From the NCBI GenBank assembly GCA_022448315.1, contig JAKVCA010000016.1:56684-120683 (forward strand): DNA of 64,000 nucleotides. Direction: 5' to 3'. The position numbers and the translations under genes were made by a program. The notes under the pieces were generated by a model, which ran no database searches, was not told the origin of the DNA, and saw only the letters and a list, made by a program, of their open reading frames with translations. This DNA comes from Pirellulaceae bacterium (GTDB taxonomy: Bacteria > Planctomycetota > Planctomycetia > Pirellulales > Pirellulaceae). Positions 1 to 64,000 of this stretch are shown here, in pieces (within the stretch, counting starts at the first letter, position 1; the number at the start of each line of letters is the position of its first letter).

Positions 1-806
1 GGATCGCCACGAAGCGCTGCGGCAGCTTGTGCGAAAAGCCAAGGTTTTCCCAGCGAGGCTCGTGCAATCATCACTCCATCGACGTCATAACGGCGGAACG
101 CCTCCACAACTTTGTCTGCGGAATCCAGATCACCGTTTCCGATCAAAGGAATCTTTTTGAGGAAGGGTCTGATTTCACTGATTCGGTCCCAGTCTGCGGA
201 GCCGCGAAAGAAGTCTTGGGCCGTTCGGCCGTGGACCGTGAGTGCTGAAGCGCCGGCTCCTTCAACGGTCTGGGCAACGTCGATCGCGTTGATGTTGTCT
301 CGGGTGCAGCCAAGACGAATTTTTGCGGTCACAGGGGTGGGCGCGCAGGCTTCGACAACCCTCTCAATGATCTGTCCCATGCGTTCAGGGAATTTCAACA
401 GGTAAGAACCACTATGAGCCCGTTCGGTGACCTGTTTGACTGGGCAACCAAAATTGATGTCGACGATACTGACCTCGTATTCCTCAACGAGCCGCCGCCC
501 GACCTTTGCAAGAACATCCGGCTGATTGTCCCAGATTTGAACGGCCAATGGTCTCGGCTCATCCTTGATGCCCCAAAGGCGATCTGGGTGTTCCGCTTCG
601 TTTTCGTCCAGCCAAACAAATCCCCTTGCATTGATCATCTCCGTGGCTTGGAGGCCCGCTCCACCAAATTCTCGTACCACCTGTCGGAACGCAAAATTAG
701 TGAAACCCGCCATCGGTGCCTGAAGGATGGGGGGATCCACGGTGATCGGGCCGATATGCAAGGGCTGGACATTGGGGAGTGGAGGGGAAGAAACCGGGCT
801 GGACAT
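1..806 (-). CDS. dus: tRNA-dihydrouridine synthase (Dus family), 3' end outside window
   Basis: FMN-dependent reductase that converts uridine to dihydrouridine in tRNA. About 268 codons are visible on the minus strand and the frame is still open at the window edge, so the C-terminal part is missing. Visible family signatures are the N-terminal QAPMAGFTN (residues ~29-37), the active-site segment DINFGCPVKQV with the catalytic cysteine near residue 121, TAKIRLG, TVHGRTAQ and the FMN-phosphate segment IPLIGNGD followed by DGVMIARA. The ATG at 806 is chosen because an in-frame stop lies about 56 bases upstream and the Pro/Ser-rich leader runs directly into the barrel. The residues after the catalytic cysteine differ from the usual KK..GSALL of DusB, so the subfamily is not assigned. 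Confidence 0.93.
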   Translation of the reverse strand, partial: MSSPVSSPPLPNVQPLHIGPITVDPPILQAPMAGFTNFAFRQVVREFGGAGLQATEMINARGFVWLDENEAEHPDRLWGIKDEPRPLAVQIWDNQPDVLAKVGRRLVEEYEVSIVDINFGCPVKQVTERAHSGSYLLKFPERMGQIIERVVEACAPTPVTAKIRLGCTRDNINAIDVAQTVEGAGASALTVHGRTAQDFFRGSADWDRISEIRPFLKKIPLIGNGDLDSADKVVEAFRRYDVDGVMIARASLGKPWLFAQAAAALRGD

Positions 807-964
807 GAGCAGACGAACCTTGTCACCAAGTGCAGAAGCGATCTGACGCAGTCGTTAAGTTTCATTAGTGTTGGCTGCGGGTCAAGGCCCGGGACTGGAT
901 CGAACTGACGGTTGGCGAATTGGAAAGCCGATATCGATCTCAGGCAAACTTAAACGCATCAGAG

Positions 965-2638
965 TCAACGCGGAACGATCGAACGCCACTTTGAGTTAGA
1001 TCGTGTCGCTTCGCGTGTCGGAGGCAGGTTTGATTCAAAATTGGTTTGATGGAGATCGCGATTCCCGGCCGCGAGACTCGTTCGCTTCGATTTGATCAGC
1101 ATGGGGACCACAAGTTGTGCAGGAAGGCCCTGGGGAGCGACGGTCAGAGCGTAGACCGAAATCTTATGGTTGTAGAGCTGGATCGATTCCAGCAGAGCCT
1201 CGCCCTCTCGTTGTTGAGTCCCCCAAAGTCTAAGTAGATCGGATAGTTTTGTCATGCCTGCTTGGTAGGCCTCGACCCCGGATTGAGTCTGGAGACCTAT
1301 CGCGGCAATGGTTTCAGCACGACTTTCCATGAGCTCCAGCATCATCGGAAGCGTGTGATGGATACGGGTTAACTCCATCGGCATTTCACGAGTCTGCGCG
1401 TATTTTTCAAAGTTGGTGCGGTAGCGACCGACATATGGGGAGTCGGTCGGCATCTGTTGAATCGTGCCTCGGCCCATGCTCTCAATCAGGTCGAACTGGG
1501 CGTTCTGCAGTTGCAGTCTCTTCTCTGCGACACTAGACCGGGCTAATGAAGATGCCGCGGAAAGCTCAAGCTGGTCAGAAGACGTGACCGCCGTCAATGA
1601 GCCGAGCTTTTCCCGGTAAAGAATCGCCTGTGTCAACTTCAGATTGGCGATGGCTACTCGCCAATATCTCTGAATGATCAACTTCCGTTGAGTCGTATTC
1701 AGGCTTCCTGACAAAGCTTCAACAAGAGAGAGGGGAGTGCCTTGGACCTGCATCGAAGCGGACAGTTGTTGGGTGTTTTCTAAGAAGGATTTGGCCAGCT
1801 GAGTCCCCGTTCGGTTCGGCGCGAGAGAAATGTCTGTATTTCGCGAGCGTTCCACCGCACTGTTTTCAACCACTACGGTTTGCCCATGTGATTGCTGTGG
1901 AATGGGGGTCGCTTCCGTGGTCGAGGGCGGTGCTGTTGCGCGGATCGGGTTGGGTGAGACCACTCCCAATCCGCTCTGCGGAGGAGGCGTGGGAGCTGTT
2001 TGAGGAGAGGTTTCAGGGATGGATGAAGGTGGTGCAAACAAAGGGGCTTGACCACCAAGTTGTCTTTCGGTCTCCAGTGAGGCTGCGGGAATGATGGGAG
2101 AGCGGTCGTTGGAACCCTCGATCACGCGGTTTGGCAGGTTGGGTTGCGATTCAGTAGCGGGTTGGGATTGACTCGTGATTGGCTGAGATCGGAGTAACCC
2201 GCGGGGAGCGGATCGTGTGGTATCGGCGGCGCCAAACGGGAGTGCAGGTGGGCGTTCTGTGGGCGCAGTGTTTGTCGCTGGGGTTATGGCGTTGTTTGCA
2301 GAAGGTGTCGTTGCAGGTGCCGAATCTTTTGGGGGGCCGAGCAATGTTGCCGGCAATGAAGGCATCGTTGTAGGACTCTCGCCGACTTCACGTGGCAACT
2401 CTGTTGATTCCCCGTCCGGGGCAGGGCTGATCACTGGTGTTCCTGGGGTTCCCGGAATCTTAGGCAGGCTCGCTGGAGGGGAGGTCGTTGGAATTCGAGT
2501 TGGTTTGAAACCGCCACCGCTTGCGGGGGTGGAAGGCAGACCGGAAGCAGCGGGAGTTGACAAATTTGCTGACGAAGGCGTGGTTTCATCAGCAAACAGG
2601 CCTATGCAAATTGCCAAGGCAAATGTGAGGTTGGGCAT
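965..2638 (-). CDS. secreted protein: Pro/Thr/Ser-rich N-terminal half and TolC-like helical C-terminal half
   Basis: No firm family assignment. The ATG at 2638 is preferred over an upstream alternative at 2725 because it follows a purine-rich AAGGAAGCAAGG and begins a short hydrophobic signal peptide (NLTFALAICIGLF). Residues ~20-280 are low complexity, dominated by Pro, Thr, Ser and Ala, as in a disordered periplasmic linker. From about residue 290 the protein turns into long amphipathic helices (SLVEALSGSLNTTQRKL, ARSSVAEKRLQLQNAQFDL) spaced like the coiled hairpins of outer-membrane efflux (TolC/OEP) proteins, although the full duplicated TolC barrel is not evident. It ends in a basic tail. 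Export and an envelope location are inferred. It stands alone, with no adjacent MacA/RND partner genes. Confidence 0.7.
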   Translation of the reverse strand: MPNLTFALAICIGLFADETTPSSANLSTPAASGLPSTPASGGGFKPTRIPTTSPPASLPKIPGTPGTPVISPAPDGESTELPREVGESPTTMPSLPATLLGPPKDSAPATTPSANNAITPATNTAPTERPPALPFGAADTTRSAPRGLLRSQPITSQSQPATESQPNLPNRVIEGSNDRSPIIPAASLETERQLGGQAPLFAPPSSIPETSPQTAPTPPPQSGLGVVSPNPIRATAPPSTTEATPIPQQSHGQTVVVENSAVERSRNTDISLAPNRTGTQLAKSFLENTQQLSASMQVQGTPLSLVEALSGSLNTTQRKLIIQRYWRVAIANLKLTQAILYREKLGSLTAVTSSDQLELSAASSLARSSVAEKRLQLQNAQFDLIESMGRGTIQQMPTDSPYVGRYRTNFEKYAQTREMPMELTRIHHTLPMMLELMESRAETIAAIGLQTQSGVEAYQAGMTKLSDLLRLWGTQQREGEALLESIQLYNHKISVYALTVAPQGLPAQLVVPMLIKSKRTSLAAGNRDLHQTNFESNLPPTREATRSNSKWRSIVPR

Positions 2639-2818
2639 CCTTGCTTCCTTGTTAAACAGTGGTGGCGGCCATGCTCGGTCAAATCGCCAAGTCCCTAACG
2701 TCTCCAGAATTGCAGTTTTCGTCAACGTGAATTTAGACCTGTCTTACGGATACGCTTCGGCTAAGATCATGGTCAGAAGCAAATGCTAGCAATTTGACTA
2801 TCGAGGGAGAGTTTGAAG

Positions 2819-4081
2819 ATGGTTGGGCAACGAAAAACGTTGAAGGACTCTGGACGAACGTCGGCGATCCTCGTTTGGGCGGTCGGAGTTCTTGCGACCG
2901 ATTCTGCTGCATGGTCTCAGGAACCTCGTAAGACCGTCGTCGTGACCCAAAAAGCCAGAGAAGTCCACGACGCAAGTTTCGTTTTTGATGGTCACAACGA
3001 TCTGCCTTGGGCCATGAGAACCCGCGCCTCTTCGTCGTTTGAGAAGCTCGATATCAGTCGGCCACAGCCTGAAATTCACACGGACATTGCCCGTTTAAGG
3101 AAAGGCAATGTTGGAGCTCAGTTCTGGAGTGTCTACGTTCCTGCAAGTACCCGGCAAAAAGGGACAGCGCTTTCGGATACCGTTGAACAAATCGAGTTGG
3201 TTCACGCGATGGTCCAACGTTATCCCGATGTCTTTGGCTTTGCCCGCAACTACGAGGACATTGTGCGATTACGTTCTGAAGGCAAAATCGCGTCTTTGAT
3301 CGGTGTCGAGGGTGGGCACTCGATTGAAAATTCCATTGCGAACCTGCGTCGCCTGTTTGATTTCGGCGCGCGTTACATGACGTTGACCCATTCCGACACA
3401 CTCGACTGGGCAGACTCCGCCACCGACGATCCAAAAAGCGATGGATTGAGTGCGTTTGGCGAAGAGATTGTCCGTGAAATGAATCGTCTCGGCATGCTCG
3501 TCGACTTGTCCCACGTCTCCCCAGAGACCATGGTCGACGCACTACGTGTTTCCGAGGCTCCTGTCATTTTTTCGCACTCCTCTGCGCGGGCCGTCGCTGA
3601 CCATCCGAGGAACGTGCCTGATGATGTTCTGCAATTGGTCACAGAAAATGGTGGCGTCGTGATGGTAAATTTTTTTTCCGGATTTGTGCATCCGGAGTCC
3701 GCGTTGCGAATGGCCAAAATGTTCGATGTCGGGAGGGAATTGAGGGCCAAATATCCGGATGACGAACAATATGACGAGGCCATGGCACGCTGGCGGGCGG
3801 AGAATCCAATCGAGCCCGGTTCAATCCATGACTTGGTGGACCACATCGCGCATCTTGTAAAAGTTGCGGGGGTCGACCATGTAGGAATCGGCTCAGACTA
3901 TGACGGGGTAAGCAAATTGCCTACACAGCTTGAAGATGTTTCGACTTACCCGGTCATCACGCAGGCCCTTCTCGATCGCGGGTTTGCCGAGGAGGATATT
4001 CACAAAATCATGAGCGGCAATATCATGCGGGCGTACCGCGAGGCGGAGAAGGTCTCCGAACGACTAAGAAATCGAGATTAA
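2819..4081 (+). CDS. membrane dipeptidase (renal dipeptidase, peptidase M19)
   Basis: Zinc dipeptidase of the amidohydrolase fold that cleaves dipeptides, including some with D-residues. All five dinuclear-zinc ligands known from mammalian renal dipeptidase have counterparts: H59 and D61 in FDGHNDLP, E162 in GVEGGHS, H230 in DLSHVS and H251 in FSHSSAR. The C-terminal GIGSDYDG is also typical. The ATG at 2819 is chosen because GAGGGAGAG lies 7-15 bases before it; a TTG two codons earlier is the alternative. Residues ~14-34 form an uncleaved or cleaved signal segment (ILVWAVGVLATDSAAWS), so a periplasmic or membrane location is likely. It is transcribed alone and meets the next gene convergently 13 bases after its stop. 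Confidence 0.94.
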   Translation: MVGQRKTLKDSGRTSAILVWAVGVLATDSAAWSQEPRKTVVVTQKAREVHDASFVFDGHNDLPWAMRTRASSSFEKLDISRPQPEIHTDIARLRKGNVGAQFWSVYVPASTRQKGTALSDTVEQIELVHAMVQRYPDVFGFARNYEDIVRLRSEGKIASLIGVEGGHSIENSIANLRRLFDFGARYMTLTHSDTLDWADSATDDPKSDGLSAFGEEIVREMNRLGMLVDLSHVSPETMVDALRVSEAPVIFSHSSARAVADHPRNVPDDVLQLVTENGGVVMVNFFSGFVHPESALRMAKMFDVGRELRAKYPDDEQYDEAMARWRAENPIEPGSIHDLVDHIAHLVKVAGVDHVGIGSDYDGVSKLPTQLEDVSTYPVITQALLDRGFAEEDIHKIMSGNIMRAYREAEKVSERLRNRD

Positions 4082-4094
4082 AGGCCGGCTTCTG

Positions 4095-4466
4095 CTACTC
4101 GCGTTTCTCGAATCGATGAACGAGGAATGCGGCTTCGAGATTGCCGTAAACGGGGACTTGAGACTTGATTCGGTTGCTGAGCCCTTTCGGCGCAGGCGGC
4201 GTTCCTGCGGCCCGGTGGACAAGTTTGACCGACCCACCTTGGCTTTTCACCTTGTTCCTCAGGGCGTCCAGGTCACCCAGAAGTTGCTCCGAGTAGTGGT
4301 TGCTCTCCACAACGACGCGATTGACGCTGTGAGATTCCAGAGCGCCGGTCAATTGTTCCACCACCGAAGCTTCGGCGGTGTTTTTAGCGTTGGTATCACT
4401 TAGACGAACAATTAAACAGGACGGGCCACGCTCAATTTTTATCGAAGGAGATTTCAGGGAATCCAT
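4095..4466 (-). CDS. small STAS-like protein
   Basis: A 123-residue cytosolic protein with the alternating beta/alpha pattern of a STAS (anti-sigma-factor antagonist) domain: CLIVRLSD, a helix VVEQLTGALES, strand NRVVVES, helix LGDLDALRNKVKSQ, strand SVKLVH and a last helix LEAAFLVH. The conserved phosphorylatable Ser/Thr of SpoIIAA-type proteins is not clearly recognisable, so the assignment rests on secondary-structure pattern only. No kinase, phosphatase or sigma partner is next to it. It is convergent with the M19 dipeptidase gene. Confidence 0.6.
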   Translation of the reverse strand: MDSLKSPSIKIERGPSCLIVRLSDTNAKNTAEASVVEQLTGALESHSVNRVVVESNHYSEQLLGDLDALRNKVKSQGGSVKLVHRAAGTPPAPKGLSNRIKSQVPVYGNLEAAFLVHRFEKRE

Positions 4467-4906
4467 TCGGCAACTCCAGATAGAATCACGGATTAAAAGA
4501 AGCAGCCTTCAGAAAGCGACCGCCGGCGAACTTCGCGTTGGATCGTTCGTCAGACGGCACGCTCCGGCGATCCCGAAACGCACACGCTTGCCACCTAATC
4601 GCATCAAGTGACCAACGCTGTCTCAATTCCAAAGGTCATCACGAGGTTCACATCCATTTCCCTCGTCGGCTCATTCTTTTCCGTGATGAGTGTTGAGGTC
4701 AAGGGTTGTTACACCAAACCTCACCCCATGCCTACTAGCATTCCAAGGTCGCATCGCGGACGATGTCCGCTTGTATATGGCTCGCAAGATGTGGCATTGA
4801 GGCCTCGAATCGGTGGTTTCTTTGACCTTGGAGCAATGATGTGTGGGCCTTTGAGGCTCAGCTATGAGCGTCACAACCTATTCTGAGATCAGTGAAGGAG
4901 CGATCA
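4467..4906. other. intergenic region, no gene recognised
   Basis: This stretch lies between the divergently transcribed STAS-like gene and tpx and must hold both promoters. No near-consensus sigma-70 pair, convincing small ORF, RNA gene or repeat was seen, apart from the tpx ribosome binding site GAAGGAG at 4894-4900. Confidence 0.5.
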
Positions 4907-5428
4907 ATGCAGCGGCAAGAAACTGGGGTCACTTTCAAAGGAAGCCCGATGACACTTCTCGGAGAATCACTGAAGGTTGGTCAGCACGCTCCCGAATTCA
5001 ATCTCCATTACTACGAGGGCGGTTTGAAATCGCTGACGTTGGACGATCTGAAAGGTAAACCCTCGTTGGTAAGCGTAGTCCCTTCACTGGATACCAAGGT
5101 TTGTGCGATCCAGACTCAAAGATTTCAGCAGGATTTGGCAGATTTGGGCGGTCAGATTAACGCTTTGACCGTAAGCCTCGATCTCCCATTTGCCCAAGGT
5201 CGATTTTGTGGTGAAAACGAGATCACCATGTCCACTGCAAGCGATTATCAGGATCGATCACTCGGTTTGCATTGGGGCCTTTTGATTGACGAACTCAAGC
5301 TTCTGGCTCGCGCCGTGGTGGTACTCGACTCGGATGGAAAAGTGGTTCATGTCGAGGTGGTTCCCGAGGTGGCGTCGGAGCCCGACTACGATGCCGCGCT
5401 AACGGCACTCAAAAGTCAGCTTGCCTAG
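4907..5428 (+). CDS. tpx: thiol peroxidase (atypical 2-Cys peroxiredoxin)
   Basis: Thioredoxin-dependent peroxidase that reduces H2O2 and alkyl hydroperoxides in the cytoplasm. It aligns well with the Tpx family: the peroxidatic cysteine C66 is in PSLDTKVC, the resolving cysteine C101 is in FAQGRFCG, and the C-terminal ELKLLARAVVVLDSDGKVV is highly characteristic. The length of 173 residues is normal. The ATG at 4907 is chosen because GAAGGAG sits 7 bases upstream; a GTG at 4892 would place that site inside the gene. The stop overlaps the end of polA on the opposite strand by four bases. Confidence 0.96.
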   Translation: MQRQETGVTFKGSPMTLLGESLKVGQHAPEFNLHYYEGGLKSLTLDDLKGKPSLVSVVPSLDTKVCAIQTQRFQQDLADLGGQINALTVSLDLPFAQGRFCGENEITMSTASDYQDRSLGLHWGLLIDELKLLARAVVVLDSDGKVVHVEVVPEVASEPDYDAALTALKSQLA

Positions 5429-8256
5429 TCGCATTCACCCCAGTTTGGGCCGCTTTTGGTATCGACTTTCAGTGGAACGGCCAGTTCGTAGACCTCGGAC
5501 ATGGCTTTGATCACCTCATCGCGGAGTTCGTTTGCGTCCTCGCGATGCACCTCGAAGAGGAGTTCGTCGTGGATCTGGAGTAGGAGTCGTGCCCGAAACG
5601 GCTTTTGCTCCAACATGTCGTAGACCTTGAGCATGGCAAGCTTGATCAAGTCGGCTGCCGAGCCTTGAATGACTGTGTTGATGGCGATTCTCTCCGAGCC
5701 ATTGCGTGAAGCTCCTCGCTTGGCTCGAGGGCGAACCCCGTCGATCGGTCGATGTCGTCCCAGGATGGTTTTGATTTTGCCGTGAGCGACAGCATCATCA
5801 AGGGTCTGCTCCATGAAATCTTGAACACTCGGGTAGCGCGCAAAATAAGTCTCGATGAACTCCGCAGCTTCTTCCTGAGGAATGCCAAGCGACTTGGAGA
5901 GTCCAAAAGCGCCTTGCCCGTAAATGATGCCAAAATTGATCGCCTTCGCTTTGCGACGCATTTCGCTGGTAACCGCCGGCAATTCAACCCCTGCCACTTC
6001 AGCCGCGACTTTGGCGTGAATGTCAGTATCATTGTGGAAAGCTTCGATCAGCTGTTGATCTTGAGAGAAGTGAGCGAGGACTCGCAATTCGATCTGAGAA
6101 TAGTCCGCCGCCAAAAGTAACCAGTCGGGTTCGCCGGGTATGAAAGCCCTTCTTATCGCTCTTCCGGTTTCGGTTCTGACGGGGATGTTCTGCAGATTCG
6201 GATCTTTCGAACTTAAGCGACCGGTCGCGGCAACGTCCTGCATGAATGAAGTATGAATGCGTCCCGTCACGGGGTGGATAAGTTCCGGGAGTGCATCGAC
6301 GTAGGTGTTTCGAAGTTTCGTGTCCTGTCGGTATTCGATCAGCCGTTTTGGCAAGTCATGAAGATTGGCCAATTCGGTGAGCACTTCCACATCGGTGCTC
6401 GGCCCCGTCTTCGTCTTCTTGATGACAGGCAGTTGCAGCTCCTCAAAAAGAACTTTGGAGAGTTGGATTCGGGAATCGATATTGAACTCACGACCCGCCA
6501 GTTCGTAGATGTTGTCAACATGGTCTTCGATACGATCGGTCAGTTCCTGCCTCAAGGTATCGAGGACCTGCTGGTTCACGCAGATGCCATTGAATTCCAT
6601 TTCGGCCAAAACGCGTATCAGCGGCATCTCCACATTGGTGAAAAGTTCGTAAAGACCTTGCTGTTTCAGTTTCTCTTCGAAAATCTCTCGTAGGCGGCAG
6701 GGAATGTCAGCGTCTTCTGCTGCGTAGGGCGTGACCAGTTCAACAGCAACTTCGTCCATGCGTTTTTGTGACTTGCCCGTACCGATCAGCTCTTTGATTT
6801 TGATCGTTTCATGTTGGAAGTATCGAAGCGCGATGTCGTCGATGCTGTGGTTGCGTTGCCCCGAATCGAGTAGATAGTCCGCCACCATCGTGTCAAAGAG
6901 CTGTCCTTTGACTTCGAGCCCAGCACCTCGCAGGACAACCATGTCATATTTTAAATTCTGCCCGATTTTCTCGTATTCGTCGGAGCTTAGTAGCGATTGG
7001 ACTCGCTCAAGCACATCGTTGGCGTTCAAGCAGGGGTCGCCGACGGGCGCCTTGACTGGAATGTAGTAGGCCCTACCTTCGTTCCAGCAAAGCGATATGC
7101 CAACGAGGTCCGCATGTCTTGGGGAGGTGGAGGTCGTCTCGGTGTCGAAAACAACCCTTTTGATTGCCTTCGCGGAACGCAGGACGTCGTCGAGAGCGTC
7201 CAGATCTGAAATCAGTTCATAATCGGCTTCCCACTCCGGGGGTGGGTTCGCGACGGAGCTTGGACCGAGACCCGATAAATGTGCTAGACGTTCGGGAAGA
7301 CTGCGAAAGCCAAGTTCTTTGCATTGGACCAGAGCAGCTTCAACGTTGTAATAGTCGGTCCGACCCTGTTGCCAATCAATCTCGATGGGAACCTCAGGAT
7401 CGAGTCTCACCAGTTGGCGACTTAATGCGGCGGCGGCCTGTCCGTTCTCAAGATTTTCTTTGCGTTTCTTACCGGAAACCTCGTCAAGATTACTGAAAAC
7501 CCCTTCGAGCGTTTCAAATCTCTGGATCAGGTCCGCTGCGATTTTGGGACCGATCAGTGGAACTCCCGGCACATTGTCAACCGGATCTCCAACCAGTGCC
7601 TGGAAATCGACGACCTGATCTGGACGAATGCCCCAGTCACCTTCGAGGTCTTTTTCGTCGTAGATCCGAGCTTTCCTGATGTTGTAAAGTTTGACCGAAG
7701 GTGAGATCAGCTGGCGGCAATCTTTGTCATTGGTGACAAGGTAACACGTCCCACCGAGGTCAGATGTCAATTTCGCCATCGTGGCGAGAATGTCATCGGC
7801 CTCAAAACCATCAAGGTCCAAAATCGGCATCTCAAGTGTACCGAGGAGTTCTCGAATCTTGGAAATCTGACCGCGTAGGTCGACTGGCATCTCGTCGCGA
7901 TTGGCCTTGTAAGTGTCGGTAAGCTTGTGTCTGAATGTTGGGCCAGGCAAATCGAAGGCGCAAAACAGATAGTCGGGCTGGCAGCGTTCCAGAAGATCGA
8001 GAAGATCACGAGTGAAGCCATGGACTGCTCCAACCGGTTCACCTCTAGGAGACGTCATGTTCGCCCCCGATAGCGCATGAAAAACTTGATAGATCAAGGC
8101 ATGGGCGTCAACAACGTAGACCGTCTTTCCCCGCAAGTCCGTCACCGTCTCGGTGCACCGTTCAAGAGTTGTTTCCACGTTCGTCTGCGAGGCTTCGGGA
8201 GACGGTGAGGTAGTCAAATCCGCAGCAAATAATTCCGTCTGGATTTTTTCGTTCAT
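5425..8256 (-). CDS. polA: DNA polymerase I
   Basis: Repair and Okazaki-fragment polymerase with all three classic domains in about 943 residues. The 5'-nuclease domain starts near residue 45 (VVDAHALIY, D50). The 3'-5' proofreading exonuclease keeps its DEDD residues: D371 and E373 in FDTET, D438 in KYDMVV, Y511 and D515 in YAAEDAD. The polymerase domain has motif A (D718, ADYSQIELR), motif B (R767, K771, Y779) and motif C (H896-D897-E898). Proofreading is therefore predicted to be intact, unlike in many bacterial Pol I with degenerate exonuclease. The ATG at 8256 is taken as start; a TTG at 8328 would add 24 residues with no domain content. The gene is divergent from the membrane protein at 8652. 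Confidence 0.97.
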   Translation of the reverse strand: MNEKIQTELFAADLTTSPSPEASQTNVETTLERCTETVTDLRGKTVYVVDAHALIYQVFHALSGANMTSPRGEPVGAVHGFTRDLLDLLERCQPDYLFCAFDLPGPTFRHKLTDTYKANRDEMPVDLRGQISKIRELLGTLEMPILDLDGFEADDILATMAKLTSDLGGTCYLVTNDKDCRQLISPSVKLYNIRKARIYDEKDLEGDWGIRPDQVVDFQALVGDPVDNVPGVPLIGPKIAADLIQRFETLEGVFSNLDEVSGKKRKENLENGQAAAALSRQLVRLDPEVPIEIDWQQGRTDYYNVEAALVQCKELGFRSLPERLAHLSGLGPSSVANPPPEWEADYELISDLDALDDVLRSAKAIKRVVFDTETTSTSPRHADLVGISLCWNEGRAYYIPVKAPVGDPCLNANDVLERVQSLLSSDEYEKIGQNLKYDMVVLRGAGLEVKGQLFDTMVADYLLDSGQRNHSIDDIALRYFQHETIKIKELIGTGKSQKRMDEVAVELVTPYAAEDADIPCRLREIFEEKLKQQGLYELFTNVEMPLIRVLAEMEFNGICVNQQVLDTLRQELTDRIEDHVDNIYELAGREFNIDSRIQLSKVLFEELQLPVIKKTKTGPSTDVEVLTELANLHDLPKRLIEYRQDTKLRNTYVDALPELIHPVTGRIHTSFMQDVAATGRLSSKDPNLQNIPVRTETGRAIRRAFIPGEPDWLLLAADYSQIELRVLAHFSQDQQLIEAFHNDTDIHAKVAAEVAGVELPAVTSEMRRKAKAINFGIIYGQGAFGLSKSLGIPQEEAAEFIETYFARYPSVQDFMEQTLDDAVAHGKIKTILGRHRPIDGVRPRAKRGASRNGSERIAINTVIQGSAADLIKLAMLKVYDMLEQKPFRARLLLQIHDELLFEVHREDANELRDEVIKAMSEVYELAVPLKVDTKSGPNWGECD

Positions 8257-8651
8257 AAGTTGAGTGGACCTGTTCTCTGCCGGACTTAGGTCAATTCTTG
8301 ATGGAGGCGTCACCACGGCGGGGGCCAAAAGGATCTTGCCATTTATGGTTTGACGTTCGGGTAGGAAAAACCTTCATTAACATATCGCAGATTGAATAGA
8401 CCGGCACACCCGACCGGAGAAAACCCTCTCTGAGGTGAAGAAGAGCAAAGCGTTTTTATGAGTTTTTCGAAATGCCTGTTCGGGAGCACGGCAGAGGAAC
8501 CTTGGTTTTTATTTCTTTGTTCTTTAAACTGGTCACTCAGGAGGTCGCCGCAGGTTGCATTGTTCGAGTGGACGAGGTTGACTTTCCAAAGCAAAGTCTC
8601 GGGCACCGCTTGTCCGTTCGATGCGCCACCGATTCAAGACGGACAACAACC
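8257..8651. promoter_or_regulatory. divergent intergenic region between polA and the 8652 gene
   Basis: About 395 bases separating two divergent starts, so it should carry both promoters. A TTGACG hexamer occurs at 8351-8356 on the plus strand, but no good -10 lies at the right distance. No gene or repeat was recognised. Confidence 0.4.
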
Positions 8652-9206
8652 ATGTCAAAGCAAGCCGCTGCCATATTTTGGATTTCTTTTCTCAGTGGTA
8701 TAGCAGGATTGGCGGTGGCTTACAGTCTCTGGGTGGAGCCAGAATCAACATCCCTGGAAGTCGCAACGGATTCAGGAGTTGCCCAAGATGATGTGCCTGT
8801 CAGTGAAGGAGGGCAGGGGGCGTTTGCCGATGAATCCACCGGTAGCGATGACTTTGCCGTGTTTGGCTTTATGATGAGCAGCGATTGGTTGGATCCTCAG
8901 TTGGGATTGGGTATGGCCCTGTTGGGATTGGTTGCATTTTGGACCGCGTGGCATGGCGCGGCGGTCTCTATGGCAGCTGGAACCGCAGCAACAGACGCAT
9001 TTTACGGTCTGATTTCTGCAACCTTCCTCTGGGGTGCCTTTGCGATTCCTATTCCCGCGATGTTCTGGTTTTTGTTGCAGCCAATGCCCGCGAATCTCGA
9101 GGAGTTGGCTGCTTATTCTGCGGTCGCAGCGGTCGGCGGATGGCAGTTGGGGTTCTGGTTAGCACGTCCTTGGGCGGCGAAAAACGTTTCTTTAGACGCC
9201 CAGTAG
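8652..9206 (+). CDS. membrane protein of unknown function
   Basis: A 184-residue protein not recognised by family. An N-terminal membrane segment (AAAIFWISFLSGIAGLAVAY, residues ~5-24) is followed by an acidic linker (residues ~28-70) and three further hydrophobic segments near residues 80-105, 118-140 and 150-170. The topology is therefore about four membrane passes. The ATG at 8652 begins directly before the first helix; a longer reading from 8472 would add 60 residues with unrelated composition and is rejected. It appears monocistronic, with 316 bases and a strong promoter before the next gene. Confidence 0.7.
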   Translation: MSKQAAAIFWISFLSGIAGLAVAYSLWVEPESTSLEVATDSGVAQDDVPVSEGGQGAFADESTGSDDFAVFGFMMSSDWLDPQLGLGMALLGLVAFWTAWHGAAVSMAAGTAATDAFYGLISATFLWGAFAIPIPAMFWFLLQPMPANLEELAAYSAVAAVGGWQLGFWLARPWAAKNVSLDAQ

Positions 9207-9332
9207 GTGATCTTTTGCAACATTGGTGACTTAGGGGAGGCTATGTGAGGGGCTTTTTTTGTTGTAAGTCCTACAGCCCGACCCGGATCGCAAAAGATCT
9301 TGAACTTTGGATATTCTTGCAAAAAGCAATGT

Positions 9333-9361
9333 TTGACACTGTTTCGGGCCCTATTTAAAAT
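9333..9361 (+). promoter_or_regulatory. near-consensus sigma-70 promoter upstream of the 9523 gene
   Basis: TTGACA at 9333-9338, a 17-base spacer, then TAAAAT at 9356-9361 (5 of 6 to TATAAT). It lies about 160 bases before the ATG at 9523, giving a leader of roughly 150 bases. This is the best promoter match in the window and implies strong constitutive expression by the RpoD encoded at 51775. Confidence 0.72.
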
Positions 9362-9522
9362 CATTCTATGGCCACGACGTTGTGTGACTGACTGGTCTAC
9401 CGCAAAACCCTATCTGGCCCTCTTTTCTGGCCTCCCCCGCTTCGATTCGTCTCGCTGCTTTTTACCCATGACATCCAGTTTTGCTGCCCGGTAATGCTTG
9501 GTGTCGTCAAAGGAGAACCTGT

Positions 9523-10971
9523 ATGGCCTCTCGTCAGAATCAAGGTCTGCAAATCGCGCTGATCTTCTTTGTCGTTTCCACGATCCTCTTATGTGTCGTG
9601 GTTTACTTCACCTCCACTAGTGCCATTGAAAATGGTGACAAGGTCGTCAAGAAGGAGGAAGAATTGCGTGATGTGAAGAAACAACGCGATTCCTACAGTA
9701 CACTTTCCAATCTGCTGATGGCTTGGATTGGAGAGGGCGAATGGAGTGAAGAACAATGGAACACGGAATATGAAAATCTTGTGGGCGATTCCGATGCTGC
9801 TGTGAGCGACATTGTTACAAAGGCTCAGCAGTACAAGACCTACTACGACGAGGACATGTTCAACTTCTCTGCGGATTACACAGATCCGAAGGGATGGCGG
9901 ACTCTCCCTGGATACCTGCTGACCACGATTAAGTCGAAAAACTCGTTGATCTCGAACGTTAATAGTCAGTTGGCCGAACTTCGTGCCAGCTTCGACGCTC
10001 GCATTGCGGCTGCGGTGAAGCAGGTTGAAGAGGCCGAGAAATCTCGTGATGTCGCTCTTCAAGAGAAGGCGGAAGCCGATCGGCAGCATCAGGCAACCGA
10101 AGCTAACATTCGTAGCGAGCAAGAGGCAACGCTGGCAAGCCTGAACACAGCACGACAACAGCAACAAGCTGACTACACCACGTTGACCGATGAAGTTAAC
10201 GTGCGGGATGACAGGATCGTGCGACTCGACGAAAACGTTTCCCGACTGGCTGCAAAAGTCGACGAATATGAAGAAGAGGAATTCGAATTCGCCGATGGCA
10301 AGATCACAAGAATCAATCCAACTCTGGGATTGGTTTGGATTAACCTTGGCACAGCAGATAATCTTCCTCGAAATGCCGTCTTTGGTGTCTACGGCCAAGA
10401 CGACAGCACCTTCAATCGAGATGGTGTGAAGGGCAAGATTCGGATCAAGCGAATTCTGGATGGCCACAGTGCAGAAGCAGAAATCGTCGACTCTTCAATC
10501 GAGAATACTCTTCTCGTCGGTGACAATATCTTCACTTCGACTTGGAAGCCGGGTCGTACGATGAAGTACGCGATCTCCGGGCGAGTGGACTTCGACGGTG
10601 ATGGCATCGCGACTGCTCTGGATTTAAAACGACTCATTTCATTAATCGAAGACAACGCGGGTCAGGTCGTTGCCAGCGTTAACCCAGAAACGGGTGAACT
10701 TGAAGGAGAAGTGGATGCTCTGACGAACTTCCTCGTCATCGGCGACGCAGATCCGGAAGACGCTTCGGTCTTGAAGGCGATCGCTGACAGCAGCGGTGAA
10801 ATGAAGAAGGCTGCTGATGAAGCCGGGGTTCAAGCAATGTTCGCTTCCGAGTTGATGGACAGCTTCGGCTACCGTGATGATTCGACCATCGAGCGTCTTG
10901 GAGCCGGCACCTCGAGCGAATTTGTTCCTCGACGACCTCCAGCCCGACCCGGGAATGATGGTGCTTTCTAA
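9523..10971 (+). CDS. membrane-anchored coiled-coil protein with a BRCT-like segment
   Basis: A 482-residue protein of unknown function. A single membrane helix (residues ~10-31) is followed by a long coiled coil, strongest at ~140-255 and rich in Ala, Glu, Gln and Lys with many ARQQQ/EEAEKS stretches. A compact beta domain (~256-340: INPTLGLVWINLGTADN, NAVFGVYG) comes next. The segment at ~347-410 resembles a BRCT domain: KYAISGRVDFDGDG, a helix DLKRLISLIEDNAG, strand QVVASV, then TNFLVIGD. The C-terminus is Pro/Arg rich. The ATG at 9523 has AAGGAG at the correct distance. The gene is flanked by a near-consensus promoter and a perfect terminator, so it is a strong single-gene unit. A scaffold or envelope role is a guess. 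Confidence 0.8.
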   Translation: MASRQNQGLQIALIFFVVSTILLCVVVYFTSTSAIENGDKVVKKEEELRDVKKQRDSYSTLSNLLMAWIGEGEWSEEQWNTEYENLVGDSDAAVSDIVTKAQQYKTYYDEDMFNFSADYTDPKGWRTLPGYLLTTIKSKNSLISNVNSQLAELRASFDARIAAAVKQVEEAEKSRDVALQEKAEADRQHQATEANIRSEQEATLASLNTARQQQQADYTTLTDEVNVRDDRIVRLDENVSRLAAKVDEYEEEEFEFADGKITRINPTLGLVWINLGTADNLPRNAVFGVYGQDDSTFNRDGVKGKIRIKRILDGHSAEAEIVDSSIENTLLVGDNIFTSTWKPGRTMKYAISGRVDFDGDGIATALDLKRLISLIEDNAGQVVASVNPETGELEGEVDALTNFLVIGDADPEDASVLKAIADSSGEMKKAADEAGVQAMFASELMDSFGYRDDSTIERLGAGTSSEFVPRRPPARPGNDGAF

Positions 10972-11000
10972 ATCGTCATTGGATCAACATGAATAAGTGA

Positions 11001-11027
11001 AAGGCCCGATTCGTCGGGCCTTTTTTT
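11001..11027 (+). terminator. rho-independent terminator of the 9523 gene
   Basis: Perfect 9-bp stem AAGGCCCGA / TCGGGCCTT closed by a TTCG tetraloop and followed by seven Ts. It starts 30 bases after the stop codon of the coiled-coil gene. Confidence 0.95.
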
Positions 11028-11049
11028 GTGTCGCAATCCAAAGCGAGAG

Positions 11050-11466
11050 CTACTGCTCGATGCGGCGAGCGAACAAACGGTCCCGGATCTTTTGAATCTT
11101 CCGGCAGGTTTCGCCAGAAAAAAGAGGGTTGGGTTGCTGAATGTCAAAGCACTCGGGCTGAACGAAGATCACCGTTGGATTCTCAAATTGAAGCATTTTA
11201 ACGAGTCGCTTCAGCAATTTGACCTCCGGTCGCTGGAGTCCGTGGATTCTGCAAAGTTCTTTAAAGAGTCTCCAGCGTTGGACCGTCAACCGCTTTTCCT
11301 GCCGAGTCCTCCATCGACGGATCCACCAACAGCAACAAGAGAAGAGGCATAGACTGACGCGCCCAACGCCACGCTTGCGGTAAAGAGGCTGGTTATGGAA
11401 CTGGCGTTGTTCGATTGGGAGCTGGCGTAGACGAGAAATGAAACCGCGGCGTCGTGGGCAAGGCAA
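11050..11466 (-). CDS. small basic protein, possibly single-pass membrane, unknown
   Basis: About 138 residues. The C-terminal two thirds (RWRLFKELCRIHGL, EVKLLKRLVKML, NPTVIFVQPECFD, CRKIQKIRDRLF) reads as a structured alpha/beta domain with a convincing protein-like composition. The N-terminal part contains a short hydrophobic/Cys-Trp stretch before a cluster of Arg, which could be a membrane anchor. The start is uncertain: a TTG at 11466 is the first candidate, 24 bases after the stop of the upstream gene and in the same frame, and no good ribosome binding site is visible. It is probably cotranscribed with the frameshifted gene before it. No function assigned. Confidence 0.6.
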   Translation of the reverse strand: MPCPRRRGFISRLRQLPIEQRQFHNQPLYRKRGVGRVSLCLFSCCCWWIRRWRTRQEKRLTVQRWRLFKELCRIHGLQRPEVKLLKRLVKMLQFENPTVIFVQPECFDIQQPNPLFSGETCRKIQKIRDRLFARRIEQ

Positions 11467-11490
11467 AGATTGGTAATCTGATTTATGGAC

Positions 11491-11993
11491 TTATCTCGTT
11501 GCTCTGCGTTTGAACTTCTGTTTGACAACCTTGGGCGAGATAGCAATAGGATCATCAAAGTCGGGATGCTCCAATTGCTGTGCAAGTAAATCCGTAAGTC
11601 GGATAAGGACTCGCTCCGCGGAGGCTGTCCCGCCTTCGATTTTGGTTTCAACGATCTTGACGAGATCGGGAATGATGGAAAATGCATGCTGGGAAATACC
11701 AGCGTGTAGATATTCGCTTAAAGCGTTTCGTTATTCTTGCGCAGGCATGTTCGTATGGCCGGCAGGAACTGGAGAATGTGGTGCCCGACAAAGTCCCGTT
11801 CAGGCGGGGCGAACGGATGCCGGCGGGCGAGGATTTCGGCCTGAAGAGCAACGGGAGTACCCTGAGTCATGGCCGTAAAGCCTTCGGCGCGAATATAGTG
11901 CTGAGGGCTGTCTAATGTCTGAAGCCACAGTTCGATGGCCGCATCGTTAGAAGCCCTACGCAGTCCTGAAAATATGGCAGAGAGCCCGTTCAT
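11491..11993 (-). pseudogene. unknown helical protein interrupted by an apparent frameshift
   Basis: A 91-codon ORF starts with ATG at 11993 (NGLSAIFSGLRRASND, then LDSPQHYIRAEGFTAM) and ends at TAA 11718-11720. Coding character continues at once in the -1 frame (EYLHAGISQHAFSIIPDLVK, then ERVLIRLTDLLAQQLEHPDF) to a stop at 11491-11493, with no ATG, GTG or TTG available near the beginning of that second part. The switch must occur between 11718 and 11733. The joined product would be about 165 residues, mostly helical with HEAT-like character. No canonical slippery heptamer is visible, so a mutation or assembly error is likelier than programmed frameshifting. It lies downstream of gatB on the same strand. 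Confidence 0.55.
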
Positions 11994-12147
11994 TCCGCAC
12001 CCATAAGATTCAAAGTGTGACTCACTTCAACCTTATGTTGCCGAGCAAAGTCGGCTTGGCTTCATTCAGTGCCGGAACGTTATTTTTCCTTGCGGATGGC
12101 CGCCGGGATGCTGAATAAGCACTACCCGCGGTGCAAACTGGCGGAGA

Positions 12148-13620
12148 TCAGTCTTCGTGACTGATCAACTGGCTGAGCAGGTCTTTGACCTTTCCCGGGT
12201 TGGCATTGGGATTGAGTTTGCGAGCGGCGCCAATCATCGCGCCCAAAGCCTGTTTTTTTCCTGCCTTGAAGTCGGAAACTGCGGAAGGGTGCTCTCCGAT
12301 CAACTGCTTGCACAGATCGAGCAGATCGTCCGAGCCCACGCTGGCGATCCCCAAGGCTTTCATGCCTTCTTCCGGAGTCCCTGGATGATCCAGTAGCCAC
12401 TGATAGACATCTCGGCCCCGGCTGTTATCAAGTTCACCTGCTTCAATCAGTTGGAGGAGCTTCGCAAGGTCATCGGCCTTGATGGAGAAGTCGGCCAGTG
12501 AATATTCCATATCGTTCAGCGTTCTCATGACATCCTGCTGAATCCAGTTTGAGGCACGCTTAGCATCCTTCAGATTGCTGGCAACGGCTTCGAAATAAGC
12601 CACCATATCGGGCCCCTGATTCACGATGACGTCTGCGTCGTATTGGCTGAGTCCGAACTCCGTCTTCAAACGCTCGCGTAATGCCGCCGGTAATGCCCCC
12701 AAGTCGGACTTCAATTCCGTAACCCAAGATTCTGGCAGCATGATCGGGACCAGATCCGGATCAGGGAAGTATCGATAGTCACTCGATTCCTCTTTTTCGC
12801 GTTGGACTTTGGTGACCTGTAAGTTGTCGTCCCAGCCCCGGGTCTGTTTCGGGGCTTCACCGATTCGCTGGCCTGTATCTTCAAACACCTCGCGTTGCCT
12901 CTGCGCTTCATAGACAAGGGCCCGCTCCACGGCGCGAAAGCTGTTTAGGTTTTTAATTTCAACGATCGGAGTTGCAACAAGTTCATCACCCCTCTGAAGG
13001 TGCAGGTTGACATTTGCGTCGACTCGGAGGCTACCCTCCTGCATGTTGCAATCGGAGACTTGAAGATAGGTGAGGAGCAGTTTGAGTTCAGTCAAGTATT
13101 GCTTCGCTTCTTCAGCCGAGCGAATGTCTGGTTCACTCACAATTTCCAGCAGCGGTGTTCCCGTGCGATTAAGGTCAATTCGGGAATCTGCGGAGCCGGA
13201 CGATTCATCGTGCATGCTTTTTCCGGCGTCTTCCTCCAGATGCGCCCGCGTGATTCGAATCGTTCTCGGCGAAGAGGTTTCGTCTCCGGGCAGTTTGAGT
13301 TCCCCGCCCTGGCAGATCGGCTGGTCAAACTGACTGATCTGGTAGCCTTTCGGGAGGTCTGGGTAGAAGTAGTTTTTTCGATCCCATTTGGTCGTTGGCG
13401 GAATGGTGCTGTTCAAGGCGAGTCCCGTCCGGATCGCCAATCGAATCGCTTCACGATTGAGCACGGGAAGTGTCCCCGGGTGACCCAAGCATACGGGGCA
13501 CGTCTGGGTATTGGGCGCGGCGCCAAAAGTGGTTGAGCACCCACAGAACAGCTTGGTAAGCGTCTTGAGCTGGACATGGACTTCGAGTCCAACAACGAGT
13601 TGATAATCTACTGAACTCAT
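12148..13620 (-). CDS. gatB: Asp-tRNA(Asn)/Glu-tRNA(Gln) amidotransferase subunit B
   Basis: Kinase and tRNA-binding subunit of the GatCAB complex, which converts Glu-tRNA(Gln) and Asp-tRNA(Asn) to the amidated forms. The 490-residue length is normal. Visible features are GLEVHVQL near the start, a Cys quartet C26/C28/C41/C44 (LFCGCS, CPVCLGHPG) matching the GatB zinc site, KNYFYPDLPKGYQISQ, and the C-terminal tail/YqeY-like domain with its GAMIGAARKLNPNANPGKV segment. The ATG at 13620 overlaps the gatA stop by four bases (ATGA), indicating translational coupling. Confidence 0.98.
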   Translation of the reverse strand: MSSVDYQLVVGLEVHVQLKTLTKLFCGCSTTFGAAPNTQTCPVCLGHPGTLPVLNREAIRLAIRTGLALNSTIPPTTKWDRKNYFYPDLPKGYQISQFDQPICQGGELKLPGDETSSPRTIRITRAHLEEDAGKSMHDESSGSADSRIDLNRTGTPLLEIVSEPDIRSAEEAKQYLTELKLLLTYLQVSDCNMQEGSLRVDANVNLHLQRGDELVATPIVEIKNLNSFRAVERALVYEAQRQREVFEDTGQRIGEAPKQTRGWDDNLQVTKVQREKEESSDYRYFPDPDLVPIMLPESWVTELKSDLGALPAALRERLKTEFGLSQYDADVIVNQGPDMVAYFEAVASNLKDAKRASNWIQQDVMRTLNDMEYSLADFSIKADDLAKLLQLIEAGELDNSRGRDVYQWLLDHPGTPEEGMKALGIASVGSDDLLDLCKQLIGEHPSAVSDFKAGKKQALGAMIGAARKLNPNANPGKVKDLLSQLISHED

Positions 13621-15080
13621 GAAAAACTCGGACGTTTCTTATGCCATTCGGTATGGCTCTGGAATTGATGTACCACTTGGAGTAACCGGCCTTCCTCAAA
13701 CGCGGGACCCCAGAGTTGGGCGCTGATGGGAAGGCCTTCCCCGGTCTGGCCGCAGGGAAATGCCACCGCCGGTACGCCGGCCAGGTTGGCCAGCACCGTA
13801 TAGATATCCTCCAAATACATCGATAGCGGATCGGTCGACTTTTCACCCGCGCGAAAAGCGGCAGAGGGTGTGGTGGGGCCCAACAACAAGTCGACTTTTT
13901 GAAAGGCTGACTCGAAGTCATCCCGAATCAGGCGACGTACTTTCAAAGCGTTGAGGTAGTAGGCGTCGTAGTAGCCTGAACTGAGAGCGTAGGTGCCGAG
14001 CATGATGCGGCGTTTTACTTCATTCCCCAAGGCCTCGGAACGAGATCTTTCGTACATGGCCTCGAGGTTTTCCGCGGCATCTTCATTGGAAGTTCGGTAC
14101 CCATAATGGGCTGCGTCGTATCGGGCCAGATTACTTGAAGCCTCGGAAGATGCCACAACATAGTAGGTGGCGATACCATAACGAGAGTGAGGAAGCCTCA
14201 CCGGTTCTGGGATCGCTCCTGCGTCCTCCAGCCACTGAATGAGGGTTTGAATCGCTTGCGAAATCTCATGGTTTAACCCCTCCTCAAAATGATCTTCGAT
14301 GATGCCAATCCGCAAGCCTTTGAGGGGCTGGTTGAGCGTGTCTGAGTAAGAGGGAACCTCACGCGGCGCGGAAGTTGAGTCGGCGGGATCGTGTCCCGCG
14401 ATGGTTTCTAGCAACAAAGCCGTATCCTCGGCCGTCCATGCAAGGGGGCCGATCTGATCAAGGCTGCTTGCAAAGGCAATCAATCCGCGTCGACTCACGC
14501 GTCCATAGGTCGGTTTCAGCCCGACGACCCCACAGAACGCAGCCGGTTGCCGGATTGAGCCTCCGGTATCCGTACCCAATGAGAGCAACGCCATGTCGGC
14601 AGCAACGCATGCGGCAGCTCCCCCGCTGGAACCCCCGGCGACTCTCTCCAGATCCCATGGATTGTGCGTTCGGCCAAAGGCGGAGTGTTCGGTCGAACTT
14701 CCCATAGCGAATTCGTCCAGATTGGTTTTCCCAATCAGGATCGCGTCGGCCGCCTGGAGTTTTTCGACCACGGTCGCATCATACGGGGGCCGATAGGTTT
14801 CGAGCATTTTAGAGCCGCAGGTCGTCGTCCATTCCTGAGTACAGATCAGGTCTTTTACCGCTACGGGGATACCGGCAAGTCGACCCAAGCTTTCGCCCGC
14901 CTCGCGTTTTTCATCCACTTTTCGCGCGTCGGCCAAGGCACGGTCAGCGTCCACCGAGAGGAACGCATGGACCTTGGATTCATTCGCGTTGATTCGGTCC
15001 AGAAAAAGTTGCGTGGTTTCGACGGCAGTCCATTTGCCCTCTTTAAATCCACGAGTCAATTCGACGGCGGAATCAGTCAT
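13617..15080 (-). CDS. gatA: Asp-tRNA(Asn)/Glu-tRNA(Gln) amidotransferase subunit A
   Basis: Glutaminase subunit of GatCAB. The amidase-signature Ser-cisSer-Lys triad is intact: K76 (IPVAVKDL), S151 (AGGSSGG) and S175 (DTGGSIRQPA), spaced as in characterised GatA proteins. The ATG at 15080 is preferred over one nine bases upstream because AGAGG lies about ten bases before it. The protein has 487 residues. gatC precedes it by 94 bases and gatB overlaps its end, giving the order gatC-gatA-gatB on the minus strand. Confidence 0.98.
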   Translation of the reverse strand: MTDSAVELTRGFKEGKWTAVETTQLFLDRINANESKVHAFLSVDADRALADARKVDEKREAGESLGRLAGIPVAVKDLICTQEWTTTCGSKMLETYRPPYDATVVEKLQAADAILIGKTNLDEFAMGSSTEHSAFGRTHNPWDLERVAGGSSGGAAACVAADMALLSLGTDTGGSIRQPAAFCGVVGLKPTYGRVSRRGLIAFASSLDQIGPLAWTAEDTALLLETIAGHDPADSTSAPREVPSYSDTLNQPLKGLRIGIIEDHFEEGLNHEISQAIQTLIQWLEDAGAIPEPVRLPHSRYGIATYYVVASSEASSNLARYDAAHYGYRTSNEDAAENLEAMYERSRSEALGNEVKRRIMLGTYALSSGYYDAYYLNALKVRRLIRDDFESAFQKVDLLLGPTTPSAAFRAGEKSTDPLSMYLEDIYTVLANLAGVPAVAFPCGQTGEGLPISAQLWGPAFEEGRLLQVVHQFQSHTEWHKKRPSFS

Positions 15081-15174
15081 TGGTTTCATGCCTCTTTGAC
15101 AACGACGTCGATTGGACACCGTTCTGCAAGTCACAAGTTTCTTAGACCTTCGATACTCCTCGACTCAGCTCGCC

Positions 15175-15468
15175 TTAACCCAGAACTGGCGGCACCAGGA
15201 AAGTCTCCCCATCTTCTTTGGGGGCGTTTGAAAGTGCGGATTCTCGCGGGAGGCTGGAGATCACGATGTCATCTCTGAGGGCATCGGTGACGTCCAAAAC
15301 GTGGTCGAGAGGAGCAACGTTTGTCGTGTCGACCGATGAGAGTTGATCGACATAGCCAACAATCTGAGAGAGTTCGTCAACAAGACGCTTGACCTCTTCT
15401 TCGGTCAATTGCAGTTTCGCAAGCTTCGCCACCTTAAGAACGTCTTTCGATTCGATCCCAGTCGTCAT
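15175..15468 (-). CDS. gatC: Asp-tRNA(Asn)/Glu-tRNA(Gln) amidotransferase subunit C
   Basis: Small stabilising subunit of GatCAB, 97 residues. The family pattern is clear: KVAKLAKLQLTEEEVKRL, a helix ending in IVGYVDQLSSVDT, then NVAPLDHVLDV and the C-terminal LRDD and GETFLVPPVLG. It is the first gene of the gatCAB operon. The rpmB terminator immediately upstream separates it from that gene, so the operon should have its own promoter in 15469-15579. Confidence 0.97.
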   Translation of the reverse strand: MTTGIESKDVLKVAKLAKLQLTEEEVKRLVDELSQIVGYVDQLSSVDTTNVAPLDHVLDVTDALRDDIVISSLPRESALSNAPKEDGETFLVPPVLG

Positions 15469-15492
15469 GTGTCACTATCCTTGACAATGAAT

Positions 15493-15524
15493 AAAAAAAC
15501 CAAGGATCTTCGCAATCCTTGGTT
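15493..15524 (-). terminator. rho-independent terminator between rpmB and gatC
   Basis: Perfect 10-bp inverted repeat AACCAAGGAT / ATCCTTGGTT (15498-15507 and 15515-15524) with a 7-base loop. On the minus strand it is followed by seven Ts (complement of 15493-15499), so it ends the rpmB transcript 56 bases after the rpmB stop. Confidence 0.88.
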
Positions 15525-15579
15525 TTCTATCTGTGTCGGCGGCTCATTCAAATCGCAATGAGTGGTTTCATTGACTCGG

Positions 15580-15840
15580 CTATCCGGGTAACCGGAACGG
15601 AACTTGTCGTATTGCTTTGTCGACCACGCCGCCGCGGAGGCACTTTGCGCAAACTCGAGCGCGTCGAACCTCACCGTCTTCACCGACGATTTTTACACTC
15701 TGGAGATTGACTTTGAACTTGCGACGGGTGATGCCCGTGATTTTAGTACCTACCCCCCCCAGGTATTTCGCTTTACCGCGGGTTTCAACCGAATTACCGA
15801 ATCGGGTCTTCTTATCGCAAAACTCACATTTGCCGGCCAT
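15580..15840 (-). CDS. rpmB: 50S ribosomal protein bL28
   Basis: Large-subunit ribosomal protein of 86 residues. It carries the zinc-type form with two Cys pairs, C5/C8 (MAGKCEFC) near the start and ARVCAKC near the end, plus the bL28 signature GNSVETRGKAKY and ITRRKFKVNLQSV. The ATG at 15840 is preferred to one eleven codons upstream, whose extension is not family-like. It is monocistronic, with a candidate promoter at 15987-16014 and a terminator at 15493-15524. L28 is often next to L33 in other bacteria; no L33 gene is here. Confidence 0.97.
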   Translation of the reverse strand: MAGKCEFCDKKTRFGNSVETRGKAKYLGGVGTKITGITRRKFKVNLQSVKIVGEDGEVRRARVCAKCLRGGVVDKAIRQVPFRLPG

Positions 15841-15986
15841 GGTCGAGGCTCTTTCTTGTTCTTTATAGCTCAATCGGATTTCTGCTCGCGTTTGCAGAGA
15901 AGTTATCCCTCCAAGGGGTGGGTGTGTTGCATCTTGTGCGATGCGGGAAACCCTTTTGGATTCTGAAGGGATGCGACGAGGCTCGT

Positions 15987-16014
15987 AGTATACCGGCGGA
16001 TCTCATGTCTGCAA
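15987..16014 (-). promoter_or_regulatory. candidate sigma-70 promoter for rpmB
   Basis: Read on the minus strand: TTGCAG (16009-16014), a 16-base spacer and TATACT (15987-15992). The -10 is 5 of 6 to consensus and the -35 keeps TTG. It lies about 150 bases before the rpmB ATG. The rest of 15841-16191, between two divergent genes, shows no other feature. Confidence 0.45.
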
Positions 16015-16191
16015 CGCCAAAACGGGCTCACGTTGTTAATTTCGGAGTAGGGAGGGGACGTTGCTGTCGAGCCAAGTGGGTAGCCCGGATGATCCGGCAT
16101 GGCAGTTCTCGTACAATCGGGCTGAATTAAGTTTCTTTTTAACGTCGGTCGTCCAAACGCGGTCGTTTCCTACCTTTCGGAGTCCCCGTAC

Positions 16192-17232
16192 GTGAAAGCC
16201 TTAATGCTGTCAGAATATAAGCAACTTGAGGTCACCGAAGTCCCCGATCCCGAGTGTGGCCCCAACGACGTCCTGGTCAAAGTTGCCGCCTGTGGAATCT
16301 GCGGCAGCGATATCCATGGTTACGACGGTAGCAGTGGCCGAAGGATTCCGCCGCTGATCATGGGGCATGAAGCTGCGGGAGAGGTGGTTGCCGTTGGAGA
16401 ACTCGTGTCCGATTTTTCCCCTGGCATGCGGGTAACATTCGATTCCATGGTTTCCTGTGGCGTATGCGATTTTTGTCGCAAGGGACATCGGAATCTCTGC
16501 GACCACCGTCGCGTGCTGGGGGTTTCCTGTGGGGAGTATCGTCGGCATGGGGCGTTTGCCGAACTCATTGCCGTCCCTCAACATATTGTGTATCGCTTAC
16601 CCGATTCATTGTCCTACGAGCATGCGGCGTTGGTTGAGGCGGTCAGCGTCGCGGTCCATGCGGTCAATCGAACCCCTCACGAACTGGGAGATTCCGCGGT
16701 GGTCGTCGGAACCGGGATGATTGGTCTGTTAGTGGTTCAAGCCCTCAAGGCTGCTGGTTTTGGCAAAGTCATCGCGGTTGATTTGGCGGAGGAAAAGCTC
16801 AAGGTTGCTGCAGACTTGGGAGCAGACGAGACCTATTCGGGAAATGATCCGGAGCTCATTGAAAAAATCTATGCGGCAACCGACGGCAAAGGTGCGAATG
16901 TTGCGATGGAGGTGGTGGGCGCGACGCCCACGGTCAAAACGGCGATCGAGGCGGTAAGAAAAGGTGGAACCGTAACTCTGGTGGGTAATCTGTCACCGAA
17001 CGTTGAACTGCCACTTCAGTCGGTGGTGACTCGTGAGTTGAATTTGCTTGGCACCTGTGGATGCAATGGAGAATACCCCGAGTGTATTTCACTGATGGAG
17101 CAAGGCCGAATCAATGTCGAGCCACTGATCAGTCAGAAGATTGCACTTTCGGACGCTCCTTCATGGTTTGAGCGGTTGTATGAAGGCGAAGCCGGCTTGA
17201 TGAAGGTCGTGGTCCAACCTCAGTTGGTTTGA
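16192..17232 (+). CDS. zinc-dependent alcohol/polyol dehydrogenase (MDR family)
   Basis: NAD(P)-dependent medium-chain dehydrogenase of the sorbitol/galactitol-phosphate/threonine dehydrogenase group, 346 residues. Catalytic zinc ligands are C37 (CGICGSD) and H59-E60 (MGHEAAG). The structural zinc site has all four cysteines C89, C92, C95 and C103. The Rossmann segment is VVVGTGMIGLLVVQA followed by an acidic strand end AVD, suggesting NAD over NADP. It starts with GTG at 16192. The substrate cannot be read from sequence. It is separated by 216 bases from the SDR gene that follows, so membership of the lipid-like cluster is possible but not shown. Confidence 0.93.
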   Translation: MKALMLSEYKQLEVTEVPDPECGPNDVLVKVAACGICGSDIHGYDGSSGRRIPPLIMGHEAAGEVVAVGELVSDFSPGMRVTFDSMVSCGVCDFCRKGHRNLCDHRRVLGVSCGEYRRHGAFAELIAVPQHIVYRLPDSLSYEHAALVEAVSVAVHAVNRTPHELGDSAVVVGTGMIGLLVVQALKAAGFGKVIAVDLAEEKLKVAADLGADETYSGNDPELIEKIYAATDGKGANVAMEVVGATPTVKTAIEAVRKGGTVTLVGNLSPNVELPLQSVVTRELNLLGTCGCNGEYPECISLMEQGRINVEPLISQKIALSDAPSWFERLYEGEAGLMKVVVQPQLV

Positions 17233-17448
17233 GGTCATCGCGACTGACTTGAAGTTATCGAGGCTTTTTTTGATCAACACGGATCGTTGACCCATGCGAT
17301 GAAGTCCCTCGATACCGTATCGCACGAGCTTGCGTCAGAGACGAGTGGCCAATCGGTTACTCGATCGGCGGGTAAGGAGGAGAGTGGTGCGTGGCCGATA
17401 AAGCTTCGTTATTGTCATGATTTACGCACGCTTTAGAGAGGTTGGTGA

Positions 17449-18294
17449 ATGTCAGGTTTAGATAAGAAGCCGACTGCAAATCGTTGCTTGAATGGCCAGG
17501 TTGCCGTTGTGACTGGCGCTGGAAGAGGGATCGGTCGGGCCATCGCCCTGGCAGTCGCGCGGGCTGGCGCCGACGTTGCTGTCAATGACCTGCCGGAGAG
17601 TGAGACTTTGCAGAGTGTTGTCCAAGAGTGTCAAGCTTTGGGGGTGCGCTCGATGGCCATGCCTGCTGATTTGGGTGATCGCCAGCAGGTTGAAGATGGA
17701 ATTAATCAAGTTGTTGAACAACTCGGTGGTCTCGACGTGGCGATTTCAAATGCGGCCTACAGCGATCGCGAGCTGTTTCATGAGGCAGATCTCTCGGGGT
17801 TTGAACGAACCATTCAGGTCACAATGTGGGGGCCTTTCTATCTGGTCAGGGCCGCAAGCCGGCACATGATTGCCCAAAAACGGGGTGGGTCGATTGTAAT
17901 CGTCAGCTCAACACACGCGACTCGACCGATTCCTGGGGCAATGGCATACAACATGTCCAAAGCGGCAGTGGAGCAAATGGCCAAAACAGCTGCGACGGAA
18001 CTCACGGAACACCGGATTCGAGTCAACGCCTTGCGTCCTGGATGGGTGGATACACCTGGGGAGCGAAAGTTCTTTACGGAGGAGAATCTCGAAAATCTAG
18101 GTACCGGACTTCCGATGGGCCGTCTGGGACAGCCCGAGGAAATTGCTCATGGGGCGGTCTTCCTCTGCGATCCTGCGAGCGAGTCCATCAATGGTAGTGT
18201 TTTGACCATGGACGGCGGAATTCAGCTGCCGGTTGAACAGATGTTCCGGCTCAAACAGCAGCCGAGTTCATCGACTCCTGCGGACAAGACATAG
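17449..18294 (+). CDS. short-chain dehydrogenase/reductase (FabG-like)
   Basis: Classical SDR of 281 residues: cofactor motif TGAGRGIG (22-29), NAAY in place of NNAG (101-104), catalytic Ser around 153-154 (IVSSTH), and Y167-x3-K171 (YNMSK). The C-terminal PGWVDTPGE and LTMDGG are typical of FabG/glucose-dehydrogenase-like enzymes. The ATG at 17449 follows GAGAGGTTGGTGA. The next gene starts 11 bases after its stop, so the two are cotranscribed. In context it could supply the 3-ketoacyl reduction that the downstream ketosynthase, dehydratase and enoyl reductase would need. That role is inferred; specificity in SDRs is not predictable from motifs. Confidence 0.92.
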   Translation: MSGLDKKPTANRCLNGQVAVVTGAGRGIGRAIALAVARAGADVAVNDLPESETLQSVVQECQALGVRSMAMPADLGDRQQVEDGINQVVEQLGGLDVAISNAAYSDRELFHEADLSGFERTIQVTMWGPFYLVRAASRHMIAQKRGGSIVIVSSTHATRPIPGAMAYNMSKAAVEQMAKTAATELTEHRIRVNALRPGWVDTPGERKFFTEENLENLGTGLPMGRLGQPEEIAHGAVFLCDPASESINGSVLTMDGGIQLPVEQMFRLKQQPSSSTPADKT

Positions 18295-18305
18295 GGGTCA
18301 GTTTG

Positions 18306-19316
18306 GTGGAAGTTCTGGTGACAGGAGGGGGCGGATTTCTAGGGCGATATATCGTTGAGGCTTGCGTCCGCAGAGGTGAGCAGGTTCGTATTTATGGGCG
18401 ACGGGAATATCCGTTTGCCCGAGAACTCGGAGTACGTTGCCATGTCGGTGATATTACCGATTACGACCGACTTGTCGAGGCGACTCGCGGAGTGGAAGTG
18501 GTTTACCATGCTGCCGCCATCGCAGGCATTTGGGGGAAATGGCAAACCTACTACGCGACCAACACGATCGGTGCGCACCGGGTTGTGGAAGCATGTCGAA
18601 CAAACCACGTCCCCAAGCTGGTTTTCACTTCAAGTCCGAGTGTCACTTTTGGGGGTGAGCCACAGGCGGGGGTGGATGAGACCGTTCCTTATCCCAAGCG
18701 GTTTCTTTGTCCGTATCCGCATACCAAGGCCTTGGCGGAGAGTCATGTTTTACAGGCCAATGATCCGGGTCGACTTTTGACTTGCGCGCTTCGGCCGCAC
18801 CTTATTTGGGGCCCGAGAGACGGGCATTTGATTCCTCGCCTCATTGATCGGGCCGAGTCGGGCCAGTTGAGGCGGGTCGGCGATGGGCAAAACCTTGTGG
18901 ACATGGTCTACGTCGAAAATGCAGCTTTGGCGCACCTGCAAGCCGCAGATGCACTCTCCGCGGAGAGTCCGGTGGCGGGTTCTGTCTATTTCATCAGTCA
19001 AGGTGAGCCGGTGAATTGCTGGAGCTGGATCAACGAAATTCTGAACCTGGCGGAAATTGAACCGATTCGAAAATCCATCAGCTTTCGTGCCGCCTGGTCG
19101 ATTGGAGCTTTTTTGGAGTCGATCTACAAACTTTCCGGAAAAACCGATGAGCCCAGAATGACTCGGTTTCTTGCGGCTCAACTTGCGTTACCCCATTATT
19201 TTTCGATCGAAAGAGCTCGGCGGGACTTTGGCTACCAACCTGTAGTCTCGAAAGATGAGGGGATGCGACGCTTGGCGGATTGGCTCCATCAGGATGGGGG
19301 TGGGGCAACGTCCTGA
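18306..19316 (+). CDS. NAD-dependent epimerase/3-beta-HSD family reductase (OleD-like)
   Basis: Extended SDR of about 336 residues with N-terminal VTGGGGFLG and active-site Y137-x3-K141 (YPHTK). The sequence style (VVYHAAAIAGIWG, FTSSPSV, RPHLIWGPRDGHLIPRL, VDMVYVENAA) matches the 3-beta-hydroxysteroid dehydrogenase group that includes the 2-alkyl-3-ketoalkanoate reductase OleD. The GTG at 18306 is chosen over a TTG at 18303 because AGGGG lies 8 bases upstream. It is coupled to the preceding SDR. The OleA, OleB and OleC partners are not in this window, so a hydrocarbon pathway is not established; reduction of a lipid or acyl substrate is the likely theme. Confidence 0.88.
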   Translation: MEVLVTGGGGFLGRYIVEACVRRGEQVRIYGRREYPFARELGVRCHVGDITDYDRLVEATRGVEVVYHAAAIAGIWGKWQTYYATNTIGAHRVVEACRTNHVPKLVFTSSPSVTFGGEPQAGVDETVPYPKRFLCPYPHTKALAESHVLQANDPGRLLTCALRPHLIWGPRDGHLIPRLIDRAESGQLRRVGDGQNLVDMVYVENAALAHLQAADALSAESPVAGSVYFISQGEPVNCWSWINEILNLAEIEPIRKSISFRAAWSIGAFLESIYKLSGKTDEPRMTRFLAAQLALPHYFSIERARRDFGYQPVVSKDEGMRRLADWLHQDGGGATS

Positions 19317-19376
19317 ATCCAATGTTGAGATCCGGTCTTTGCTGCTTGCCAAAACCCTTTTGAATCGGTACCTTCG

Positions 19377-19393
19377 GGGGTTTCCAAAACCCC
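19377..19393. repeat. small inverted repeat just before the ketosynthase gene
   Basis: GGGGTTT and AAACCCC (7 bp, 3-base loop) end 15 bases before the ATG at 19409. It could be a leader hairpin, a weak terminator of the preceding gene pair, or chance. Confidence 0.3.
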
Positions 19394-19408
19394 TCTAAAT
19401 ACGGCCTT

Positions 19409-20671
19409 ATGAACGCTTCTTCGTCCTCTAATCGCCCAGATCATCAGCGGATTGTACTTACCGGGATCGGTATGACCGCGCCCAACGGTAATGATTTGGC
19501 AACCTACCGACAAAGCCTATTGGACGGACGCAGCGGCGTATCGGACTACGAGATTCGCTACGTTGGCAAAACCTATGCAGGGATTTGCGATTTTGACGCG
19601 AAAAAGCATCAGTCCAAAAAGGATGTGCGACGTGGAACTCGGGCTGGCAGTGTCGGGATCTATTGTGCCAACGAGGCGATCTTGAACTCCGGTGTGGATT
19701 GGGAAAACACGGACAGAAGCCGGATTGGGGTCTACATCGGCGTTACCGAGCACGGCAATGTTGAGACCGAGAATGAGGTCTACGAACTCTCTCAGTTCAA
19801 TTATGACACCAAGTTTTGGTCGCATCACCACAATCCACGAACGGTGGCGAATAACCCCGCGGGTGAGATTGCCTTGAACATGAAAATTACTGGGCCGCAC
19901 TACACCATTGGTGCTGCCTGTGCAGCGGGGAATGCAGGACTTATTCAGGGGGCCCAGATGCTGCAACTGGGTGAATGTGATCTAGCCATCACCGGTGGGG
20001 TCTCCGAGAGCATTCACACCTTTGGAATCTTTGCAAGTTTCGCCAGTCAGGGTGCTTTGGCATCCCAAGGCGAAGCGGAGAAAGCATCACGTCCCTTCGA
20101 CATTAACCGGGACGGAATTGTTGTTGCCGAAGGGGGCTGTGTTTTCGTCTTGGAAAGGCTCTCCGATGCGAAAAAACGTGACGCGGCCATTCTCGGGGAA
20201 CTCGTGGGTTATGCGATCAATACGGATGCAACCGACTTCGTGTTGCCGAATCCGGAGCGGCAGGCCCAATGCGTCTCGCTGGCGTTGAAAAAGGCGGGCC
20301 TTGCACCCGAGCAGATTGACATCGTGAGTACCCATGCCACGGGCACCGACCTTGGGGATGCCCAGGAATGTAAGGCCTTGCGAGAAGTTTTCGCGGGAAC
20401 GACGACCACGCATTTCAATAACACAAAAAGTTACATCGGCCATGCGATGGGAGCTGCAGGAGCTCTGGAATTGGCGGGTAACCTGAAGGCATTTCAGGAT
20501 GGAGTTTGCCATCCCACGATTAATGTTGACGAACTTGATCCGGAGTGTGCGTTGCCCGGGTTGGTAATTAATGAGCCGAAAGAGATTGGCAAGACCGACT
20601 ATATCCTCAACAATTCCTTTGGTATGTTGGGAATCAACTCGGTTGCGGTGATCAAAAGATTTACGGGCTAA
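19409..20671 (+). CDS. beta-ketoacyl-ACP synthase (KAS II/FabF type)
   Basis: Condensing enzyme of 420 residues that extends an acyl chain with a malonyl-ACP unit. The catalytic triad is Cys-His-His: C171 (GAACAAGN), H309 (STHATGTDLGD) and H345 (KSYIGHAMGAAG). The replacement of the common nucleophile context TACA(T/A) by GAACAAG and of NTHGTGT by STHATGT marks it as a divergent KS rather than the housekeeping FabF. There is no adjacent chain-length-factor copy, so it is not an arrangement of the type II aromatic polyketide sort. It is followed at 192 bases by an ACP gene. Likely role: elongation in a dedicated acyl pathway. Confidence 0.93.
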   Translation: MNASSSSNRPDHQRIVLTGIGMTAPNGNDLATYRQSLLDGRSGVSDYEIRYVGKTYAGICDFDAKKHQSKKDVRRGTRAGSVGIYCANEAILNSGVDWENTDRSRIGVYIGVTEHGNVETENEVYELSQFNYDTKFWSHHHNPRTVANNPAGEIALNMKITGPHYTIGAACAAGNAGLIQGAQMLQLGECDLAITGGVSESIHTFGIFASFASQGALASQGEAEKASRPFDINRDGIVVAEGGCVFVLERLSDAKKRDAAILGELVGYAINTDATDFVLPNPERQAQCVSLALKKAGLAPEQIDIVSTHATGTDLGDAQECKALREVFAGTTTTHFNNTKSYIGHAMGAAGALELAGNLKAFQDGVCHPTINVDELDPECALPGLVINEPKEIGKTDYILNNSFGMLGINSVAVIKRFTG

Positions 20672-20863
20672 GACGCATCCCGGCAATCTTTTCACGCTTT
20701 AGGAACACGTAAGACAAATTTTTTTCAAATGAATGGTTGAGTGGATCGGCTTGGGATTGAAGATATCTTGAGAAGCTGGCTGATTGCTCGCTTGTTTGCT
20801 GATCAGAGTTCACAGGGATTCTGGCACGTTTCAATCCATTCGGCATCTTGGAGTAACAGCTGA

Positions 20864-21121
20864 ATGACGCCTGGTGAAATCAGAACCGCGGTCTTGGACA
20901 TTCTCGAAGGTATTGCCCAAGATGATGATTTGGGGCAACTCGATGATTCTGTAGCGTTTCGTGAACAACTCGAACTAGACAGCATGGACTTTCTAGATAT
21001 CGTGATGGAACTGAGGAAACGTTACCGTGTTCAGATTCCCGAAGAGGACTACCCCAAACTGGAAAGCATGGGGAGCACGGTGGAATATCTGACCCCGCTG
21101 ATGGCTGACATCTCAGCCTAA
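20864..21121 (+). CDS. acyl carrier protein
   Basis: An 85-residue acidic four-helix carrier. The phosphopantetheine attachment serine is S40 in LELDSMDFLD, the equivalent of the DSL motif with Met replacing Leu. The second half (VMELRKRYRVQIPEEDYPKL) is typical helix III. The altered DSM and its place directly after a ketosynthase suggest a pathway-specific ACP rather than the general AcpP. Confidence 0.93.
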   Translation: MTPGEIRTAVLDILEGIAQDDDLGQLDDSVAFREQLELDSMDFLDIVMELRKRYRVQIPEEDYPKLESMGSTVEYLTPLMADISA

Positions 21122-21310
21122 GGTGAGACGCAGGAGGCGATGGCCGTTGAGTGGGGCTTAGGAAGCTTTTGAGTCTTGGAATTCACCTCCCGACGCGAAA
21201 CGGCGAAGAACCGCGTGTCCCACAACCAAGCATTAACCTGATATCTTGTCGCGCGTAACGCATGGATGCGGGACATCGACGACGAATGTTGAATTCGGTT
21301 GGCAGCCTCC

Positions 21311-22699
21311 ATGTATGACACAATTATCATCGGCGCGGGAATGTCAGGCTTGGCTGCCGGCATTCGGCTGGCTTATTACGACCAAAAGGTCTGTATTCTT
21401 GAACGCCATACGACGATCGGTGGATTGAATTCATTCTATCGACTCAATGGCCGTGATTATGACGTTGGGTTACACGCGGTCACGAACTTCACACCGAAAG
21501 GGACCAAAAAGGGCCCTCTCGCTCGACTTCTTAGGCAGCTGAGATTCAAGTGGGACGATTTTTCCTTGTCCGAGCAGGTTGAGTCTTCCATTGCGTTCCC
21601 GGGGGTCAACTTGAAGTTCAGTAATGAAATGGATTTGCTACGGTCCGAAATTGCGTCCTGTTTTCCCGATCAGGTGGATCCGTTTGAGCGATTGCTCGGG
21701 AAGATCGTCGAGTATGATGACCTCAACCAGGAAATTTATGAACAATCCACTCGCGAGGTACTCGACGAGATCTTCACGGAACCACTCCTCGTTGAAATGT
21801 TGCTGTGTCCGTTGATGTGGTATGGCAATGCTCGTGAAGATGATATGGATTTTGGTCAGTTCTGCATCATGTTTCGTAGCATCTTTCTCGAAGGCTTCGC
21901 TCGCCCATTCAAAGGGGTCCGGCTCATCCTCAAAAATCTGGTTCGTCGTTTTCGATCGCTCGGTGGAGAATTGCTTCTCAGAAAAGGGGTGAGCCAGATC
22001 AAGTTGGACGAGGGGCGTGCTGTTGGAGTCGTGCTCGACAACGGTGACGAAATCGAAGGTCGAAATATCCTGAGTTCTGTCGGACGGGTCGAAACCGATC
22101 GGCTATGTCTGGGGAGCGGGGCTTCACAGGTCGCGAAGGCGGGGCAACTTTCGTTTGTTGAGACCATTTCTATCCTAGACCGCCAGCCTCGAGATCTGGG
22201 TCACGAACAGACGATTGTTTTCTACAACGACTCGAACAAGTTTCACTGGCGGCGTCCAGTCGACGAGATGTGCGATGTCCGGACTGGGGTCATTTGCTCC
22301 CCCAATAATTTTCGTTATTCGCCCGATGACGGTGATTTGGCGGATGGTGTGATTCGGATCACGGCTCTTGCGGATTATCATCGGTGGGGAAATTTGGACG
22401 AAGACGACTATCGTTTGGCGAAGATCAAGTGGAGCGACCAGGTCACCGCAGCGGCGATCAAATTCATGCCAGACTATCGAAGATTTGTAATCGATTCAGA
22501 CATGTTTACACCGAACACGATTCGGCGGTTCACATGGCACGATAACGGCGCGGTTTATGGTGCCCCTGAGAAAATTCTTGATGGTTCCACCGACTGGCAG
22601 AATCTTTATCTCTGCGGCACAGATCAGGGATACGTCGGCATTGTCGGATCCATCATGAGTGGGTTGACCATTGCCAATCGGTACTGTTTGGCCCCTTGA
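21311..22699 (+). CDS. FAD-dependent oxidoreductase, phytoene desaturase/retinol saturase-like (first copy)
   Basis: A 462-residue flavoprotein with N-terminal dinucleotide motif IIIGAGMSGLAAG, an acidic strand end LER, then IGGLNSFYRLNGRDYDVGLH, and a C-terminal FAD-closing segment LYLCGTDQGYVGIVGSIMSG. This domain order is that of CrtI-type desaturases and the related saturases/isomerases. ATG at 21311 is preferred over a TTG at 21299 because it sits four residues before the Rossmann strand. The substrate is unknown; between an ACP gene and a second copy, an acyl or polyene chain is likelier than phytoene. It shares fold but little close identity with the following gene. Confidence 0.88.
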   Translation: MYDTIIIGAGMSGLAAGIRLAYYDQKVCILERHTTIGGLNSFYRLNGRDYDVGLHAVTNFTPKGTKKGPLARLLRQLRFKWDDFSLSEQVESSIAFPGVNLKFSNEMDLLRSEIASCFPDQVDPFERLLGKIVEYDDLNQEIYEQSTREVLDEIFTEPLLVEMLLCPLMWYGNAREDDMDFGQFCIMFRSIFLEGFARPFKGVRLILKNLVRRFRSLGGELLLRKGVSQIKLDEGRAVGVVLDNGDEIEGRNILSSVGRVETDRLCLGSGASQVAKAGQLSFVETISILDRQPRDLGHEQTIVFYNDSNKFHWRRPVDEMCDVRTGVICSPNNFRYSPDDGDLADGVIRITALADYHRWGNLDEDDYRLAKIKWSDQVTAAAIKFMPDYRRFVIDSDMFTPNTIRRFTWHDNGAVYGAPEKILDGSTDWQNLYLCGTDQGYVGIVGSIMSGLTIANRYCLAP

Positions 22700-22783
22700 T
22701 CGTGAATCACATTTTCGACCGGATGATGCAAGCTTCAAGTGGAACTGCTGCCTTCTTCGTGCCTCTGACTTTTTGACGTCGTT

Positions 22784-24217
22784 ATGCCAAAAGATTTCTT
22801 AAAAGATGCGAAGCCCAATTACGATGTCATTGTGATTGGGAGTGGTCTAGGCGGGATGACGACCGCCAACATTCTGGCCAAGTCCGGCTATTCCGTTTTG
22901 TTGCTGGAACAGCACTACAAACTTGGAGGGATGGCGACCTGGTTCAAAAGGCCGGGAGGGAAGATCTTTGATATTTCCTTACACGGGTTTCCCTACGGCA
23001 TGGTGAAGAGTTGCCGACGATACTGGTCTCAGGATATTGCAGACCAGATCGTCCAATTGAAAGGGGTTCGCTTTGACAACCCGATGTTCTCCTTGACCAC
23101 CACGTACAATCGAAACGATTTTACGAATCTTCTATGCAACGATTTTGGGGTCGAAGAGGCGAAGATCAAAGAGTTTTTTGACTTTGCTCGCGGGATGAAC
23201 TTTTATGATGATCAGAAGATCACGACGGGGCAGTTGTTCGAGCGATTTTTTCCCGGCCGACAGGACGTCGTTCGTCTGCTGATGGAGCCAATCGTCTACG
23301 CCAACGGTTCAACCCTTGAGGATCCTGCTCTGACCTATGGAATTGTCTTTTCGAATTTCATGTCCAAGGGCGTCTTCACTTTCAAAGGTGGAACCGACCA
23401 GCTGGTGAAGAGGATGCATCAGGAGATGAAAGACAATGGCGTGGATTCCCGAATCAACTGCTCGGTTGAATCGGTCAATGTCGAGCGTGGGAAGGTAAAA
23501 AGCGTGACCGTCAACGGTCGAGAAATCAATGCAAAAGCGGTCATCTCCAACGCCAATCTTTCGACAACCATCTTCAAGATGGTCGGCGCAGAAAAATTCG
23601 ACAAGGACTTTTTGGATGAGGCTCGCGATGTTCGCCTGAACAGCACCAGTACCCAAGTCTACATGTCGCTGAAAGAGGGCGAGCAGGTTGAACATTCGAC
23701 GGGAGATCTGTTGTTCAGTTCGACGTCCAAGGAGTTTTCAACGGACAAGTTGCTCAGCCGTGAGATCACGAGTCGGACCTTCTCATTCTACTATCCGGAC
23801 CTTCGCCCTAACCCCAAGAATCGCTGCTTTATTGTGTCCAGCACCAATGCCAACTACGAGGACTGGTCGACGCTTTCCAAGGAGGATTATGAGGAGAGCA
23901 AACGAGAACTCGTCGAAAACACGCTTGATGCACTCGAGGAGTATGTTCCAAATTGTCGGGAGAAGATCGATCATGCGGAGGCAGCAACGCCACTGACATT
24001 TGAACACTATACTCGCCATGAACGAGGTTCCAGTTTCGGGACCAAGTTTGAAGGACTGGGAGTGAGTCGAGGTTTACCGGAGCAGATTCAGGGGCTCTAC
24101 CACGCCGGGAGTTGCGGCATCATCATGTCTGGCTGGTTAGGTACCATCAATTACGGTGTGATTGTTGCGAATGACGTTGACTCTCTGCTGATGAAGCAGG
24201 CGAGTTCCGTTTCTTGA
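22784..24217 (+). CDS. FAD-dependent oxidoreductase, phytoene desaturase/retinol saturase-like (second copy)
   Basis: A 477-residue paralogue of the preceding gene: [20 protein letters not shown], strand end [15 protein letters not shown], and C-terminal [17 protein letters not shown]. The mid-protein differs strongly from copy one ([31 protein letters not shown]). The [11 protein letters not shown] stretch matches the substrate-cofactor segment of CrtI/retinol saturase proteins. No cleavable signal or membrane helix is evident; peripheral membrane association is usual for the family. It starts at ATG 22784, 85 bases after copy one. Confidence 0.88.
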
Positions 24218-24297
24218 GAGGCCCACATCAAGGTGATCCTTGATGACAGTAACTCAATTCAATTTTCATTTCATTTTTGCGTAAGGAAACGTCCGTT

Positions 24298-24732
24298 ATG
24301 GCGTCGTTGACGTTCGAGCAGATTCAGGATTGCATTCCCCATCGCCCACCGATGCTGCTGGTTGACGAGTGCGTAAATCTGGAAGACGACCAAATCCATT
24401 GCCGGAAGTCGTTCAGCGGTGAGGAACACTTTGTTCAGGGGCACTACCCTGGGAGGCCCATCGTTCCCGGTGTGATCTTGACCGAGTGTACGGCTCAGAC
24501 CGCGGCGATTTTACTTTCAACAAAGGTTGATGATGCTGAAGGTGTGCCGGTGCTTACTCGAATTCAGGATGCGAGGTTCAAGCAGTTGGTCAAGCCGGGC
24601 GATACAATTGACATTCATGTGACATTGAATGATTCGTTATCCAACGCATTCTTTTTGACAGGTAAAGTCCAACTCAACGGCCGCCTCGCAGTTCGGGTGG
24701 AACTGGCGTGTGCACTCGCGAAAATGGATTGA
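24298..24732 (+). CDS. 3-hydroxyacyl-ACP dehydratase, FabZ-like hotdog protein
   Basis: Single hotdog-fold dehydratase of 144 residues. The FabZ catalytic pair is present: H49 in GHYPGRPIVPGV and E63 in ILTECTAQ, preceded by PHRPPMLLVDE. It would remove water from 3-hydroxyacyl-ACP to give trans-2-enoyl-ACP. The ATG at 24298 follows AAGGAAACG. It is 18 bases from the enoyl reductase gene, so the two are cotranscribed. It is shorter in its N-terminal region than many housekeeping FabZ proteins. Confidence 0.94.
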   Translation: MASLTFEQIQDCIPHRPPMLLVDECVNLEDDQIHCRKSFSGEEHFVQGHYPGRPIVPGVILTECTAQTAAILLSTKVDDAEGVPVLTRIQDARFKQLVKPGDTIDIHVTLNDSLSNAFFLTGKVQLNGRLAVRVELACALAKMD

Positions 24733-24750
24733 TGCCCAGGGGCCGTGACT

Positions 24751-25551
24751 ATGGATTTTCTTAAGCTTGCTGGCAAAACAATTGTCGTCTTTGGTGTGGC
24801 AAATCGTAAAAGCGTTGCGTGGCATGTTGCCAAGTCTCTTGAGGAATGTGGAGCGCAGGTGATCTATGTGGTTCGGAGCGAACAACGTCGCGATAGCCTG
24901 ACCAAGTTGTTAGCGGATCGTGAAGTGCATGTCTGTGACGTCGAATTCGAGGAGCAGATTGACGCTTTGAGTCAAGCGATCGGAGATGCTCATCCTCAAA
25001 TCGACGGACTGGTTCATTCCATCGCGTTTGCGGATTACGAAGGCGGCATGAAGCCGTTTCATGAAACGGGCAAAAAGCAGTTCTTAAGAACGGTCGACAT
25101 TTCCTGCTATTCTTTGATTGCCATCTCGAATGCGTTTCGTGATGTGCTTCGCCCAGACGCCTCGGTGGTGACCATGTCGATTTCGACCACCAAGATGGCG
25201 AGCGAGAACTATGGATTTATGGCACCCATTAAAGCCGCCCTGGATTCGTCGATGGCCTTCCTAACGAAGAGTTTCAGCCAGTTTTCACAAGTTCGGTTTA
25301 ATGCCGTGGGTGCGGGGCTTTTGAAGACATCGGCGTCGGCCGGCATTCCCGGTTATGTTGACTCCTATCTGTTTGCTGAACAAGTCATTCCAAGAGGGCA
25401 AGCGCTCTCGACTCAGGAGGCTGCCGATGTTGCCGTTTTTCTACTTAGCCCTCGCTCCTCAGGAATTGTCGCACAGACCCTCGTTGTGGATGCAGCCATG
25501 TCGATCAATTATTTTGATGACCAGGTGATTGCCAAATCCGTTGGCAATTGA
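24751..25551 (+). CDS. enoyl-ACP reductase, FabI-like SDR
   Basis: NAD(P)H-dependent SDR of 266 residues with FabI traits: [14 protein letters not shown] in place of the common GVAS/ANxxSIAWGIA, VVRSE after strand two, HSIAFA, and the catalytic pair Y154 and K161 (YGFMAPIK) with the six-residue spacing specific to enoyl-ACP reductases rather than the three-residue spacing of ordinary SDRs. The later segment [16 protein letters not shown] replaces the FabI RTLAASGI. It completes a KS-KR-DH-ER-ACP set with the upstream genes. The ATG at 24751 has AGGGG upstream; a GTG lies two codons before. It ends 36 bases from the convergent pentaheme gene. Confidence 0.92.
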
Positions 25552-25587
25552 GGCAATCTGCCCTTTCTAATGCCCTGCAGAAGTGGC

Positions 25588-28500
25588 TCAGGGCGATTGG
25601 AGGTTGGTTGTGGCTCCCTCGACTGGGATTCGGTTTGCCGTGTAATAACCTGCCGACGGAAAAAAAATCGCTGCATCGGCTGTAAGGTTCTCGAGTGTGA
25701 ATTCGTACACAAAGCCTTTCCGAAGTTCTCCGATGAGCTGGAGGTCAACCGAGAGGCCATCTTCTGCCACGCGGATCTCGGCAACCGACTCCTTTCGCCG
25801 TCGAGCGTCGGTCCCACCGTATTGAGGTGTCGAAAGGCGGGTGTACGATTCAATGAGGTAATTTCCGACCATCTCCGCTTTCGATCGATTGACTGGCTTT
25901 GTGAAGTGAAGTCGGAACCCTTGCTTCAGGATGTTGATTTCAGCAATGCCGCAAGGGATCTGATCCGCTTGGTATCGTAGCCTCAACAGGGTCCCAAGAT
26001 TGTTGGCGCCCCCCCAACCACTGTCTCGAATACCGCCGATGTAAAGCTCTCCGCGTGGCGAAACGGCACAGGTGATGGGCCCCAACAAGAGCTGTTGAGC
26101 GTCGTCTGCGGTCTTTGAAAACGGGTAGATTCCACCCTGAAGGACACCATCGACCATTTCGGTACTCATTCGAACAAGTCGTCGAGTATCGTATTCGCAT
26201 CCGATCAGGTGCCCTTCAAACGGTCCGAAGGCTGTTGTCGAAGGCCGCTCGGAATTTTGAACTTCCGACGGGGTCTCCAGGAAACAGATGCCGTTGACGC
26301 TTCTGGTCCATGGATGAGGGATATTGATCGCGGGAGGAGTCAAATCAAACTCAAGTCCCTCTTTTTTCTCCCACGCATTGATGAAACCAAAACGTTTCCC
26401 TGGCTGAACATGGTTGAGCTCGTTGAATGGGTTGTAGTTGCCTTGATTGTCGGTGACCACAATCAGACCTTTCCGGTTTTGGGCGAGGCCAATCGGAAAG
26501 CGGTGGCCGCCGCTAAGCGTTTTGATGTCGTATCTCTGATGAGAGGATTCAGGGCTAGTCGGAGGGATAAGCTTCAGGACCTGACCGCGAAACTTTGAAG
26601 CCCGCTTTTCCCGTTGATCTTGCTGACATGAAAGTGCAATCAAGTAGCTGCCATCAGGTTCGCGCGGCAAGCCCACTGCCCAGTCGTGATAGTCAACCGT
26701 GTGCCCCCAACCTGAGGCTAGGGTTCTAACGGAATCAAAATCATTGTCTTGATCGGTATCCAGCAATCGCAAGAGCGCGAATTTGTTCACCACGTCGACA
26801 TACTCATCGGTTGCGTAGATCCCAAAAGGTGCCGCCAATTCATCGCCAATCACGCGAGCTTGGTCTTCGAGTCGGTCCGCATTGGTATCAATGACTTCCC
26901 AGATTCTTCCTTTTAACGACGCTACATAAAGTTTGCCACTTGGTGACCAAGAGAGCGCCGTAGGCATCCAGTCTTCGTTGACGGGGATTTGTTCCGTTTT
27001 GAAGCCAGGAGCAATTTCTGAGTTTAGGAATGCAGTGGACCCCTCTGTATCATCAGTCTTAGTTATCTCTTGCAGTTGGTCGACCGGCAGACGGGTTGAG
27101 TAATCAAGTTGGATGGTAAGTGCACCATCCTCTCCGGCCAAAAACTCGAAGCTCTGATTTTCTGGATCCCAGTTCGCACCCTCAGAAAAATGAGCAAGCT
27201 GCCACGGAAGCGGATTTTTGAGATTCAGGATTTGGTCATCAGCGACAACAGAATCAGCTTCGCCTGTCAGGGTGATATCCGGAGCAAGTCGAACACGTTG
27301 CCTTTCCTGCAGGCCTTCCCAGCGAACTTGCCGAGTAAATCCTGTTGCTTCAAAACCTGCATTGAGCTGCCCGGCGGAGCGGGGCTCGAATCGTTGGATG
27401 AGATGGACAGTTTGGCTTTTGTCATTCTGCGTCGTTTCGGATTCTGCAAATGTCATGACGCACTTGACCTCAAGGCCGCCTTTGACCCAATGCCAACTCT
27501 CCGCCTCAGTTACAAATTGGCCCCGATTGATGGGTGAAAGCCATTGGTCGTTTCGCTCAATCTGCCACTCGGCGTGATCGCCCTTAAAATCCATGATTGG
27601 AGGTCCGCCAGGTTCCCAGAACCAAGTCTTGCCTTCCGTGTATTGCCTTGCCACATCTCCCAGCCACCAATGGCTTAAACGGCCCGTTTCCAGATCAAAA
27701 AGTATCGTGTTGCGATTGGGCAGGGCGATCACAAGCGGCTTCGTCAGCGTGGCCCCTTTGATCCGCATCACATCGGTCAAAACTCGAGCATTTTGTTGGG
27801 TTCGATGGTTGCCATGACGGACGATCCGGACTGGATTAGCCCGGGGAGGTTCAAAGCCTGGCGTATTGATGGTTTGCCAGAGACTGGAAAGTTGTTGTTC
27901 GAGGTTCTCATTGAGGACACCTTGTACAGGTACCTGCACGCTCGGCATTTCCATGCGTGGTGTCATTCTCGCCGGTGCCCGGACCCATCTTTCAAACCAT
28001 GATCTGCGAATCCACTGATCAACCTCGGATAGGCTTGGACCAAGGTTTTGAGGTTCCGAACCAATCGGCTGCTGCTTTCCAATCCCATGGCATGACGTGC
28101 AACCAAATCCGTCGGTTGTTACAAGGCGTGGTCCGGTGATCGCAGCAGTGGCAATGGTTACTTCCGTGGGTGGGGCTTGAACGCCCTCCACCTGAGCATC
28201 GAGTGCTTGGTAGTGCTGCTGAATGCGAAGGCGGTCTTTCTCGTCCAGATTGTATCGAGGCATTCGTATCGTAAGCCAATCACGTCGCCGAAGCCCCTTG
28301 CCCATCACCAGGGACCAGGCCTCATCCGTGAGTTTGTCTCCAACACCGTTCAGCGCCGGGGGACGCACCAAAACGGGATTGATCCCGGCTTTTGCAAACC
28401 ATTTGTCGTATTGAAGTAAATTCTTTTCGATACCTCCCGAGAAATTACGACTGTGACATTGAGCACAGCCAAGCCTTTTGATCTGCAGTGAAACGGGAAG

Positions 28501-29931
28501 CTCTTCACGCTTCAGATCGTCTGTCGTATCGGAAGGTGAAAGCGAATTCAAATAGATAAGAACTGACTTGCGAATGGAGTCGGGAACGTCGTAAAACGGC
28601 CGTGTTCCAGAGTCTGAACTGGAAGATAAGCAGTCTGCCACTTCTGAAGTCAAAATAGGGGTCTTTAGGGTCGTTCGTGGGCGTGCTAAGTCAAGTTCAT
28701 GGCACGCGGCACACCCATGAGCTTGATAAATACTTTGGCCTCTTTCGAAAGAACCCTCGATGGGACTGCTGCCCGATTCGCCCACCTTCGTTTCTGGAAG
28801 TCTGCGAGTTCTCAGGTAGGTCGTGATGGCAGTTCTCTCTTTGGAGGTTAGCGGAACCGCGTGCATTCTAGATAGAGGATCCACTTTGAGCGGATTTTCC
28901 AGCCATTGATTCAATTCATCACTTGATCGCTTGGAACCGATGAAACGCAGATCCGTTGTGAAGGTCACCATGGATTCCATCGAGTGGCAAGCGATACATC
29001 CGGTCGAGTGAAAGAGTTTGTCACCCTCGACGACCTCTTTGGAGTCGACGGCAAAATCCCCGACTTCACTCTGTTTCTTCTGCCGACCCACCAGGTAGGC
29101 CAGTAAGTCTTCGACATCCTGATTCGAAAGCGCGAATTTCGGCATGGAAGTTCTCGATTGACTTCCGTCCTCGTCCGAGTTTGCCTCTAGCGGATGAAGG
29201 ATCGAAGAATGATTTCGCAACCAGTTTCTCAGCCAAGGTTCTGCCGGCAGAGACCGCTTTGCGAATAATTGCGGACTGGTTTCGACCTCCCACCCGTTGG
29301 TGACGGCGTGGCACGCTTGGCAGCGAAGTTGATCGACCCATGCGAGGCCCTCCTTCATCTGATCCGCCCGCTGATCTTGATCTTCATGCGCTAGACGCAA
29401 TGGAGACAGGGGTTCCGGGAGGAAGCTGGGATTTGAGGTGCTGATCTTTAAGGCGCTGGTCTGTTTGTTGGGTTTGAAGTCGATTTCAATTTCCTGCCAG
29501 TCCGCTCCCACGGTGAACGGAGTCGTCGCTTGTGGCTGGCCTTCAGCCAGCAGCCCTGAGCCAACAACACGGTTATTCATTTGCATGCGATAATCGCCGT
29601 CCCCAGAAAGTGTCCATTGATAGGTGCCCGGACCATCAGGGAGCCAAAGCCCACGGTAGTTAACTTGTTTGGGCGGTTGCCGCAGAGATGGATGGGGAAA
29701 GCCGTTGCCGAAATCAAAACGTGGTGTTTCGACAACGTCAGTCAAACGGTGACCATCCGGCAACGTGTAGGTCACGATCACACCGGGCAATAGGCCTTCC
29801 TCAAGACTCTGCGCGTTCAGTTGCGATGTTGAAATAAGGAAGAGGAAAGTCAGGGCATGCCGGGCGATTCCGGGTTGGATTGGTTTTGGCTCGCGGAAAG
29901 AGAATCCATTTCGTGGTATCGCGTCATGCAT
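25588..29931 (-). CDS. giant secreted pentaheme cytochrome c / beta-propeller protein
   Basis: A 1447-residue protein with a signal segment at ~24-41 (ALTFLFLISTSQLNAQ). An N-terminal PA14-like beta domain is suggested at ~45-165 (PDGPGTYQWTLSGDGDYR). Five CxxCH haem motifs follow: CQACH 204, CIACH 312, CAACH 407, CAQCH 489 and CTSCH 611. The C-terminal half from ~990 is a six-bladed propeller of the sugar-dehydrogenase/GSDH kind, seen as repeats such as WMPTALSWSPSGKLYVASLKG, GHRFPIGLAQNRKGLIVV and GELYIGGIRDSG, ending in a strand-rich tail. This architecture is typical of planctomycete periplasmic oxidoreductases whose substrates are unknown. It is probably translocated by Sec with haem attached in the periplasm. 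Monocistronic. Confidence 0.88.
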   Translation of the reverse strand: MHDAIPRNGFSFREPKPIQPGIARHALTFLFLISTSQLNAQSLEEGLLPGVIVTYTLPDGHRLTDVVETPRFDFGNGFPHPSLRQPPKQVNYRGLWLPDGPGTYQWTLSGDGDYRMQMNNRVVGSGLLAEGQPQATTPFTVGADWQEIEIDFKPNKQTSALKISTSNPSFLPEPLSPLRLAHEDQDQRADQMKEGLAWVDQLRCQACHAVTNGWEVETSPQLFAKRSLPAEPWLRNWLRNHSSILHPLEANSDEDGSQSRTSMPKFALSNQDVEDLLAYLVGRQKKQSEVGDFAVDSKEVVEGDKLFHSTGCIACHSMESMVTFTTDLRFIGSKRSSDELNQWLENPLKVDPLSRMHAVPLTSKERTAITTYLRTRRLPETKVGESGSSPIEGSFERGQSIYQAHGCAACHELDLARPRTTLKTPILTSEVADCLSSSSDSGTRPFYDVPDSIRKSVLIYLNSLSPSDTTDDLKREELPVSLQIKRLGCAQCHSRNFSGGIEKNLLQYDKWFAKAGINPVLVRPPALNGVGDKLTDEAWSLVMGKGLRRRDWLTIRMPRYNLDEKDRLRIQQHYQALDAQVEGVQAPPTEVTIATAAITGPRLVTTDGFGCTSCHGIGKQQPIGSEPQNLGPSLSEVDQWIRRSWFERWVRAPARMTPRMEMPSVQVPVQGVLNENLEQQLSSLWQTINTPGFEPPRANPVRIVRHGNHRTQQNARVLTDVMRIKGATLTKPLVIALPNRNTILFDLETGRLSHWWLGDVARQYTEGKTWFWEPGGPPIMDFKGDHAEWQIERNDQWLSPINRGQFVTEAESWHWVKGGLEVKCVMTFAESETTQNDKSQTVHLIQRFEPRSAGQLNAGFEATGFTRQVRWEGLQERQRVRLAPDITLTGEADSVVADDQILNLKNPLPWQLAHFSEGANWDPENQSFEFLAGEDGALTIQLDYSTRLPVDQLQEITKTDDTEGSTAFLNSEIAPGFKTEQIPVNEDWMPTALSWSPSGKLYVASLKGRIWEVIDTNADRLEDQARVIGDELAAPFGIYATDEYVDVVNKFALLRLLDTDQDNDFDSVRTLASGWGHTVDYHDWAVGLPREPDGSYLIALSCQQDQREKRASKFRGQVLKLIPPTSPESSHQRYDIKTLSGGHRFPIGLAQNRKGLIVVTDNQGNYNPFNELNHVQPGKRFGFINAWEKKEGLEFDLTPPAINIPHPWTRSVNGICFLETPSEVQNSERPSTTAFGPFEGHLIGCEYDTRRLVRMSTEMVDGVLQGGIYPFSKTADDAQQLLLGPITCAVSPRGELYIGGIRDSGWGGANNLGTLLRLRYQADQIPCGIAEINILKQGFRLHFTKPVNRSKAEMVGNYLIESYTRLSTPQYGGTDARRRKESVAEIRVAEDGLSVDLQLIGELRKGFVYEFTLENLTADAAIFFPSAGYYTANRIPVEGATTNLQSP

Positions 29932-30065
29932 GCGACAAGAGGCCCGTCAAGAGTTTGTTGATGGATGCGTGTTTCCATCTTACCGACAGGCGGTCAGCAT
30001 TTGAACGCAGACTCTTCCGGATTCTGCCAAAGCTTTTAGATTCGAAGAAAGAAAACGGGCAGGGT

Positions 30066-30950
30066 TTACACGGCATGCCAATTTTCTGGAAGTGTGACAG
30101 AGTCAAGGACTTTTAACGTCGCGCGAGATTTGTTCAACACATAGAAATGAAGTCCAGGGACGCCGTAATCAATCAGCTCTTGAACCTGCTTGATTGCGAA
30201 ATTGACTCCCTGCTCGAACTGCCATTCTGGATTGTCCTCTTTGGCGAGTTGTTGGATAAACTCGTCCGGCAACTTGGAGCCACACATGGATGCCAGTCTT
30301 TGGATCTGGCCAAGATCCGTCACGGGAAGAATTCCAGGAATGATCGGAGCCGAGATTTCAAGTTCTTCGCATTGCCTTACAAAATTGAAATAATCATCGT
30401 TGTTGTAGAAAAGTTGCGTGATCACAACATCCGCGCCAGCATCCACTTTTCGTTTCAGGTTGATGAGGTCGAGTTCTGGGCTCGCACATTCCTGATGCGT
30501 CTCCGGATAGCCTGCGACTGCGACACCAAAGTCAAAAGAGCTGTCTCGAATGAGGGTGACTAGTTCATTTGCGTAACGCAGCCCTCTTTCGACCGGCTTA
30601 AATTCAGTGGCGCCGTTCGGAGGGTCACCGCGCAACGCGACAATATGGTCCACTCCTGAATTTTTTGCATCCTCCAGATATTGATTCAACTCTTCGCACG
30701 TCGAACCCACAACGGTCAGGTGTGAGGCGACAGGCAAGTTAAACTCTTGCTTGAGTCGCCGACAGATTTCGAGCGTTTTGCCTTGGGTTGATCCACCTGC
30801 TCCATAGGTACATGTCACAAAATCCGGTTTGAACCGCATCAGATCGCCAAGTTGGCTGAATAATGCGGACATCCCTTTATCTGTTTTAGGTGGAAACAAT
30901 TCATAGGAGAGTCCGAATCGACCGGAAGCAAAAAATTTTGATAAGCTCAT
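30066..30950 (-). CDS. metF: 5,10-methylenetetrahydrofolate reductase
   Basis: FAD enzyme that makes 5-methyl-THF for methionine synthesis, 294 residues as in other bacterial MetF. Recognisable segments are YELFPPKTDKG, FVTCTYGAGGSTQGKTLE, VASHLTVVGSTCEEL, DHIVALRGDPP, FGVAVAGYPETHQ, KVDAGADVVITQLFYNNDDYF and PIIPGILPVT. The region between metF and the divergent diguanylate cyclase (30951-31276) shows no SAM or cobalamin riboswitch that can be recognised by eye. Confidence 0.97.
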   Translation of the reverse strand: MSLSKFFASGRFGLSYELFPPKTDKGMSALFSQLGDLMRFKPDFVTCTYGAGGSTQGKTLEICRRLKQEFNLPVASHLTVVGSTCEELNQYLEDAKNSGVDHIVALRGDPPNGATEFKPVERGLRYANELVTLIRDSSFDFGVAVAGYPETHQECASPELDLINLKRKVDAGADVVITQLFYNNDDYFNFVRQCEELEISAPIIPGILPVTDLGQIQRLASMCGSKLPDEFIQQLAKEDNPEWQFEQGVNFAIKQVQELIDYGVPGLHFYVLNKSRATLKVLDSVTLPENWHAV

Positions 30951-31276
30951 GGTGCAGGTTGCTGGATCAATTTAAGGAGAGCTCTTCGCCCAATAGTTAT
31001 TTGGTTCGAGGTCGATTTGCGTTGGGAAAGTGCCCTCAGCGAGACATAAGGGCGAAAAAAATCGCGTGTGCTTTGACCTGTTCAGCTTACTAAGAACAGA
31101 GCGTTTCGACCAGTTGGTTTTCAGAGGATCATGAATTCAAATCCCATCCTTTTGTGCGATTTGCAGGCAAGGAGCCAATCATTTTCAAGCCGCAAATTTT
31201 TACAGTTTCCTCGCAATCTCTCTGCTAAGGTCCATAATTGAGTGGTGGTTTCTTTTTTTAGGGAAAAGGTTCTCCG
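30951..31276. promoter_or_regulatory. divergent intergenic region metF / diguanylate cyclase
   Basis: About 326 bases that must contain both promoters. A CATAAT hexamer at 31230-31235 is a possible -10 for the plus-strand gene, but without a good -35. No gene, RNA or repeat was seen. Confidence 0.35.
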
Positions 31277-32302
31277 GTGAACCCTGAGCTTAATCAGCAA
31301 CTTGCAATATTTGTCGCATTGATTGTATTTGGCGCTGTTCTGGTGTCCGGAGGGATCATTGTCGGCATGTTCGTAGCCCGGAACCGTCACAAGACACTGC
31401 ACGCGGAGGAGGTAAGATACCAACGCTTGCTTGAAATGGTGGGTGGCCTTTCTGACTGGACCCAAGGCTTCGCCGGGGACGTCCATCAATACGGTAGCCG
31501 GCTCAAGCATCTTCTCAATCAAGTCGATAATTCTGAGGAGGTCAGACAGGCGTCGTCTGAACTGAATGACCAAGGGATTCTTGGAGAGCTACTGCAGGCC
31601 AACGAATTATTGCGCGAGCGTTTGCATACCGCAGAGGAGTCTTTGGCAGAAAAGGCGCAGGAAGTTCAGGATTACCTGTCCCAAGCCCTTACCGATCCAT
31701 TGACGCAGTTGCCAAATCGGAGAGCGTTCGAGGATGAATTCGCTCGAAGGTTCGCCCAGTGGCAGCGGTACAGTACGCCTCTCTCGCTCGTCATCATCGA
31801 TGTCGACCATTTCAAAAAGATCAATGACCAGCACGGCCATCTTGCAGGGGATCAAATTCTCAAAGCCATGGCCCGCCGTCTAAAGAAAGTGGTCCGAGAG
31901 TCAGACATGCTCGTTCGTTATGGGGGTGAGGAGTTCGCTGTCGTGATGCCGTGTTCGAATGTGACAGACGCGGGCTTGGCTGCTTTGAGGCTGTGTCAAA
32001 CGATTGCCCAGCAAAAAGAGGATTCGGCAGGGCATTCATTGGAGGTCACCATCAGTTGTGGGGCGGCACAGGCCGTTGGAGGAGACACGATGATCGCTTT
32101 GATTCAACGAGCAGATCAAGCTCTCTACGCGGCCAAGAGTTATGGACGCAACTGCGCGTTCTATCACGATGGCGTTCAAGCCAAGCATGTTGGCTCTGCA
32201 GAGCCTGTGTTGGCTGAAGAACTGCGAGGTGGAATCCCGACTCGATTCAATCAGGTCTGTGATAACTTGAGAAATCGCTTGATTGAAGTGACGGAACCTT
32301 AG
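31277..32302 (+). CDS. membrane-anchored diguanylate cyclase (GGDEF)
   Basis: Synthesises cyclic di-GMP. One membrane helix at ~10-34 (IFVALIVFGAVLVSGGIIVG) is followed by a coiled-coil linker (~40-130) and a complete GGDEF domain (~135-300). The active-site loop is GGEEF at 216-220. The product-inhibition I-site RESD lies at 207-210, exactly five residues before GGEEF. DVDHFKKIND carries the metal-binding Asp. All residues for activity and feedback control are present. No sensory domain is recognisable between helix and GGDEF. It starts with GTG at 31277 after GGGAAAAGG. No EAL or PilZ gene is nearby. Confidence 0.95.
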   Translation: MNPELNQQLAIFVALIVFGAVLVSGGIIVGMFVARNRHKTLHAEEVRYQRLLEMVGGLSDWTQGFAGDVHQYGSRLKHLLNQVDNSEEVRQASSELNDQGILGELLQANELLRERLHTAEESLAEKAQEVQDYLSQALTDPLTQLPNRRAFEDEFARRFAQWQRYSTPLSLVIIDVDHFKKINDQHGHLAGDQILKAMARRLKKVVRESDMLVRYGGEEFAVVMPCSNVTDAGLAALRLCQTIAQQKEDSAGHSLEVTISCGAAQAVGGDTMIALIQRADQALYAAKSYGRNCAFYHDGVQAKHVGSAEPVLAEELRGGIPTRFNQVCDNLRNRLIEVTEP

Positions 32303-32646
32303 GTCGATATTGCGGATCGGCTGATCGACCTGTCGGGAGCTGCACGATGCAACGCAAGAATGACGTGCAAGATCAGGGATCAGGTTGCGAATGCTCAAAG
32401 CGACCTCGTCGGGAATCCGACCCTCTTGGTTTTCTTCGGTACGTATCTCCCCGCCAGAAGAAGATGCACGAGTTGAACGTGTGGTGAGTCGTTTGGCGAA
32501 GTGGACGTAAGAAGTCTTGTTGTTTCGTTTCCAACGTTAAAGTCAGTTGCAACAATTCTAAAAGGGGGCACTCTCAGAGCGCTCGAGATAAGTTTTATTC
32601 AGTTCGACAATGGGGGTATTTGGGACACGCCCGAGGCGTGTCGTAC
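32303..32646. other. convergent intergenic region with one hairpin
   Basis: No gene seen. At 32624-32642, immediately beyond the stop of the minus-strand sulfatase-fold gene, there is a perfect 8-bp inverted repeat GACACGCC / GGCGTGTC with a CGA loop. It lacks a T tract, so it is only a weak terminator candidate. Confidence 0.45.
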
Positions 32647-33867
32647 TCAGTCCTTCAGTCGGCCAGGGATGCCAGTAGAGGCGCTCTCCGTTTTCGAGTC
32701 ACGCAGTTCGGTCAAGGCAAGGCGGAGTTGCTCCGTGATCGATCCCAGTCTCTGAGAGATTTCGTTGATGTCGTTTCTGTCATCCGGCTTAACGAAAAGG
32801 TTGGGTTCGGACGATTTCCGGAGTTTTAAAAACCAGTCCTCTGTGCGAATGCCCACTTCGTGTTGGGAACGGAGTAAGCAGCGGTCCCTGCAGGTCATGC
32901 CGGGTTGTTTGATGCGGTGCAAAAGCGAACGAGAATCGGCATATGGGGGCTCAGTCACGTAATCGATGAGGGTTGGGCCAATATCAAGCCAGGAGGCCAA
33001 GCCCTGACTTCGGAGGCTGCGAGTGTGTTCACCGTCAACAACAAAGAGTGGAACTTGAGCGGTGTCTGTCCATAGCGTTGCATCATCAAGACATGATCCG
33101 TGGGCACCCAAGTTGCAACCTCGGGGCGCACTGACAATCAGCAGTGGGCGAATCGAGGAAGGAATCGCCTCCAGCCAATTCTGGGTGGCCTGTAAACAAA
33201 AATCGATCACCTGGATTTGCGCGCCGTAACTGACTTGCCACCGAAGTAAGTCATCGGAGTCCAACGGATCCTGATTTGTAATCGGGGAGGGTAAAATCCA
33301 CGTGGGCGGATCTCCAATTTCTTCATCGAATAATGTATCCCGCATTCCAGTTGGTGCGTCCCAAGGCCCCATCATGCCTTGCAGATGAATCCAGTTCACG
33401 GTCGCTGAATGGTCTGCCGAAGAGATCCGATGGAGTGCGGTATCGATTTGCTGGAACAATGTGGTCTGTTCAAGATCGTCCACTGCTTGGGTCGCCGAGG
33501 GAACCGCCATCGTTTCCACCGAGGAGAATCCAGTTTCCCTTGCGATTTGAAGCACCTTTTCGTCGTCGGATATCAGCCGCGAAGTCACCGAACGCTCACA
33601 GAGTTGCTCGGCCAGCGTCGTGTGTCCATTCGTTCCACCCCAAAGGTTCTGGAATGCCTCTCCCGCTTGAGTGTTTGGGGTTAGGCATTGTTCCATCAGC
33701 AAGCTGGATGCGGCAAGTTGATTCCAGCCGGGGGTCGCCAGCCAGGTATTACCATAAGGTCCAAGAAACGCCGTGTTGACGCTGTCAAACGTAAGTACCA
33801 CAGCGCCCCGTCTAGATTGTGCCCCTCGTTCTGTAGCTTGTATTTCTATAGGTCCGACTTCACTCAT
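32647..33867 (-). CDS. sulfatase-fold protein lacking the catalytic cysteine motif
   Basis: A 406-residue member of the alkaline-phosphatase/sulfatase superfamily by overall pattern: VVLTFDSVNTAFLGPYGN, then TPGWNQLAASSLL, and later PLLIVSAPRG, GAHGSC and QVPLFVV, which parallel the usual LR.D.LG.YGN, TPNLDRLA, D.GE..G.HG and ..VPL motifs. The sulfatase activation motif CxPSR is absent; the equivalent stretch reads CLTPNTQAGEAF. Several metal-binding Asp positions are also altered. It is therefore probably not an active sulfatase. There is no signal peptide, so it would be cytoplasmic, unlike most planctomycete sulfatases. The ATG at 33867 follows AGCAGG. Confidence 0.78.
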   Translation of the reverse strand: MSEVGPIEIQATERGAQSRRGAVVLTFDSVNTAFLGPYGNTWLATPGWNQLAASSLLMEQCLTPNTQAGEAFQNLWGGTNGHTTLAEQLCERSVTSRLISDDEKVLQIARETGFSSVETMAVPSATQAVDDLEQTTLFQQIDTALHRISSADHSATVNWIHLQGMMGPWDAPTGMRDTLFDEEIGDPPTWILPSPITNQDPLDSDDLLRWQVSYGAQIQVIDFCLQATQNWLEAIPSSIRPLLIVSAPRGCNLGAHGSCLDDATLWTDTAQVPLFVVDGEHTRSLRSQGLASWLDIGPTLIDYVTEPPYADSRSLLHRIKQPGMTCRDRCLLRSQHEVGIRTEDWFLKLRKSSEPNLFVKPDDRNDINEISQRLGSITEQLRLALTELRDSKTESASTGIPGRLKD

Positions 33868-34092
33868 ACTACCTGCTTTTCTGTGAGGTCGACTTTTGTC
33901 ATCTTATAGCTACCGCTTTGCGAAATACGAGCCTAAAACTTGTCGTTTGGCCATTTTCAGAAAGGCTCGTCATTTCGAGAGATGCCCATTCCGGGGCTCC
34001 CTCGGAGTCCTATCGTCGTGAGTTAACGTCGTACCGCAAGTCCTCGAATGCGGTACATTTGCTAATTCATTGTGTCATGAAAGGATGATTCA

Positions 34093-34644
34093 TTGAAATA
34101 CGATCGAAGCCGCTTAATCGAGTTGGTCAGGGAATCCGCGTTGCAGTTCGGCGATTTTACCTTGGCGTCGGGGAAGAAAGCGACCTATTACCTCGACTGC
34201 CGAAAACTGACCCTGTCTTCGGAAGGAGCGGTTCAGGTGGCCGCAGGGATGTTGGAGGTCATTGGTGATGAACTCCCCGACGCCGTTGGCGGAATGGCCA
34301 TCGGTGCTGATCCTATCACTGGAGCCATCGTGACGCTGGCGGGGATGAAGGGTCAAAGCCTTAAAGGTTTCATCGTAAGGAAAGAGGCAAAAACCCATGG
34401 GACGGGACGAAGTGTAGAGGGGCCTGTCCAGCCGGGTGAGAAGGTTGTTGTGGTAGAGGACGTCGTGACGACTGGGGGAAGTTCGGTTCAGGCGATCGAA
34501 AGAGTGCGCGAGTACGGTTTAGAGGTGATTGGGGTAATCGGCATCATCGATCGCCTCGCCGGCGGGGCGGAGAATTTTTCGGCTGCGGGTGTCCCTTACC
34601 AGTCGTTGCTTACCATCGAAGATTTTGGGATCACGCCGACTTAA
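34093..34644 (+). CDS. pyrE: orotate phosphoribosyltransferase
   Basis: Forms OMP from orotate and PRPP in pyrimidine synthesis. The 183 residues include the N-terminal GDFTLASGKKATYYLDCRK, the flexible catalytic loop KEAKTHGTGR (~97-106), and the PRPP-binding motif VVVVEDVVTTGGS with the acidic pair E122-D123. It starts with TTG at 34093, preceded by AAAGGATG; no ATG gives a complete N-terminus. It appears to be transcribed alone, divergent from the sulfatase-fold gene. Confidence 0.97.
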   Translation: MKYDRSRLIELVRESALQFGDFTLASGKKATYYLDCRKLTLSSEGAVQVAAGMLEVIGDELPDAVGGMAIGADPITGAIVTLAGMKGQSLKGFIVRKEAKTHGTGRSVEGPVQPGEKVVVVEDVVTTGGSSVQAIERVREYGLEVIGVIGIIDRLAGGAENFSAAGVPYQSLLTIEDFGITPT

Positions 34645-34791
34645 TGAACTGCCTGCTGTGATGTTGTGCCGTTTCTCCACTCTTGCAGAAAGGGCATTGC
34701 ACTACCGAACTCGGGCCGCCGGAATTGAGTTGATATGTCTCCAACGAGCACCCTGAACTTGTGACGAGGGGCACGGCTTGGGAGGATCGCC

Positions 34792-35454
34792 TTGGCAACG
34801 TCATTGCATCAGCAACTCAAAGCAAGTTACGCCGAGAAGCTGCAGGGAGCGGAAGAGATCGCCCTGGGTGACTATCGCGTGGATGTGGCATTTCCCGGTG
34901 GCGTGGTCGAAATCCAGCATGCTTCGCTCGCCTCTATCCGTAAAAAGACGCGCGAACTCCTTGAGGATCATCATGTTGTGATTGTCAAACCCCTGATTTT
35001 TCGTCGGAAACTGATTAAATATGCAAAGAAAGATGGTGCCGTCGTTGGTAGTCGATTCAGTCCGAAACGTGGTTGCTGGCTAGACGTTTTTGAGGACCTC
35101 ATCTACTTGAGAGACGTGTTTCCCCACGAACGATTAACAATTGAATTGCCAGCTGTCGAAATCGAGGAACATCGCTACCCCAAAAAGAAGCCCCGTTTCC
35201 GAAAAGCCAACTACCATATTTCGGATCAAGTTTTGACGCGACTTATTGAAACTCGTGTTTTGGAAAGTCGAGCGGATATTGTCAAACTCCTGCCAACTCC
35301 GCTGCCCGGGGAGTTTGATACAGGCGACTTGTCTGATTTATGGGGCGTTTCCCGCTGGCTTTGTCAGCGAATCACGTATTTCCTACGCGAGATCAGGGTC
35401 ATTGAGACAATTGGCAAACGTGGGCGATCCATGCTTTACCGACCCGCGAGCTGA
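34792..35454 (+). CDS. putative PD-(D/E)xK-like nuclease with C-terminal helical/wHTH domain
   Basis: A 220-residue protein not recognised by name. The N-terminal part (LGDYRVDVAFPGGVVEIQHA, residues ~25-44) has the D...(x7)...ExQ pattern of restriction-endonuclease-like folds and looks like the core of CoiA-type nucleases, where VEIQ is followed by S/A and a helix (LASIRKKTRELL). The next strand HHVVIVKPL and a conserved Lys-rich stretch fit that fold. The C-terminal part (~150-220) has helices resembling a winged helix (DLSDLWGVSRWLCQRITYFL, ETIGKRGRSMLYRP). The TTG start at 34792 is backed by GGAGG eight bases before. The DNA-processing role is inferred. Confidence 0.65.
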   Translation: MATSLHQQLKASYAEKLQGAEEIALGDYRVDVAFPGGVVEIQHASLASIRKKTRELLEDHHVVIVKPLIFRRKLIKYAKKDGAVVGSRFSPKRGCWLDVFEDLIYLRDVFPHERLTIELPAVEIEEHRYPKKKPRFRKANYHISDQVLTRLIETRVLESRADIVKLLPTPLPGEFDTGDLSDLWGVSRWLCQRITYFLREIRVIETIGKRGRSMLYRPAS

Positions 35455-35464
35455 GCGCGCATAA

Positions 35465-35489
35465 AAACGACCCGTGAATCGGGTCGTTT
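35465..35489. terminator. bidirectional rho-independent terminator
   Basis: Perfect 10-bp stem AAACGACCCG / CGGGTCGTTT with a 5-base loop, placed between two convergent genes (35454 and 35520). The arms themselves end in A and T runs and can serve both directions. Confidence 0.82.
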
Positions 35490-35519
35490 ATGGTTGGGGT
35501 TAGCTGAGACTGTCGCGGG

Positions 35520-36299
35520 CTATGATGAAGCCTTCGCTTTCGTTCTCGCTTCGCGAAGACCGCGGCTGAGGATGTCTCTCAAAAACGGCGAGTAATCTTC
35601 GTATTTGGTTTGATCCGGCGCCCCGTCGGCGTACTGATAAATAGCATCCCTAGGCTTTTTGCCCAGAGCAATCAGAGTTGAACTCAAGGTCGACGCTTGA
35701 GGGTCTCGGCGTACAATCGTGGGCCTTCCCGGAGGTGAAGGGCTGCGGGCGAACACTTTGCTTGCGACGGCCAAGAATTTGACTGGCGAATCCAAGGTTT
35801 GGAGTGTCAGCAGACGTTGGGCCATGGCGACCCGCTCGTCCCGCATATCGTTGACATCACCCGTGCCGATCACGTTCAGCCCTTCATCGAGCACTTGGGC
35901 GTCGATCTCGGCGCCCCCGTGGACCACCCATCCGAATTCGAAGTCGGCAATGACGAGATTCACTCCCTCATATTGGCCTGTTTCCAACTCTGTCATCGCG
36001 ACATCGACTGCGCGGCGGGCGTTTGAGCAACGCAAAAGGTCCCGACAGAGTTTTGTCCGGGAGCGAGTTGCCATTGAGGACATGTACTTACGACGGGGAG
36101 TCGCACCTACGAGCAGTCCATGCTGGTTGACACCAAGCCAGGTTCCGCCAGATTTGCGGTCCAAGCTTGCGAGGATTCGTGGTTTTCCAGACTGAATGGA
36201 GGGGGTTTGATATGAAAAATCCGGTCGATCATCCAGATTGTAGGCTGCAAGAATCGGAGATTCCGGAACGAGTTGGTAAAGTATCGCCAAGAGGCTCAT
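35520..36299 (-). CDS. NRDE-family protein (TANGO2-like)
   Basis: A 259-residue protein of the NRDE/TANGO2 family (Ntn-hydrolase-like). The family motif appears as NLDDRPDF instead of NRDE, followed by GGTWLGVNQHGLLVGATPRR, LETGQYEGVNLVIADF and NVIGTGDVNDMRDERVA. The initiator Met is followed by SLLAILYQ, not the Cys2 that would act as nucleophile in an active Ntn hydrolase, so catalysis in that manner is unlikely. The start at 36299 has AGAAGG six bases upstream and lies inside a strong inverted-repeat structure described as a finding. Known relatives are linked to haem/lipid handling, but the function here is not known. Confidence 0.87.
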   Translation of the reverse strand: MSLLAILYQLVPESPILAAYNLDDRPDFSYQTPSIQSGKPRILASLDRKSGGTWLGVNQHGLLVGATPRRKYMSSMATRSRTKLCRDLLRCSNARRAVDVAMTELETGQYEGVNLVIADFEFGWVVHGGAEIDAQVLDEGLNVIGTGDVNDMRDERVAMAQRLLTLQTLDSPVKFLAVASKVFARSPSPPGRPTIVRRDPQASTLSSTLIALGKKPRDAIYQYADGAPDQTKYEDYSPFLRDILSRGLREARTKAKASS

Positions 36300-36359
36300 A
36301 CATGACCTTCTTTGCTAGTAGCTTGTGTGGTTGAACACCAGAAACCACACAATGTATGA
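36296..36359 (-). promoter_or_regulatory. nested inverted repeat covering the start codon of the NRDE gene
   Basis: Inner perfect 10-bp stem TTGTGTGGTT / AACCACACAA (36323-36332 and 36343-36352) and an outer 8-bp pairing TCATACAT / ATGTATGA (36296-36303 and 36352-36359). In the mRNA (minus strand) the outer stem would hold the ATG start at 36299, with the AGAAGG ribosome binding site in the internal loop. This would be a translation-control structure if formed. Confidence 0.5.
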
Positions 36360-36972
36360 AGTAAGGCCGGTCGCTGACACCCTCTTCGTAGGGGTATTTC
36401 GGTTTTTTTGGAGGCCGGGGCCGTGTTAACTCGGGATGCTGCGACTCATTGGGTAAAATTTTCTCATTATTCGCCAGATACGGGTTTTAAGGGCTGCTGG
36501 CCTTGAGTCGCTCCCTCGATGATGTTGGGGTAACCCAGAAAAGCCTAATCAGCTTCTACTGCATATCCCGCTCACAGTGGTGGTATTTGCAGTCGTATGC
36601 TCGATGAGCTTTCCGAAGTGGTCAAGGGCGGGGCTCGAGGATTCGGTAGCTTGGCGTCGAAAAACAAGAGCGAGCGAAAGGGTCAGCGGGAGGTTCGGAA
36701 GCTTCGGGCCGGCACGCTTGGACGTAAATCGTTGTTCACAAAATCCCTTGGTGGTGAAAGCGATGGGCGTAAAACCAAAGTTTGCTATACTAGCGACTTG
36801 AAACGGACTCCACCGCATCGGGGGTGGATTTGTCTTTTGAATCCGGACGTCCTTTAGCCAAGCGGCAACGCAAGGTACTGAGCGATCTCGGCTCGGGCCA
36901 TGCTCTTTTCCACTCCGACTCCACGCCGATTGATCCGGCCGCGGGGCATTTAGAATTCGAACGAGGCCATAT
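36360..36972. other. long intergenic region upstream of fabH
   Basis: About 610 bases without a convincing conventional gene. An extended -10 promoter candidate for fabH sits at 36783-36791. The minus-strand frame 36229-36477 is open without an ATG start and has some protein-like composition, but it overlaps the NRDE gene. No rpmF or plsX, the usual neighbours of fabH, is present. Confidence 0.4.
36783..36791 (+). promoter_or_regulatory. candidate extended -10 promoter for fabH
   Basis: TGCTATACT gives a TGn extension plus TATACT (5 of 6). The -35 region, around 36763-36768, is poor, as is common with extended -10 promoters. It lies 182 bases before the fabH ATG. Confidence 0.42.
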
Positions 36973-38034
36973 ATGGCGCGCACCCTTCCGGAAGCGGATC
37001 TTCAAAAGCAGACACACCACCAACGCCGAGGCAGGCAACTTCTGGGGGTGACGATTCTCGGCACCGGGAGTTTCGTACCTGAAAACGTTGTTAAAAACGA
37101 AGACTTGGTGCAACTGGGCTGCGATTCGGATTGGATTGTCCAACGGACCGGTATTCTTGAACGGCGTCATGCCACGGCCGACCAGGCAACAAGTGATCTA
37201 GCGATTGCCGCTGCGGAAGATTGTTTGGAGAACGCCGGCGTAGCGCCCGAAGAGATTGATCTCATTTTGGTTGCCACGATGACCCCGGATCATTACACGC
37301 CTTCAACGGCCTGTTTGGTTCAGGACCATTTTGGCTGTCAAGCGGCAGCAATGGACCTTAATGCCGCCTGTTCTGGTTTTACTTACGCGCTCATCACCGC
37401 CGCTCAATTTGTTCATTCGGGGGGGTACCGTCGCGTCTTGGTCATTGGCGCGGATGTGATGAGTCGAGTCATCAATCCGACCGACGTGAAAACCTATCCC
37501 TTGTTCGGTGACGGTGCCGGTGCGGCCTTAGTCGGCCCGGGGGAATCTCTCAACGAAGATGGCTTGGCGGATGTTGGGATCTTGGCCTACCAGCTCGGAG
37601 CGGATGGTTCCGGGGGAGACCTGCTTAAAGTTCCAGCTTGCGGGTCCAGAGAACCGGTCACGGCCGAAGCGTTGGAGGCTGGGAGGCATTTTCTGCATAT
37701 GGATGGCCGCCCTGTGTTCAAGTGGGCTGTCCGTACGGTGGCAGAATCTTTGAAGAGTGTGATGGAAGAGGCGGGGGTCAACTCGAGCGATCTTGCTCAG
37801 GTCATTCTTCATCAAGCAAATATCCGAATTATCGATGCCGCAATTTCGGATCTGGACCTCCCGGCAGACAAAGTTCACGTCAACCTTGAACGCTATGGCA
37901 ATACCTCTGCCGCGAGCATCCCTTTGGTGTTGCGTGAGACGATGCAAAAAGGGTTGGTCAAACCTGGCGATAAGGTGTTGCTATGTGGTTTTGGTGCCGG
38001 ACTCACTTGGGCATCCTGCGTCATCCAACTGTGA
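36973..38034 (+). CDS. fabH: beta-ketoacyl-ACP synthase III
   Basis: Initiates fatty-acid synthesis by condensing acetyl- (or branched acyl-) CoA with malonyl-ACP. The 353 residues carry the Cys-His-Asn triad: C133 (NAACSGF), H280 (HQANIRIID) and N310 (YGNTSAAS). DSDWIVQRTGILERR and the C-terminal LCGFGAGLTWAS are typical. The first ~24 residues extend beyond ordinary FabH, so the true start could be the in-frame GTG (GVTILGTG) near 37048. It stands apart from plsX/rpmF and is 12-19 kb from the other acyl-pathway genes of this window. It is the likely housekeeping initiator. Confidence 0.96.
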   Translation: MARTLPEADLQKQTHHQRRGRQLLGVTILGTGSFVPENVVKNEDLVQLGCDSDWIVQRTGILERRHATADQATSDLAIAAAEDCLENAGVAPEEIDLILVATMTPDHYTPSTACLVQDHFGCQAAAMDLNAACSGFTYALITAAQFVHSGGYRRVLVIGADVMSRVINPTDVKTYPLFGDGAGAALVGPGESLNEDGLADVGILAYQLGADGSGGDLLKVPACGSREPVTAEALEAGRHFLHMDGRPVFKWAVRTVAESLKSVMEEAGVNSSDLAQVILHQANIRIIDAAISDLDLPADKVHVNLERYGNTSAASIPLVLRETMQKGLVKPGDKVLLCGFGAGLTWASCVIQL

Positions 38035-38067
38035 TCGCCAGACTGGCAACTCTTATGATGGCAACCT

Positions 38068-38961
38068 CTAGCCATCGGTTACCTGACTCGCGATGATTTC
38101 GAGCAAGGAATTCGAACGTTCTTCACCCAGAAACTGTTTCAGTGGGAGGAATGGTCGGTGGCCGCGGGTTTTTCTTTTTTTCCCCGGGTGAGGCGATTGA
38201 TTCGTTCCGCAGACCGGACAGGGTAGCTTGGATGTCGGGCGAGGAGTTTTACAGCGTCGGCAATGTGGTGGCCAACACCACGAGCGGTCTTGGAGGCTCG
38301 CCCGCGGAATGACTTCAGCGGCCAATCGCAAAGAGGAATTCGCACACTTCTGGCAAGCGCTTACCAGTCTGGCTGGTTCAAGAAGGCGAAAGTCATCGGT
38401 GATGGCAGGGTCGACCGCGTAAGTTTCGAGCTTGACCTTTTCGAAGAGATGTAGGAGAGCCTTGGCGCGTTTGCCGCCGACGCTTCCTTCCAGCCACAGA
38501 CCGTACCATGCCGGCTGAGTCTTTGGAAACAAGGCGGAAACCATAGAACGGAGATTGGAATCCGTATCAATGCATCGTTGGATAGCTTCTGGAAGTTGCC
38601 TGAGTTCATGGCTCAAGGCAAGCCATCCAAAACAGCCTGCCCACGTTGAGCCACTCGAGGGGTCTGTGTTGGCGACGCAACTGCGGCAATTCGCGTCGAT
38701 ATGCTTAGCACCTCCGTGCATCCCGGTGATCTCTGATTTCGGAAATCCGCGCGGGTTCTCCGTTTGGCCTGAGGCGGTTTCTCGATCAACGCACACCCCT
38801 TGAAACGTGCGTTGTTCAAGTTCGGCAACGCCTGCCGCACGAAGTGACTTTAGCGCCCTTTCGGTAGCCAGCGGCTGATCGATCTGCTCCGATTGCCGCA
38901 GGGCGCACGGATGAATCAGGCACCAAGCTAAGAACTCAGGGGTCTCGGTCGCCTGCCCCAA
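38068..38961 (-). CDS. cysteine-rich protein of unknown function
   Basis: A 297-residue protein not recognised. Four cysteine pairs or near-pairs suggest metal binding: HIDANCRSC (residues ~87-95), ACQKC (~200), HCRRC and CPVCGTNQ (~232-250); the last two form a plausible zinc ribbon of the C-x2-C ... C-x2-C type. The rest is helical with many Leu and Arg, and the C-terminus is basic before a helix RSNSLLEIIAS. It begins with TTG at 38961 after AAGGAAA. It overlaps no gene and is convergent with fabH at 33 bases. A nucleic-acid-binding role would fit the zinc ribbon but is speculative. Confidence 0.68.
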   Translation of the reverse strand: MGQATETPEFLAWCLIHPCALRQSEQIDQPLATERALKSLRAAGVAELEQRTFQGVCVDRETASGQTENPRGFPKSEITGMHGGAKHIDANCRSCVANTDPSSGSTWAGCFGWLALSHELRQLPEAIQRCIDTDSNLRSMVSALFPKTQPAWYGLWLEGSVGGKRAKALLHLFEKVKLETYAVDPAITDDFRLLEPARLVSACQKCANSSLRLAAEVIPRASLQDRSWCWPPHCRRCKTPRPTSKLPCPVCGTNQSPHPGKKRKTRGHRPFLPLKQFLGEERSNSLLEIIASQVTDG

Positions 38962-39021
38962 GGTGGTTTCCTTTTCGATTCGGAAGACAGTTTCTATTCG
39001 AAAGCCGATCGCGGGTTATGG

Positions 39022-40590
39022 TTAGTGTTTGAAGTGGCGGCGACCGGTGAAGACCATGGGAAGTTTGCATTCATTACACGCTGCGATAACGTCCGGATCT
39101 TTTTTAGAGCCACCGGGTTGGATGATGGCTGCAATTCCAGCTTCTGCGGCCTTATGAATAGAGTCCGGAAACGGAAAGAAAGCATCGGAGGCAAGAACAC
39201 CTCCTCGGCAATGTTCTCCACTTTTTCTGATCGCGATGTCGACGGAGTCGACTCGACTCATCTGGCCAGCTCCAGCGCCACGCAACGCCCTGTCCTTCGA
39301 GATGGTGATCGCGTTGGATTTGACATGTCGACAAATGGCCCAACCGAATCGCAGCTCATTCATGAGCGATGGTTCTGGTGTTACGTCCGTGACCACTTTC
39401 CATTCCGCTTCGTCATCGGCGAGGGAGTCTGAGGTTTGAGCGAGCATGCCACCGTCAATTTGTCGAAACACCTGAGTCGATTCTATCGTGGCGACCTGCC
39501 CGACTTGCATGAGTCGGACATTGTTTTTCCATTTGGGGCGAGTGGTCAAGATTTCCAATGCTTCAGCGCTGAAGCTGGGTGCAGCGATTGCTTCGACAAA
39601 CAGTCCAGGAGTAGACAGGAATTCAGCAGCTTCTGCATCCAATTCGGCATTAAAGCCAAGGATTGAACCGAAGGCACTGACAGGATCTCCCGCCATCGCA
39701 TTGACGCATGCCTCTTTAATGGTGGCTGCCGATGCTGCACCGCACGGGTTGTTGTGTTTAATCACGGAGACGCCCGAGTCGGGAAGCCCGGCGGCGATAT
39801 TCCATGCTGCATCAAGGTCGAGATAGTTGTTGTAAGACAGTTCTTTGCCGTTAAGTTGTTCCGCGTCGATCACACTGCGGCTTTTGTGGTGGGTAAATCG
39901 ATAGAGCGCCGCGTCTTGATGGGGATTCTCCCCGTAACGCAGCGAGCTGACCCTTTCCAATGGCAGGTTGACGACTTGCGGAAAGGTTTCTTCCGAGTCT
40001 TCCGCCGCGAAGTGATTTGAAATTGCCTGATCGTACAACGCGGTGTGCGTGAATGCTTCAACCATGAGTTTGCGGCGAAGATCGAATGAGGTTGAGCCAG
40101 ACACCTGCACTTGTCCTAGAATCTCCGCGTATTGGCCCGCTGCAGTCGCGATCGTGGTGAAGGCATGATTTTTAGCCGCTGCACGGACCAGGCTTGGACC
40201 GCCGATGTCGATTTTCTCGACGGCTTCTCCGCGCTCAACATCAGGCTTTGCCACGGTCTGCTGGAACGGGTAGAGATTTACGACGACCAATTCAAATGTC
40301 GCAATTTCATGTTCTTCCAACGCATTCATGTCATCAGGCCGATCATGGCGACAGAGGATGCCTGCGAAAATTTTGGGATGCAGGGTTTTAACGCGGCCGT
40401 CCATCATTTCAGGGAAGTTGGTGTAATCCGAGACATCTCGCACCGGGATACCAGCATCCTGTAAATGCCGGCTGGTCCCCCCAGTGCTGTAGAGTTCGAC
40501 TCCAGCATCATGAAGACCTTGCGCAAAGTCGATTAATCCCTCTTTGTCGCTCACACTCAACAATGCCCTCTGGATTTTCGGAGATTCCAT
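39022..40590 (-). CDS. purH: bifunctional AICAR transformylase / IMP cyclohydrolase
   Basis: Catalyses the last two steps of purine synthesis. The N-terminal IMP cyclohydrolase domain (~1-195) has SVSDKEGLIDFAQGL, STGGTSRHL and MMDGRVKTLHPKI. The C-terminal transformylase domain has YGENPHQDAALYR, QLNGKELSYNNYLDLDAAW, the catalytic KHNNPCG and, near the end, SDAFFPFPDSI and GGS. The 522 residues match the family. It starts at ATG 40590 and is transcribed alone, with a terminator of the upstream gene at 40732-40760. Confidence 0.98.
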   Translation of the reverse strand: MESPKIQRALLSVSDKEGLIDFAQGLHDAGVELYSTGGTSRHLQDAGIPVRDVSDYTNFPEMMDGRVKTLHPKIFAGILCRHDRPDDMNALEEHEIATFELVVVNLYPFQQTVAKPDVERGEAVEKIDIGGPSLVRAAAKNHAFTTIATAAGQYAEILGQVQVSGSTSFDLRRKLMVEAFTHTALYDQAISNHFAAEDSEETFPQVVNLPLERVSSLRYGENPHQDAALYRFTHHKSRSVIDAEQLNGKELSYNNYLDLDAAWNIAAGLPDSGVSVIKHNNPCGAASAATIKEACVNAMAGDPVSAFGSILGFNAELDAEAAEFLSTPGLFVEAIAAPSFSAEALEILTTRPKWKNNVRLMQVGQVATIESTQVFRQIDGGMLAQTSDSLADDEAEWKVVTDVTPEPSLMNELRFGWAICRHVKSNAITISKDRALRGAGAGQMSRVDSVDIAIRKSGEHCRGGVLASDAFFPFPDSIHKAAEAGIAAIIQPGGSKKDPDVIAACNECKLPMVFTGRRHFKH

Positions 40591-40731
40591 CGCACCGCAT
40601 TCCTTGTCAAGAAAGTTCGATTCGCTTCCGCAGCCATATTACAGACGCTCGACATGGCCTCGGCAACACCCGCTTGACAACTCAAGGAATTGTTCGGACG
40701 GTTGGATCTCCAAACTTCTGAGAAGACTACG

Positions 40732-40760
40732 AAAAAAGCCCCACTCGGAGGTGAGGCTTT
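40732..40760 (-). terminator. rho-independent terminator of the PQQ-propeller gene
   Basis: Stem AAAGCC.CAC / GTG.GGCTTT (40735-40744 and 40751-40760, one mismatch) with a 6-base loop. On the minus strand it is followed by a run of Ts (complement of 40732-40737). It lies 35 bases after the stop of the gene at 40795. Confidence 0.8.
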
Positions 40761-40794
40761 CTTTGAGGCACAATAAAAGGGCAATACGGGACGA

Positions 40795-42273
40795 TCAGGT
40801 CCCAAAAGGATCATCGTCCGGTTTGGTTCCAAAAGGATCGTCATCTGGTTTGCCACCAAAGGGATCCGATGGTTCCGTGGGTTTGGGACCCGCAGGTCGG
40901 GGTTTGACTTCTTCGCTGGGGTCGGTCCGGGGAATGTTGGGTTTAAGATCCAGAGCAATGTGCATTTCAGGTGATTCTAAATCCATGGCCCGAACGCATT
41001 GGATGATGCCTGATCGGGTACCGACGTACGCGCGATCGGTCAGTAGGTTCGAGATGGCAAAAGTGATTCCGCCTTGACCTATCGTTGACTCCCTGCGGCC
41101 ACTTTCCCGATCGAGGATAATCAATCGACCAACCGAGTCCAGAGCCATCACCTGGTTACCCGAGACTGAAACGATGCGGCTTACGTCATCGCAGGACCAT
41201 TTCTCAATCCCTGTATCGAGCGCGAGCACGGTCAATGATGGGCCAAGAGAAATAAGGAAAACATCATTGTCGATGGCGATAGGTGTTTCCCGAAGTGGAT
41301 TTGGAATGAATTGTTTCCAAATCAAGGCACCCCGACCCTCATCAAAGCAGTGAATCGCGCCGTCATCTGTCCCAATGATCAGGGTGCCATTTTCTCCAAT
41401 GCATACATTCTTAGAGATCGGCCGATCGAAATTGACCCGGTATTTGAAACGTTCGACATCGCCCCCGCGTGGAGCAACGAAAAGCGCTTTGCGATCGCTG
41501 ACCCAGACCACGTTGTTCTTCGAGGTGAGCAACGGCGTCTGCATGGCTCGACCGAATGCGAATAGTTGTCCCGACGGCCTCTTGGCATCTCTCAACGAAA
41601 AGACTTCGAGAGAACCGTTTACTTTTGGGACGTAAACGTAGTTGGGTCCGACCAAAGGGCCGCCCCCGGCCGTTCGGTCCATCTTACGTTTCCAGAGGAT
41701 GTTGCCGGTTTTCGAATCAAGACAGAAAAGTGACATGCCATTGGTAAGGCAGACATAATCGTCGGAAACTCCCAGGCTTGAAGTTGGCCAGTTGCGAGTC
41801 CCGACTTGAGTGGCCCATCGCGTGGCTCCGGTTTCTGCATCGATCGCCTGGACCACAAATTGGTCTGTCAGGACGTAAAGCGTGATCGTCGGAACAATAT
41901 TCTGGGTGACTTTGGCCTCAATGCCTTCCGCGGCCAGTATTTCCACACGGAGGTTGGCCGCCTCTTCGGCGCCTAGCACCCCGTAGGCTTTTCCAAATGG
42001 ACTGATGTCAGTTTCCTGAATCACTTCACGCTGTGTCCCGTAGGTCACGATGTATTCGGTCAAAGACGCTTTGGAGTCGACGTGCAGTGTTCCGGTAGCC
42101 AGTTTGCTGTAATTCGTCGCGACCTGTGCTTGCGTATTCCACTCCCTCTCGTAGCCCTGTGCATTGAGTCCTTGAAAGGGAATAAGTCGGTTGTCGATAT
42201 CTTGAGCGTGAGTTGACGAGTTTGTGAGGCACGTCATCGCTACCAGAAAGACGGGAGTCCAAATTCGGAGCAT
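40795..42273 (-). CDS. secreted PQQ-like beta-propeller protein with DPFG-repeat tail
   Basis: A 492-residue exported protein: signal peptide MLRIWTPVFLVAMTCLTNSSTHAQ, then from ~130 repeated blades of the PQQ/quinoprotein type with Trp-docking pattern (AETGATRWATQVG, SKTGNILWKRKMD, DEGRGALIWKQF, LDTGIEKWSCDD), as in BamB and quinoprotein alcohol dehydrogenase. A Ca/PQQ catalytic site is not evident, so a BamB-like scaffold role is likelier than catalysis. The tail after ~450 is Pro/Asp rich with three DPFG units (DPFGGKPDD, DPFGTKPDD, DPFGT). Signal cleavage after THA is expected. Monocistronic. Confidence 0.85.
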   Translation of the reverse strand: MLRIWTPVFLVAMTCLTNSSTHAQDIDNRLIPFQGLNAQGYEREWNTQAQVATNYSKLATGTLHVDSKASLTEYIVTYGTQREVIQETDISPFGKAYGVLGAEEAANLRVEILAAEGIEAKVTQNIVPTITLYVLTDQFVVQAIDAETGATRWATQVGTRNWPTSSLGVSDDYVCLTNGMSLFCLDSKTGNILWKRKMDRTAGGGPLVGPNYVYVPKVNGSLEVFSLRDAKRPSGQLFAFGRAMQTPLLTSKNNVVWVSDRKALFVAPRGGDVERFKYRVNFDRPISKNVCIGENGTLIIGTDDGAIHCFDEGRGALIWKQFIPNPLRETPIAIDNDVFLISLGPSLTVLALDTGIEKWSCDDVSRIVSVSGNQVMALDSVGRLIILDRESGRRESTIGQGGITFAISNLLTDRAYVGTRSGIIQCVRAMDLESPEMHIALDLKPNIPRTDPSEEVKPRPAGPKPTEPSDPFGGKPDDDPFGTKPDDDPFGT

Positions 42274-42529
42274 CGCGATCCACCAGGTTTGTTCGGGACG
42301 AGAGATTCATGGAAAAACCAGATTGAGACGGGCAATTCGCCCATCCGATCCATCATAGCTAGAGCCTGAACGCGGTCCATTCTTTTTTGGGCCATCCATC
42401 GAGGAAAACCCCTCGGTTTACCTGATATTCGTCCCCCCAATCGGTTTTGGAACGCAAATCCCGACCGATTGTGGTTAGTCCTTCCCTGTGAAGACGGTGG
42501 CGGGCGAGATTTGCCCCATAGACCTCGCT

Positions 42530-45500
42530 ATGCCGAGTTCTTACGATAGGAGCGCCGACGTTGTGTATTCCGATCTCATTCATGCTCACCGGAAATGTTG
42601 CACCCGAATGGCTGCTTCCTACCCCAGCGAAGATCTCCAAGCCGCGCTTGAAGCAGCGATTGGTTACTTGAATTTCTCCTCAGGCGCTCATGACCCACGT
42701 TTCTTTTGCGCATTGGACCAATTGCTGGTGGAAGTCCCCCCTGTTTCAGAGGGGGTGTTTAACGGCTTGGCGCTTGAGGGGATCCTGACCCGCGGTGTTG
42801 CTCGGCTCAAAGGGAAGTCGCCTGCATTTTCTGATACCGCGCAGGCCGAGCAGATTATGGAACTCGTTTTCTCTCACGTCGTGCCAACTTATCTGAAATT
42901 CCACGAGGAAATCCTTTTTCACCATCGAAAAGATCAACGATTCAATGCCTTCATGGTGGGGCGATTTTTTGAAGCCACTTTGAAACAGGGCGGGCCTTGG
43001 ACGGAAGTTGAGAGAATCAGCCAAGCCGCAGTGCGAACCTTGAGTGATTATGTCGGGCACCGACCATTGGCCACACTCGAAAACCAGAAACACGTCATCC
43101 CTATCGATGAAAAAGTTCGTCCGGTTCCACTCTACCTTTCAGAGGCCGGTGTGGCGCAAGGCCCTTATGCTGAAGTGGTGTCCCTGACACTGGACATTTT
43201 GAAAAACACGGATGAGTCCATTTTAGAGGCGGCTCATTTTTCACTCGACCATCTCGATGAGTTGTCCTTCGACCCTCGCGCCTATGATTTTGATCATCCT
43301 GTGAATCGCAGGCCGAATTACCACTTTGGGCAGTGGGATCCGCACCAGATTGACAAAGCGGGATATTATCGACGGTTTGTGATTCAGCAGGTAACGCTCG
43401 AAGCCTTGCATCAACGCATTGATGGAAAGGGTGAGATTCCGAGGGAAGAATTGGTCTTCGAGGCTGCGGCGGTCCTTGCCGGGACCATACTGATGGCCTC
43501 AGGCATCAGCGGTCGTGGGCCCGGTGCGATCAGCGCTGATGTGCCTCTGACTTCATTGCTCGCAGTCATCGCGAGGTATCGGGACCAGTTTTATGACGGC
43601 TTGATGTCCCAACTGGCCGAGCCTCAGGCAAGTCGTTTGAAGTCCGAAGCGGAACAGAAGCGTCAGGCTTTTGGTGCGGCTCGACAACACATCAATTCTG
43701 AACTCGCACGCCAACGCGAAAGTCAAATGGAGCATGTTCATCTGGCACGCATTTATGCACGGATGGGCTATCTTGAGGACGCTCAACGTGAAGCAAACAT
43801 TGTTCCTGTTGCTTCAGCTCGGACGAGCAGTCAGATTGATTGTGCGTTGATGGCGGGTCATCAGGCGATCGGTCGAAAAGCGTGGAAGGAAGCTCGCCAG
43901 AATATCATTGCGGTGGTGGAAACACTGCGTCGGTCCATCGCTTGTGGAGCCCAGATTGATCCTTGGAACATCCTTGGTTTTGATGCCCAGTACACCCTGT
44001 TTTCCGGCTTGGAGAACAGCATTCAAGATCATCGGGCGGATGAGATTCTTTCGATTGTTGAACGCATTTTTGAGCTGTGTTCACGGTTTTGGAATGAAGC
44101 AACATCGGCGAGAGAGGAAGAGTCCGTTTTCTGGATCTCCGAGTACTTCGAACAACTTGCGCAATGGTGGCACCAATTCGCGACCCATGAAGTCACCAGT
44201 GTGGAAGGGGTCAACGCATTGGCATCGTTTCAGGCGTCCAAGCATGTGGCGGAATGTCTGAAACTTTGGCATGAAGGTGGCGGCGGCAACGGAGATGTCG
44301 AATTTTGGGCCTCGCACGCAAGCCGGTTTGATTCTCCAACGGCTTTTGCTCTGGTCGTGGAGGCTCTTTTGGATCAGGGGGATTTTCTGGCGTCTCGCGG
44401 ATTGCTGATGCAATGGTTGGGAGATGTTGAAGAGATTCCTTTGGAGCAGAATCAAACGTCGTTTTTCGACCTTGCTTATCGCTGGATCCTGTTGCAGCTC
44501 GGTCGGATGATGGACTCTGAGACGGGCATTGAAGATCAAAGACAGATCAGTCGGGAGGTCACCAAGTGGTTCGATTTTCTTGAGGCGAACGCTGAGGACT
44601 TCTGGACCGTCCCACAATTCGAATCACCTCGGAGTTCTCAGGTGTCCGCCAGTCCTGATCCTGAGTTGGATGAGGAGGAAAATGATCCTGGGAATGACCT
44701 CTACGGGGCCGCATACGATGATGTGGTCTATCAGGACAGTACCAACGATGGCATTGACGGAAGCGTTTTCGAACAGGCTGATTTTGGGTTTGACGAGCTT
44801 GAACGAGAATCACGTCGGGTGAGTCAGCGACTGTTTTTTCTCTCTCATCTCTCGCGGATGTGGAAGGTTGCCGCGTTCGTCGGTGTGAATCACATCAAAG
44901 GTCAGGCGGCAACAGAAGATCTGGCGTCCGAGTTTCTCGAGTCTCTTGGTCAATGGACTCAGCAGGCTCAACAGAACCAGAGAGCGTTGCAAGAGTTACT
45001 TCGCCAGGTGCATAATTACCAGGTCGCGCGACCGGGAGTCGATCATGATTCCATGTTGGAGTATGACCGTCAGCGACTCCTCAAGGAAAATCTGATCGAA
45101 CAGGTGATTGGCGTCTGCGTCGATACGGTTGAGGCCTACCAGTCGCTTTTGGCAACGCAGATGTCGGCCGAGCAGCTTATGGGGCAGGTCTCAAGTCCAA
45201 AAGCTGAGGTGGATGGCCTCGACGCCGACCAGGTCGGTTACGTCCAGATTCTTGCGTCCGCAATGCGTCATGATCGGGATGCAGTGGAGCAAGAGTTTGA
45301 GAAATTCTGTAATCAGTTGGTTCAGCAGCCTTTGCTTTATGTACCTCTGGCGAAGGGCGGGGATCCCCACAAGATCGTCAGCTCTCGAATCCGAAGGATG
45401 GCAATCCAGGAGCTGCTGGTCACGTTGCCTCGTCTTGGATTGATCGAAGCGACACATCATCTCCTTGAATTGGCTCGAGAAATGGAGCAGGCACATCCTG

Positions 45501-46738
45501 TGGGGCAGGGTGCGGTCACTGAGTTCGATGAGCTCTTCAAAATCGGTTATTGTTCGATGGTTGAGGCGATCACGGAGTGGGCTCCAAGATGGCGCGAGGA
45601 GAGTAATCTTGGGGAACTGTTGGGTGAGGATGTCGGAGATGAAAACAGTTCGAGGGAGACTCGTCTTTTTTTGGCGATTGAAAGACTCGCCGAAAGGTCT
45701 CTGATCACTTGGCTGGAACACAGCAAGACGCTTCGGCTTTCCGTGTTGGAAAAGGTGGGGGATCGAGACTCTTGGAATCAACTCGTAAATTTTGTAAAAA
45801 CTTACGGGGGCGATCTCTTCACTCAAAGGTTTTTCAATCTTGGCAACCTGCGTGCGATTCTGCATCAGGGTGCTCATGCCTGGCTTCAGCAGCTTCAGGA
45901 GCAGCCTGGGGATTATCAATTCAAGCTGCTAGACGACATCGATGATGTCATCGGCTTTGACGACGCGTGCCGTTGGCTGACGTTGGTGCTTGAAGCCATC
46001 ATCGAAAATTATGCTGAGTATCGCGACTATAACAGCACAACGACCCAATCGGATCGCGGAGAATTGCTGTACATGCTGCTGGATTTCCTTCGGCTTAGAG
46101 TACGGTACGATCGTGTGGCCTGGCATCTGAAGCCAGTGATCTGGTCTCACGAAAGACTGGTTCGACGTGGGTGCCAACGAGTCGCGAAACGCTGGCGTCG
46201 CGCTGTGAGGCAGCGTATCGGCCAAGAGCCCCAGCGATATCTCGATCGACTCGAAAAGCTCCAGCAGAAGTATGCGATGCAAATGCCGTCGATCGCGGAA
46301 CGAATTCATGAACGCTTCTTGATGCCCATGAGAGTGGATCGAATCCGTGCCTATGTCAAAGATGCGATTGAGCATCGTGAGACGGAAGCAGGCAAGCGGG
46401 CGATCGAATCACTTCGGCTGGAAACAAGAATGCTGACTTATGAGCCTACGGGTGCCGGTCTGGAATTACCAACCTGGCTTGCGTCGCTTGAAGATGAAGT
46501 GGAACAGGTCGTAAATCACGTCGATTGGGATATTGAGCTTTCGAATGCCATCGTCCCGCGGATTGTTGATGTGGATGAAGCGGATCTGTTCGATCAACTT
46601 GTTCGTTTACATGACGAGGTCGAGGAAGAGTTTGAGGAGGGTGATGAATCGACAGAAGCCGAGGAAGATCGGACTGGAGAGTCAGATCAGGCAGATGGTG
46701 AGCCAGAGGACGAGGATTCCTCAAGGCAGGAAGAATAG
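42530..46738 (+). CDS. very large helical protein of unknown function
   Basis: About 1400 residues, almost wholly alpha-helical by composition, without signal peptide or membrane helix, and with no motif I can name. Segments such as HLARIYARMGYLEDAQREAN and ALMAGHQAIGRKAWKEARQN resemble TPR-like helix pairs near residues ~410-460. A strongly acidic linker lies near ~715-770 (SPDPELDEEENDPGND) and another at the very C-terminus (EEEFEEGDESTEAEE). The C-terminal third has Arg-rich helices (RLVRRGCQRVAKRWRRAVRQR). The start is uncertain: GTG 42488, ATG 42530 or ATG 42608, none with a good ribosome binding site. Cytoplasmic scaffold is only a guess. Confidence 0.75.
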   Translation: MPSSYDRSADVVYSDLIHAHRKCCTRMAASYPSEDLQAALEAAIGYLNFSSGAHDPRFFCALDQLLVEVPPVSEGVFNGLALEGILTRGVARLKGKSPAFSDTAQAEQIMELVFSHVVPTYLKFHEEILFHHRKDQRFNAFMVGRFFEATLKQGGPWTEVERISQAAVRTLSDYVGHRPLATLENQKHVIPIDEKVRPVPLYLSEAGVAQGPYAEVVSLTLDILKNTDESILEAAHFSLDHLDELSFDPRAYDFDHPVNRRPNYHFGQWDPHQIDKAGYYRRFVIQQVTLEALHQRIDGKGEIPREELVFEAAAVLAGTILMASGISGRGPGAISADVPLTSLLAVIARYRDQFYDGLMSQLAEPQASRLKSEAEQKRQAFGAARQHINSELARQRESQMEHVHLARIYARMGYLEDAQREANIVPVASARTSSQIDCALMAGHQAIGRKAWKEARQNIIAVVETLRRSIACGAQIDPWNILGFDAQYTLFSGLENSIQDHRADEILSIVERIFELCSRFWNEATSAREEESVFWISEYFEQLAQWWHQFATHEVTSVEGVNALASFQASKHVAECLKLWHEGGGGNGDVEFWASHASRFDSPTAFALVVEALLDQGDFLASRGLLMQWLGDVEEIPLEQNQTSFFDLAYRWILLQLGRMMDSETGIEDQRQISREVTKWFDFLEANAEDFWTVPQFESPRSSQVSASPDPELDEEENDPGNDLYGAAYDDVVYQDSTNDGIDGSVFEQADFGFDELERESRRVSQRLFFLSHLSRMWKVAAFVGVNHIKGQAATEDLASEFLESLGQWTQQAQQNQRALQELLRQVHNYQVARPGVDHDSMLEYDRQRLLKENLIEQVIGVCVDTVEAYQSLLATQMSAEQLMGQVSSPKAEVDGLDADQVGYVQILASAMRHDRDAVEQEFEKFCNQLVQQPLLYVPLAKGGDPHKIVSSRIRRMAIQELLVTLPRLGLIEATHHLLELAREMEQAHPVGQGAVTEFDELFKIGYCSMVEAITEWAPRWREESNLGELLGEDVGDENSSRETRLFLAIERLAERSLITWLEHSKTLRLSVLEKVGDRDSWNQLVNFVKTYGGDLFTQRFFNLGNLRAILHQGAHAWLQQLQEQPGDYQFKLLDDIDDVIGFDDACRWLTLVLEAIIENYAEYRDYNSTTTQSDRGELLYMLLDFLRLRVRYDRVAWHLKPVIWSHERLVRRGCQRVAKRWRRAVRQRIGQEPQRYLDRLEKLQQKYAMQMPSIAERIHERFLMPMRVDRIRAYVKDAIEHRETEAGKRAIESLRLETRMLTYEPTGAGLELPTWLASLEDEVEQVVNHVDWDIELSNAIVPRIVDVDEADLFDQLVRLHDEVEEEFEEGDESTEAEEDRTGESDQADGEPEDEDSSRQEE

Positions 46739-47142
46739 TCTTTTCTTGATTGAGCCGTTTTCCATCAGGCAACTCCATTCCTAGGGGAAGGCCGGTGATT
46801 GGTTGCTGAAGTCTTGGTCCTGTTGTCGCATTCTGCTCCTTTTAATGAACCTGTCCGATTGATGAGGGCATTCACGCCAGACTCGCGGGACGGTGTAGGC
46901 AAGCGAAAATCAGAATCTCATGGGTCACGAATGATTTTGCGGTGTGACCCTCTCCGACTCCCATTGTTTGGGGCGACCCAGAAGATCGACTCGCTGTTGT
47001 TGCTGGCAAATTTCTTCCGAAAGGCGTCCAGATGATCCGCCCGACCACTTCGCTCTAGGACCAAGGCAGAAGAGTCTCTAGAATCTCCCCTCTGAAGTCA
47101 CATGAGGGACTGCAGTTTGCTAGCAGAAGCAAGGAGGCGGCG
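46739..47142. other. intergenic region before the AsmA-like gene
   Basis: No gene recognised in about 400 bases. There is a small inverted repeat GGGTCAC / GTGACCC at 46922-46928 and 46944-46950 with a 15-base loop. The ribosome binding site AAGGAGG at 47131-47137 belongs to the next gene. Confidence 0.4.
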
Positions 47143-50100
47143 ATGGCCATCGCGAGGAAAGATCGCCCCGATTCGCGAGAGCGGCGGCACAAACACCGGC
47201 TTTATCGATACAGGATCTGGGCCATAGTTCTGGGCGCATTGCTGCTTTGGTCCGCTCCGTCGATCGTTTCCAGAACCGCTTTGCTTGGCGTCTTCATCAA
47301 TGGGCTCACCAGCGATATGCCGGGCCATGTCGAATATGAATCTGCATCTCTTGGGTGGTTCAGACAAGCCGAAATTCGCGGACTACGATTTCTGGATGAT
47401 GCTGGGCAGTGGGTTGCCAAGGTCGAATCCGTTCGTCTTCAAAAAAATCTATGGCAACTCCTTTGGTCTAGAAGTGATATCGGCGGCATTCGACTGGAAA
47501 GACCCCAACTTCGAGTCTCGGTCGAGGAATCAACAAGCAATGTTGAGCGACTTTTTTCCCCCCTTATTCCTGAGAGAAGCGAAGGTGCAGCACTTCAGTA
47601 TCGGGTGGATATTCTCGATGGTGCCGTGATCCTGACCAACCCTTTGGCAGACGCTCAGGTTCAAGCCAACGTGGTGGAGATCGATAAGATTCAGTGCGGT
47701 TTTGAGTCGGGTGAATCGCAAAAATTTACCCTTACCGCACGAATTTGGCAGGACCTTGAGACGTCAAAAAGTGGGAGCTTGGCATTCCGTTCGGAGGCGT
47801 CGGGCTCTATGGGACCCCATCGCATCTCAGGGGAATTCATTGACATGGACCTCGCTCTGCTCACTCATGTTGCCCAAAGGCTAGGCTGGGAGATGTCCGC
47901 AGAGGGACGAGTGTCGGGAAACTTGGAAGGTCAAATCAGTCGTTCAGGGAGTGAAAGCGATTGGCGCTGGAGTGAAGTGTCAGGGCAAGACTTTGCACTG
48001 CACTGGCCCGAGGTTTTGAAGGATGACCGACCTCGTTTGGAGAAATTTGAATCCCGAGGTCGTATCAAGTTGTCAGGCTCAGAGATTCAAGTTGAAGGCC
48101 TGCACTTCGATTCCAAAATGGTATCCGTTGACGCCAGTGGCACGATGGATCTCTCAGACGTGAGTCAACTGTGGAACTCCAAAGACCCCGTGGGGTTGGA
48201 AGCAAGTGGCGAACTGGATTTGGCTGCGGTAACCACCGCGTTTCCAAGCTCATTGAAGTTGCGAAAAGGCGTTGAGGTCGATTCGGGGAAATTGCAGTGG
48301 CTGCTGCGGAGTCAACATCAGTCTGGACAGCGGCGGTTGTTTGCAAACCTGTCCACCGGCATGCTGAGTCTGACGAATCAAGGGCAGTCCATGATGTTGA
48401 GTCAACCGCTGAGCGTAAGTGCTGCGGTGATAAACAGGAACGGGAAAATTGACCTTGAATTTGTGTCTTGCAAGTCACCCTTCTTGCGGATTGACGGCCG
48501 AGGAACACCGAACGAGGGGAGTATCACCCTTGCCGGTAACTTCAACCAGTTGCAGGAGAACCTCAGGCAAGTTTTTGCCATTGACCACTTGGAATTGGGT
48601 GGCGCATTGACCGGAAAGGTCAATTGGGTGGGTCGTCGTTCGTCAACGAGTGACCAAGGAGCAGAGACCGGAGCTTGGACGCCGGCAATTGTTCATTTGA
48701 ATGGCGACTTGGCGGTACGAGATCTTCGTGTGACGTGGCAAGGACGCCCCGTGCTCACGGAGCCTGACTTGAAGATTGCCTGCAAAAGCCAATTCAAACC
48801 CGACTCGCAATTCGAGGAAGTCTTGGCGCAGAGTGCGTTGCAGTTGGTTGCCGATGATGACCGTTTGGAAATTTGGTCAGACACTGGCATGAGCAAAGCA
48901 AATCAGCCAGAGCAGGGTGCGGTTGCCACACCAAAGTTCGCCCTGACGGGCAATCTCCAGCGGTGGTCGAATCGGCTTGGCATCGGATTTCTGCTAACCG
49001 AAATTGAGCATGAAGGCGACATCGAGGCGACGGGACAACTCAACTGGTCACCAGATTCTTTCGGTCTTTCGGATGCTTCAGTGACCCTGAGGTCACTGAA
49101 GATTCGGAGCCAAGACATGGAAATCCAGGAAGGACTCGTGGTTGGCAATTGTTCGCTTGCTTACGACCGGAATGCAAGGTTCCTTAAAATTAATGCTCTG
49201 ACTTTGGCATCGACTTCCGCGAGCCTTCGAGTGGATCAGATGGTCATTCCGACTCTCGGTTCACCTGAGACCATGCAAGGACAGTACGCGGTTCGTGCTG
49301 ATCTTGGTCGCGTCTCCCAGTGGATGAAGGATTCCAAAAATGCCGCATGGATGGTTGGCGGACAACTAGAGGGGAATGGTCAACTTTCCATGCAGTCAGT
49401 TGGCGCGGATGGGGAGCCACTCGGCTTTGATTTCAATGGTAGGGTCAAGGATCTCTCCGTGTCGGAGGCGATCATTTCCGAGTCCGGCGATGTGCGTTCA
49501 AGGCCCTCATGGACATGGGAAGAACCGGTTGTCGCGGTTGCTTTTCAGGGTACCTATGACTTTAAGAACCCGTGTTTGAACCTTCCGCTCGGAGAGGTTG
49601 TCGGAAGCAATCAACGGGTCAGTGCAAGCGGAAGTTTGTCCTTGCAAGAAGGTGAATGGTGGGTGGACGCTTCTGGGAGTTGGCGAGGCTTAGGTCACCC
49701 TTGGTTCAAAATGTTTTCCCCCTGGTTGGGTGAAGATGCTGAACTCAAGGGTGAGTTTGACGAGCCGTTTTTCATAGAAGGGCCGTTGGCTGGATTGGGT
49801 TTTGAGGGGCAGGTCGACCACGTCAGACCAGTGGGTTGGTCCGAAGTGAGTCTGTCAGGAGAAGCGGGGCTCGCATGGCAGTCGGGTCGGGTGCTGGGAA
49901 TGCCCTTTGGTACTGGCGCGATTCGGCCCGTTCTTTCAAAGCAAAGAATCGATTTTGGAGAAGTCCATATTCCGTTATCGCAGGGAGATGTTCGGCTTCA
50001 AGCGGGCGTTCAATTCGACAAAGATCGTACGACTATTCAAGTATCAAAGGGGAGGATCCTAGATCGAGTTGTGCTCTCGCCAGAACTTAGCCGACGCTGG

Positions 50101-50706
50101 TTGAAATATCTGTCACCTTTGCTTGCCCAGGTGACACAAAGTGAGGGGGTGATTAGCCTCGAGTTACAACCAACTTCTATCCCACTGCAAGAATTGGATT
50201 TGGCTGAGGGCAGTGGTGTTTTCGAAGTTGAGCGAGCTGTGGTAGGGCCTGGACCGCTGGCCATGCAGTTGCTGACTCTCATTTCGCAAATTCAAAGCAT
50301 GCTGCTGCAGCGGCCCGCGCAGAGTCTGAGAAACGACGCATGGATCGAATTTCCGAAACAGAAGGTTGCCTTTCAAATCGAGCGAGGACGCGTTTACCAT
50401 GATCAAATGCACTTGAGATTGGCAGGTGCCACGGTTTTGACGACGGGGAGTGTCGGCCATGACGAAACCATTGATCTTGTCATGAGTATTCCGCTTGAGG
50501 ACCGCTGGCTTGGGAATCGCCCGGAGCTTGCCGCTTTCCGTGGCCTCTCGTTGGCCCTCCCAATACGAGGAACGTTGTCCAGCCCAAAGATTGACTCCAG
50601 TGCACTGAAGGACCTTTCCAAGCAACTCGTTCGACAAGCGGCAGAACAGCTGATTGATCAACAGCTGCGGAGAGGGCTTGAGAGTCTTCTGGGAGGCGAC
50701 CAGTAG
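47143..50706 (+). CDS. AsmA/TamB-like large envelope protein
   Basis: A 1187-residue protein with a basic N-terminus, one membrane helix at ~25-45 (YRIWAIVLGALLLWSAPSIV) and a very long beta-rich periplasmic body. Repeats of the AsmA/TamB/DUF748 kind are visible: DIGGIRLERPQLRVSVEES near the start, ILDGAVILTNPLAD, SGTMDLSDVSQLW, LSLTNQGQSMMLSQPL, and near the C-terminus GRVYHDQMHLRLAGATVLTTGSVGHDE, LPIRGTLSSPKID, which is the classic AsmA C-terminal pattern. Proteins of this class bridge inner and outer membranes and move phospholipids. The ATG at 47143 has a perfect AAGGAGG. It is followed by an MBL-fold gene after 59 bases. Confidence 0.86.
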   Translation: MAIARKDRPDSRERRHKHRLYRYRIWAIVLGALLLWSAPSIVSRTALLGVFINGLTSDMPGHVEYESASLGWFRQAEIRGLRFLDDAGQWVAKVESVRLQKNLWQLLWSRSDIGGIRLERPQLRVSVEESTSNVERLFSPLIPERSEGAALQYRVDILDGAVILTNPLADAQVQANVVEIDKIQCGFESGESQKFTLTARIWQDLETSKSGSLAFRSEASGSMGPHRISGEFIDMDLALLTHVAQRLGWEMSAEGRVSGNLEGQISRSGSESDWRWSEVSGQDFALHWPEVLKDDRPRLEKFESRGRIKLSGSEIQVEGLHFDSKMVSVDASGTMDLSDVSQLWNSKDPVGLEASGELDLAAVTTAFPSSLKLRKGVEVDSGKLQWLLRSQHQSGQRRLFANLSTGMLSLTNQGQSMMLSQPLSVSAAVINRNGKIDLEFVSCKSPFLRIDGRGTPNEGSITLAGNFNQLQENLRQVFAIDHLELGGALTGKVNWVGRRSSTSDQGAETGAWTPAIVHLNGDLAVRDLRVTWQGRPVLTEPDLKIACKSQFKPDSQFEEVLAQSALQLVADDDRLEIWSDTGMSKANQPEQGAVATPKFALTGNLQRWSNRLGIGFLLTEIEHEGDIEATGQLNWSPDSFGLSDASVTLRSLKIRSQDMEIQEGLVVGNCSLAYDRNARFLKINALTLASTSASLRVDQMVIPTLGSPETMQGQYAVRADLGRVSQWMKDSKNAAWMVGGQLEGNGQLSMQSVGADGEPLGFDFNGRVKDLSVSEAIISESGDVRSRPSWTWEEPVVAVAFQGTYDFKNPCLNLPLGEVVGSNQRVSASGSLSLQEGEWWVDASGSWRGLGHPWFKMFSPWLGEDAELKGEFDEPFFIEGPLAGLGFEGQVDHVRPVGWSEVSLSGEAGLAWQSGRVLGMPFGTGAIRPVLSKQRIDFGEVHIPLSQGDVRLQAGVQFDKDRTTIQVSKGRILDRVVLSPELSRRWLKYLSPLLAQVTQSEGVISLELQPTSIPLQELDLAEGSGVFEVERAVVGPGPLAMQLLTLISQIQSMLLQRPAQSLRNDAWIEFPKQKVAFQIERGRVYHDQMHLRLAGATVLTTGSVGHDETIDLVMSIPLEDRWLGNRPELAAFRGLSLALPIRGTLSSPKIDSSALKDLSKQLVRQAAEQLIDQQLRRGLESLLGGDQ

Positions 50707-50765
50707 GGGGCTACCCTGAGGTTTTTCTGATCTCGGACACTGAACCGCAAAAGAGAGTCCATGGC

Positions 50766-51530
50766 ATGAAGGTCGTATTTTTAGGCACGACAGGGTACCA
50801 TCCCAATAACTCCCGTCACACGGCTTGCTTAATTGTGCCAGAATTGGGCCTTGTTTTCGACGCTGGGACCGGCCTGTTTCGTGCACGTGACCATCTTCAG
50901 ACCTCCCATCTGGAGATTTTTCTTTCTCATGTGCACCTGGACCATTGTGTTGGGCTGACCTTTCTTTTCGATGTCCTGCGGGATCAAGACGTCGGAGATG
51001 TTCGCGTCTATGGTGAGACGGATAAATTGGCCGCGTTGGACGAGCATCTTTTTTCCAGCCTTCTGTTTCCCGTCAAACCTCCCTGCGAGTTTGTGCCTCT
51101 TCGCGGCGAGAGTCATCGATTGATATCCGGTGGTGAAGTGCGTTGGTTCCCACTTGAGCATCCCGGTGGTTCATTGGGTTTCGTGATCGAGCATCAGGGG
51201 CAAAAGATGGCCTACGTCACGGATACAACGGCCTCAGTTTCCGCGGATTACGTGGAGCACGTCCGCGGGGTCGACATGCTCATCCACGAGTGCTATTTTC
51301 CCGACGGTCAGGAAGAACTCGCCAAGCTGACCGGTCACAGTTGCGCAACGCCCGTGGCAGAAGTGGCTGCTGCTGCTGGCGTTGGCAAGTTGATCCTCGT
51401 TCATGTCGACCCGATGCGTGATGACGAGAGTTCGCTTGATTGTGACTCGATGCGTCGGATCTTTCCCAACATTACGCTGGCCCGTGATGGACTGGAAGTC
51501 GACTGGGGAAGGCATGAATCTACCGCATAA
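50766..51530 (+). CDS. MBL-fold metal-dependent hydrolase
   Basis: Metallo-beta-lactamase superfamily enzyme of 254 residues. The metal motif HxHxDH is H55-x-H57-x-D59-H60 (SHVHLDHCVGL); further ligands are H152 (LEHPGGS), D172 (VTDTTAS) and the late H in LVHVDP. The N-terminal FLGTTGYHPNNSRHTACLIV resembles the RNase Z/cyclic-nucleotide phosphodiesterase/PhnP branch. The substrate cannot be named. It is probably cotranscribed with the AsmA-like gene upstream. Confidence 0.9.
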   Translation: MKVVFLGTTGYHPNNSRHTACLIVPELGLVFDAGTGLFRARDHLQTSHLEIFLSHVHLDHCVGLTFLFDVLRDQDVGDVRVYGETDKLAALDEHLFSSLLFPVKPPCEFVPLRGESHRLISGGEVRWFPLEHPGGSLGFVIEHQGQKMAYVTDTTASVSADYVEHVRGVDMLIHECYFPDGQEELAKLTGHSCATPVAEVAAAAGVGKLILVHVDPMRDDESSLDCDSMRRIFPNITLARDGLEVDWGRHESTA

Positions 51531-51580
51531 TTCTGGGTTGAGATCGCGATGCCAAGGCGAAAGTGAACCGATAACAAAGA

Positions 51581-51644
51581 CGGATGGCGATGTCACCAGA
51601 GTGACACCGCCATCCGAGTCGTTCTCCTGACTGAGGCAGTCAGG
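51581..51644. terminator. two tandem strong hairpins between convergent genes
   Basis: First hairpin: 16-bp arms CGGATGGCGATGTCAC (51581-51596) and GTGACACCGCCATCCG (51601-51616) with one A.C mismatch and a 4-base CAGA loop. Second: perfect 8-bp CCTGACTG / CAGTCAGG (51626-51633 and 51637-51644) with an AGG loop. Neither has a T tract. They lie between the MBL gene and rpoD, which converge here, so transcription termination or mRNA 3'-end protection is likely. Confidence 0.6.
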
Positions 51645-51774
51645 TGAGCTCCGATTCCACGCGACTAGAGTCGGAGTCGGGCAGGGTGGGGAGGTTGGCC
51701 CTGCAAGACGAAAAATTGCGTCGAGGAAATGGGATTAAGGGAAGCGGGAAATACCGATCCTCGACGATTTCGGA

Positions 51775-53367
51775 TCATGCGGTCTCCGTAGCTGGGGTGT
51801 CAAAAATGTTGTCCGTACCATCGAGGAAGCTGGCGAGGGTGCGGGCTCGGTAGGGCTGCTGCAGTTTTCTGACAGCCTTCGACTCGATCTGGCGAACTCG
51901 TTCTCGTGTCACACTGAAGATTTTTCCAACTTCTTCAAGCGTATAGGAATATCCATCCGCAAGTCCGTAGCGGAGTCGGAGGATTTCGCGTTCTCGATAA
52001 TTGAGCGTTTCCATGGCCTCTTCAATCCGACTCTTCAAGGCCTGTTGGTGGGTGTCATAAAGTGGGTCATCTTCACGATGGTCTTGGAGGAACTCACCAA
52101 AGTAACTGTCATCGTGCTCACCTACGGGTTGGTCCAGCGATAGAGGCTGACGCGCCATTTTCATGATGCATCGGGCGTCTTCCAGCGAAAGGTTGGCTCT
52201 TTCAGCCGTCTCTTCTGGAGTGGGCTCGCGACCGAGTTCCTGGAGTAGATCTCGGGTGACCGCTCGTACTTTGCTCATCGTGTCAATCATGTGAACCGGG
52301 ACGCGAATGGTTCGACTCTGATCCGCAATGGCTCTTGTGATTGCTTGACGAATCCACCAAGTTGCGTAGGTGGAGAATTTGTAGCCTCGGGCATGCTCGA
52401 ACTTATCGACGGCACGCATCAGGCCTGTATTGCCCTCTTGGATGAGATCCAAAAAACTCAATCCACGATTGCGATACTTTTTCGCGATCGAGACGACAAG
52501 ACGTAAGTTGCCTGCTGAAAGCACTCGTTTAGCAGCGTCATGATCAAGTGAATACTTTTTCGTTTTCTCGATGCGACGGTTTAAGGTTCGAGGGGATTCG
52601 AACGTGATACGCATCAAGTAATGCAACTCCTTCTCCAACTCCTCGACGCTTCTTCCAAAAGCAGAGTCTTCCTCACGATGCTCATGAATCTGAGTGTAGA
52701 GCTCCCGCATCCGATTTGAAATTTCTTCGAGTTTGTCGAAAAGCGGTTGAAGACGATTGATGCGAAGGTTCAACTCTTCGATGAGGCGAACGGCTTTGTT
52801 TCGTCGTCGTACCAGTCGACGCCAAGCTTCTCGACGCTCGGTCAAGGGCGTGCTCTTACTGATTGCGACTCGGAAATCGTCCCGATTGCAATCCAACAAG
52901 TGTCGCAGCGTCACCAGGTTGGGGGTCAATCGCTGAAGGATTCGTTTTTTTTCTGACGTGTTGGTGACTGAAACTTCGATCGTGCGATCCAGTCGTAATT
53001 CGCCAGCTCGGACTTTTTCCAAAGTCTCGACGGCGCCTTGCAAGACGAAGTCCGTGGCGATCATTGAGTTTCGAAACAGGGTTCGGGTTCGCTCAATCTC
53101 GACGGCCGCGGCAATTTCCTGTTGACGAGTCAACAAAGGAATTCGACCCATTTGCATCAGGTACATTCGGACCGGGTCGTCGATTGCGTCAGTTTCGGTC
53201 TCATTTTGAAGTTCTTCTAATTCTTCGGCCGAAACCTCTTCATCGGAATACCGATAATTGCCGCGTGCGTTGTTTTGGTTCTCGAATTCACCATTGCTGG
53301 AGAATCCACCTTCTTGGTATTCGTTATCAAGATTCGCAGCGATGCGATTTTTCTTAGCTTTTGCCAC
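51775..53367 (-). CDS. rpoD: primary RNA polymerase sigma factor RpoD (sigma-70)
   Basis: Housekeeping sigma factor, 530 residues. A GTG start at 53367 is chosen because GGGAGGG lies 8 bases upstream and VAKAKKNRI gives a normal basic N-terminus; an upstream TTG at 53439 would add 24 residues without support. Region 1.2 ([18 protein letters not shown]) is followed by a non-conserved insert of about 200 residues rich in Arg and Glu. Region 2 has [22 protein letters not shown] and [21 protein letters not shown] (split here at conserved TYATWW); region 3 has [11 protein letters not shown]-like QELGREPT; region 4.2 has [21 protein letters not shown] long region 1.1 is not evident; the N-terminus is instead acidic and Asn-rich. 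Confidence 0.97.
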
Positions 53368-53814
53368 AGAGTCGACCCTCCCAAAGGTGCTGTTCAAGTT
53401 GTCGCGTTGAGCGATAGTGAAAAGCAGCCTGCGTGCCAACTTGAGAATGTACGATCAAGAAGTTCTTAAGTCTCTGAAATGGAACGACTTAAGAATTCTC
53501 GTCGTTTGGGCATGGGCAGAGAGGTGTTGCGTCGAGGCAACGGGGCATGTCAGAAGACCCCACCCTGTGGTGTTTGAGCAACACGTTGGCAAATAGGCGA
53601 GTGCACTCTTTTGACGTTACTCGGACGACACCGTTGTTGCAAGATTTCGTCGTGGGCAATCCCAAAGGTTGGCAACGAAGATGTCCGTTCGTAACCTTTT
53701 TGTCACAAATGCCTAATGGGCCTGTGAATGAACAGCACGGTTCGCGAAGGTTTTGAATGCGATCCAAGTCGGTCAGCGTGATATTTTCTTCCTGCCCACA
53801 AAACGGCCCGCAGG
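53368..53814. promoter_or_regulatory. region upstream of rpoD
   Basis: About 450 bases between rpoD and the small membrane-protein gene upstream on the same strand. No gene recognised. It must contain the rpoD promoter, but no near-consensus pair was found. A hairpin CGCAGG / CCTGCG (53809-53824) straddles the stop of the upstream gene. Confidence 0.4.
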
Positions 53815-54156
53815 CTAACCTGCGATCATGCCGAGGATCATCATGAGAAAGCAGAATCCCGAGCCCAGAAGTCCAATCCCGCCAAAAATGATGGCGATCC
53901 AAGCGTGGAATTGCCCTTTGATGACTGGGTTCTTCTGATAGCGAGAAAATCCAATGAATCCCAGAATGATCGCGGGGATCGTAAACAGGATTCCAATCAA
54001 AGGCAGGAGCGACAACCAACCCAGGTAGTACCCGATGAGCGCCATCGGGTTTTTGTAGGGAATGACGCCCCCAGTTGCATCGCCTTGCTTCACATTCGGG
54101 CGGTTTTGCGATGGCTGGATGGGGGGTTGCTGATAGGGATTGGATGACTTGGACAT
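53815..54156 (-). CDS. small two-pass membrane protein (DUF4190-like)
   Basis: A 113-residue protein: a Pro/Gln/Asn-rich cytoplasmic N-terminus (SSNPYQQPPIQPSQNRPN) followed by two hydrophobic segments, ~50-73 (GYYLGWLSLLPLIGILFTIP) and ~88-113 (AWIAIIFGGIGLLGSGFCFL). The layout, with FIGFSRYQKNP between the helices, is that of DUF4190-type proteins. The ATG at 54156 is chosen over longer readings because the family begins here and AGGA is upstream. Function unknown. Confidence 0.78.
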   Translation of the reverse strand: MSKSSNPYQQPPIQPSQNRPNVKQGDATGGVIPYKNPMALIGYYLGWLSLLPLIGILFTIPAIILGFIGFSRYQKNPVIKGQFHAWIAIIFGGIGLLGSGFCFLMMILGMIAG

Positions 54157-54436
54157 GAGAAGCGTCCTGTAGGTAGAGGCGAGTGGCGTCATGCACGGCC
54201 AGTAAGGTTGCCTCGCGGTCATCGAAAGAATGAGTGGTCCGGGTTCAATACGCGAACGAACCGCTCCAAGCGTCGCTAGCATCATACTGGACATCAACGT
54301 TGTCTCAAAATCTTCTCGTGGATACAATCCTGCAAAATCTCGATTCAACTCACGCTATGGACGTCGCTTTTGAGCCTCATTTTGGCTTCATTCCAGTTTT
54401 TTAACCCAGCGACCTTCATGGTAGATAGGCACGCCA

Positions 54437-54970
54437 ATGAAGCTTGAAGCCCGACTGCAACGTATCGAATTGATCCTCTCCGACGTCGATGGTGTTCTGA
54501 CAGATGGCGGTCTTTTTTATGACCAACAGGGGAGCGAACTGAAGAAGTTTCACGTGCGCGATGGGCTGGGCATCAAACTTTGGCAACGGGCGGGATATCG
54601 ATTTGGGTTAGTGACGGCGCGCACTTCAAACATCGTCAGAATGCGAGCCAATGAACTTGGGTTGGACCTCGTGCGGCAAGGTCACGAAAATAAATTGCCT
54701 ATCGTCGAAGAAATTCTTGGCGAGCTGGGCTACTCCGCGGAGCAACTCTGTTTCATTGGGGATGATTTGACCGATTTGGCTTGCCTGCAGTTTGCAGGAG
54801 TGGGTGCAACAGTCAGTGATGGCGCAACAGAGTTAAAGGACGAAGCAGATCTCGTCACCAGCCAACCCGGAGGACGAGGCGCGGTTCGAGAGTTGATTGA
54901 AGTTTTGTTGAAAAGCCAACATCGCTGGCAGGAATTGATGAGTCGGTACCACCAGCCCCATCGATCATGA
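54437..54970 (+). CDS. kdsC: 3-deoxy-D-manno-octulosonate 8-phosphate phosphatase
   Basis: HAD-family C0 phosphatase that releases Kdo from Kdo-8-phosphate, a precursor of the LPS inner core. In 177 residues: motif I SDVDGVLTDG (D16 nucleophile, D18), motif II VTART, motif III K near ~86, motif IV IGDDLTDLA. The short length without a cap domain is diagnostic for KdsC-type tetramers. It is followed at 69 bases by the LptC/LptA-like gene, the same order as kdsC-lptC-lptA in proteobacteria. Confidence 0.93.
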   Translation: MKLEARLQRIELILSDVDGVLTDGGLFYDQQGSELKKFHVRDGLGIKLWQRAGYRFGLVTARTSNIVRMRANELGLDLVRQGHENKLPIVEEILGELGYSAEQLCFIGDDLTDLACLQFAGVGATVSDGATELKDEADLVTSQPGGRGAVRELIEVLLKSQHRWQELMSRYHQPHRS

Positions 54971-55039
54971 TCGCTGCGGCCAGAGTTTGTGATTTTAACG
55001 AGTGAGTCGTGTTGAACCTGCCAAACGAACGGATTTGTT

Positions 55040-58000
55040 GTGGCTCAAAAACTGAAGAACGCGGCCGGAACTTTCGCCGTTGTCCTGCTTGGGGGCTGGC
55101 TTTATTCGTTGCTGGTGGTGCCTTTTGTTGAGGGAGGGGCGGTTAAATCCGTCGGTCCCCCAATTCAGGAAGTCGATCTTCCTGAAGCCCAACTTGATCC
55201 TCTGGTGGACCTTGGACCCTGGTTGCCTCCCGGATGTCCTCAAGAGAGCCTGAAGAAGACCATCGCGTTCCAACGCGGGAGTGTGCATTTCAAAGACTGG
55301 AGTGTCAGTGATGATGGTCATCTGGAAGCCAAGCCATTCGTCATGGTTTTGAGTCAGTCTAACGATGAAATGGAGGGCGATCCCGAATTGACGCCCCCTC
55401 TGGTCCTGTTGGCCCGTGAGGGTGCGGTTCTTGAATTCGATCCTCCCTTTACTAGCGGGCTGGAGCCAGCAGGTCGACTTGTGAAAGCACTGCTCAGGAA
55501 AGAAGTGATCATTCATCGCACGGCCAGCCCCGGCAGCGAGGATGGTCTCGAGATTCGGACAAGTAACGTCCAGATCGAGCCGAATCGAATTTCCACTCTG
55601 AATGACGTCGATTTTCGTATGGGAGCTCATGAAGGGAGCGGCAGTAATCTGGAAATCGTGCTGGCGACAGACCGAGCTGCGGAAAAGAATCAGCTGCCAG
55701 ATGTGCGGGGTATTCGCTCTCTCGAGCTTGTGCATCTGCACCGATTGAGGATCGCGGCGACACCTCAGGCCGAAATACCAGTGGACAACCGCCGTAACGC
55801 TGAAGGCCCTGCCGTGGGCGACATCGAAGTGCGTTGTGATGGTTCGTTTACCTGTCGCCTCGACGAGCAGGTCGCCACCTTCAAAGACAATGTACGGATC
55901 GTTCATTCAAGCGGAGAGGGGGCGCGAGTATCGGATTCACTGGCCTGTGATATTTTGAAGATTCTATTTCATCACCCTGCATCACAGTCGGTTCTTTCAG
56001 CAGATCGCCGAAGACTTGATGGCGAGACATCCAGTCAGTCATCTTCTGAGGGCGTGGGGGCTCAAAGCGAATTCAATGTTCGAAGATTGATCGCTCAAGG
56101 TAAGCCGGCCATCCTTCATTCACCTCTCCGTGAACTTCACGCGAAATCGGAAATCATCAGCTATGACCCGGTCCAGCGCAGTGTCTCGATGAGCGACACA
56201 AAGCGAGTTGTGGTCAAGCATCAGGATCTTGTTTTCGAAGCTCCGCTCTTCAACTACGAATTTGTTGAGGGGAATCAGCTGGGAATTGCGGTGGCCGAGG
56301 GACGCGGACGAGTGGTTCGTGCTGCTGCGGGCAATGGCCCTGGTTTCGAAATGGAATGGTCCGAACAACTGCAATTGCGTCCCCACGAAGGATTGCAGTG
56401 TCTGTCTTTTTATGGTTCGCCAAAGCTCGCGGTTTCAACAGGAGAAAAATTCACATCCGATGAGCTGCATGTCTGGCTATCCGAAGAGAAGGCAGAGGCC
56501 TTGGCCCCGCAAGGTGGGCCAAAGCCAACCAGAATACAACTTGTAAAACTATTGGCAGAGAACAGTGTTTCCATCGACTCTCCTCAACTTGGTGGGAGCA
56601 CCGCTCGGCTAGAGGTCTTCTGGAATCGCGACTTTGTTCGCACGGGTGAACAGAGTGCGGCCGGGGCAGGCGATTCCATCGGAACGCCGGCAGGAGGAGA
56701 TTCAACGATCATTGCCTCGCGACCCAACGAAGCAGGTCCGCGAAAACTGATGGTCAGCGGGGAGTTTGTCCGGGCACGATTGAGGCCTGAGAACCAGACG
56801 TTCACGGTGGAGGAAATCACCGTTGATGGAAACGCACGCCTCTACGAACAACCTCACCCTGAGCATCTCAGCGAGATGCAAAAACCGTTTTCCATTGCAG
56901 GTCAGTTACTCCAGGTTAATTCGCTTGGGTCGGATCGCTTTTCGGCCTATGTGGTCGCCGAAGAGGGGGCACCCCCAGTCATCGAGGACGCGGGCGGTCC
57001 GCAAAACGTCCCCATCATGGTCGCGCAGGGCATGGAGTTGTACGGGGCTCAGATGCAACTTGACCAGGTGGAGCAGCGAATGTGGATGGATGGCTCGGGC
57101 TTCGCCCGATTGCAGCCCTTTACGAAGCAGCAGGGAGCCCAACGTCTGACGGGCCCCATGATCGTTCGTTGGAAAGGAGGCTTGGACTTTGACGGAGAGT
57201 GGATTCGCGTACGTGAAAACGTCCAGATCGGTCTCCAAACAGTGGACGCCGAGGGAGAGCTTTCAACGGTCGAAATCCAGAGCGAGGGGTTGGACCTGCG
57301 GTTGGCCCAGAAAGTCGACTTGGCTGGCGGGGGTCGGGGTTCGGTGAAGTCGGAGACAAACTCGAATACTTCTACAAACTCCGGTCAAGACAACATTGAG
57401 ACGCTGATTCTGCAAGGTCAGGTTTGGGTGACCCATTGGGAAACGGACAAGCAGGGAAATACGAAGGCAGTGGATCGGCTATTTGCGCTGGGCGCTGGGC
57501 TCCATTATCCAACCGGAAATCTGATTGCCGGCGGGCCAGGATTCACACAGTCCATTCGGACACAAAACGGCCTCAGTCAGATTTCCGGACCCATTGTCGA
57601 TACCCAAGATTCCGCAATTGGTTCTGGGCGAACGCATGTCCGAATTGAGTTCAACCGAGATATCAAAGGCAATATTTATCAAAAGCACTTGGCATTTAAT
57701 GGTGACGTTCGTGTCTATTCCGTGGAGGTTCCCAGTTGGGACTCATGGTTGGAGCGCGAGGAACTTCAGCAACGCTCTGATCTTGTCTTCATGAAATGTG
57801 ATCAATTGACGACGGATGAAGTCATGATCCAGCGAAACGCTCCAATGTCTCTGCTGGTGCAGGCCACGGGAAACGCGGGATTGCGTGGGCGGGGCATTGA
57901 GGCAAGAGCTACCCGCATGACCTACGATCAAAGTAAGGATCTACTCACGCTGGTTGCTGAGGGCAGGGACGATGCTGAGTTGACTCGGCAAACCCAACCC

Positions 58001-58159
58001 GGTACGAATCCCGATCAGGTTCGTGCCCGAGAAATCAAATTTTGGCGAGGGACCAACCAGGTTGAAGTCTCAGGCATCAGCAGCCTATCGTCCGGTGGCC
58101 CATTTGGAAGGCAACCTTCATCAAAACCACCAAACAGCCCTCAAGGGCGTGAAAGATAA
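55040..58159 (+). CDS. giant LptC/LptA-like LPS-transport protein
   Basis: A 1039-residue protein. After a GTG start (55040) and one membrane anchor (~11-30, TFAVVLLGGWLYSLLVVPF) it shows an LptC-like segment at ~100-215 (VLLAREGAVLEFDPPF, GLEIRTSNVQIEPNRISTLNDVDF) and several OstA/LptA-like beta-jellyroll repeats: FTCRLDEQVATFKDNVRIVH, PAILHSPLRELHAKSEIISYD, DLVFEAPLFNYEFVEGNQLG, later ATRMTYDQSKDLLTLVAEGR. Normal LptC and LptA are each under 210 residues, so this looks like one protein with a chain of such units forming a longer lipid-carrying bridge. kdsC directly upstream supports an LPS context. No lptB or lptFG is in the window. Confidence 0.8.
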   Translation: MAQKLKNAAGTFAVVLLGGWLYSLLVVPFVEGGAVKSVGPPIQEVDLPEAQLDPLVDLGPWLPPGCPQESLKKTIAFQRGSVHFKDWSVSDDGHLEAKPFVMVLSQSNDEMEGDPELTPPLVLLAREGAVLEFDPPFTSGLEPAGRLVKALLRKEVIIHRTASPGSEDGLEIRTSNVQIEPNRISTLNDVDFRMGAHEGSGSNLEIVLATDRAAEKNQLPDVRGIRSLELVHLHRLRIAATPQAEIPVDNRRNAEGPAVGDIEVRCDGSFTCRLDEQVATFKDNVRIVHSSGEGARVSDSLACDILKILFHHPASQSVLSADRRRLDGETSSQSSSEGVGAQSEFNVRRLIAQGKPAILHSPLRELHAKSEIISYDPVQRSVSMSDTKRVVVKHQDLVFEAPLFNYEFVEGNQLGIAVAEGRGRVVRAAAGNGPGFEMEWSEQLQLRPHEGLQCLSFYGSPKLAVSTGEKFTSDELHVWLSEEKAEALAPQGGPKPTRIQLVKLLAENSVSIDSPQLGGSTARLEVFWNRDFVRTGEQSAAGAGDSIGTPAGGDSTIIASRPNEAGPRKLMVSGEFVRARLRPENQTFTVEEITVDGNARLYEQPHPEHLSEMQKPFSIAGQLLQVNSLGSDRFSAYVVAEEGAPPVIEDAGGPQNVPIMVAQGMELYGAQMQLDQVEQRMWMDGSGFARLQPFTKQQGAQRLTGPMIVRWKGGLDFDGEWIRVRENVQIGLQTVDAEGELSTVEIQSEGLDLRLAQKVDLAGGGRGSVKSETNSNTSTNSGQDNIETLILQGQVWVTHWETDKQGNTKAVDRLFALGAGLHYPTGNLIAGGPGFTQSIRTQNGLSQISGPIVDTQDSAIGSGRTHVRIEFNRDIKGNIYQKHLAFNGDVRVYSVEVPSWDSWLEREELQQRSDLVFMKCDQLTTDEVMIQRNAPMSLLVQATGNAGLRGRGIEARATRMTYDQSKDLLTLVAEGRDDAELTRQTQPGTNPDQVRAREIKFWRGTNQVEVSGISSLSSGGPFGRQPSSKPPNSPQGRER

Positions 58160-58354
58160 TTTTCTGAATGCTTTCGGTCACCCCACTGAGGGGCATCTGT
58201 GGCAGCGCGTTTGCCTTGGCTTCGTTGAGCGGTCAAAATGGCTAGGTCGGCTTTTCGTGGTTGCCGTCCCTATCTTGAATTCGGTTCCTGTCTCGCTGGG
58301 AATACTCTGCGGTGATGCCGGATCGTCTTTTTCGCACTCCAACTAATCAACTCC

Positions 58355-61300
58355 ATGACGCACAGCAACATCAAGCGAAGGTCGCTTTTGGCCGTCGTTT
58401 TGACCACCTTCATTTCGCTCCTCAACGGTGATTCAACGGCAGCTCCCCAGTCGGTGACGAAGCCGGGTGAGGATTGGACCATCATTTCCAGGATTCTCCA
58501 ACAACACTGTGTGGCCTGCCATAATCACGAAACCCGTGAGGGCGGATTGTCATTATCGACTGGGGCGGAGTTTCTTCAGGGTGGAGACGAGGGAAGTGTT
58601 TATGACGCCGAACATCCACTGCAGAGTCGGTTTTTGGAGGTCGTGACTCCTGTAGATGGCGTCGCGGAGATGCCTTATGAGAAGGCACCACTAAGTCAGT
58701 TGGAACGCGAGGAGTTGAAACGCTGGCTCAGTAAAGGCGCTCTTTGGCCCGAAGATGTCATTCTTGAAGTCGGTCCCGTATCGGATACGGATTGGTGGTC
58801 ATGGCAACCCGTAAGCCGACCCGGCATCCCCATCTCAGCTTCAGACTCAAGATGGCCTCGTCATGCGATTGACACCTTTATCTTGGCCAAGCTGCAGGAC
58901 GAGGAGCTGACACCGTCTGACGAAGCGAGTGCAGAACACCGAATTCGACGTGTCTACTTTGACTTGATCGGACTTCCGCCCAGTGCCGAGGAGATTCAGG
59001 AGTTTGCCGCGGATACCGACCCAAGAGCGTTTGAGAAACTTGTCGATCGTCTACTCGCATCTCCTCGGTATGGTGAGCGTTGGGGGCGGCACTGGCTGGA
59101 TGTCGTCCATTACGGCGACACGCATGGGTATGACAAAGATAAGCCCAGGCCCAACGCTTGGCCCTATCGCGACTATGTCATCCGTTCGTTCAATCAAGAT
59201 CGTCCTGCGGCCGAGTTTGTCGCTCAGCAACTTGCGGGAGATGTTCTTCCGACAGACGATCCCGAAAGTGTTTTGGGAACGGGCTTCATCGCCGCGGGAC
59301 CTTGGGATTTCATTGGTCAGGTTGAAGTTCCTGAATCCAAGATCGATGGCAAGATCGCAAGGCATCTTGATCGGGATGACATGGTGCGAACGACCTTGGA
59401 GTCGTTCTGTAGCATCACGGTGGGATGTGCCCGGTGTCATCATCACAAGTTCGATCCTATCAGTCAGGCCGATTACTATCAGTTACAAGCCGTGTTTGCC
59501 GCGGTCGATCGCGCCGACCGGCCATTTGACCTAGACCCGGCCGTTGTCGATCAAAGACGAGACGTTGAAAATCGAATGGCTGCGTGGCAGAAACGCAACG
59601 ACCAATTGGAACAGGAAATTGGCCGGAAATATGGTGCTTCGGTCAACGACATCGAAAAAGAGATTGATCAATTACTGACGCCTGCAGATGAGGCCAAACC
59701 GGAGTTCGGTTTTCACAGTGAGATTGCGAAGACGCCAAAGCAAGAGAAATGGGTTCAGCTCGACCTCGGTGAAGTGCGGGCGGTTTCCAAAGTTCAGCTG
59801 GTGGGATGCCATGACACGTACGCCAATATCGGAGCGGGTTTTGGTTTTCCCGTGAGATTTCGCATTGAGCTATCCAATGATGCCAACTTTAAGGAGGGCG
59901 TCCGTGTCGTTGTCGCGCGGACCGATCGCGATTTTCTAAATCCGGGTGTCGTTCCAATTGCGTTCTCTTTTGAGACGTCGCCAGCTCAATACGTTCGAGT
60001 TACCGCCACGCAATTGGCCGAGCGGGCAAACGACTATATTTTTGCGTTGGCTGAGTTGCAGGTCTGGGATGAGAAAAATCAGCTGATTTCGTCCGGCAGC
60101 AAGGTAACCAGCCTCGATTCCATTGAGGCGCCTGAGAGATGGTCGCGAGCAAATCTGATTGACGGTTATTGGTATGGAAGTTGGTTGGAGGAAGAGCTGC
60201 AGGTCAAATTGCGGCAACTTGCGTTGAACCGAACGGAACGGTGGGAGAAGATTTCACAAAGTCCGCTCCACCGGCAAAAATTGGAATTGCAGAGTGAGTA
60301 CGAGCGACTTGAGAAGGAAAAGTCGGCAATCCCGGCTCCACAAATGGTCTACGCTGGAACGACGAAATTTTCACCTCAAGGAAATTTCAAAGCCACTCAG
60401 GGCAAACCAAGAACCATCCATGTTCTGAATCGAGGCAACGTCTTGTCGCCTGGTGAACAGGTTCATCCTGGTCCGGTGACGTCTTTGGGAGACTTGGGGA
60501 TTGCCTTTGGTGGAGCGGAACAACACGATGAAAGCGATGCTCGAGTGGCTTTGGCCTCTTGGATTACTCATGCAGACAATCCGTTGTTTTGGCGGTCCAT
60601 GGCAAATCGAGTTTGGGTCTATCACTTCGGCCGTGGTCTGGTCGACAGCCCCAATGATTTCGGTCGTATGGGCCAGTTGCCATCACACCCCCAGCTTTTG
60701 GACTGGCTTGCGAGTGAATTGCGAGATTCGGGTGGCAGCATAAAGCGACTGCATCGAATGATCTGTACCAGTTCGACGTACCAGCAAAGCTCGCGCTATC
60801 GTGAGAGAGCTGTCGCAGTCGACGGTTCAAATCGGTGGTACTGGAGGATGAATCGAAGGCGATTGGAGGCGGAAGCGATTCGGGATGCAACGCTCGCGGC
60901 GGCCGGAAGGTTGGATCTGAAAATGTACGGTCCGGGTTTCCAGGATTTTGTGATCGAAAAGCCGGAACACTCACCCCATTACGAGTACCACCTGTTTGAT
61001 CCCTCGAATCCTAGCAGTCATCGACGTGCCGTGTATCGTTTCATTGTTCGATCACAGCAACAGCCCTTCATGACGACACTTGATTGTGCAGATCCGTCGA
61101 TGCAAGTGGATAAACGAAATGAGACGATCACGCCGCAGCAATCTCTCGCGTTGTTGAACAACGCGTTTATGCTGGAGATGGCGAGCGAATTTGCAGAAGA
61201 TATCCAGCAGACTTCTGGCAATCCGGAATCCGAGGTGGAACAACTCTATCTTCGGGCATTGGGGCGCTTTCCCACCGAAGATGAGGTGAGAACGATTGTT

Positions 61301-61378
61301 CCGTACATGCGTCAGCACGGATTGGAAAATGTTTGCCGACTGGTCTTTAATTTGAACGAGTTTTTGTTTGTGGATTAG
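58355..61378 (+). CDS. planctomycete cytochrome PSCyt1-DUF1549-DUF1553 (PSD1) protein with discoidin-type insert
   Basis: A 1007-residue secreted protein: signal segment ~9-30 (SLLAVVLTTFISLLNGDSTA), PSCyt1 haem motif CVACH at 52, DUF1549 (~165-375; FDLIGLPPSAEEIQEF, ERWGRHWLDVVHYGD) including a second CARCH at 358 followed by HHKFDPIS, and DUF1553 (~700-1000; WRSMANRVWVYHFGRGLV, NDFGRMGQLPSHPQLLDWLA, QSLALLNNAFM). Between the DUFs an F5/8 type C (discoidin) domain is inserted at ~455-572 (KWVQLDLGEVRAVSKVQLVG, YVRVTATQLAERANDYIFAL), suggesting carbohydrate binding. It starts at ATG 58355 and is followed by the partner DUF1501 gene, the usual tandem arrangement in planctomycetes. Confidence 0.92.
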   Translation: MTHSNIKRRSLLAVVLTTFISLLNGDSTAAPQSVTKPGEDWTIISRILQQHCVACHNHETREGGLSLSTGAEFLQGGDEGSVYDAEHPLQSRFLEVVTPVDGVAEMPYEKAPLSQLEREELKRWLSKGALWPEDVILEVGPVSDTDWWSWQPVSRPGIPISASDSRWPRHAIDTFILAKLQDEELTPSDEASAEHRIRRVYFDLIGLPPSAEEIQEFAADTDPRAFEKLVDRLLASPRYGERWGRHWLDVVHYGDTHGYDKDKPRPNAWPYRDYVIRSFNQDRPAAEFVAQQLAGDVLPTDDPESVLGTGFIAAGPWDFIGQVEVPESKIDGKIARHLDRDDMVRTTLESFCSITVGCARCHHHKFDPISQADYYQLQAVFAAVDRADRPFDLDPAVVDQRRDVENRMAAWQKRNDQLEQEIGRKYGASVNDIEKEIDQLLTPADEAKPEFGFHSEIAKTPKQEKWVQLDLGEVRAVSKVQLVGCHDTYANIGAGFGFPVRFRIELSNDANFKEGVRVVVARTDRDFLNPGVVPIAFSFETSPAQYVRVTATQLAERANDYIFALAELQVWDEKNQLISSGSKVTSLDSIEAPERWSRANLIDGYWYGSWLEEELQVKLRQLALNRTERWEKISQSPLHRQKLELQSEYERLEKEKSAIPAPQMVYAGTTKFSPQGNFKATQGKPRTIHVLNRGNVLSPGEQVHPGPVTSLGDLGIAFGGAEQHDESDARVALASWITHADNPLFWRSMANRVWVYHFGRGLVDSPNDFGRMGQLPSHPQLLDWLASELRDSGGSIKRLHRMICTSSTYQQSSRYRERAVAVDGSNRWYWRMNRRRLEAEAIRDATLAAAGRLDLKMYGPGFQDFVIEKPEHSPHYEYHLFDPSNPSSHRRAVYRFIVRSQQQPFMTTLDCADPSMQVDKRNETITPQQSLALLNNAFMLEMASEFAEDIQQTSGNPESEVEQLYLRALGRFPTEDEVRTIVPYMRQHGLENVCRLVFNLNEFLFVD

Positions 61379-61558
61379 TTCGGTATGACAGAGGTGGCCG
61401 CGACGATTCACCGATGCCTGAACCGTAATTTTTTGGGTGGTGAACGGCGTCTGCTGTCGATGTTTGGCGGAGGCGTGCGTTCATTTCCGCTTGGTTTTTT
61501 AGACTCGCACATTTAAAAATTGCGTGATCGGATCGATCGCAACGAAGGAGCACTTTTG

Positions 61559-63016
61559 ATGCAACCCTACCTGTCTCGACGGAAGTGGTTAGAGCAATCC
61601 GCAGGGGGATTTGGAGGTCTTGCTCTGGGCGCCATGATGCAGGGGGAGTCTCTCGCGCGCGAAGAAGCGGTGAGTCAGATCATTCATCACCCGCCGAAAG
61701 TGAAGCGTGTCGTTCAGCTTTTTATGGCTGGGGCGGCGAGCTCTTTGGACATGTTTGATTTCAAACCCGCGTTGGTCAAACATCATGGGGAGCCCTCCGA
61801 CTTTGGCGAAAAAGTGGAGGCGTTTCAAAATGGTCTGGGGCCATGGATGAAGTCACCATGGGAATTTCAAGCCTATGGTGAATGTGGGAAACAACTCAGT
61901 TCGATTGTTAGCGAGCTCGGTTCGTGCGTTGACGATATGGCGTTTGTTCACAATATGATTGGTAAGACGGGCGTTCATAGTTCGGCGACATATCTTCAGG
62001 CGACAGGTTTTCAAACCCCTGGATTTCCAGGTGCCGGGTGCTGGATCAGTTATGCACTTGGCAGTGAGAACGAAAATTTGCCGACGTTTGTGGTGCTGCC
62101 AGATCATCGGGGGTTTGCGTCAAACGGTCCCAAAAATTGGGATAGTGCTTTTCTGCCCGCCCTGCATCAGGGGACCACTATCTTTCCCGGCACTGATCCT
62201 CCGATCCAGGACCTATTTCCGCAGAATCGCCGGTTCACGACGACTCAGGGTGATGCGGAAGGACAAAACCTTCTTGAAGTTCTCAATCGCGAACATATGA
62301 ACGAACGAGCTGGCGATTCTCGCCTTGAGGCCCGTATTCGGAGTTATGAACTGGCGGCGAAGATGCAGCTTGCGGCGCCGGAGGCCCTTGATCTTCGGGA
62401 CGAGCCCAGCTATCTCCTCGAACAGTATGGAGTTCCGGAAGACCCTCGTGAGTATCCGGCTGAGATCAACCCGGAAGAAGAAGCGGAATACTTTGGGAGA
62501 AAGTGCTTGGTCGCGCGCAGGTTGCTGGAGCGTGGAGTGCGTTTTGTCCAGATCTGGTCCGGCAATGATAACGGTTTTCCGCGACGTAATTGGGATTCTC
62601 ATGAGAACATCAAGCGGGATCACGGGCCATTGGCGTCGGGGATGGCTCGAGGCGCCTCGGCGTTGATTCGTGACTTGAAACAACGGGGGATGCTTGAGGA
62701 TACACTCATCCTGTGGACCACCGAATTCGGTCGGATGCCGTCTTCTCAGGGAGGGAGCGGTCGGGACCACAATCCGTTTTGCTTTACGAATTGGTTGTGC
62801 GGTGGTGGAATCCGCGGGGGAGTCAGTGTCGGACCAAGTGACCAGTGGGGATTCAAGCCATTGGATCGAGAGCATCCAACCACGGTTTACGATATCCACG
62901 CGACGATCATGCACCTGCTGGGTATCGATCATCAGCGACTTACCGTCAGGCATAATGGCATCGATCGAAGGTTGACCGACGTTCACGGGCGAGTCATGAA
63001 AGAGATCCTTGCCTAA
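61559..63016 (+). CDS. DUF1501 protein with twin-arginine signal
   Basis: A 485-residue secreted protein. The N-terminus SRRKWLEQSAGGFGGLALGAM is a Tat-type signal; the body carries the DUF1501 alkaline-phosphatase-superfamily pattern: VKRVVQLFMAGAASSLDMFD, DMAFVHNMIGKTGVHSSATY, VRFVQIWSGNDNG, WDSHENIKRDHGPLASGMARG, TLILWTTEFGRMPSSQGGSG, RDHNPFCFTNWLCGGG. These give the metal-binding Asp/His set. The ATG at 61559 has AAGGAG. Partner of the preceding PSD1 gene; both are predicted periplasmic and to act on the same unknown, probably polymeric, substrate. Confidence 0.9.
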   Translation: MQPYLSRRKWLEQSAGGFGGLALGAMMQGESLAREEAVSQIIHHPPKVKRVVQLFMAGAASSLDMFDFKPALVKHHGEPSDFGEKVEAFQNGLGPWMKSPWEFQAYGECGKQLSSIVSELGSCVDDMAFVHNMIGKTGVHSSATYLQATGFQTPGFPGAGCWISYALGSENENLPTFVVLPDHRGFASNGPKNWDSAFLPALHQGTTIFPGTDPPIQDLFPQNRRFTTTQGDAEGQNLLEVLNREHMNERAGDSRLEARIRSYELAAKMQLAAPEALDLRDEPSYLLEQYGVPEDPREYPAEINPEEEAEYFGRKCLVARRLLERGVRFVQIWSGNDNGFPRRNWDSHENIKRDHGPLASGMARGASALIRDLKQRGMLEDTLILWTTEFGRMPSSQGGSGRDHNPFCFTNWLCGGGIRGGVSVGPSDQWGFKPLDREHPTTVYDIHATIMHLLGIDHQRLTVRHNGIDRRLTDVHGRVMKEILA

Positions 63017-63231
63017 AACTTTGACGGTGCGTTCGGCTTGTTGCGGACCTTGACACTCTTCGTCAGAATCACGGTTTCGCAATCTCCCTGCTCAAACTGC
63101 CATAAGGAATCGCTCGTATCACGAATCGCGGGAAACCGGCGGTTGGATGATGTCAGGTGAATCCGTTGCACGACCTCAAGGACCGCTCATCCGAGTCTTC
63201 TGTTCTAAACGTCTTAAAGAATGAAATCGAA

Positions 63232-64000
63232 ATGGCCAAAGTTAAAAAATTGCCGTCGCGTAATAAAGTGAAAATCGGAGATACCTGGGACCTAACGCAA
63301 CTCTATGAGTCGGACGAGGCGTGGGACGAGGCGTTTCTGAAGTTGGAGCGAAAGCTTCGTCAGTTTGCCAAGTTCAGAGGCAAGCTGGGAGAAAGCACGG
63401 CAATGTTGGCCAAGGCGCTCAAATTTGACAGCGACTTTGATCGGCAGATCGAGCGACTTGGTAACTATGCCTATTTGAAAACCACGCAAGATCAGGCAAA
63501 TGGTGAATATCAAAGGATGATTGGCCGTTTTCAGAACTTGGCGACCCGGTCTGCGGAAGCGGCGAGCTACATGAGGCCAGAGCTGCTGGAAATTTCAAAA
63601 ACCAAGATGAAAAAGTATCTTGCGGACCCTGCGATCAAACCGTATCGGCTAAATCTTGAAAGGTTGCTCCGGTTTAAACCGCATACCCTGACGGATCGGG
63701 AAGAGCAGCTTCTTGCCATGCAAGGCGAGATGGCTTCTGCCGCGGGAAAGGCCTTTCGGCAACTGTTGGATGCTGACCTCAAGTTTGGAAATGTCACGAA
63801 CGAGAAGGGAGAGGAAGTGGAACTCTCCAACTCGACATTTTCCGAGTTGTTGTATAGCCCGAAACGCACCGTGCGCAAGAACGCTTTCAAGATGTACTAT
63901 GCCCAGTTTCAAGGGCACGAAAATACGCTGGCCGCAACCCTCAACGGTTCGATTCAGTCGGATGTCTATTACGCTCGAGTGCGAAACTATGACAGCGCAT
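63232..64000 (+). CDS. pepF: oligoendopeptidase F (peptidase M3B), 3' end outside window
   Basis: About 256 codons are visible, still open at the window end, so the HExxH zinc site is not included. The N-terminal oligopeptidase F domain is recognisable: WDLTQLYESDEAWDEAF, RQIERLGNYAYLKTTQD, PELLEISKTKMKKYL, PYRLNLERLLRFKPHTL, EEQLLAMQGEMASAAGKAFR and NSTFSELLYSPKRTVRKNAF. The ATG at 63232 begins a Lys-rich leader; the ribosome binding site is weak. Cytoplasmic degradation of oligopeptides is the known role. Confidence 0.92.
   Translation, partial: MAKVKKLPSRNKVKIGDTWDLTQLYESDEAWDEAFLKLERKLRQFAKFRGKLGESTAMLAKALKFDSDFDRQIERLGNYAYLKTTQDQANGEYQRMIGRFQNLATRSAEAASYMRPELLEISKTKMKKYLADPAIKPYRLNLERLLRFKPHTLTDREEQLLAMQGEMASAAGKAFRQLLDADLKFGNVTNEKGEEVELSNSTFSELLYSPKRTVRKNAFKMYYAQFQGHENTLAATLNGSIQSDVYYARVRNYDSA

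Follow-up and report, generated by a model that had tools for sequence, protein, structure and literature searches.

A probable covalent LptC-(LptA)n bridge protein encoded behind kdsC in a Pirellulaceae bacterium and its relatives

The kdsC locus and its conservation

In the window, i.e., the whole 64,000-nucleotide stretch of Pirellulaceae bacterium DNA that was analyzed, a Kdo-8-phosphate phosphatase gene, kdsC, is followed after 69 bases and on the same strand by an open reading frame (ORF) of 1039 residues with the start codon GTG (Table 1). The TIGR01670 score of the kdsC product lies above the cut-off of 106.95 bits, and NF007019 KdsC gave 148.9 bits, under its cut-off of 208. An earlier note on this DNA had compared the arrangement with the proteobacterial order kdsC-lptC-lptA, collapsed here to one anchored polypeptide, and this comparison holds in that both ORFs were found as described and jellyroll domains could be modelled in the second one, which is referred to below as the bridge protein.

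Table 1. Features of the kdsC-bridge locus, with positions in the window and, for domains, approximate residues of the 1039-residue protein.
Feature	Position	Strand	Basis
kdsC, Kdo-8-phosphate phosphatase, 177 aa	54437..54970	+	TIGR01670, 147.4 bits
Probable one-piece LptC-(LptA)n bridge protein, 1039 aa	55040..58159	+	
Predicted N-terminal transmembrane helix, LptC-like anchor, residues 2-25	55043..55114	+	AlphaFold2, block pLDDT 80-92
Predicted LptC-like jellyroll, ~residues 71-264	55250..55831	+	Structural alignment and hhalign
Predicted first LptA-like jellyroll, ~residues 259-429	55814..56326	+	Middle-part model and hhalign
Predicted middle LptA-like stretches, ~residues 366-503, 570-688 and 718-815	56135..57484	+	Profile matches, predicted strands through most
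Predicted C-terminal LptA-like jellyroll, ~residues 845-1020	57572..58099	+	Structural alignment, PF03968

Conservation was analyzed in 60 genomes, namely the own genome and 59 relatives. A search with the single sequence found a match in 55 of them and a search with a 30-row profile detected the family in 59, which shows that the 1039-residue ORF is not a chance frame. The sole miss was G024, a genome that is 78% complete, and with the same profile the family was present in all 53 genomes that are ≥90% complete and ≤5% contaminated. In 57 of the 59 genomes the match is carried by a single open frame, 966-1313 residues long (median 1058), and in G026 and G033 the match is divided between two contigs; six of the stretches matched by the profile each contain one stop codon. 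The 30-row alignment consists of the window protein and 29 of 34 aligned homologs, after L015, L020 and L026 (stop codon in the match), L028 (a piece of the protein of L077) and L021 had been dropped, and a further alignment covers 34 of the 48 loci at which the bridge was matched, the other 14 being contig-end pieces or more distant proteins.

The gene order is conserved as well: at 26 of the 30 loci from the single-sequence search, the locus of the window included, the bridge gene adjoins kdsC and has the same orientation, and in the remaining four kdsC was not found in the flank examined. The two genes are adjacent at 46 of the 48 kdsC loci that have a match to the bridge; of the two others, L110 fails solely through a far-upstream start, and in L160 the intervening ORF itself has an LptC match. 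LptB was encoded downstream of kdsC in 13 of 17 control loci from other groups (titles reading merely 'bacterium' were excluded) and in none of the 48 bridge-match loci within the flanks examined, which spanned at most 8 kb and were in part shorter. In five control loci with two ORFs ahead of LptB, NCBIfam recognized LptC in every case and LptA over the cut-off in the three proteobacterial ones (L125, L151, and L164), with LptA at 46-49 bits, below the cut-off, in the Firmicutes loci L159 and L163. Separate genes for LptA and LptC are also given for verrucomicrobial methanotrophs (PMC10542722).

Domain layout of the 1039-residue protein

Searches with family models detected PF03968 (LptA/LptD_N) at residues 922-999 with 24.5 bits (cut-off 20.4) and TIGR03002 LptA with 28.4 bits, under its equivalog cut-off of 71.7, and gave no match of the window protein to the LptC models PF06835 and TIGR04409. 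These weak signals, an absent LptC family match and an LptA score below the cut-off, count against reading the protein as a fusion of LptC and LptA. Profile-profile comparison by hhalign yielded LptA matches at residues 247-426, 366-503, 570-688, 718-815, and 873-1012 with probabilities of 95, 86, 72, 35, and 93, respectively, a sixth LptA stretch at 8.9, and an LptC match at residues 91-210 with a probability of 62. The several OstA-like repeats claimed in the earlier note are thus recovered as five LptA stretches in profile-profile comparison, with one direct Pfam match in the window protein. Clear multiple matches occur in relatives. When windows along the protein were compared, those in residues 61-280 matched LptC at 44-54 and LptA at under 1.5, and later windows matched LptA; the LptC profile, too, matched residues 421-560 and 821-1000 with probabilities of 55-62, so that no sharp line can be drawn between LptC and LptA. 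Null controls, in which the profile was reversed or its columns were shuffled (eight shuffles), gave values ≤1.2, and reversed windows gave ≤2.3 for LptA and ≤10.1 for LptC. Both profiles were built from 10 proteobacterial loci picked by position and size, three of which were checked afterwards for family membership. A profile search of the sequences of solved structures returned LptA at E-values of 0.081 and 0.42 and the unrelated FabG at 0.75.

The AlphaFold2 model of the full protein (35 sequences; mean pLDDT 78.6, pTM 0.61) comprises a helix at residues 2-25, in agreement with the previously suggested N-terminal anchor, and then an all-beta remainder with 59 strands up to residue 1017. Comparison with solved structures placed an LptC fold behind the helix: LptC chain 4b54_B aligned to residues 79-239 with a Z-score of 11.4 and an rmsd of 2.4 over 122 residues, 6mit_C aligned to residues 71-264 with a Z-score of 11.3, and 3my2 aligned to the predicted model with a Z-score of 11.2, whereas the alignment of residues 1-231 with chain 6mjp_C combined a Z-score of 11.3 with an rmsd of 18.2. 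When residues 241-856 were folded alone, the pTM was 0.78, and residues 259-429 of this middle model matched LptA 2r1a_D with a Z-score of 15.4 and an rmsd of 1.7 over 124 residues; likewise, residues 845-1020 matched LptA 2r1a_B (Z 13.0, rmsd 1.9, 124 residues). The expectation that structure prediction would reveal beta-jellyrolls is supported by an LptC fold and two LptA folds in the models. Between residues ~430 and 845, the structural matches listed for the full and the middle model were weak or had a large rmsd, and with a pTM of 0.61 the placement of the domains in the full model is uncertain. Taken together, the predicted strands are amphipathic, the observed sum being reached by none of 2000 shuffles; strand by strand, amphipathicity was significant in just 4 of 51, eight of the 59 strands, each under five residues, having been left out of this test. 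A continuous hydrophobic groove in the modelled protein is thus supported only indirectly, by the set-wise amphipathicity of its strands.

Compared with LptC (PF06835/TIGR04409), the bridge protein shares the predicted N-terminal helix, the jellyroll (Z 11.2-11.4 over 122-123 residues), and the position behind kdsC; however, LptC of the control loci measures 183-192 aa, whereas the bridge protein runs on into several further jellyrolls. With LptA (PF03968/TIGR03002) it shares the fold in two segments (Z 13.0 and 15.4), but LptA is a separate, soluble, single-domain periplasmic protein, whereas the repeats of the bridge protein are joined to LptC in one chain of 1039 residues. Based on sequence profiles and predicted models, the protein is probably an LptC that is naturally fused to several jellyrolls of the LptA type, i.e., a covalent LptC-(LptA)n bridge.

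Lpt partners and related proteins in the phylum

The earlier note had named lptB, lptFG, and lptD as partners to be sought in the genome, and all three are encoded elsewhere in it: LptB on contig C46 (323.9 bits, cut-off 240), two LptF/G permeases, and LptD on contig C83 as a frame of 1077 aa. In addition, contig C65 encodes a PF04413 protein, which we take to be the Kdo transferase WaaA; PF04413 proteins were found in 57 of the 60 genomes. The location of lptB on a contig other than that of the bridge gene counts against the fusion reading; in the relative G038, LptB is encoded ~11 kb away from the bridge gene. Separate lptC or lptA genes were not detected in the own genome, but the window protein, too, escaped the same searches, and the absence of such genes is therefore weak evidence. 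Among the 60 genomes, the LptC domain was detected once, within the bridge protein. LptD_N was detected in nine genomes; in eight it lies within the bridge frame, and in the ninth, G028, it lies in a frame of 966 aa that is neither bridge protein nor LptD.

The models also raise the question of whether the protein might be an LptD with an N-terminal extension or a paralog of LptD. LptD chains predominate among the top Foldseek rows, where the probabilities for LptD and LptA are mostly 0.9-1.0, the N-terminal domain of LptD matches the bridge protein in the same jellyroll region, and residues ~618-832 show a weak match to the LptD barrel (Z ~6). Unrelated teneurins were also among the best Foldseek rows, at ranks 4, 8, and 11 with probabilities of 0.33-0.41. 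LptD itself, however, is a separate gene, and the bridge protein carries an N-terminal membrane helix and has an LptA-like C-terminus. A family-specific profile identified a separate ortholog of LptD in every one of the 60 genomes, the own genome included (Pfam LptD: 13 of 60), and identity with LptD was rejected on this ground, being extremely unlikely. This distribution may be set beside an earlier study that reported LptD for every planctomycete genome available at the time (PMC3422733).

As to the cargo, we infer that the bridge carries LPS. Transport of a non-LPS lipid between the membranes would have room in those relatives, at least four, that possess three LptF/G-like permeases (long matches) and thus possibly more than one exporter, but it appears unlikely given the pairing of the bridge gene with kdsC and the widespread occurrence of PF04413 and LptD stated above. 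For Mla of Veillonella parvula, a transenvelope lipid bridge has likewise been described; this system differs in belonging to the MlaD family and in handling phospholipids, and is compared here as an idea alone (PMC10665443).

Beyond the relatives, a search of the contigs of named genomes for the window protein yielded no relative, and the neighbouring kdsC was used as the query instead, which gave 80 loci. At eight of these that do not belong to the Pirellulales group (L128, L130, L131, L139, L140, L155, L156, and L158), the gene directly behind kdsC is a single complete ORF, 672-1314 residues long, that matches the LptC profile; seven of these are titled Planctomycetota or a subgroup thereof, and L128 is from an uncultured bacterium. 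At other planctomycete kdsC loci (e.g., L136, L146, L162, and L144), a different gene or the contig end comes next. A Pfam scan of nine proteins, the eight and the Omnitrophota ORF L145, detected LptC over the cut-off in L128, L130, and L155 and below it in L131 and L139, LptD_N over the cut-off in L128, L130, and L156, and no match in L140, L158, and L145. The clearest case is L130 from Candidatus Anammoxibacter, a protein of 718 aa behind kdsC, which scored 62.7 for LptC and, over three stretches, 79.0 for LptA (NCBIfam equivalog cut-offs 38 and 71.7, respectively); the NCBIfam matches of four other proteins scanned beside it remained below the cut-offs. Gene position and domain order of this LptC-LptA fusion are the same as in the bridge protein, from which it differs by its shorter chain of LptC and three LptA stretches and by lying far nearer to the family models.

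In a census of 294 Planctomycetota genomes, the LptC domain was detected in 58, in one frame of 178 aa and 57 frames of 303-1751 residues (median of the 58, 670), 36 of the 58 having LptD_N in the same frame. The 236 genomes in which the LptC domain was not detected include the own, bridge-bearing genome; hence, a negative in this census says little. Short LptA-like frames of 169-248 aa outside the bridge protein were present in 6 of the 294 genomes, and in G037 a frame of 152 aa outside the bridge protein has a weak LptA-like match; both observations, like the 966-aa frame of G028, count against the fusion reading. They would fit the explanation that the N-terminal part alone acts as LptC, that the rest is a beta-repeat spacer, and that divergent, separate LptA proteins form the bridge, which is also favoured by the failure of the family searches in the own genome to find even the window protein's own domain. 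However, the LptA folds of two distant segments (124 residues each, rmsd 1.7-1.9) and the LptA equivalog matches that follow LptC within the single chain of L130 argue against a mere spacer, and we regard this explanation as very unlikely.

Following the reading as a covalent LptC-(LptA)n bridge, we propose that the N-terminal helix and the LptC domain would sit in the LptB2FG exporter, which would extract LPS and push it into the LptC part. LPS would then move along the covalent run of jellyrolls of one chain, presumably in a continuous groove, until the last LptA-like domain, for which the N-terminal domain of LptD, the product of a separate gene, may serve as the docking site; free LptA would not be needed.

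Bridge length and significance

With beta-strands spaced ~0.48 nm apart, the 59 predicted strands, arranged in two sheets, give an estimated bridge length of ~14 nm. The proposal in the earlier note that the protein is adapted to a wide planctomycete periplasm was not upheld: a bridge of ~14 nm fits an ordinary gap, and LptC-containing frames in the phylum vary between ~300 and 1751 residues, with one of 178. The estimated length rather suggests LPS export sites of ordinary membrane spacing.

One survey describes Planctomycetes as having a 'largely reduced' Lpt system (PMC8871954), and a soil study found lptC in just one dominant family (PMC7989815). Both results may be explained by fused LptC and LptA parts that diverged below the standard models. 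Among the matches listed in a search of the open-licence PMC literature, none described LptC and LptA as naturally fused in Planctomycetes; the term 'LptCA' refers to a deletion allele in one study (PMC9972910) and to an LptC double mutant in another (PMC10208570). Thus, the parts are known, and what appears to be new is their joining into one covalent chain with multiple repeats, an arrangement found widely across the phylum.

According to a review from 2023, the copy number of LptA in the bridge is unknown (PMC10094684). In the protein described here, the repeats are joined to LptC in one chain, and the number of LptA units is therefore fixed by the gene, which makes bridge length and stoichiometry countable and testable. 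The number of repeats may differ between lineages, with LptC and three LptA stretches in the Anammoxibacter ortholog and a longer chain in Pirellulales. It is conceivable, though we advance this tentatively, that in Planctomycetota a single covalent bridge replaced the assembled LptC-LptA chain and that its gene-set, lineage-varying repeat number may serve as a molecular ruler that sets the spacing of the two membranes at the sites of LPS export.

LptD detection and permease number

A family profile recovered planctomycete LptD in all 60 genomes (the genome itself and 59 relatives), whereas the Pfam LptD model did so in only 13 of the 60; the Pfam model misses most of the LptD in this set. Three LptF/G-like permeases per genome, every match being long, were observed in G007, G018, G020 and G025, which suggests a second exporter or a paralog in these four relatives.

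Other genes near the bridge gene in the window

The 1187-aa protein with a DUF748 match (see table) is possibly another inter-membrane lipid carrier. A homolog also lies close to the bridge gene in G017. For the PSCyt1/PSCyt2/PSD1 protein on the 3' side, a connection with the bridge gene was not seen.

Coordinates of the features discussed
Feature	Location	Strand	Remark
1187-aa protein	window 47143-50706	+	weak DUF748 match, 21.8 bits, below the 50-bit cut-off
PSCyt1 + PSCyt2 + PSD1 protein, then 498-aa ORF	window 58355-63016	+	domain matches for the PSCyt1/PSCyt2/PSD1 protein
LptD, example	G000:C83:77392-80421		family profile match
LptA-like match outside bridge	G028:C1:1774267-1774467 (L059)		in 966-aa frame
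LptA-like match outside bridge	G037:C1:18012-18179		in 152-aa frame; weak, E 1.8e-4

LptC frame length and LptA-like frames outside the bridge

In the phylum census (294 Planctomycetota genomes), open frames holding an LptC domain ranged from 178 aa (G085:C55), an ordinary size, to 1751 aa (G292:C24). In L145, an Omnitrophota locus from the kdsC search, kdsC is followed by a 975-aa ORF (5936-8860), for which a Pfam scan gave no match. Separate short LptA-like frames of 169-248 aa occur in G068, G120, G133, G149, G164 and G193, the last two additionally having an LptC frame (445 and 522 aa, respectively). Since G164 and G193 carry both frame types, fused and free LptA may be mixed in some lineages.
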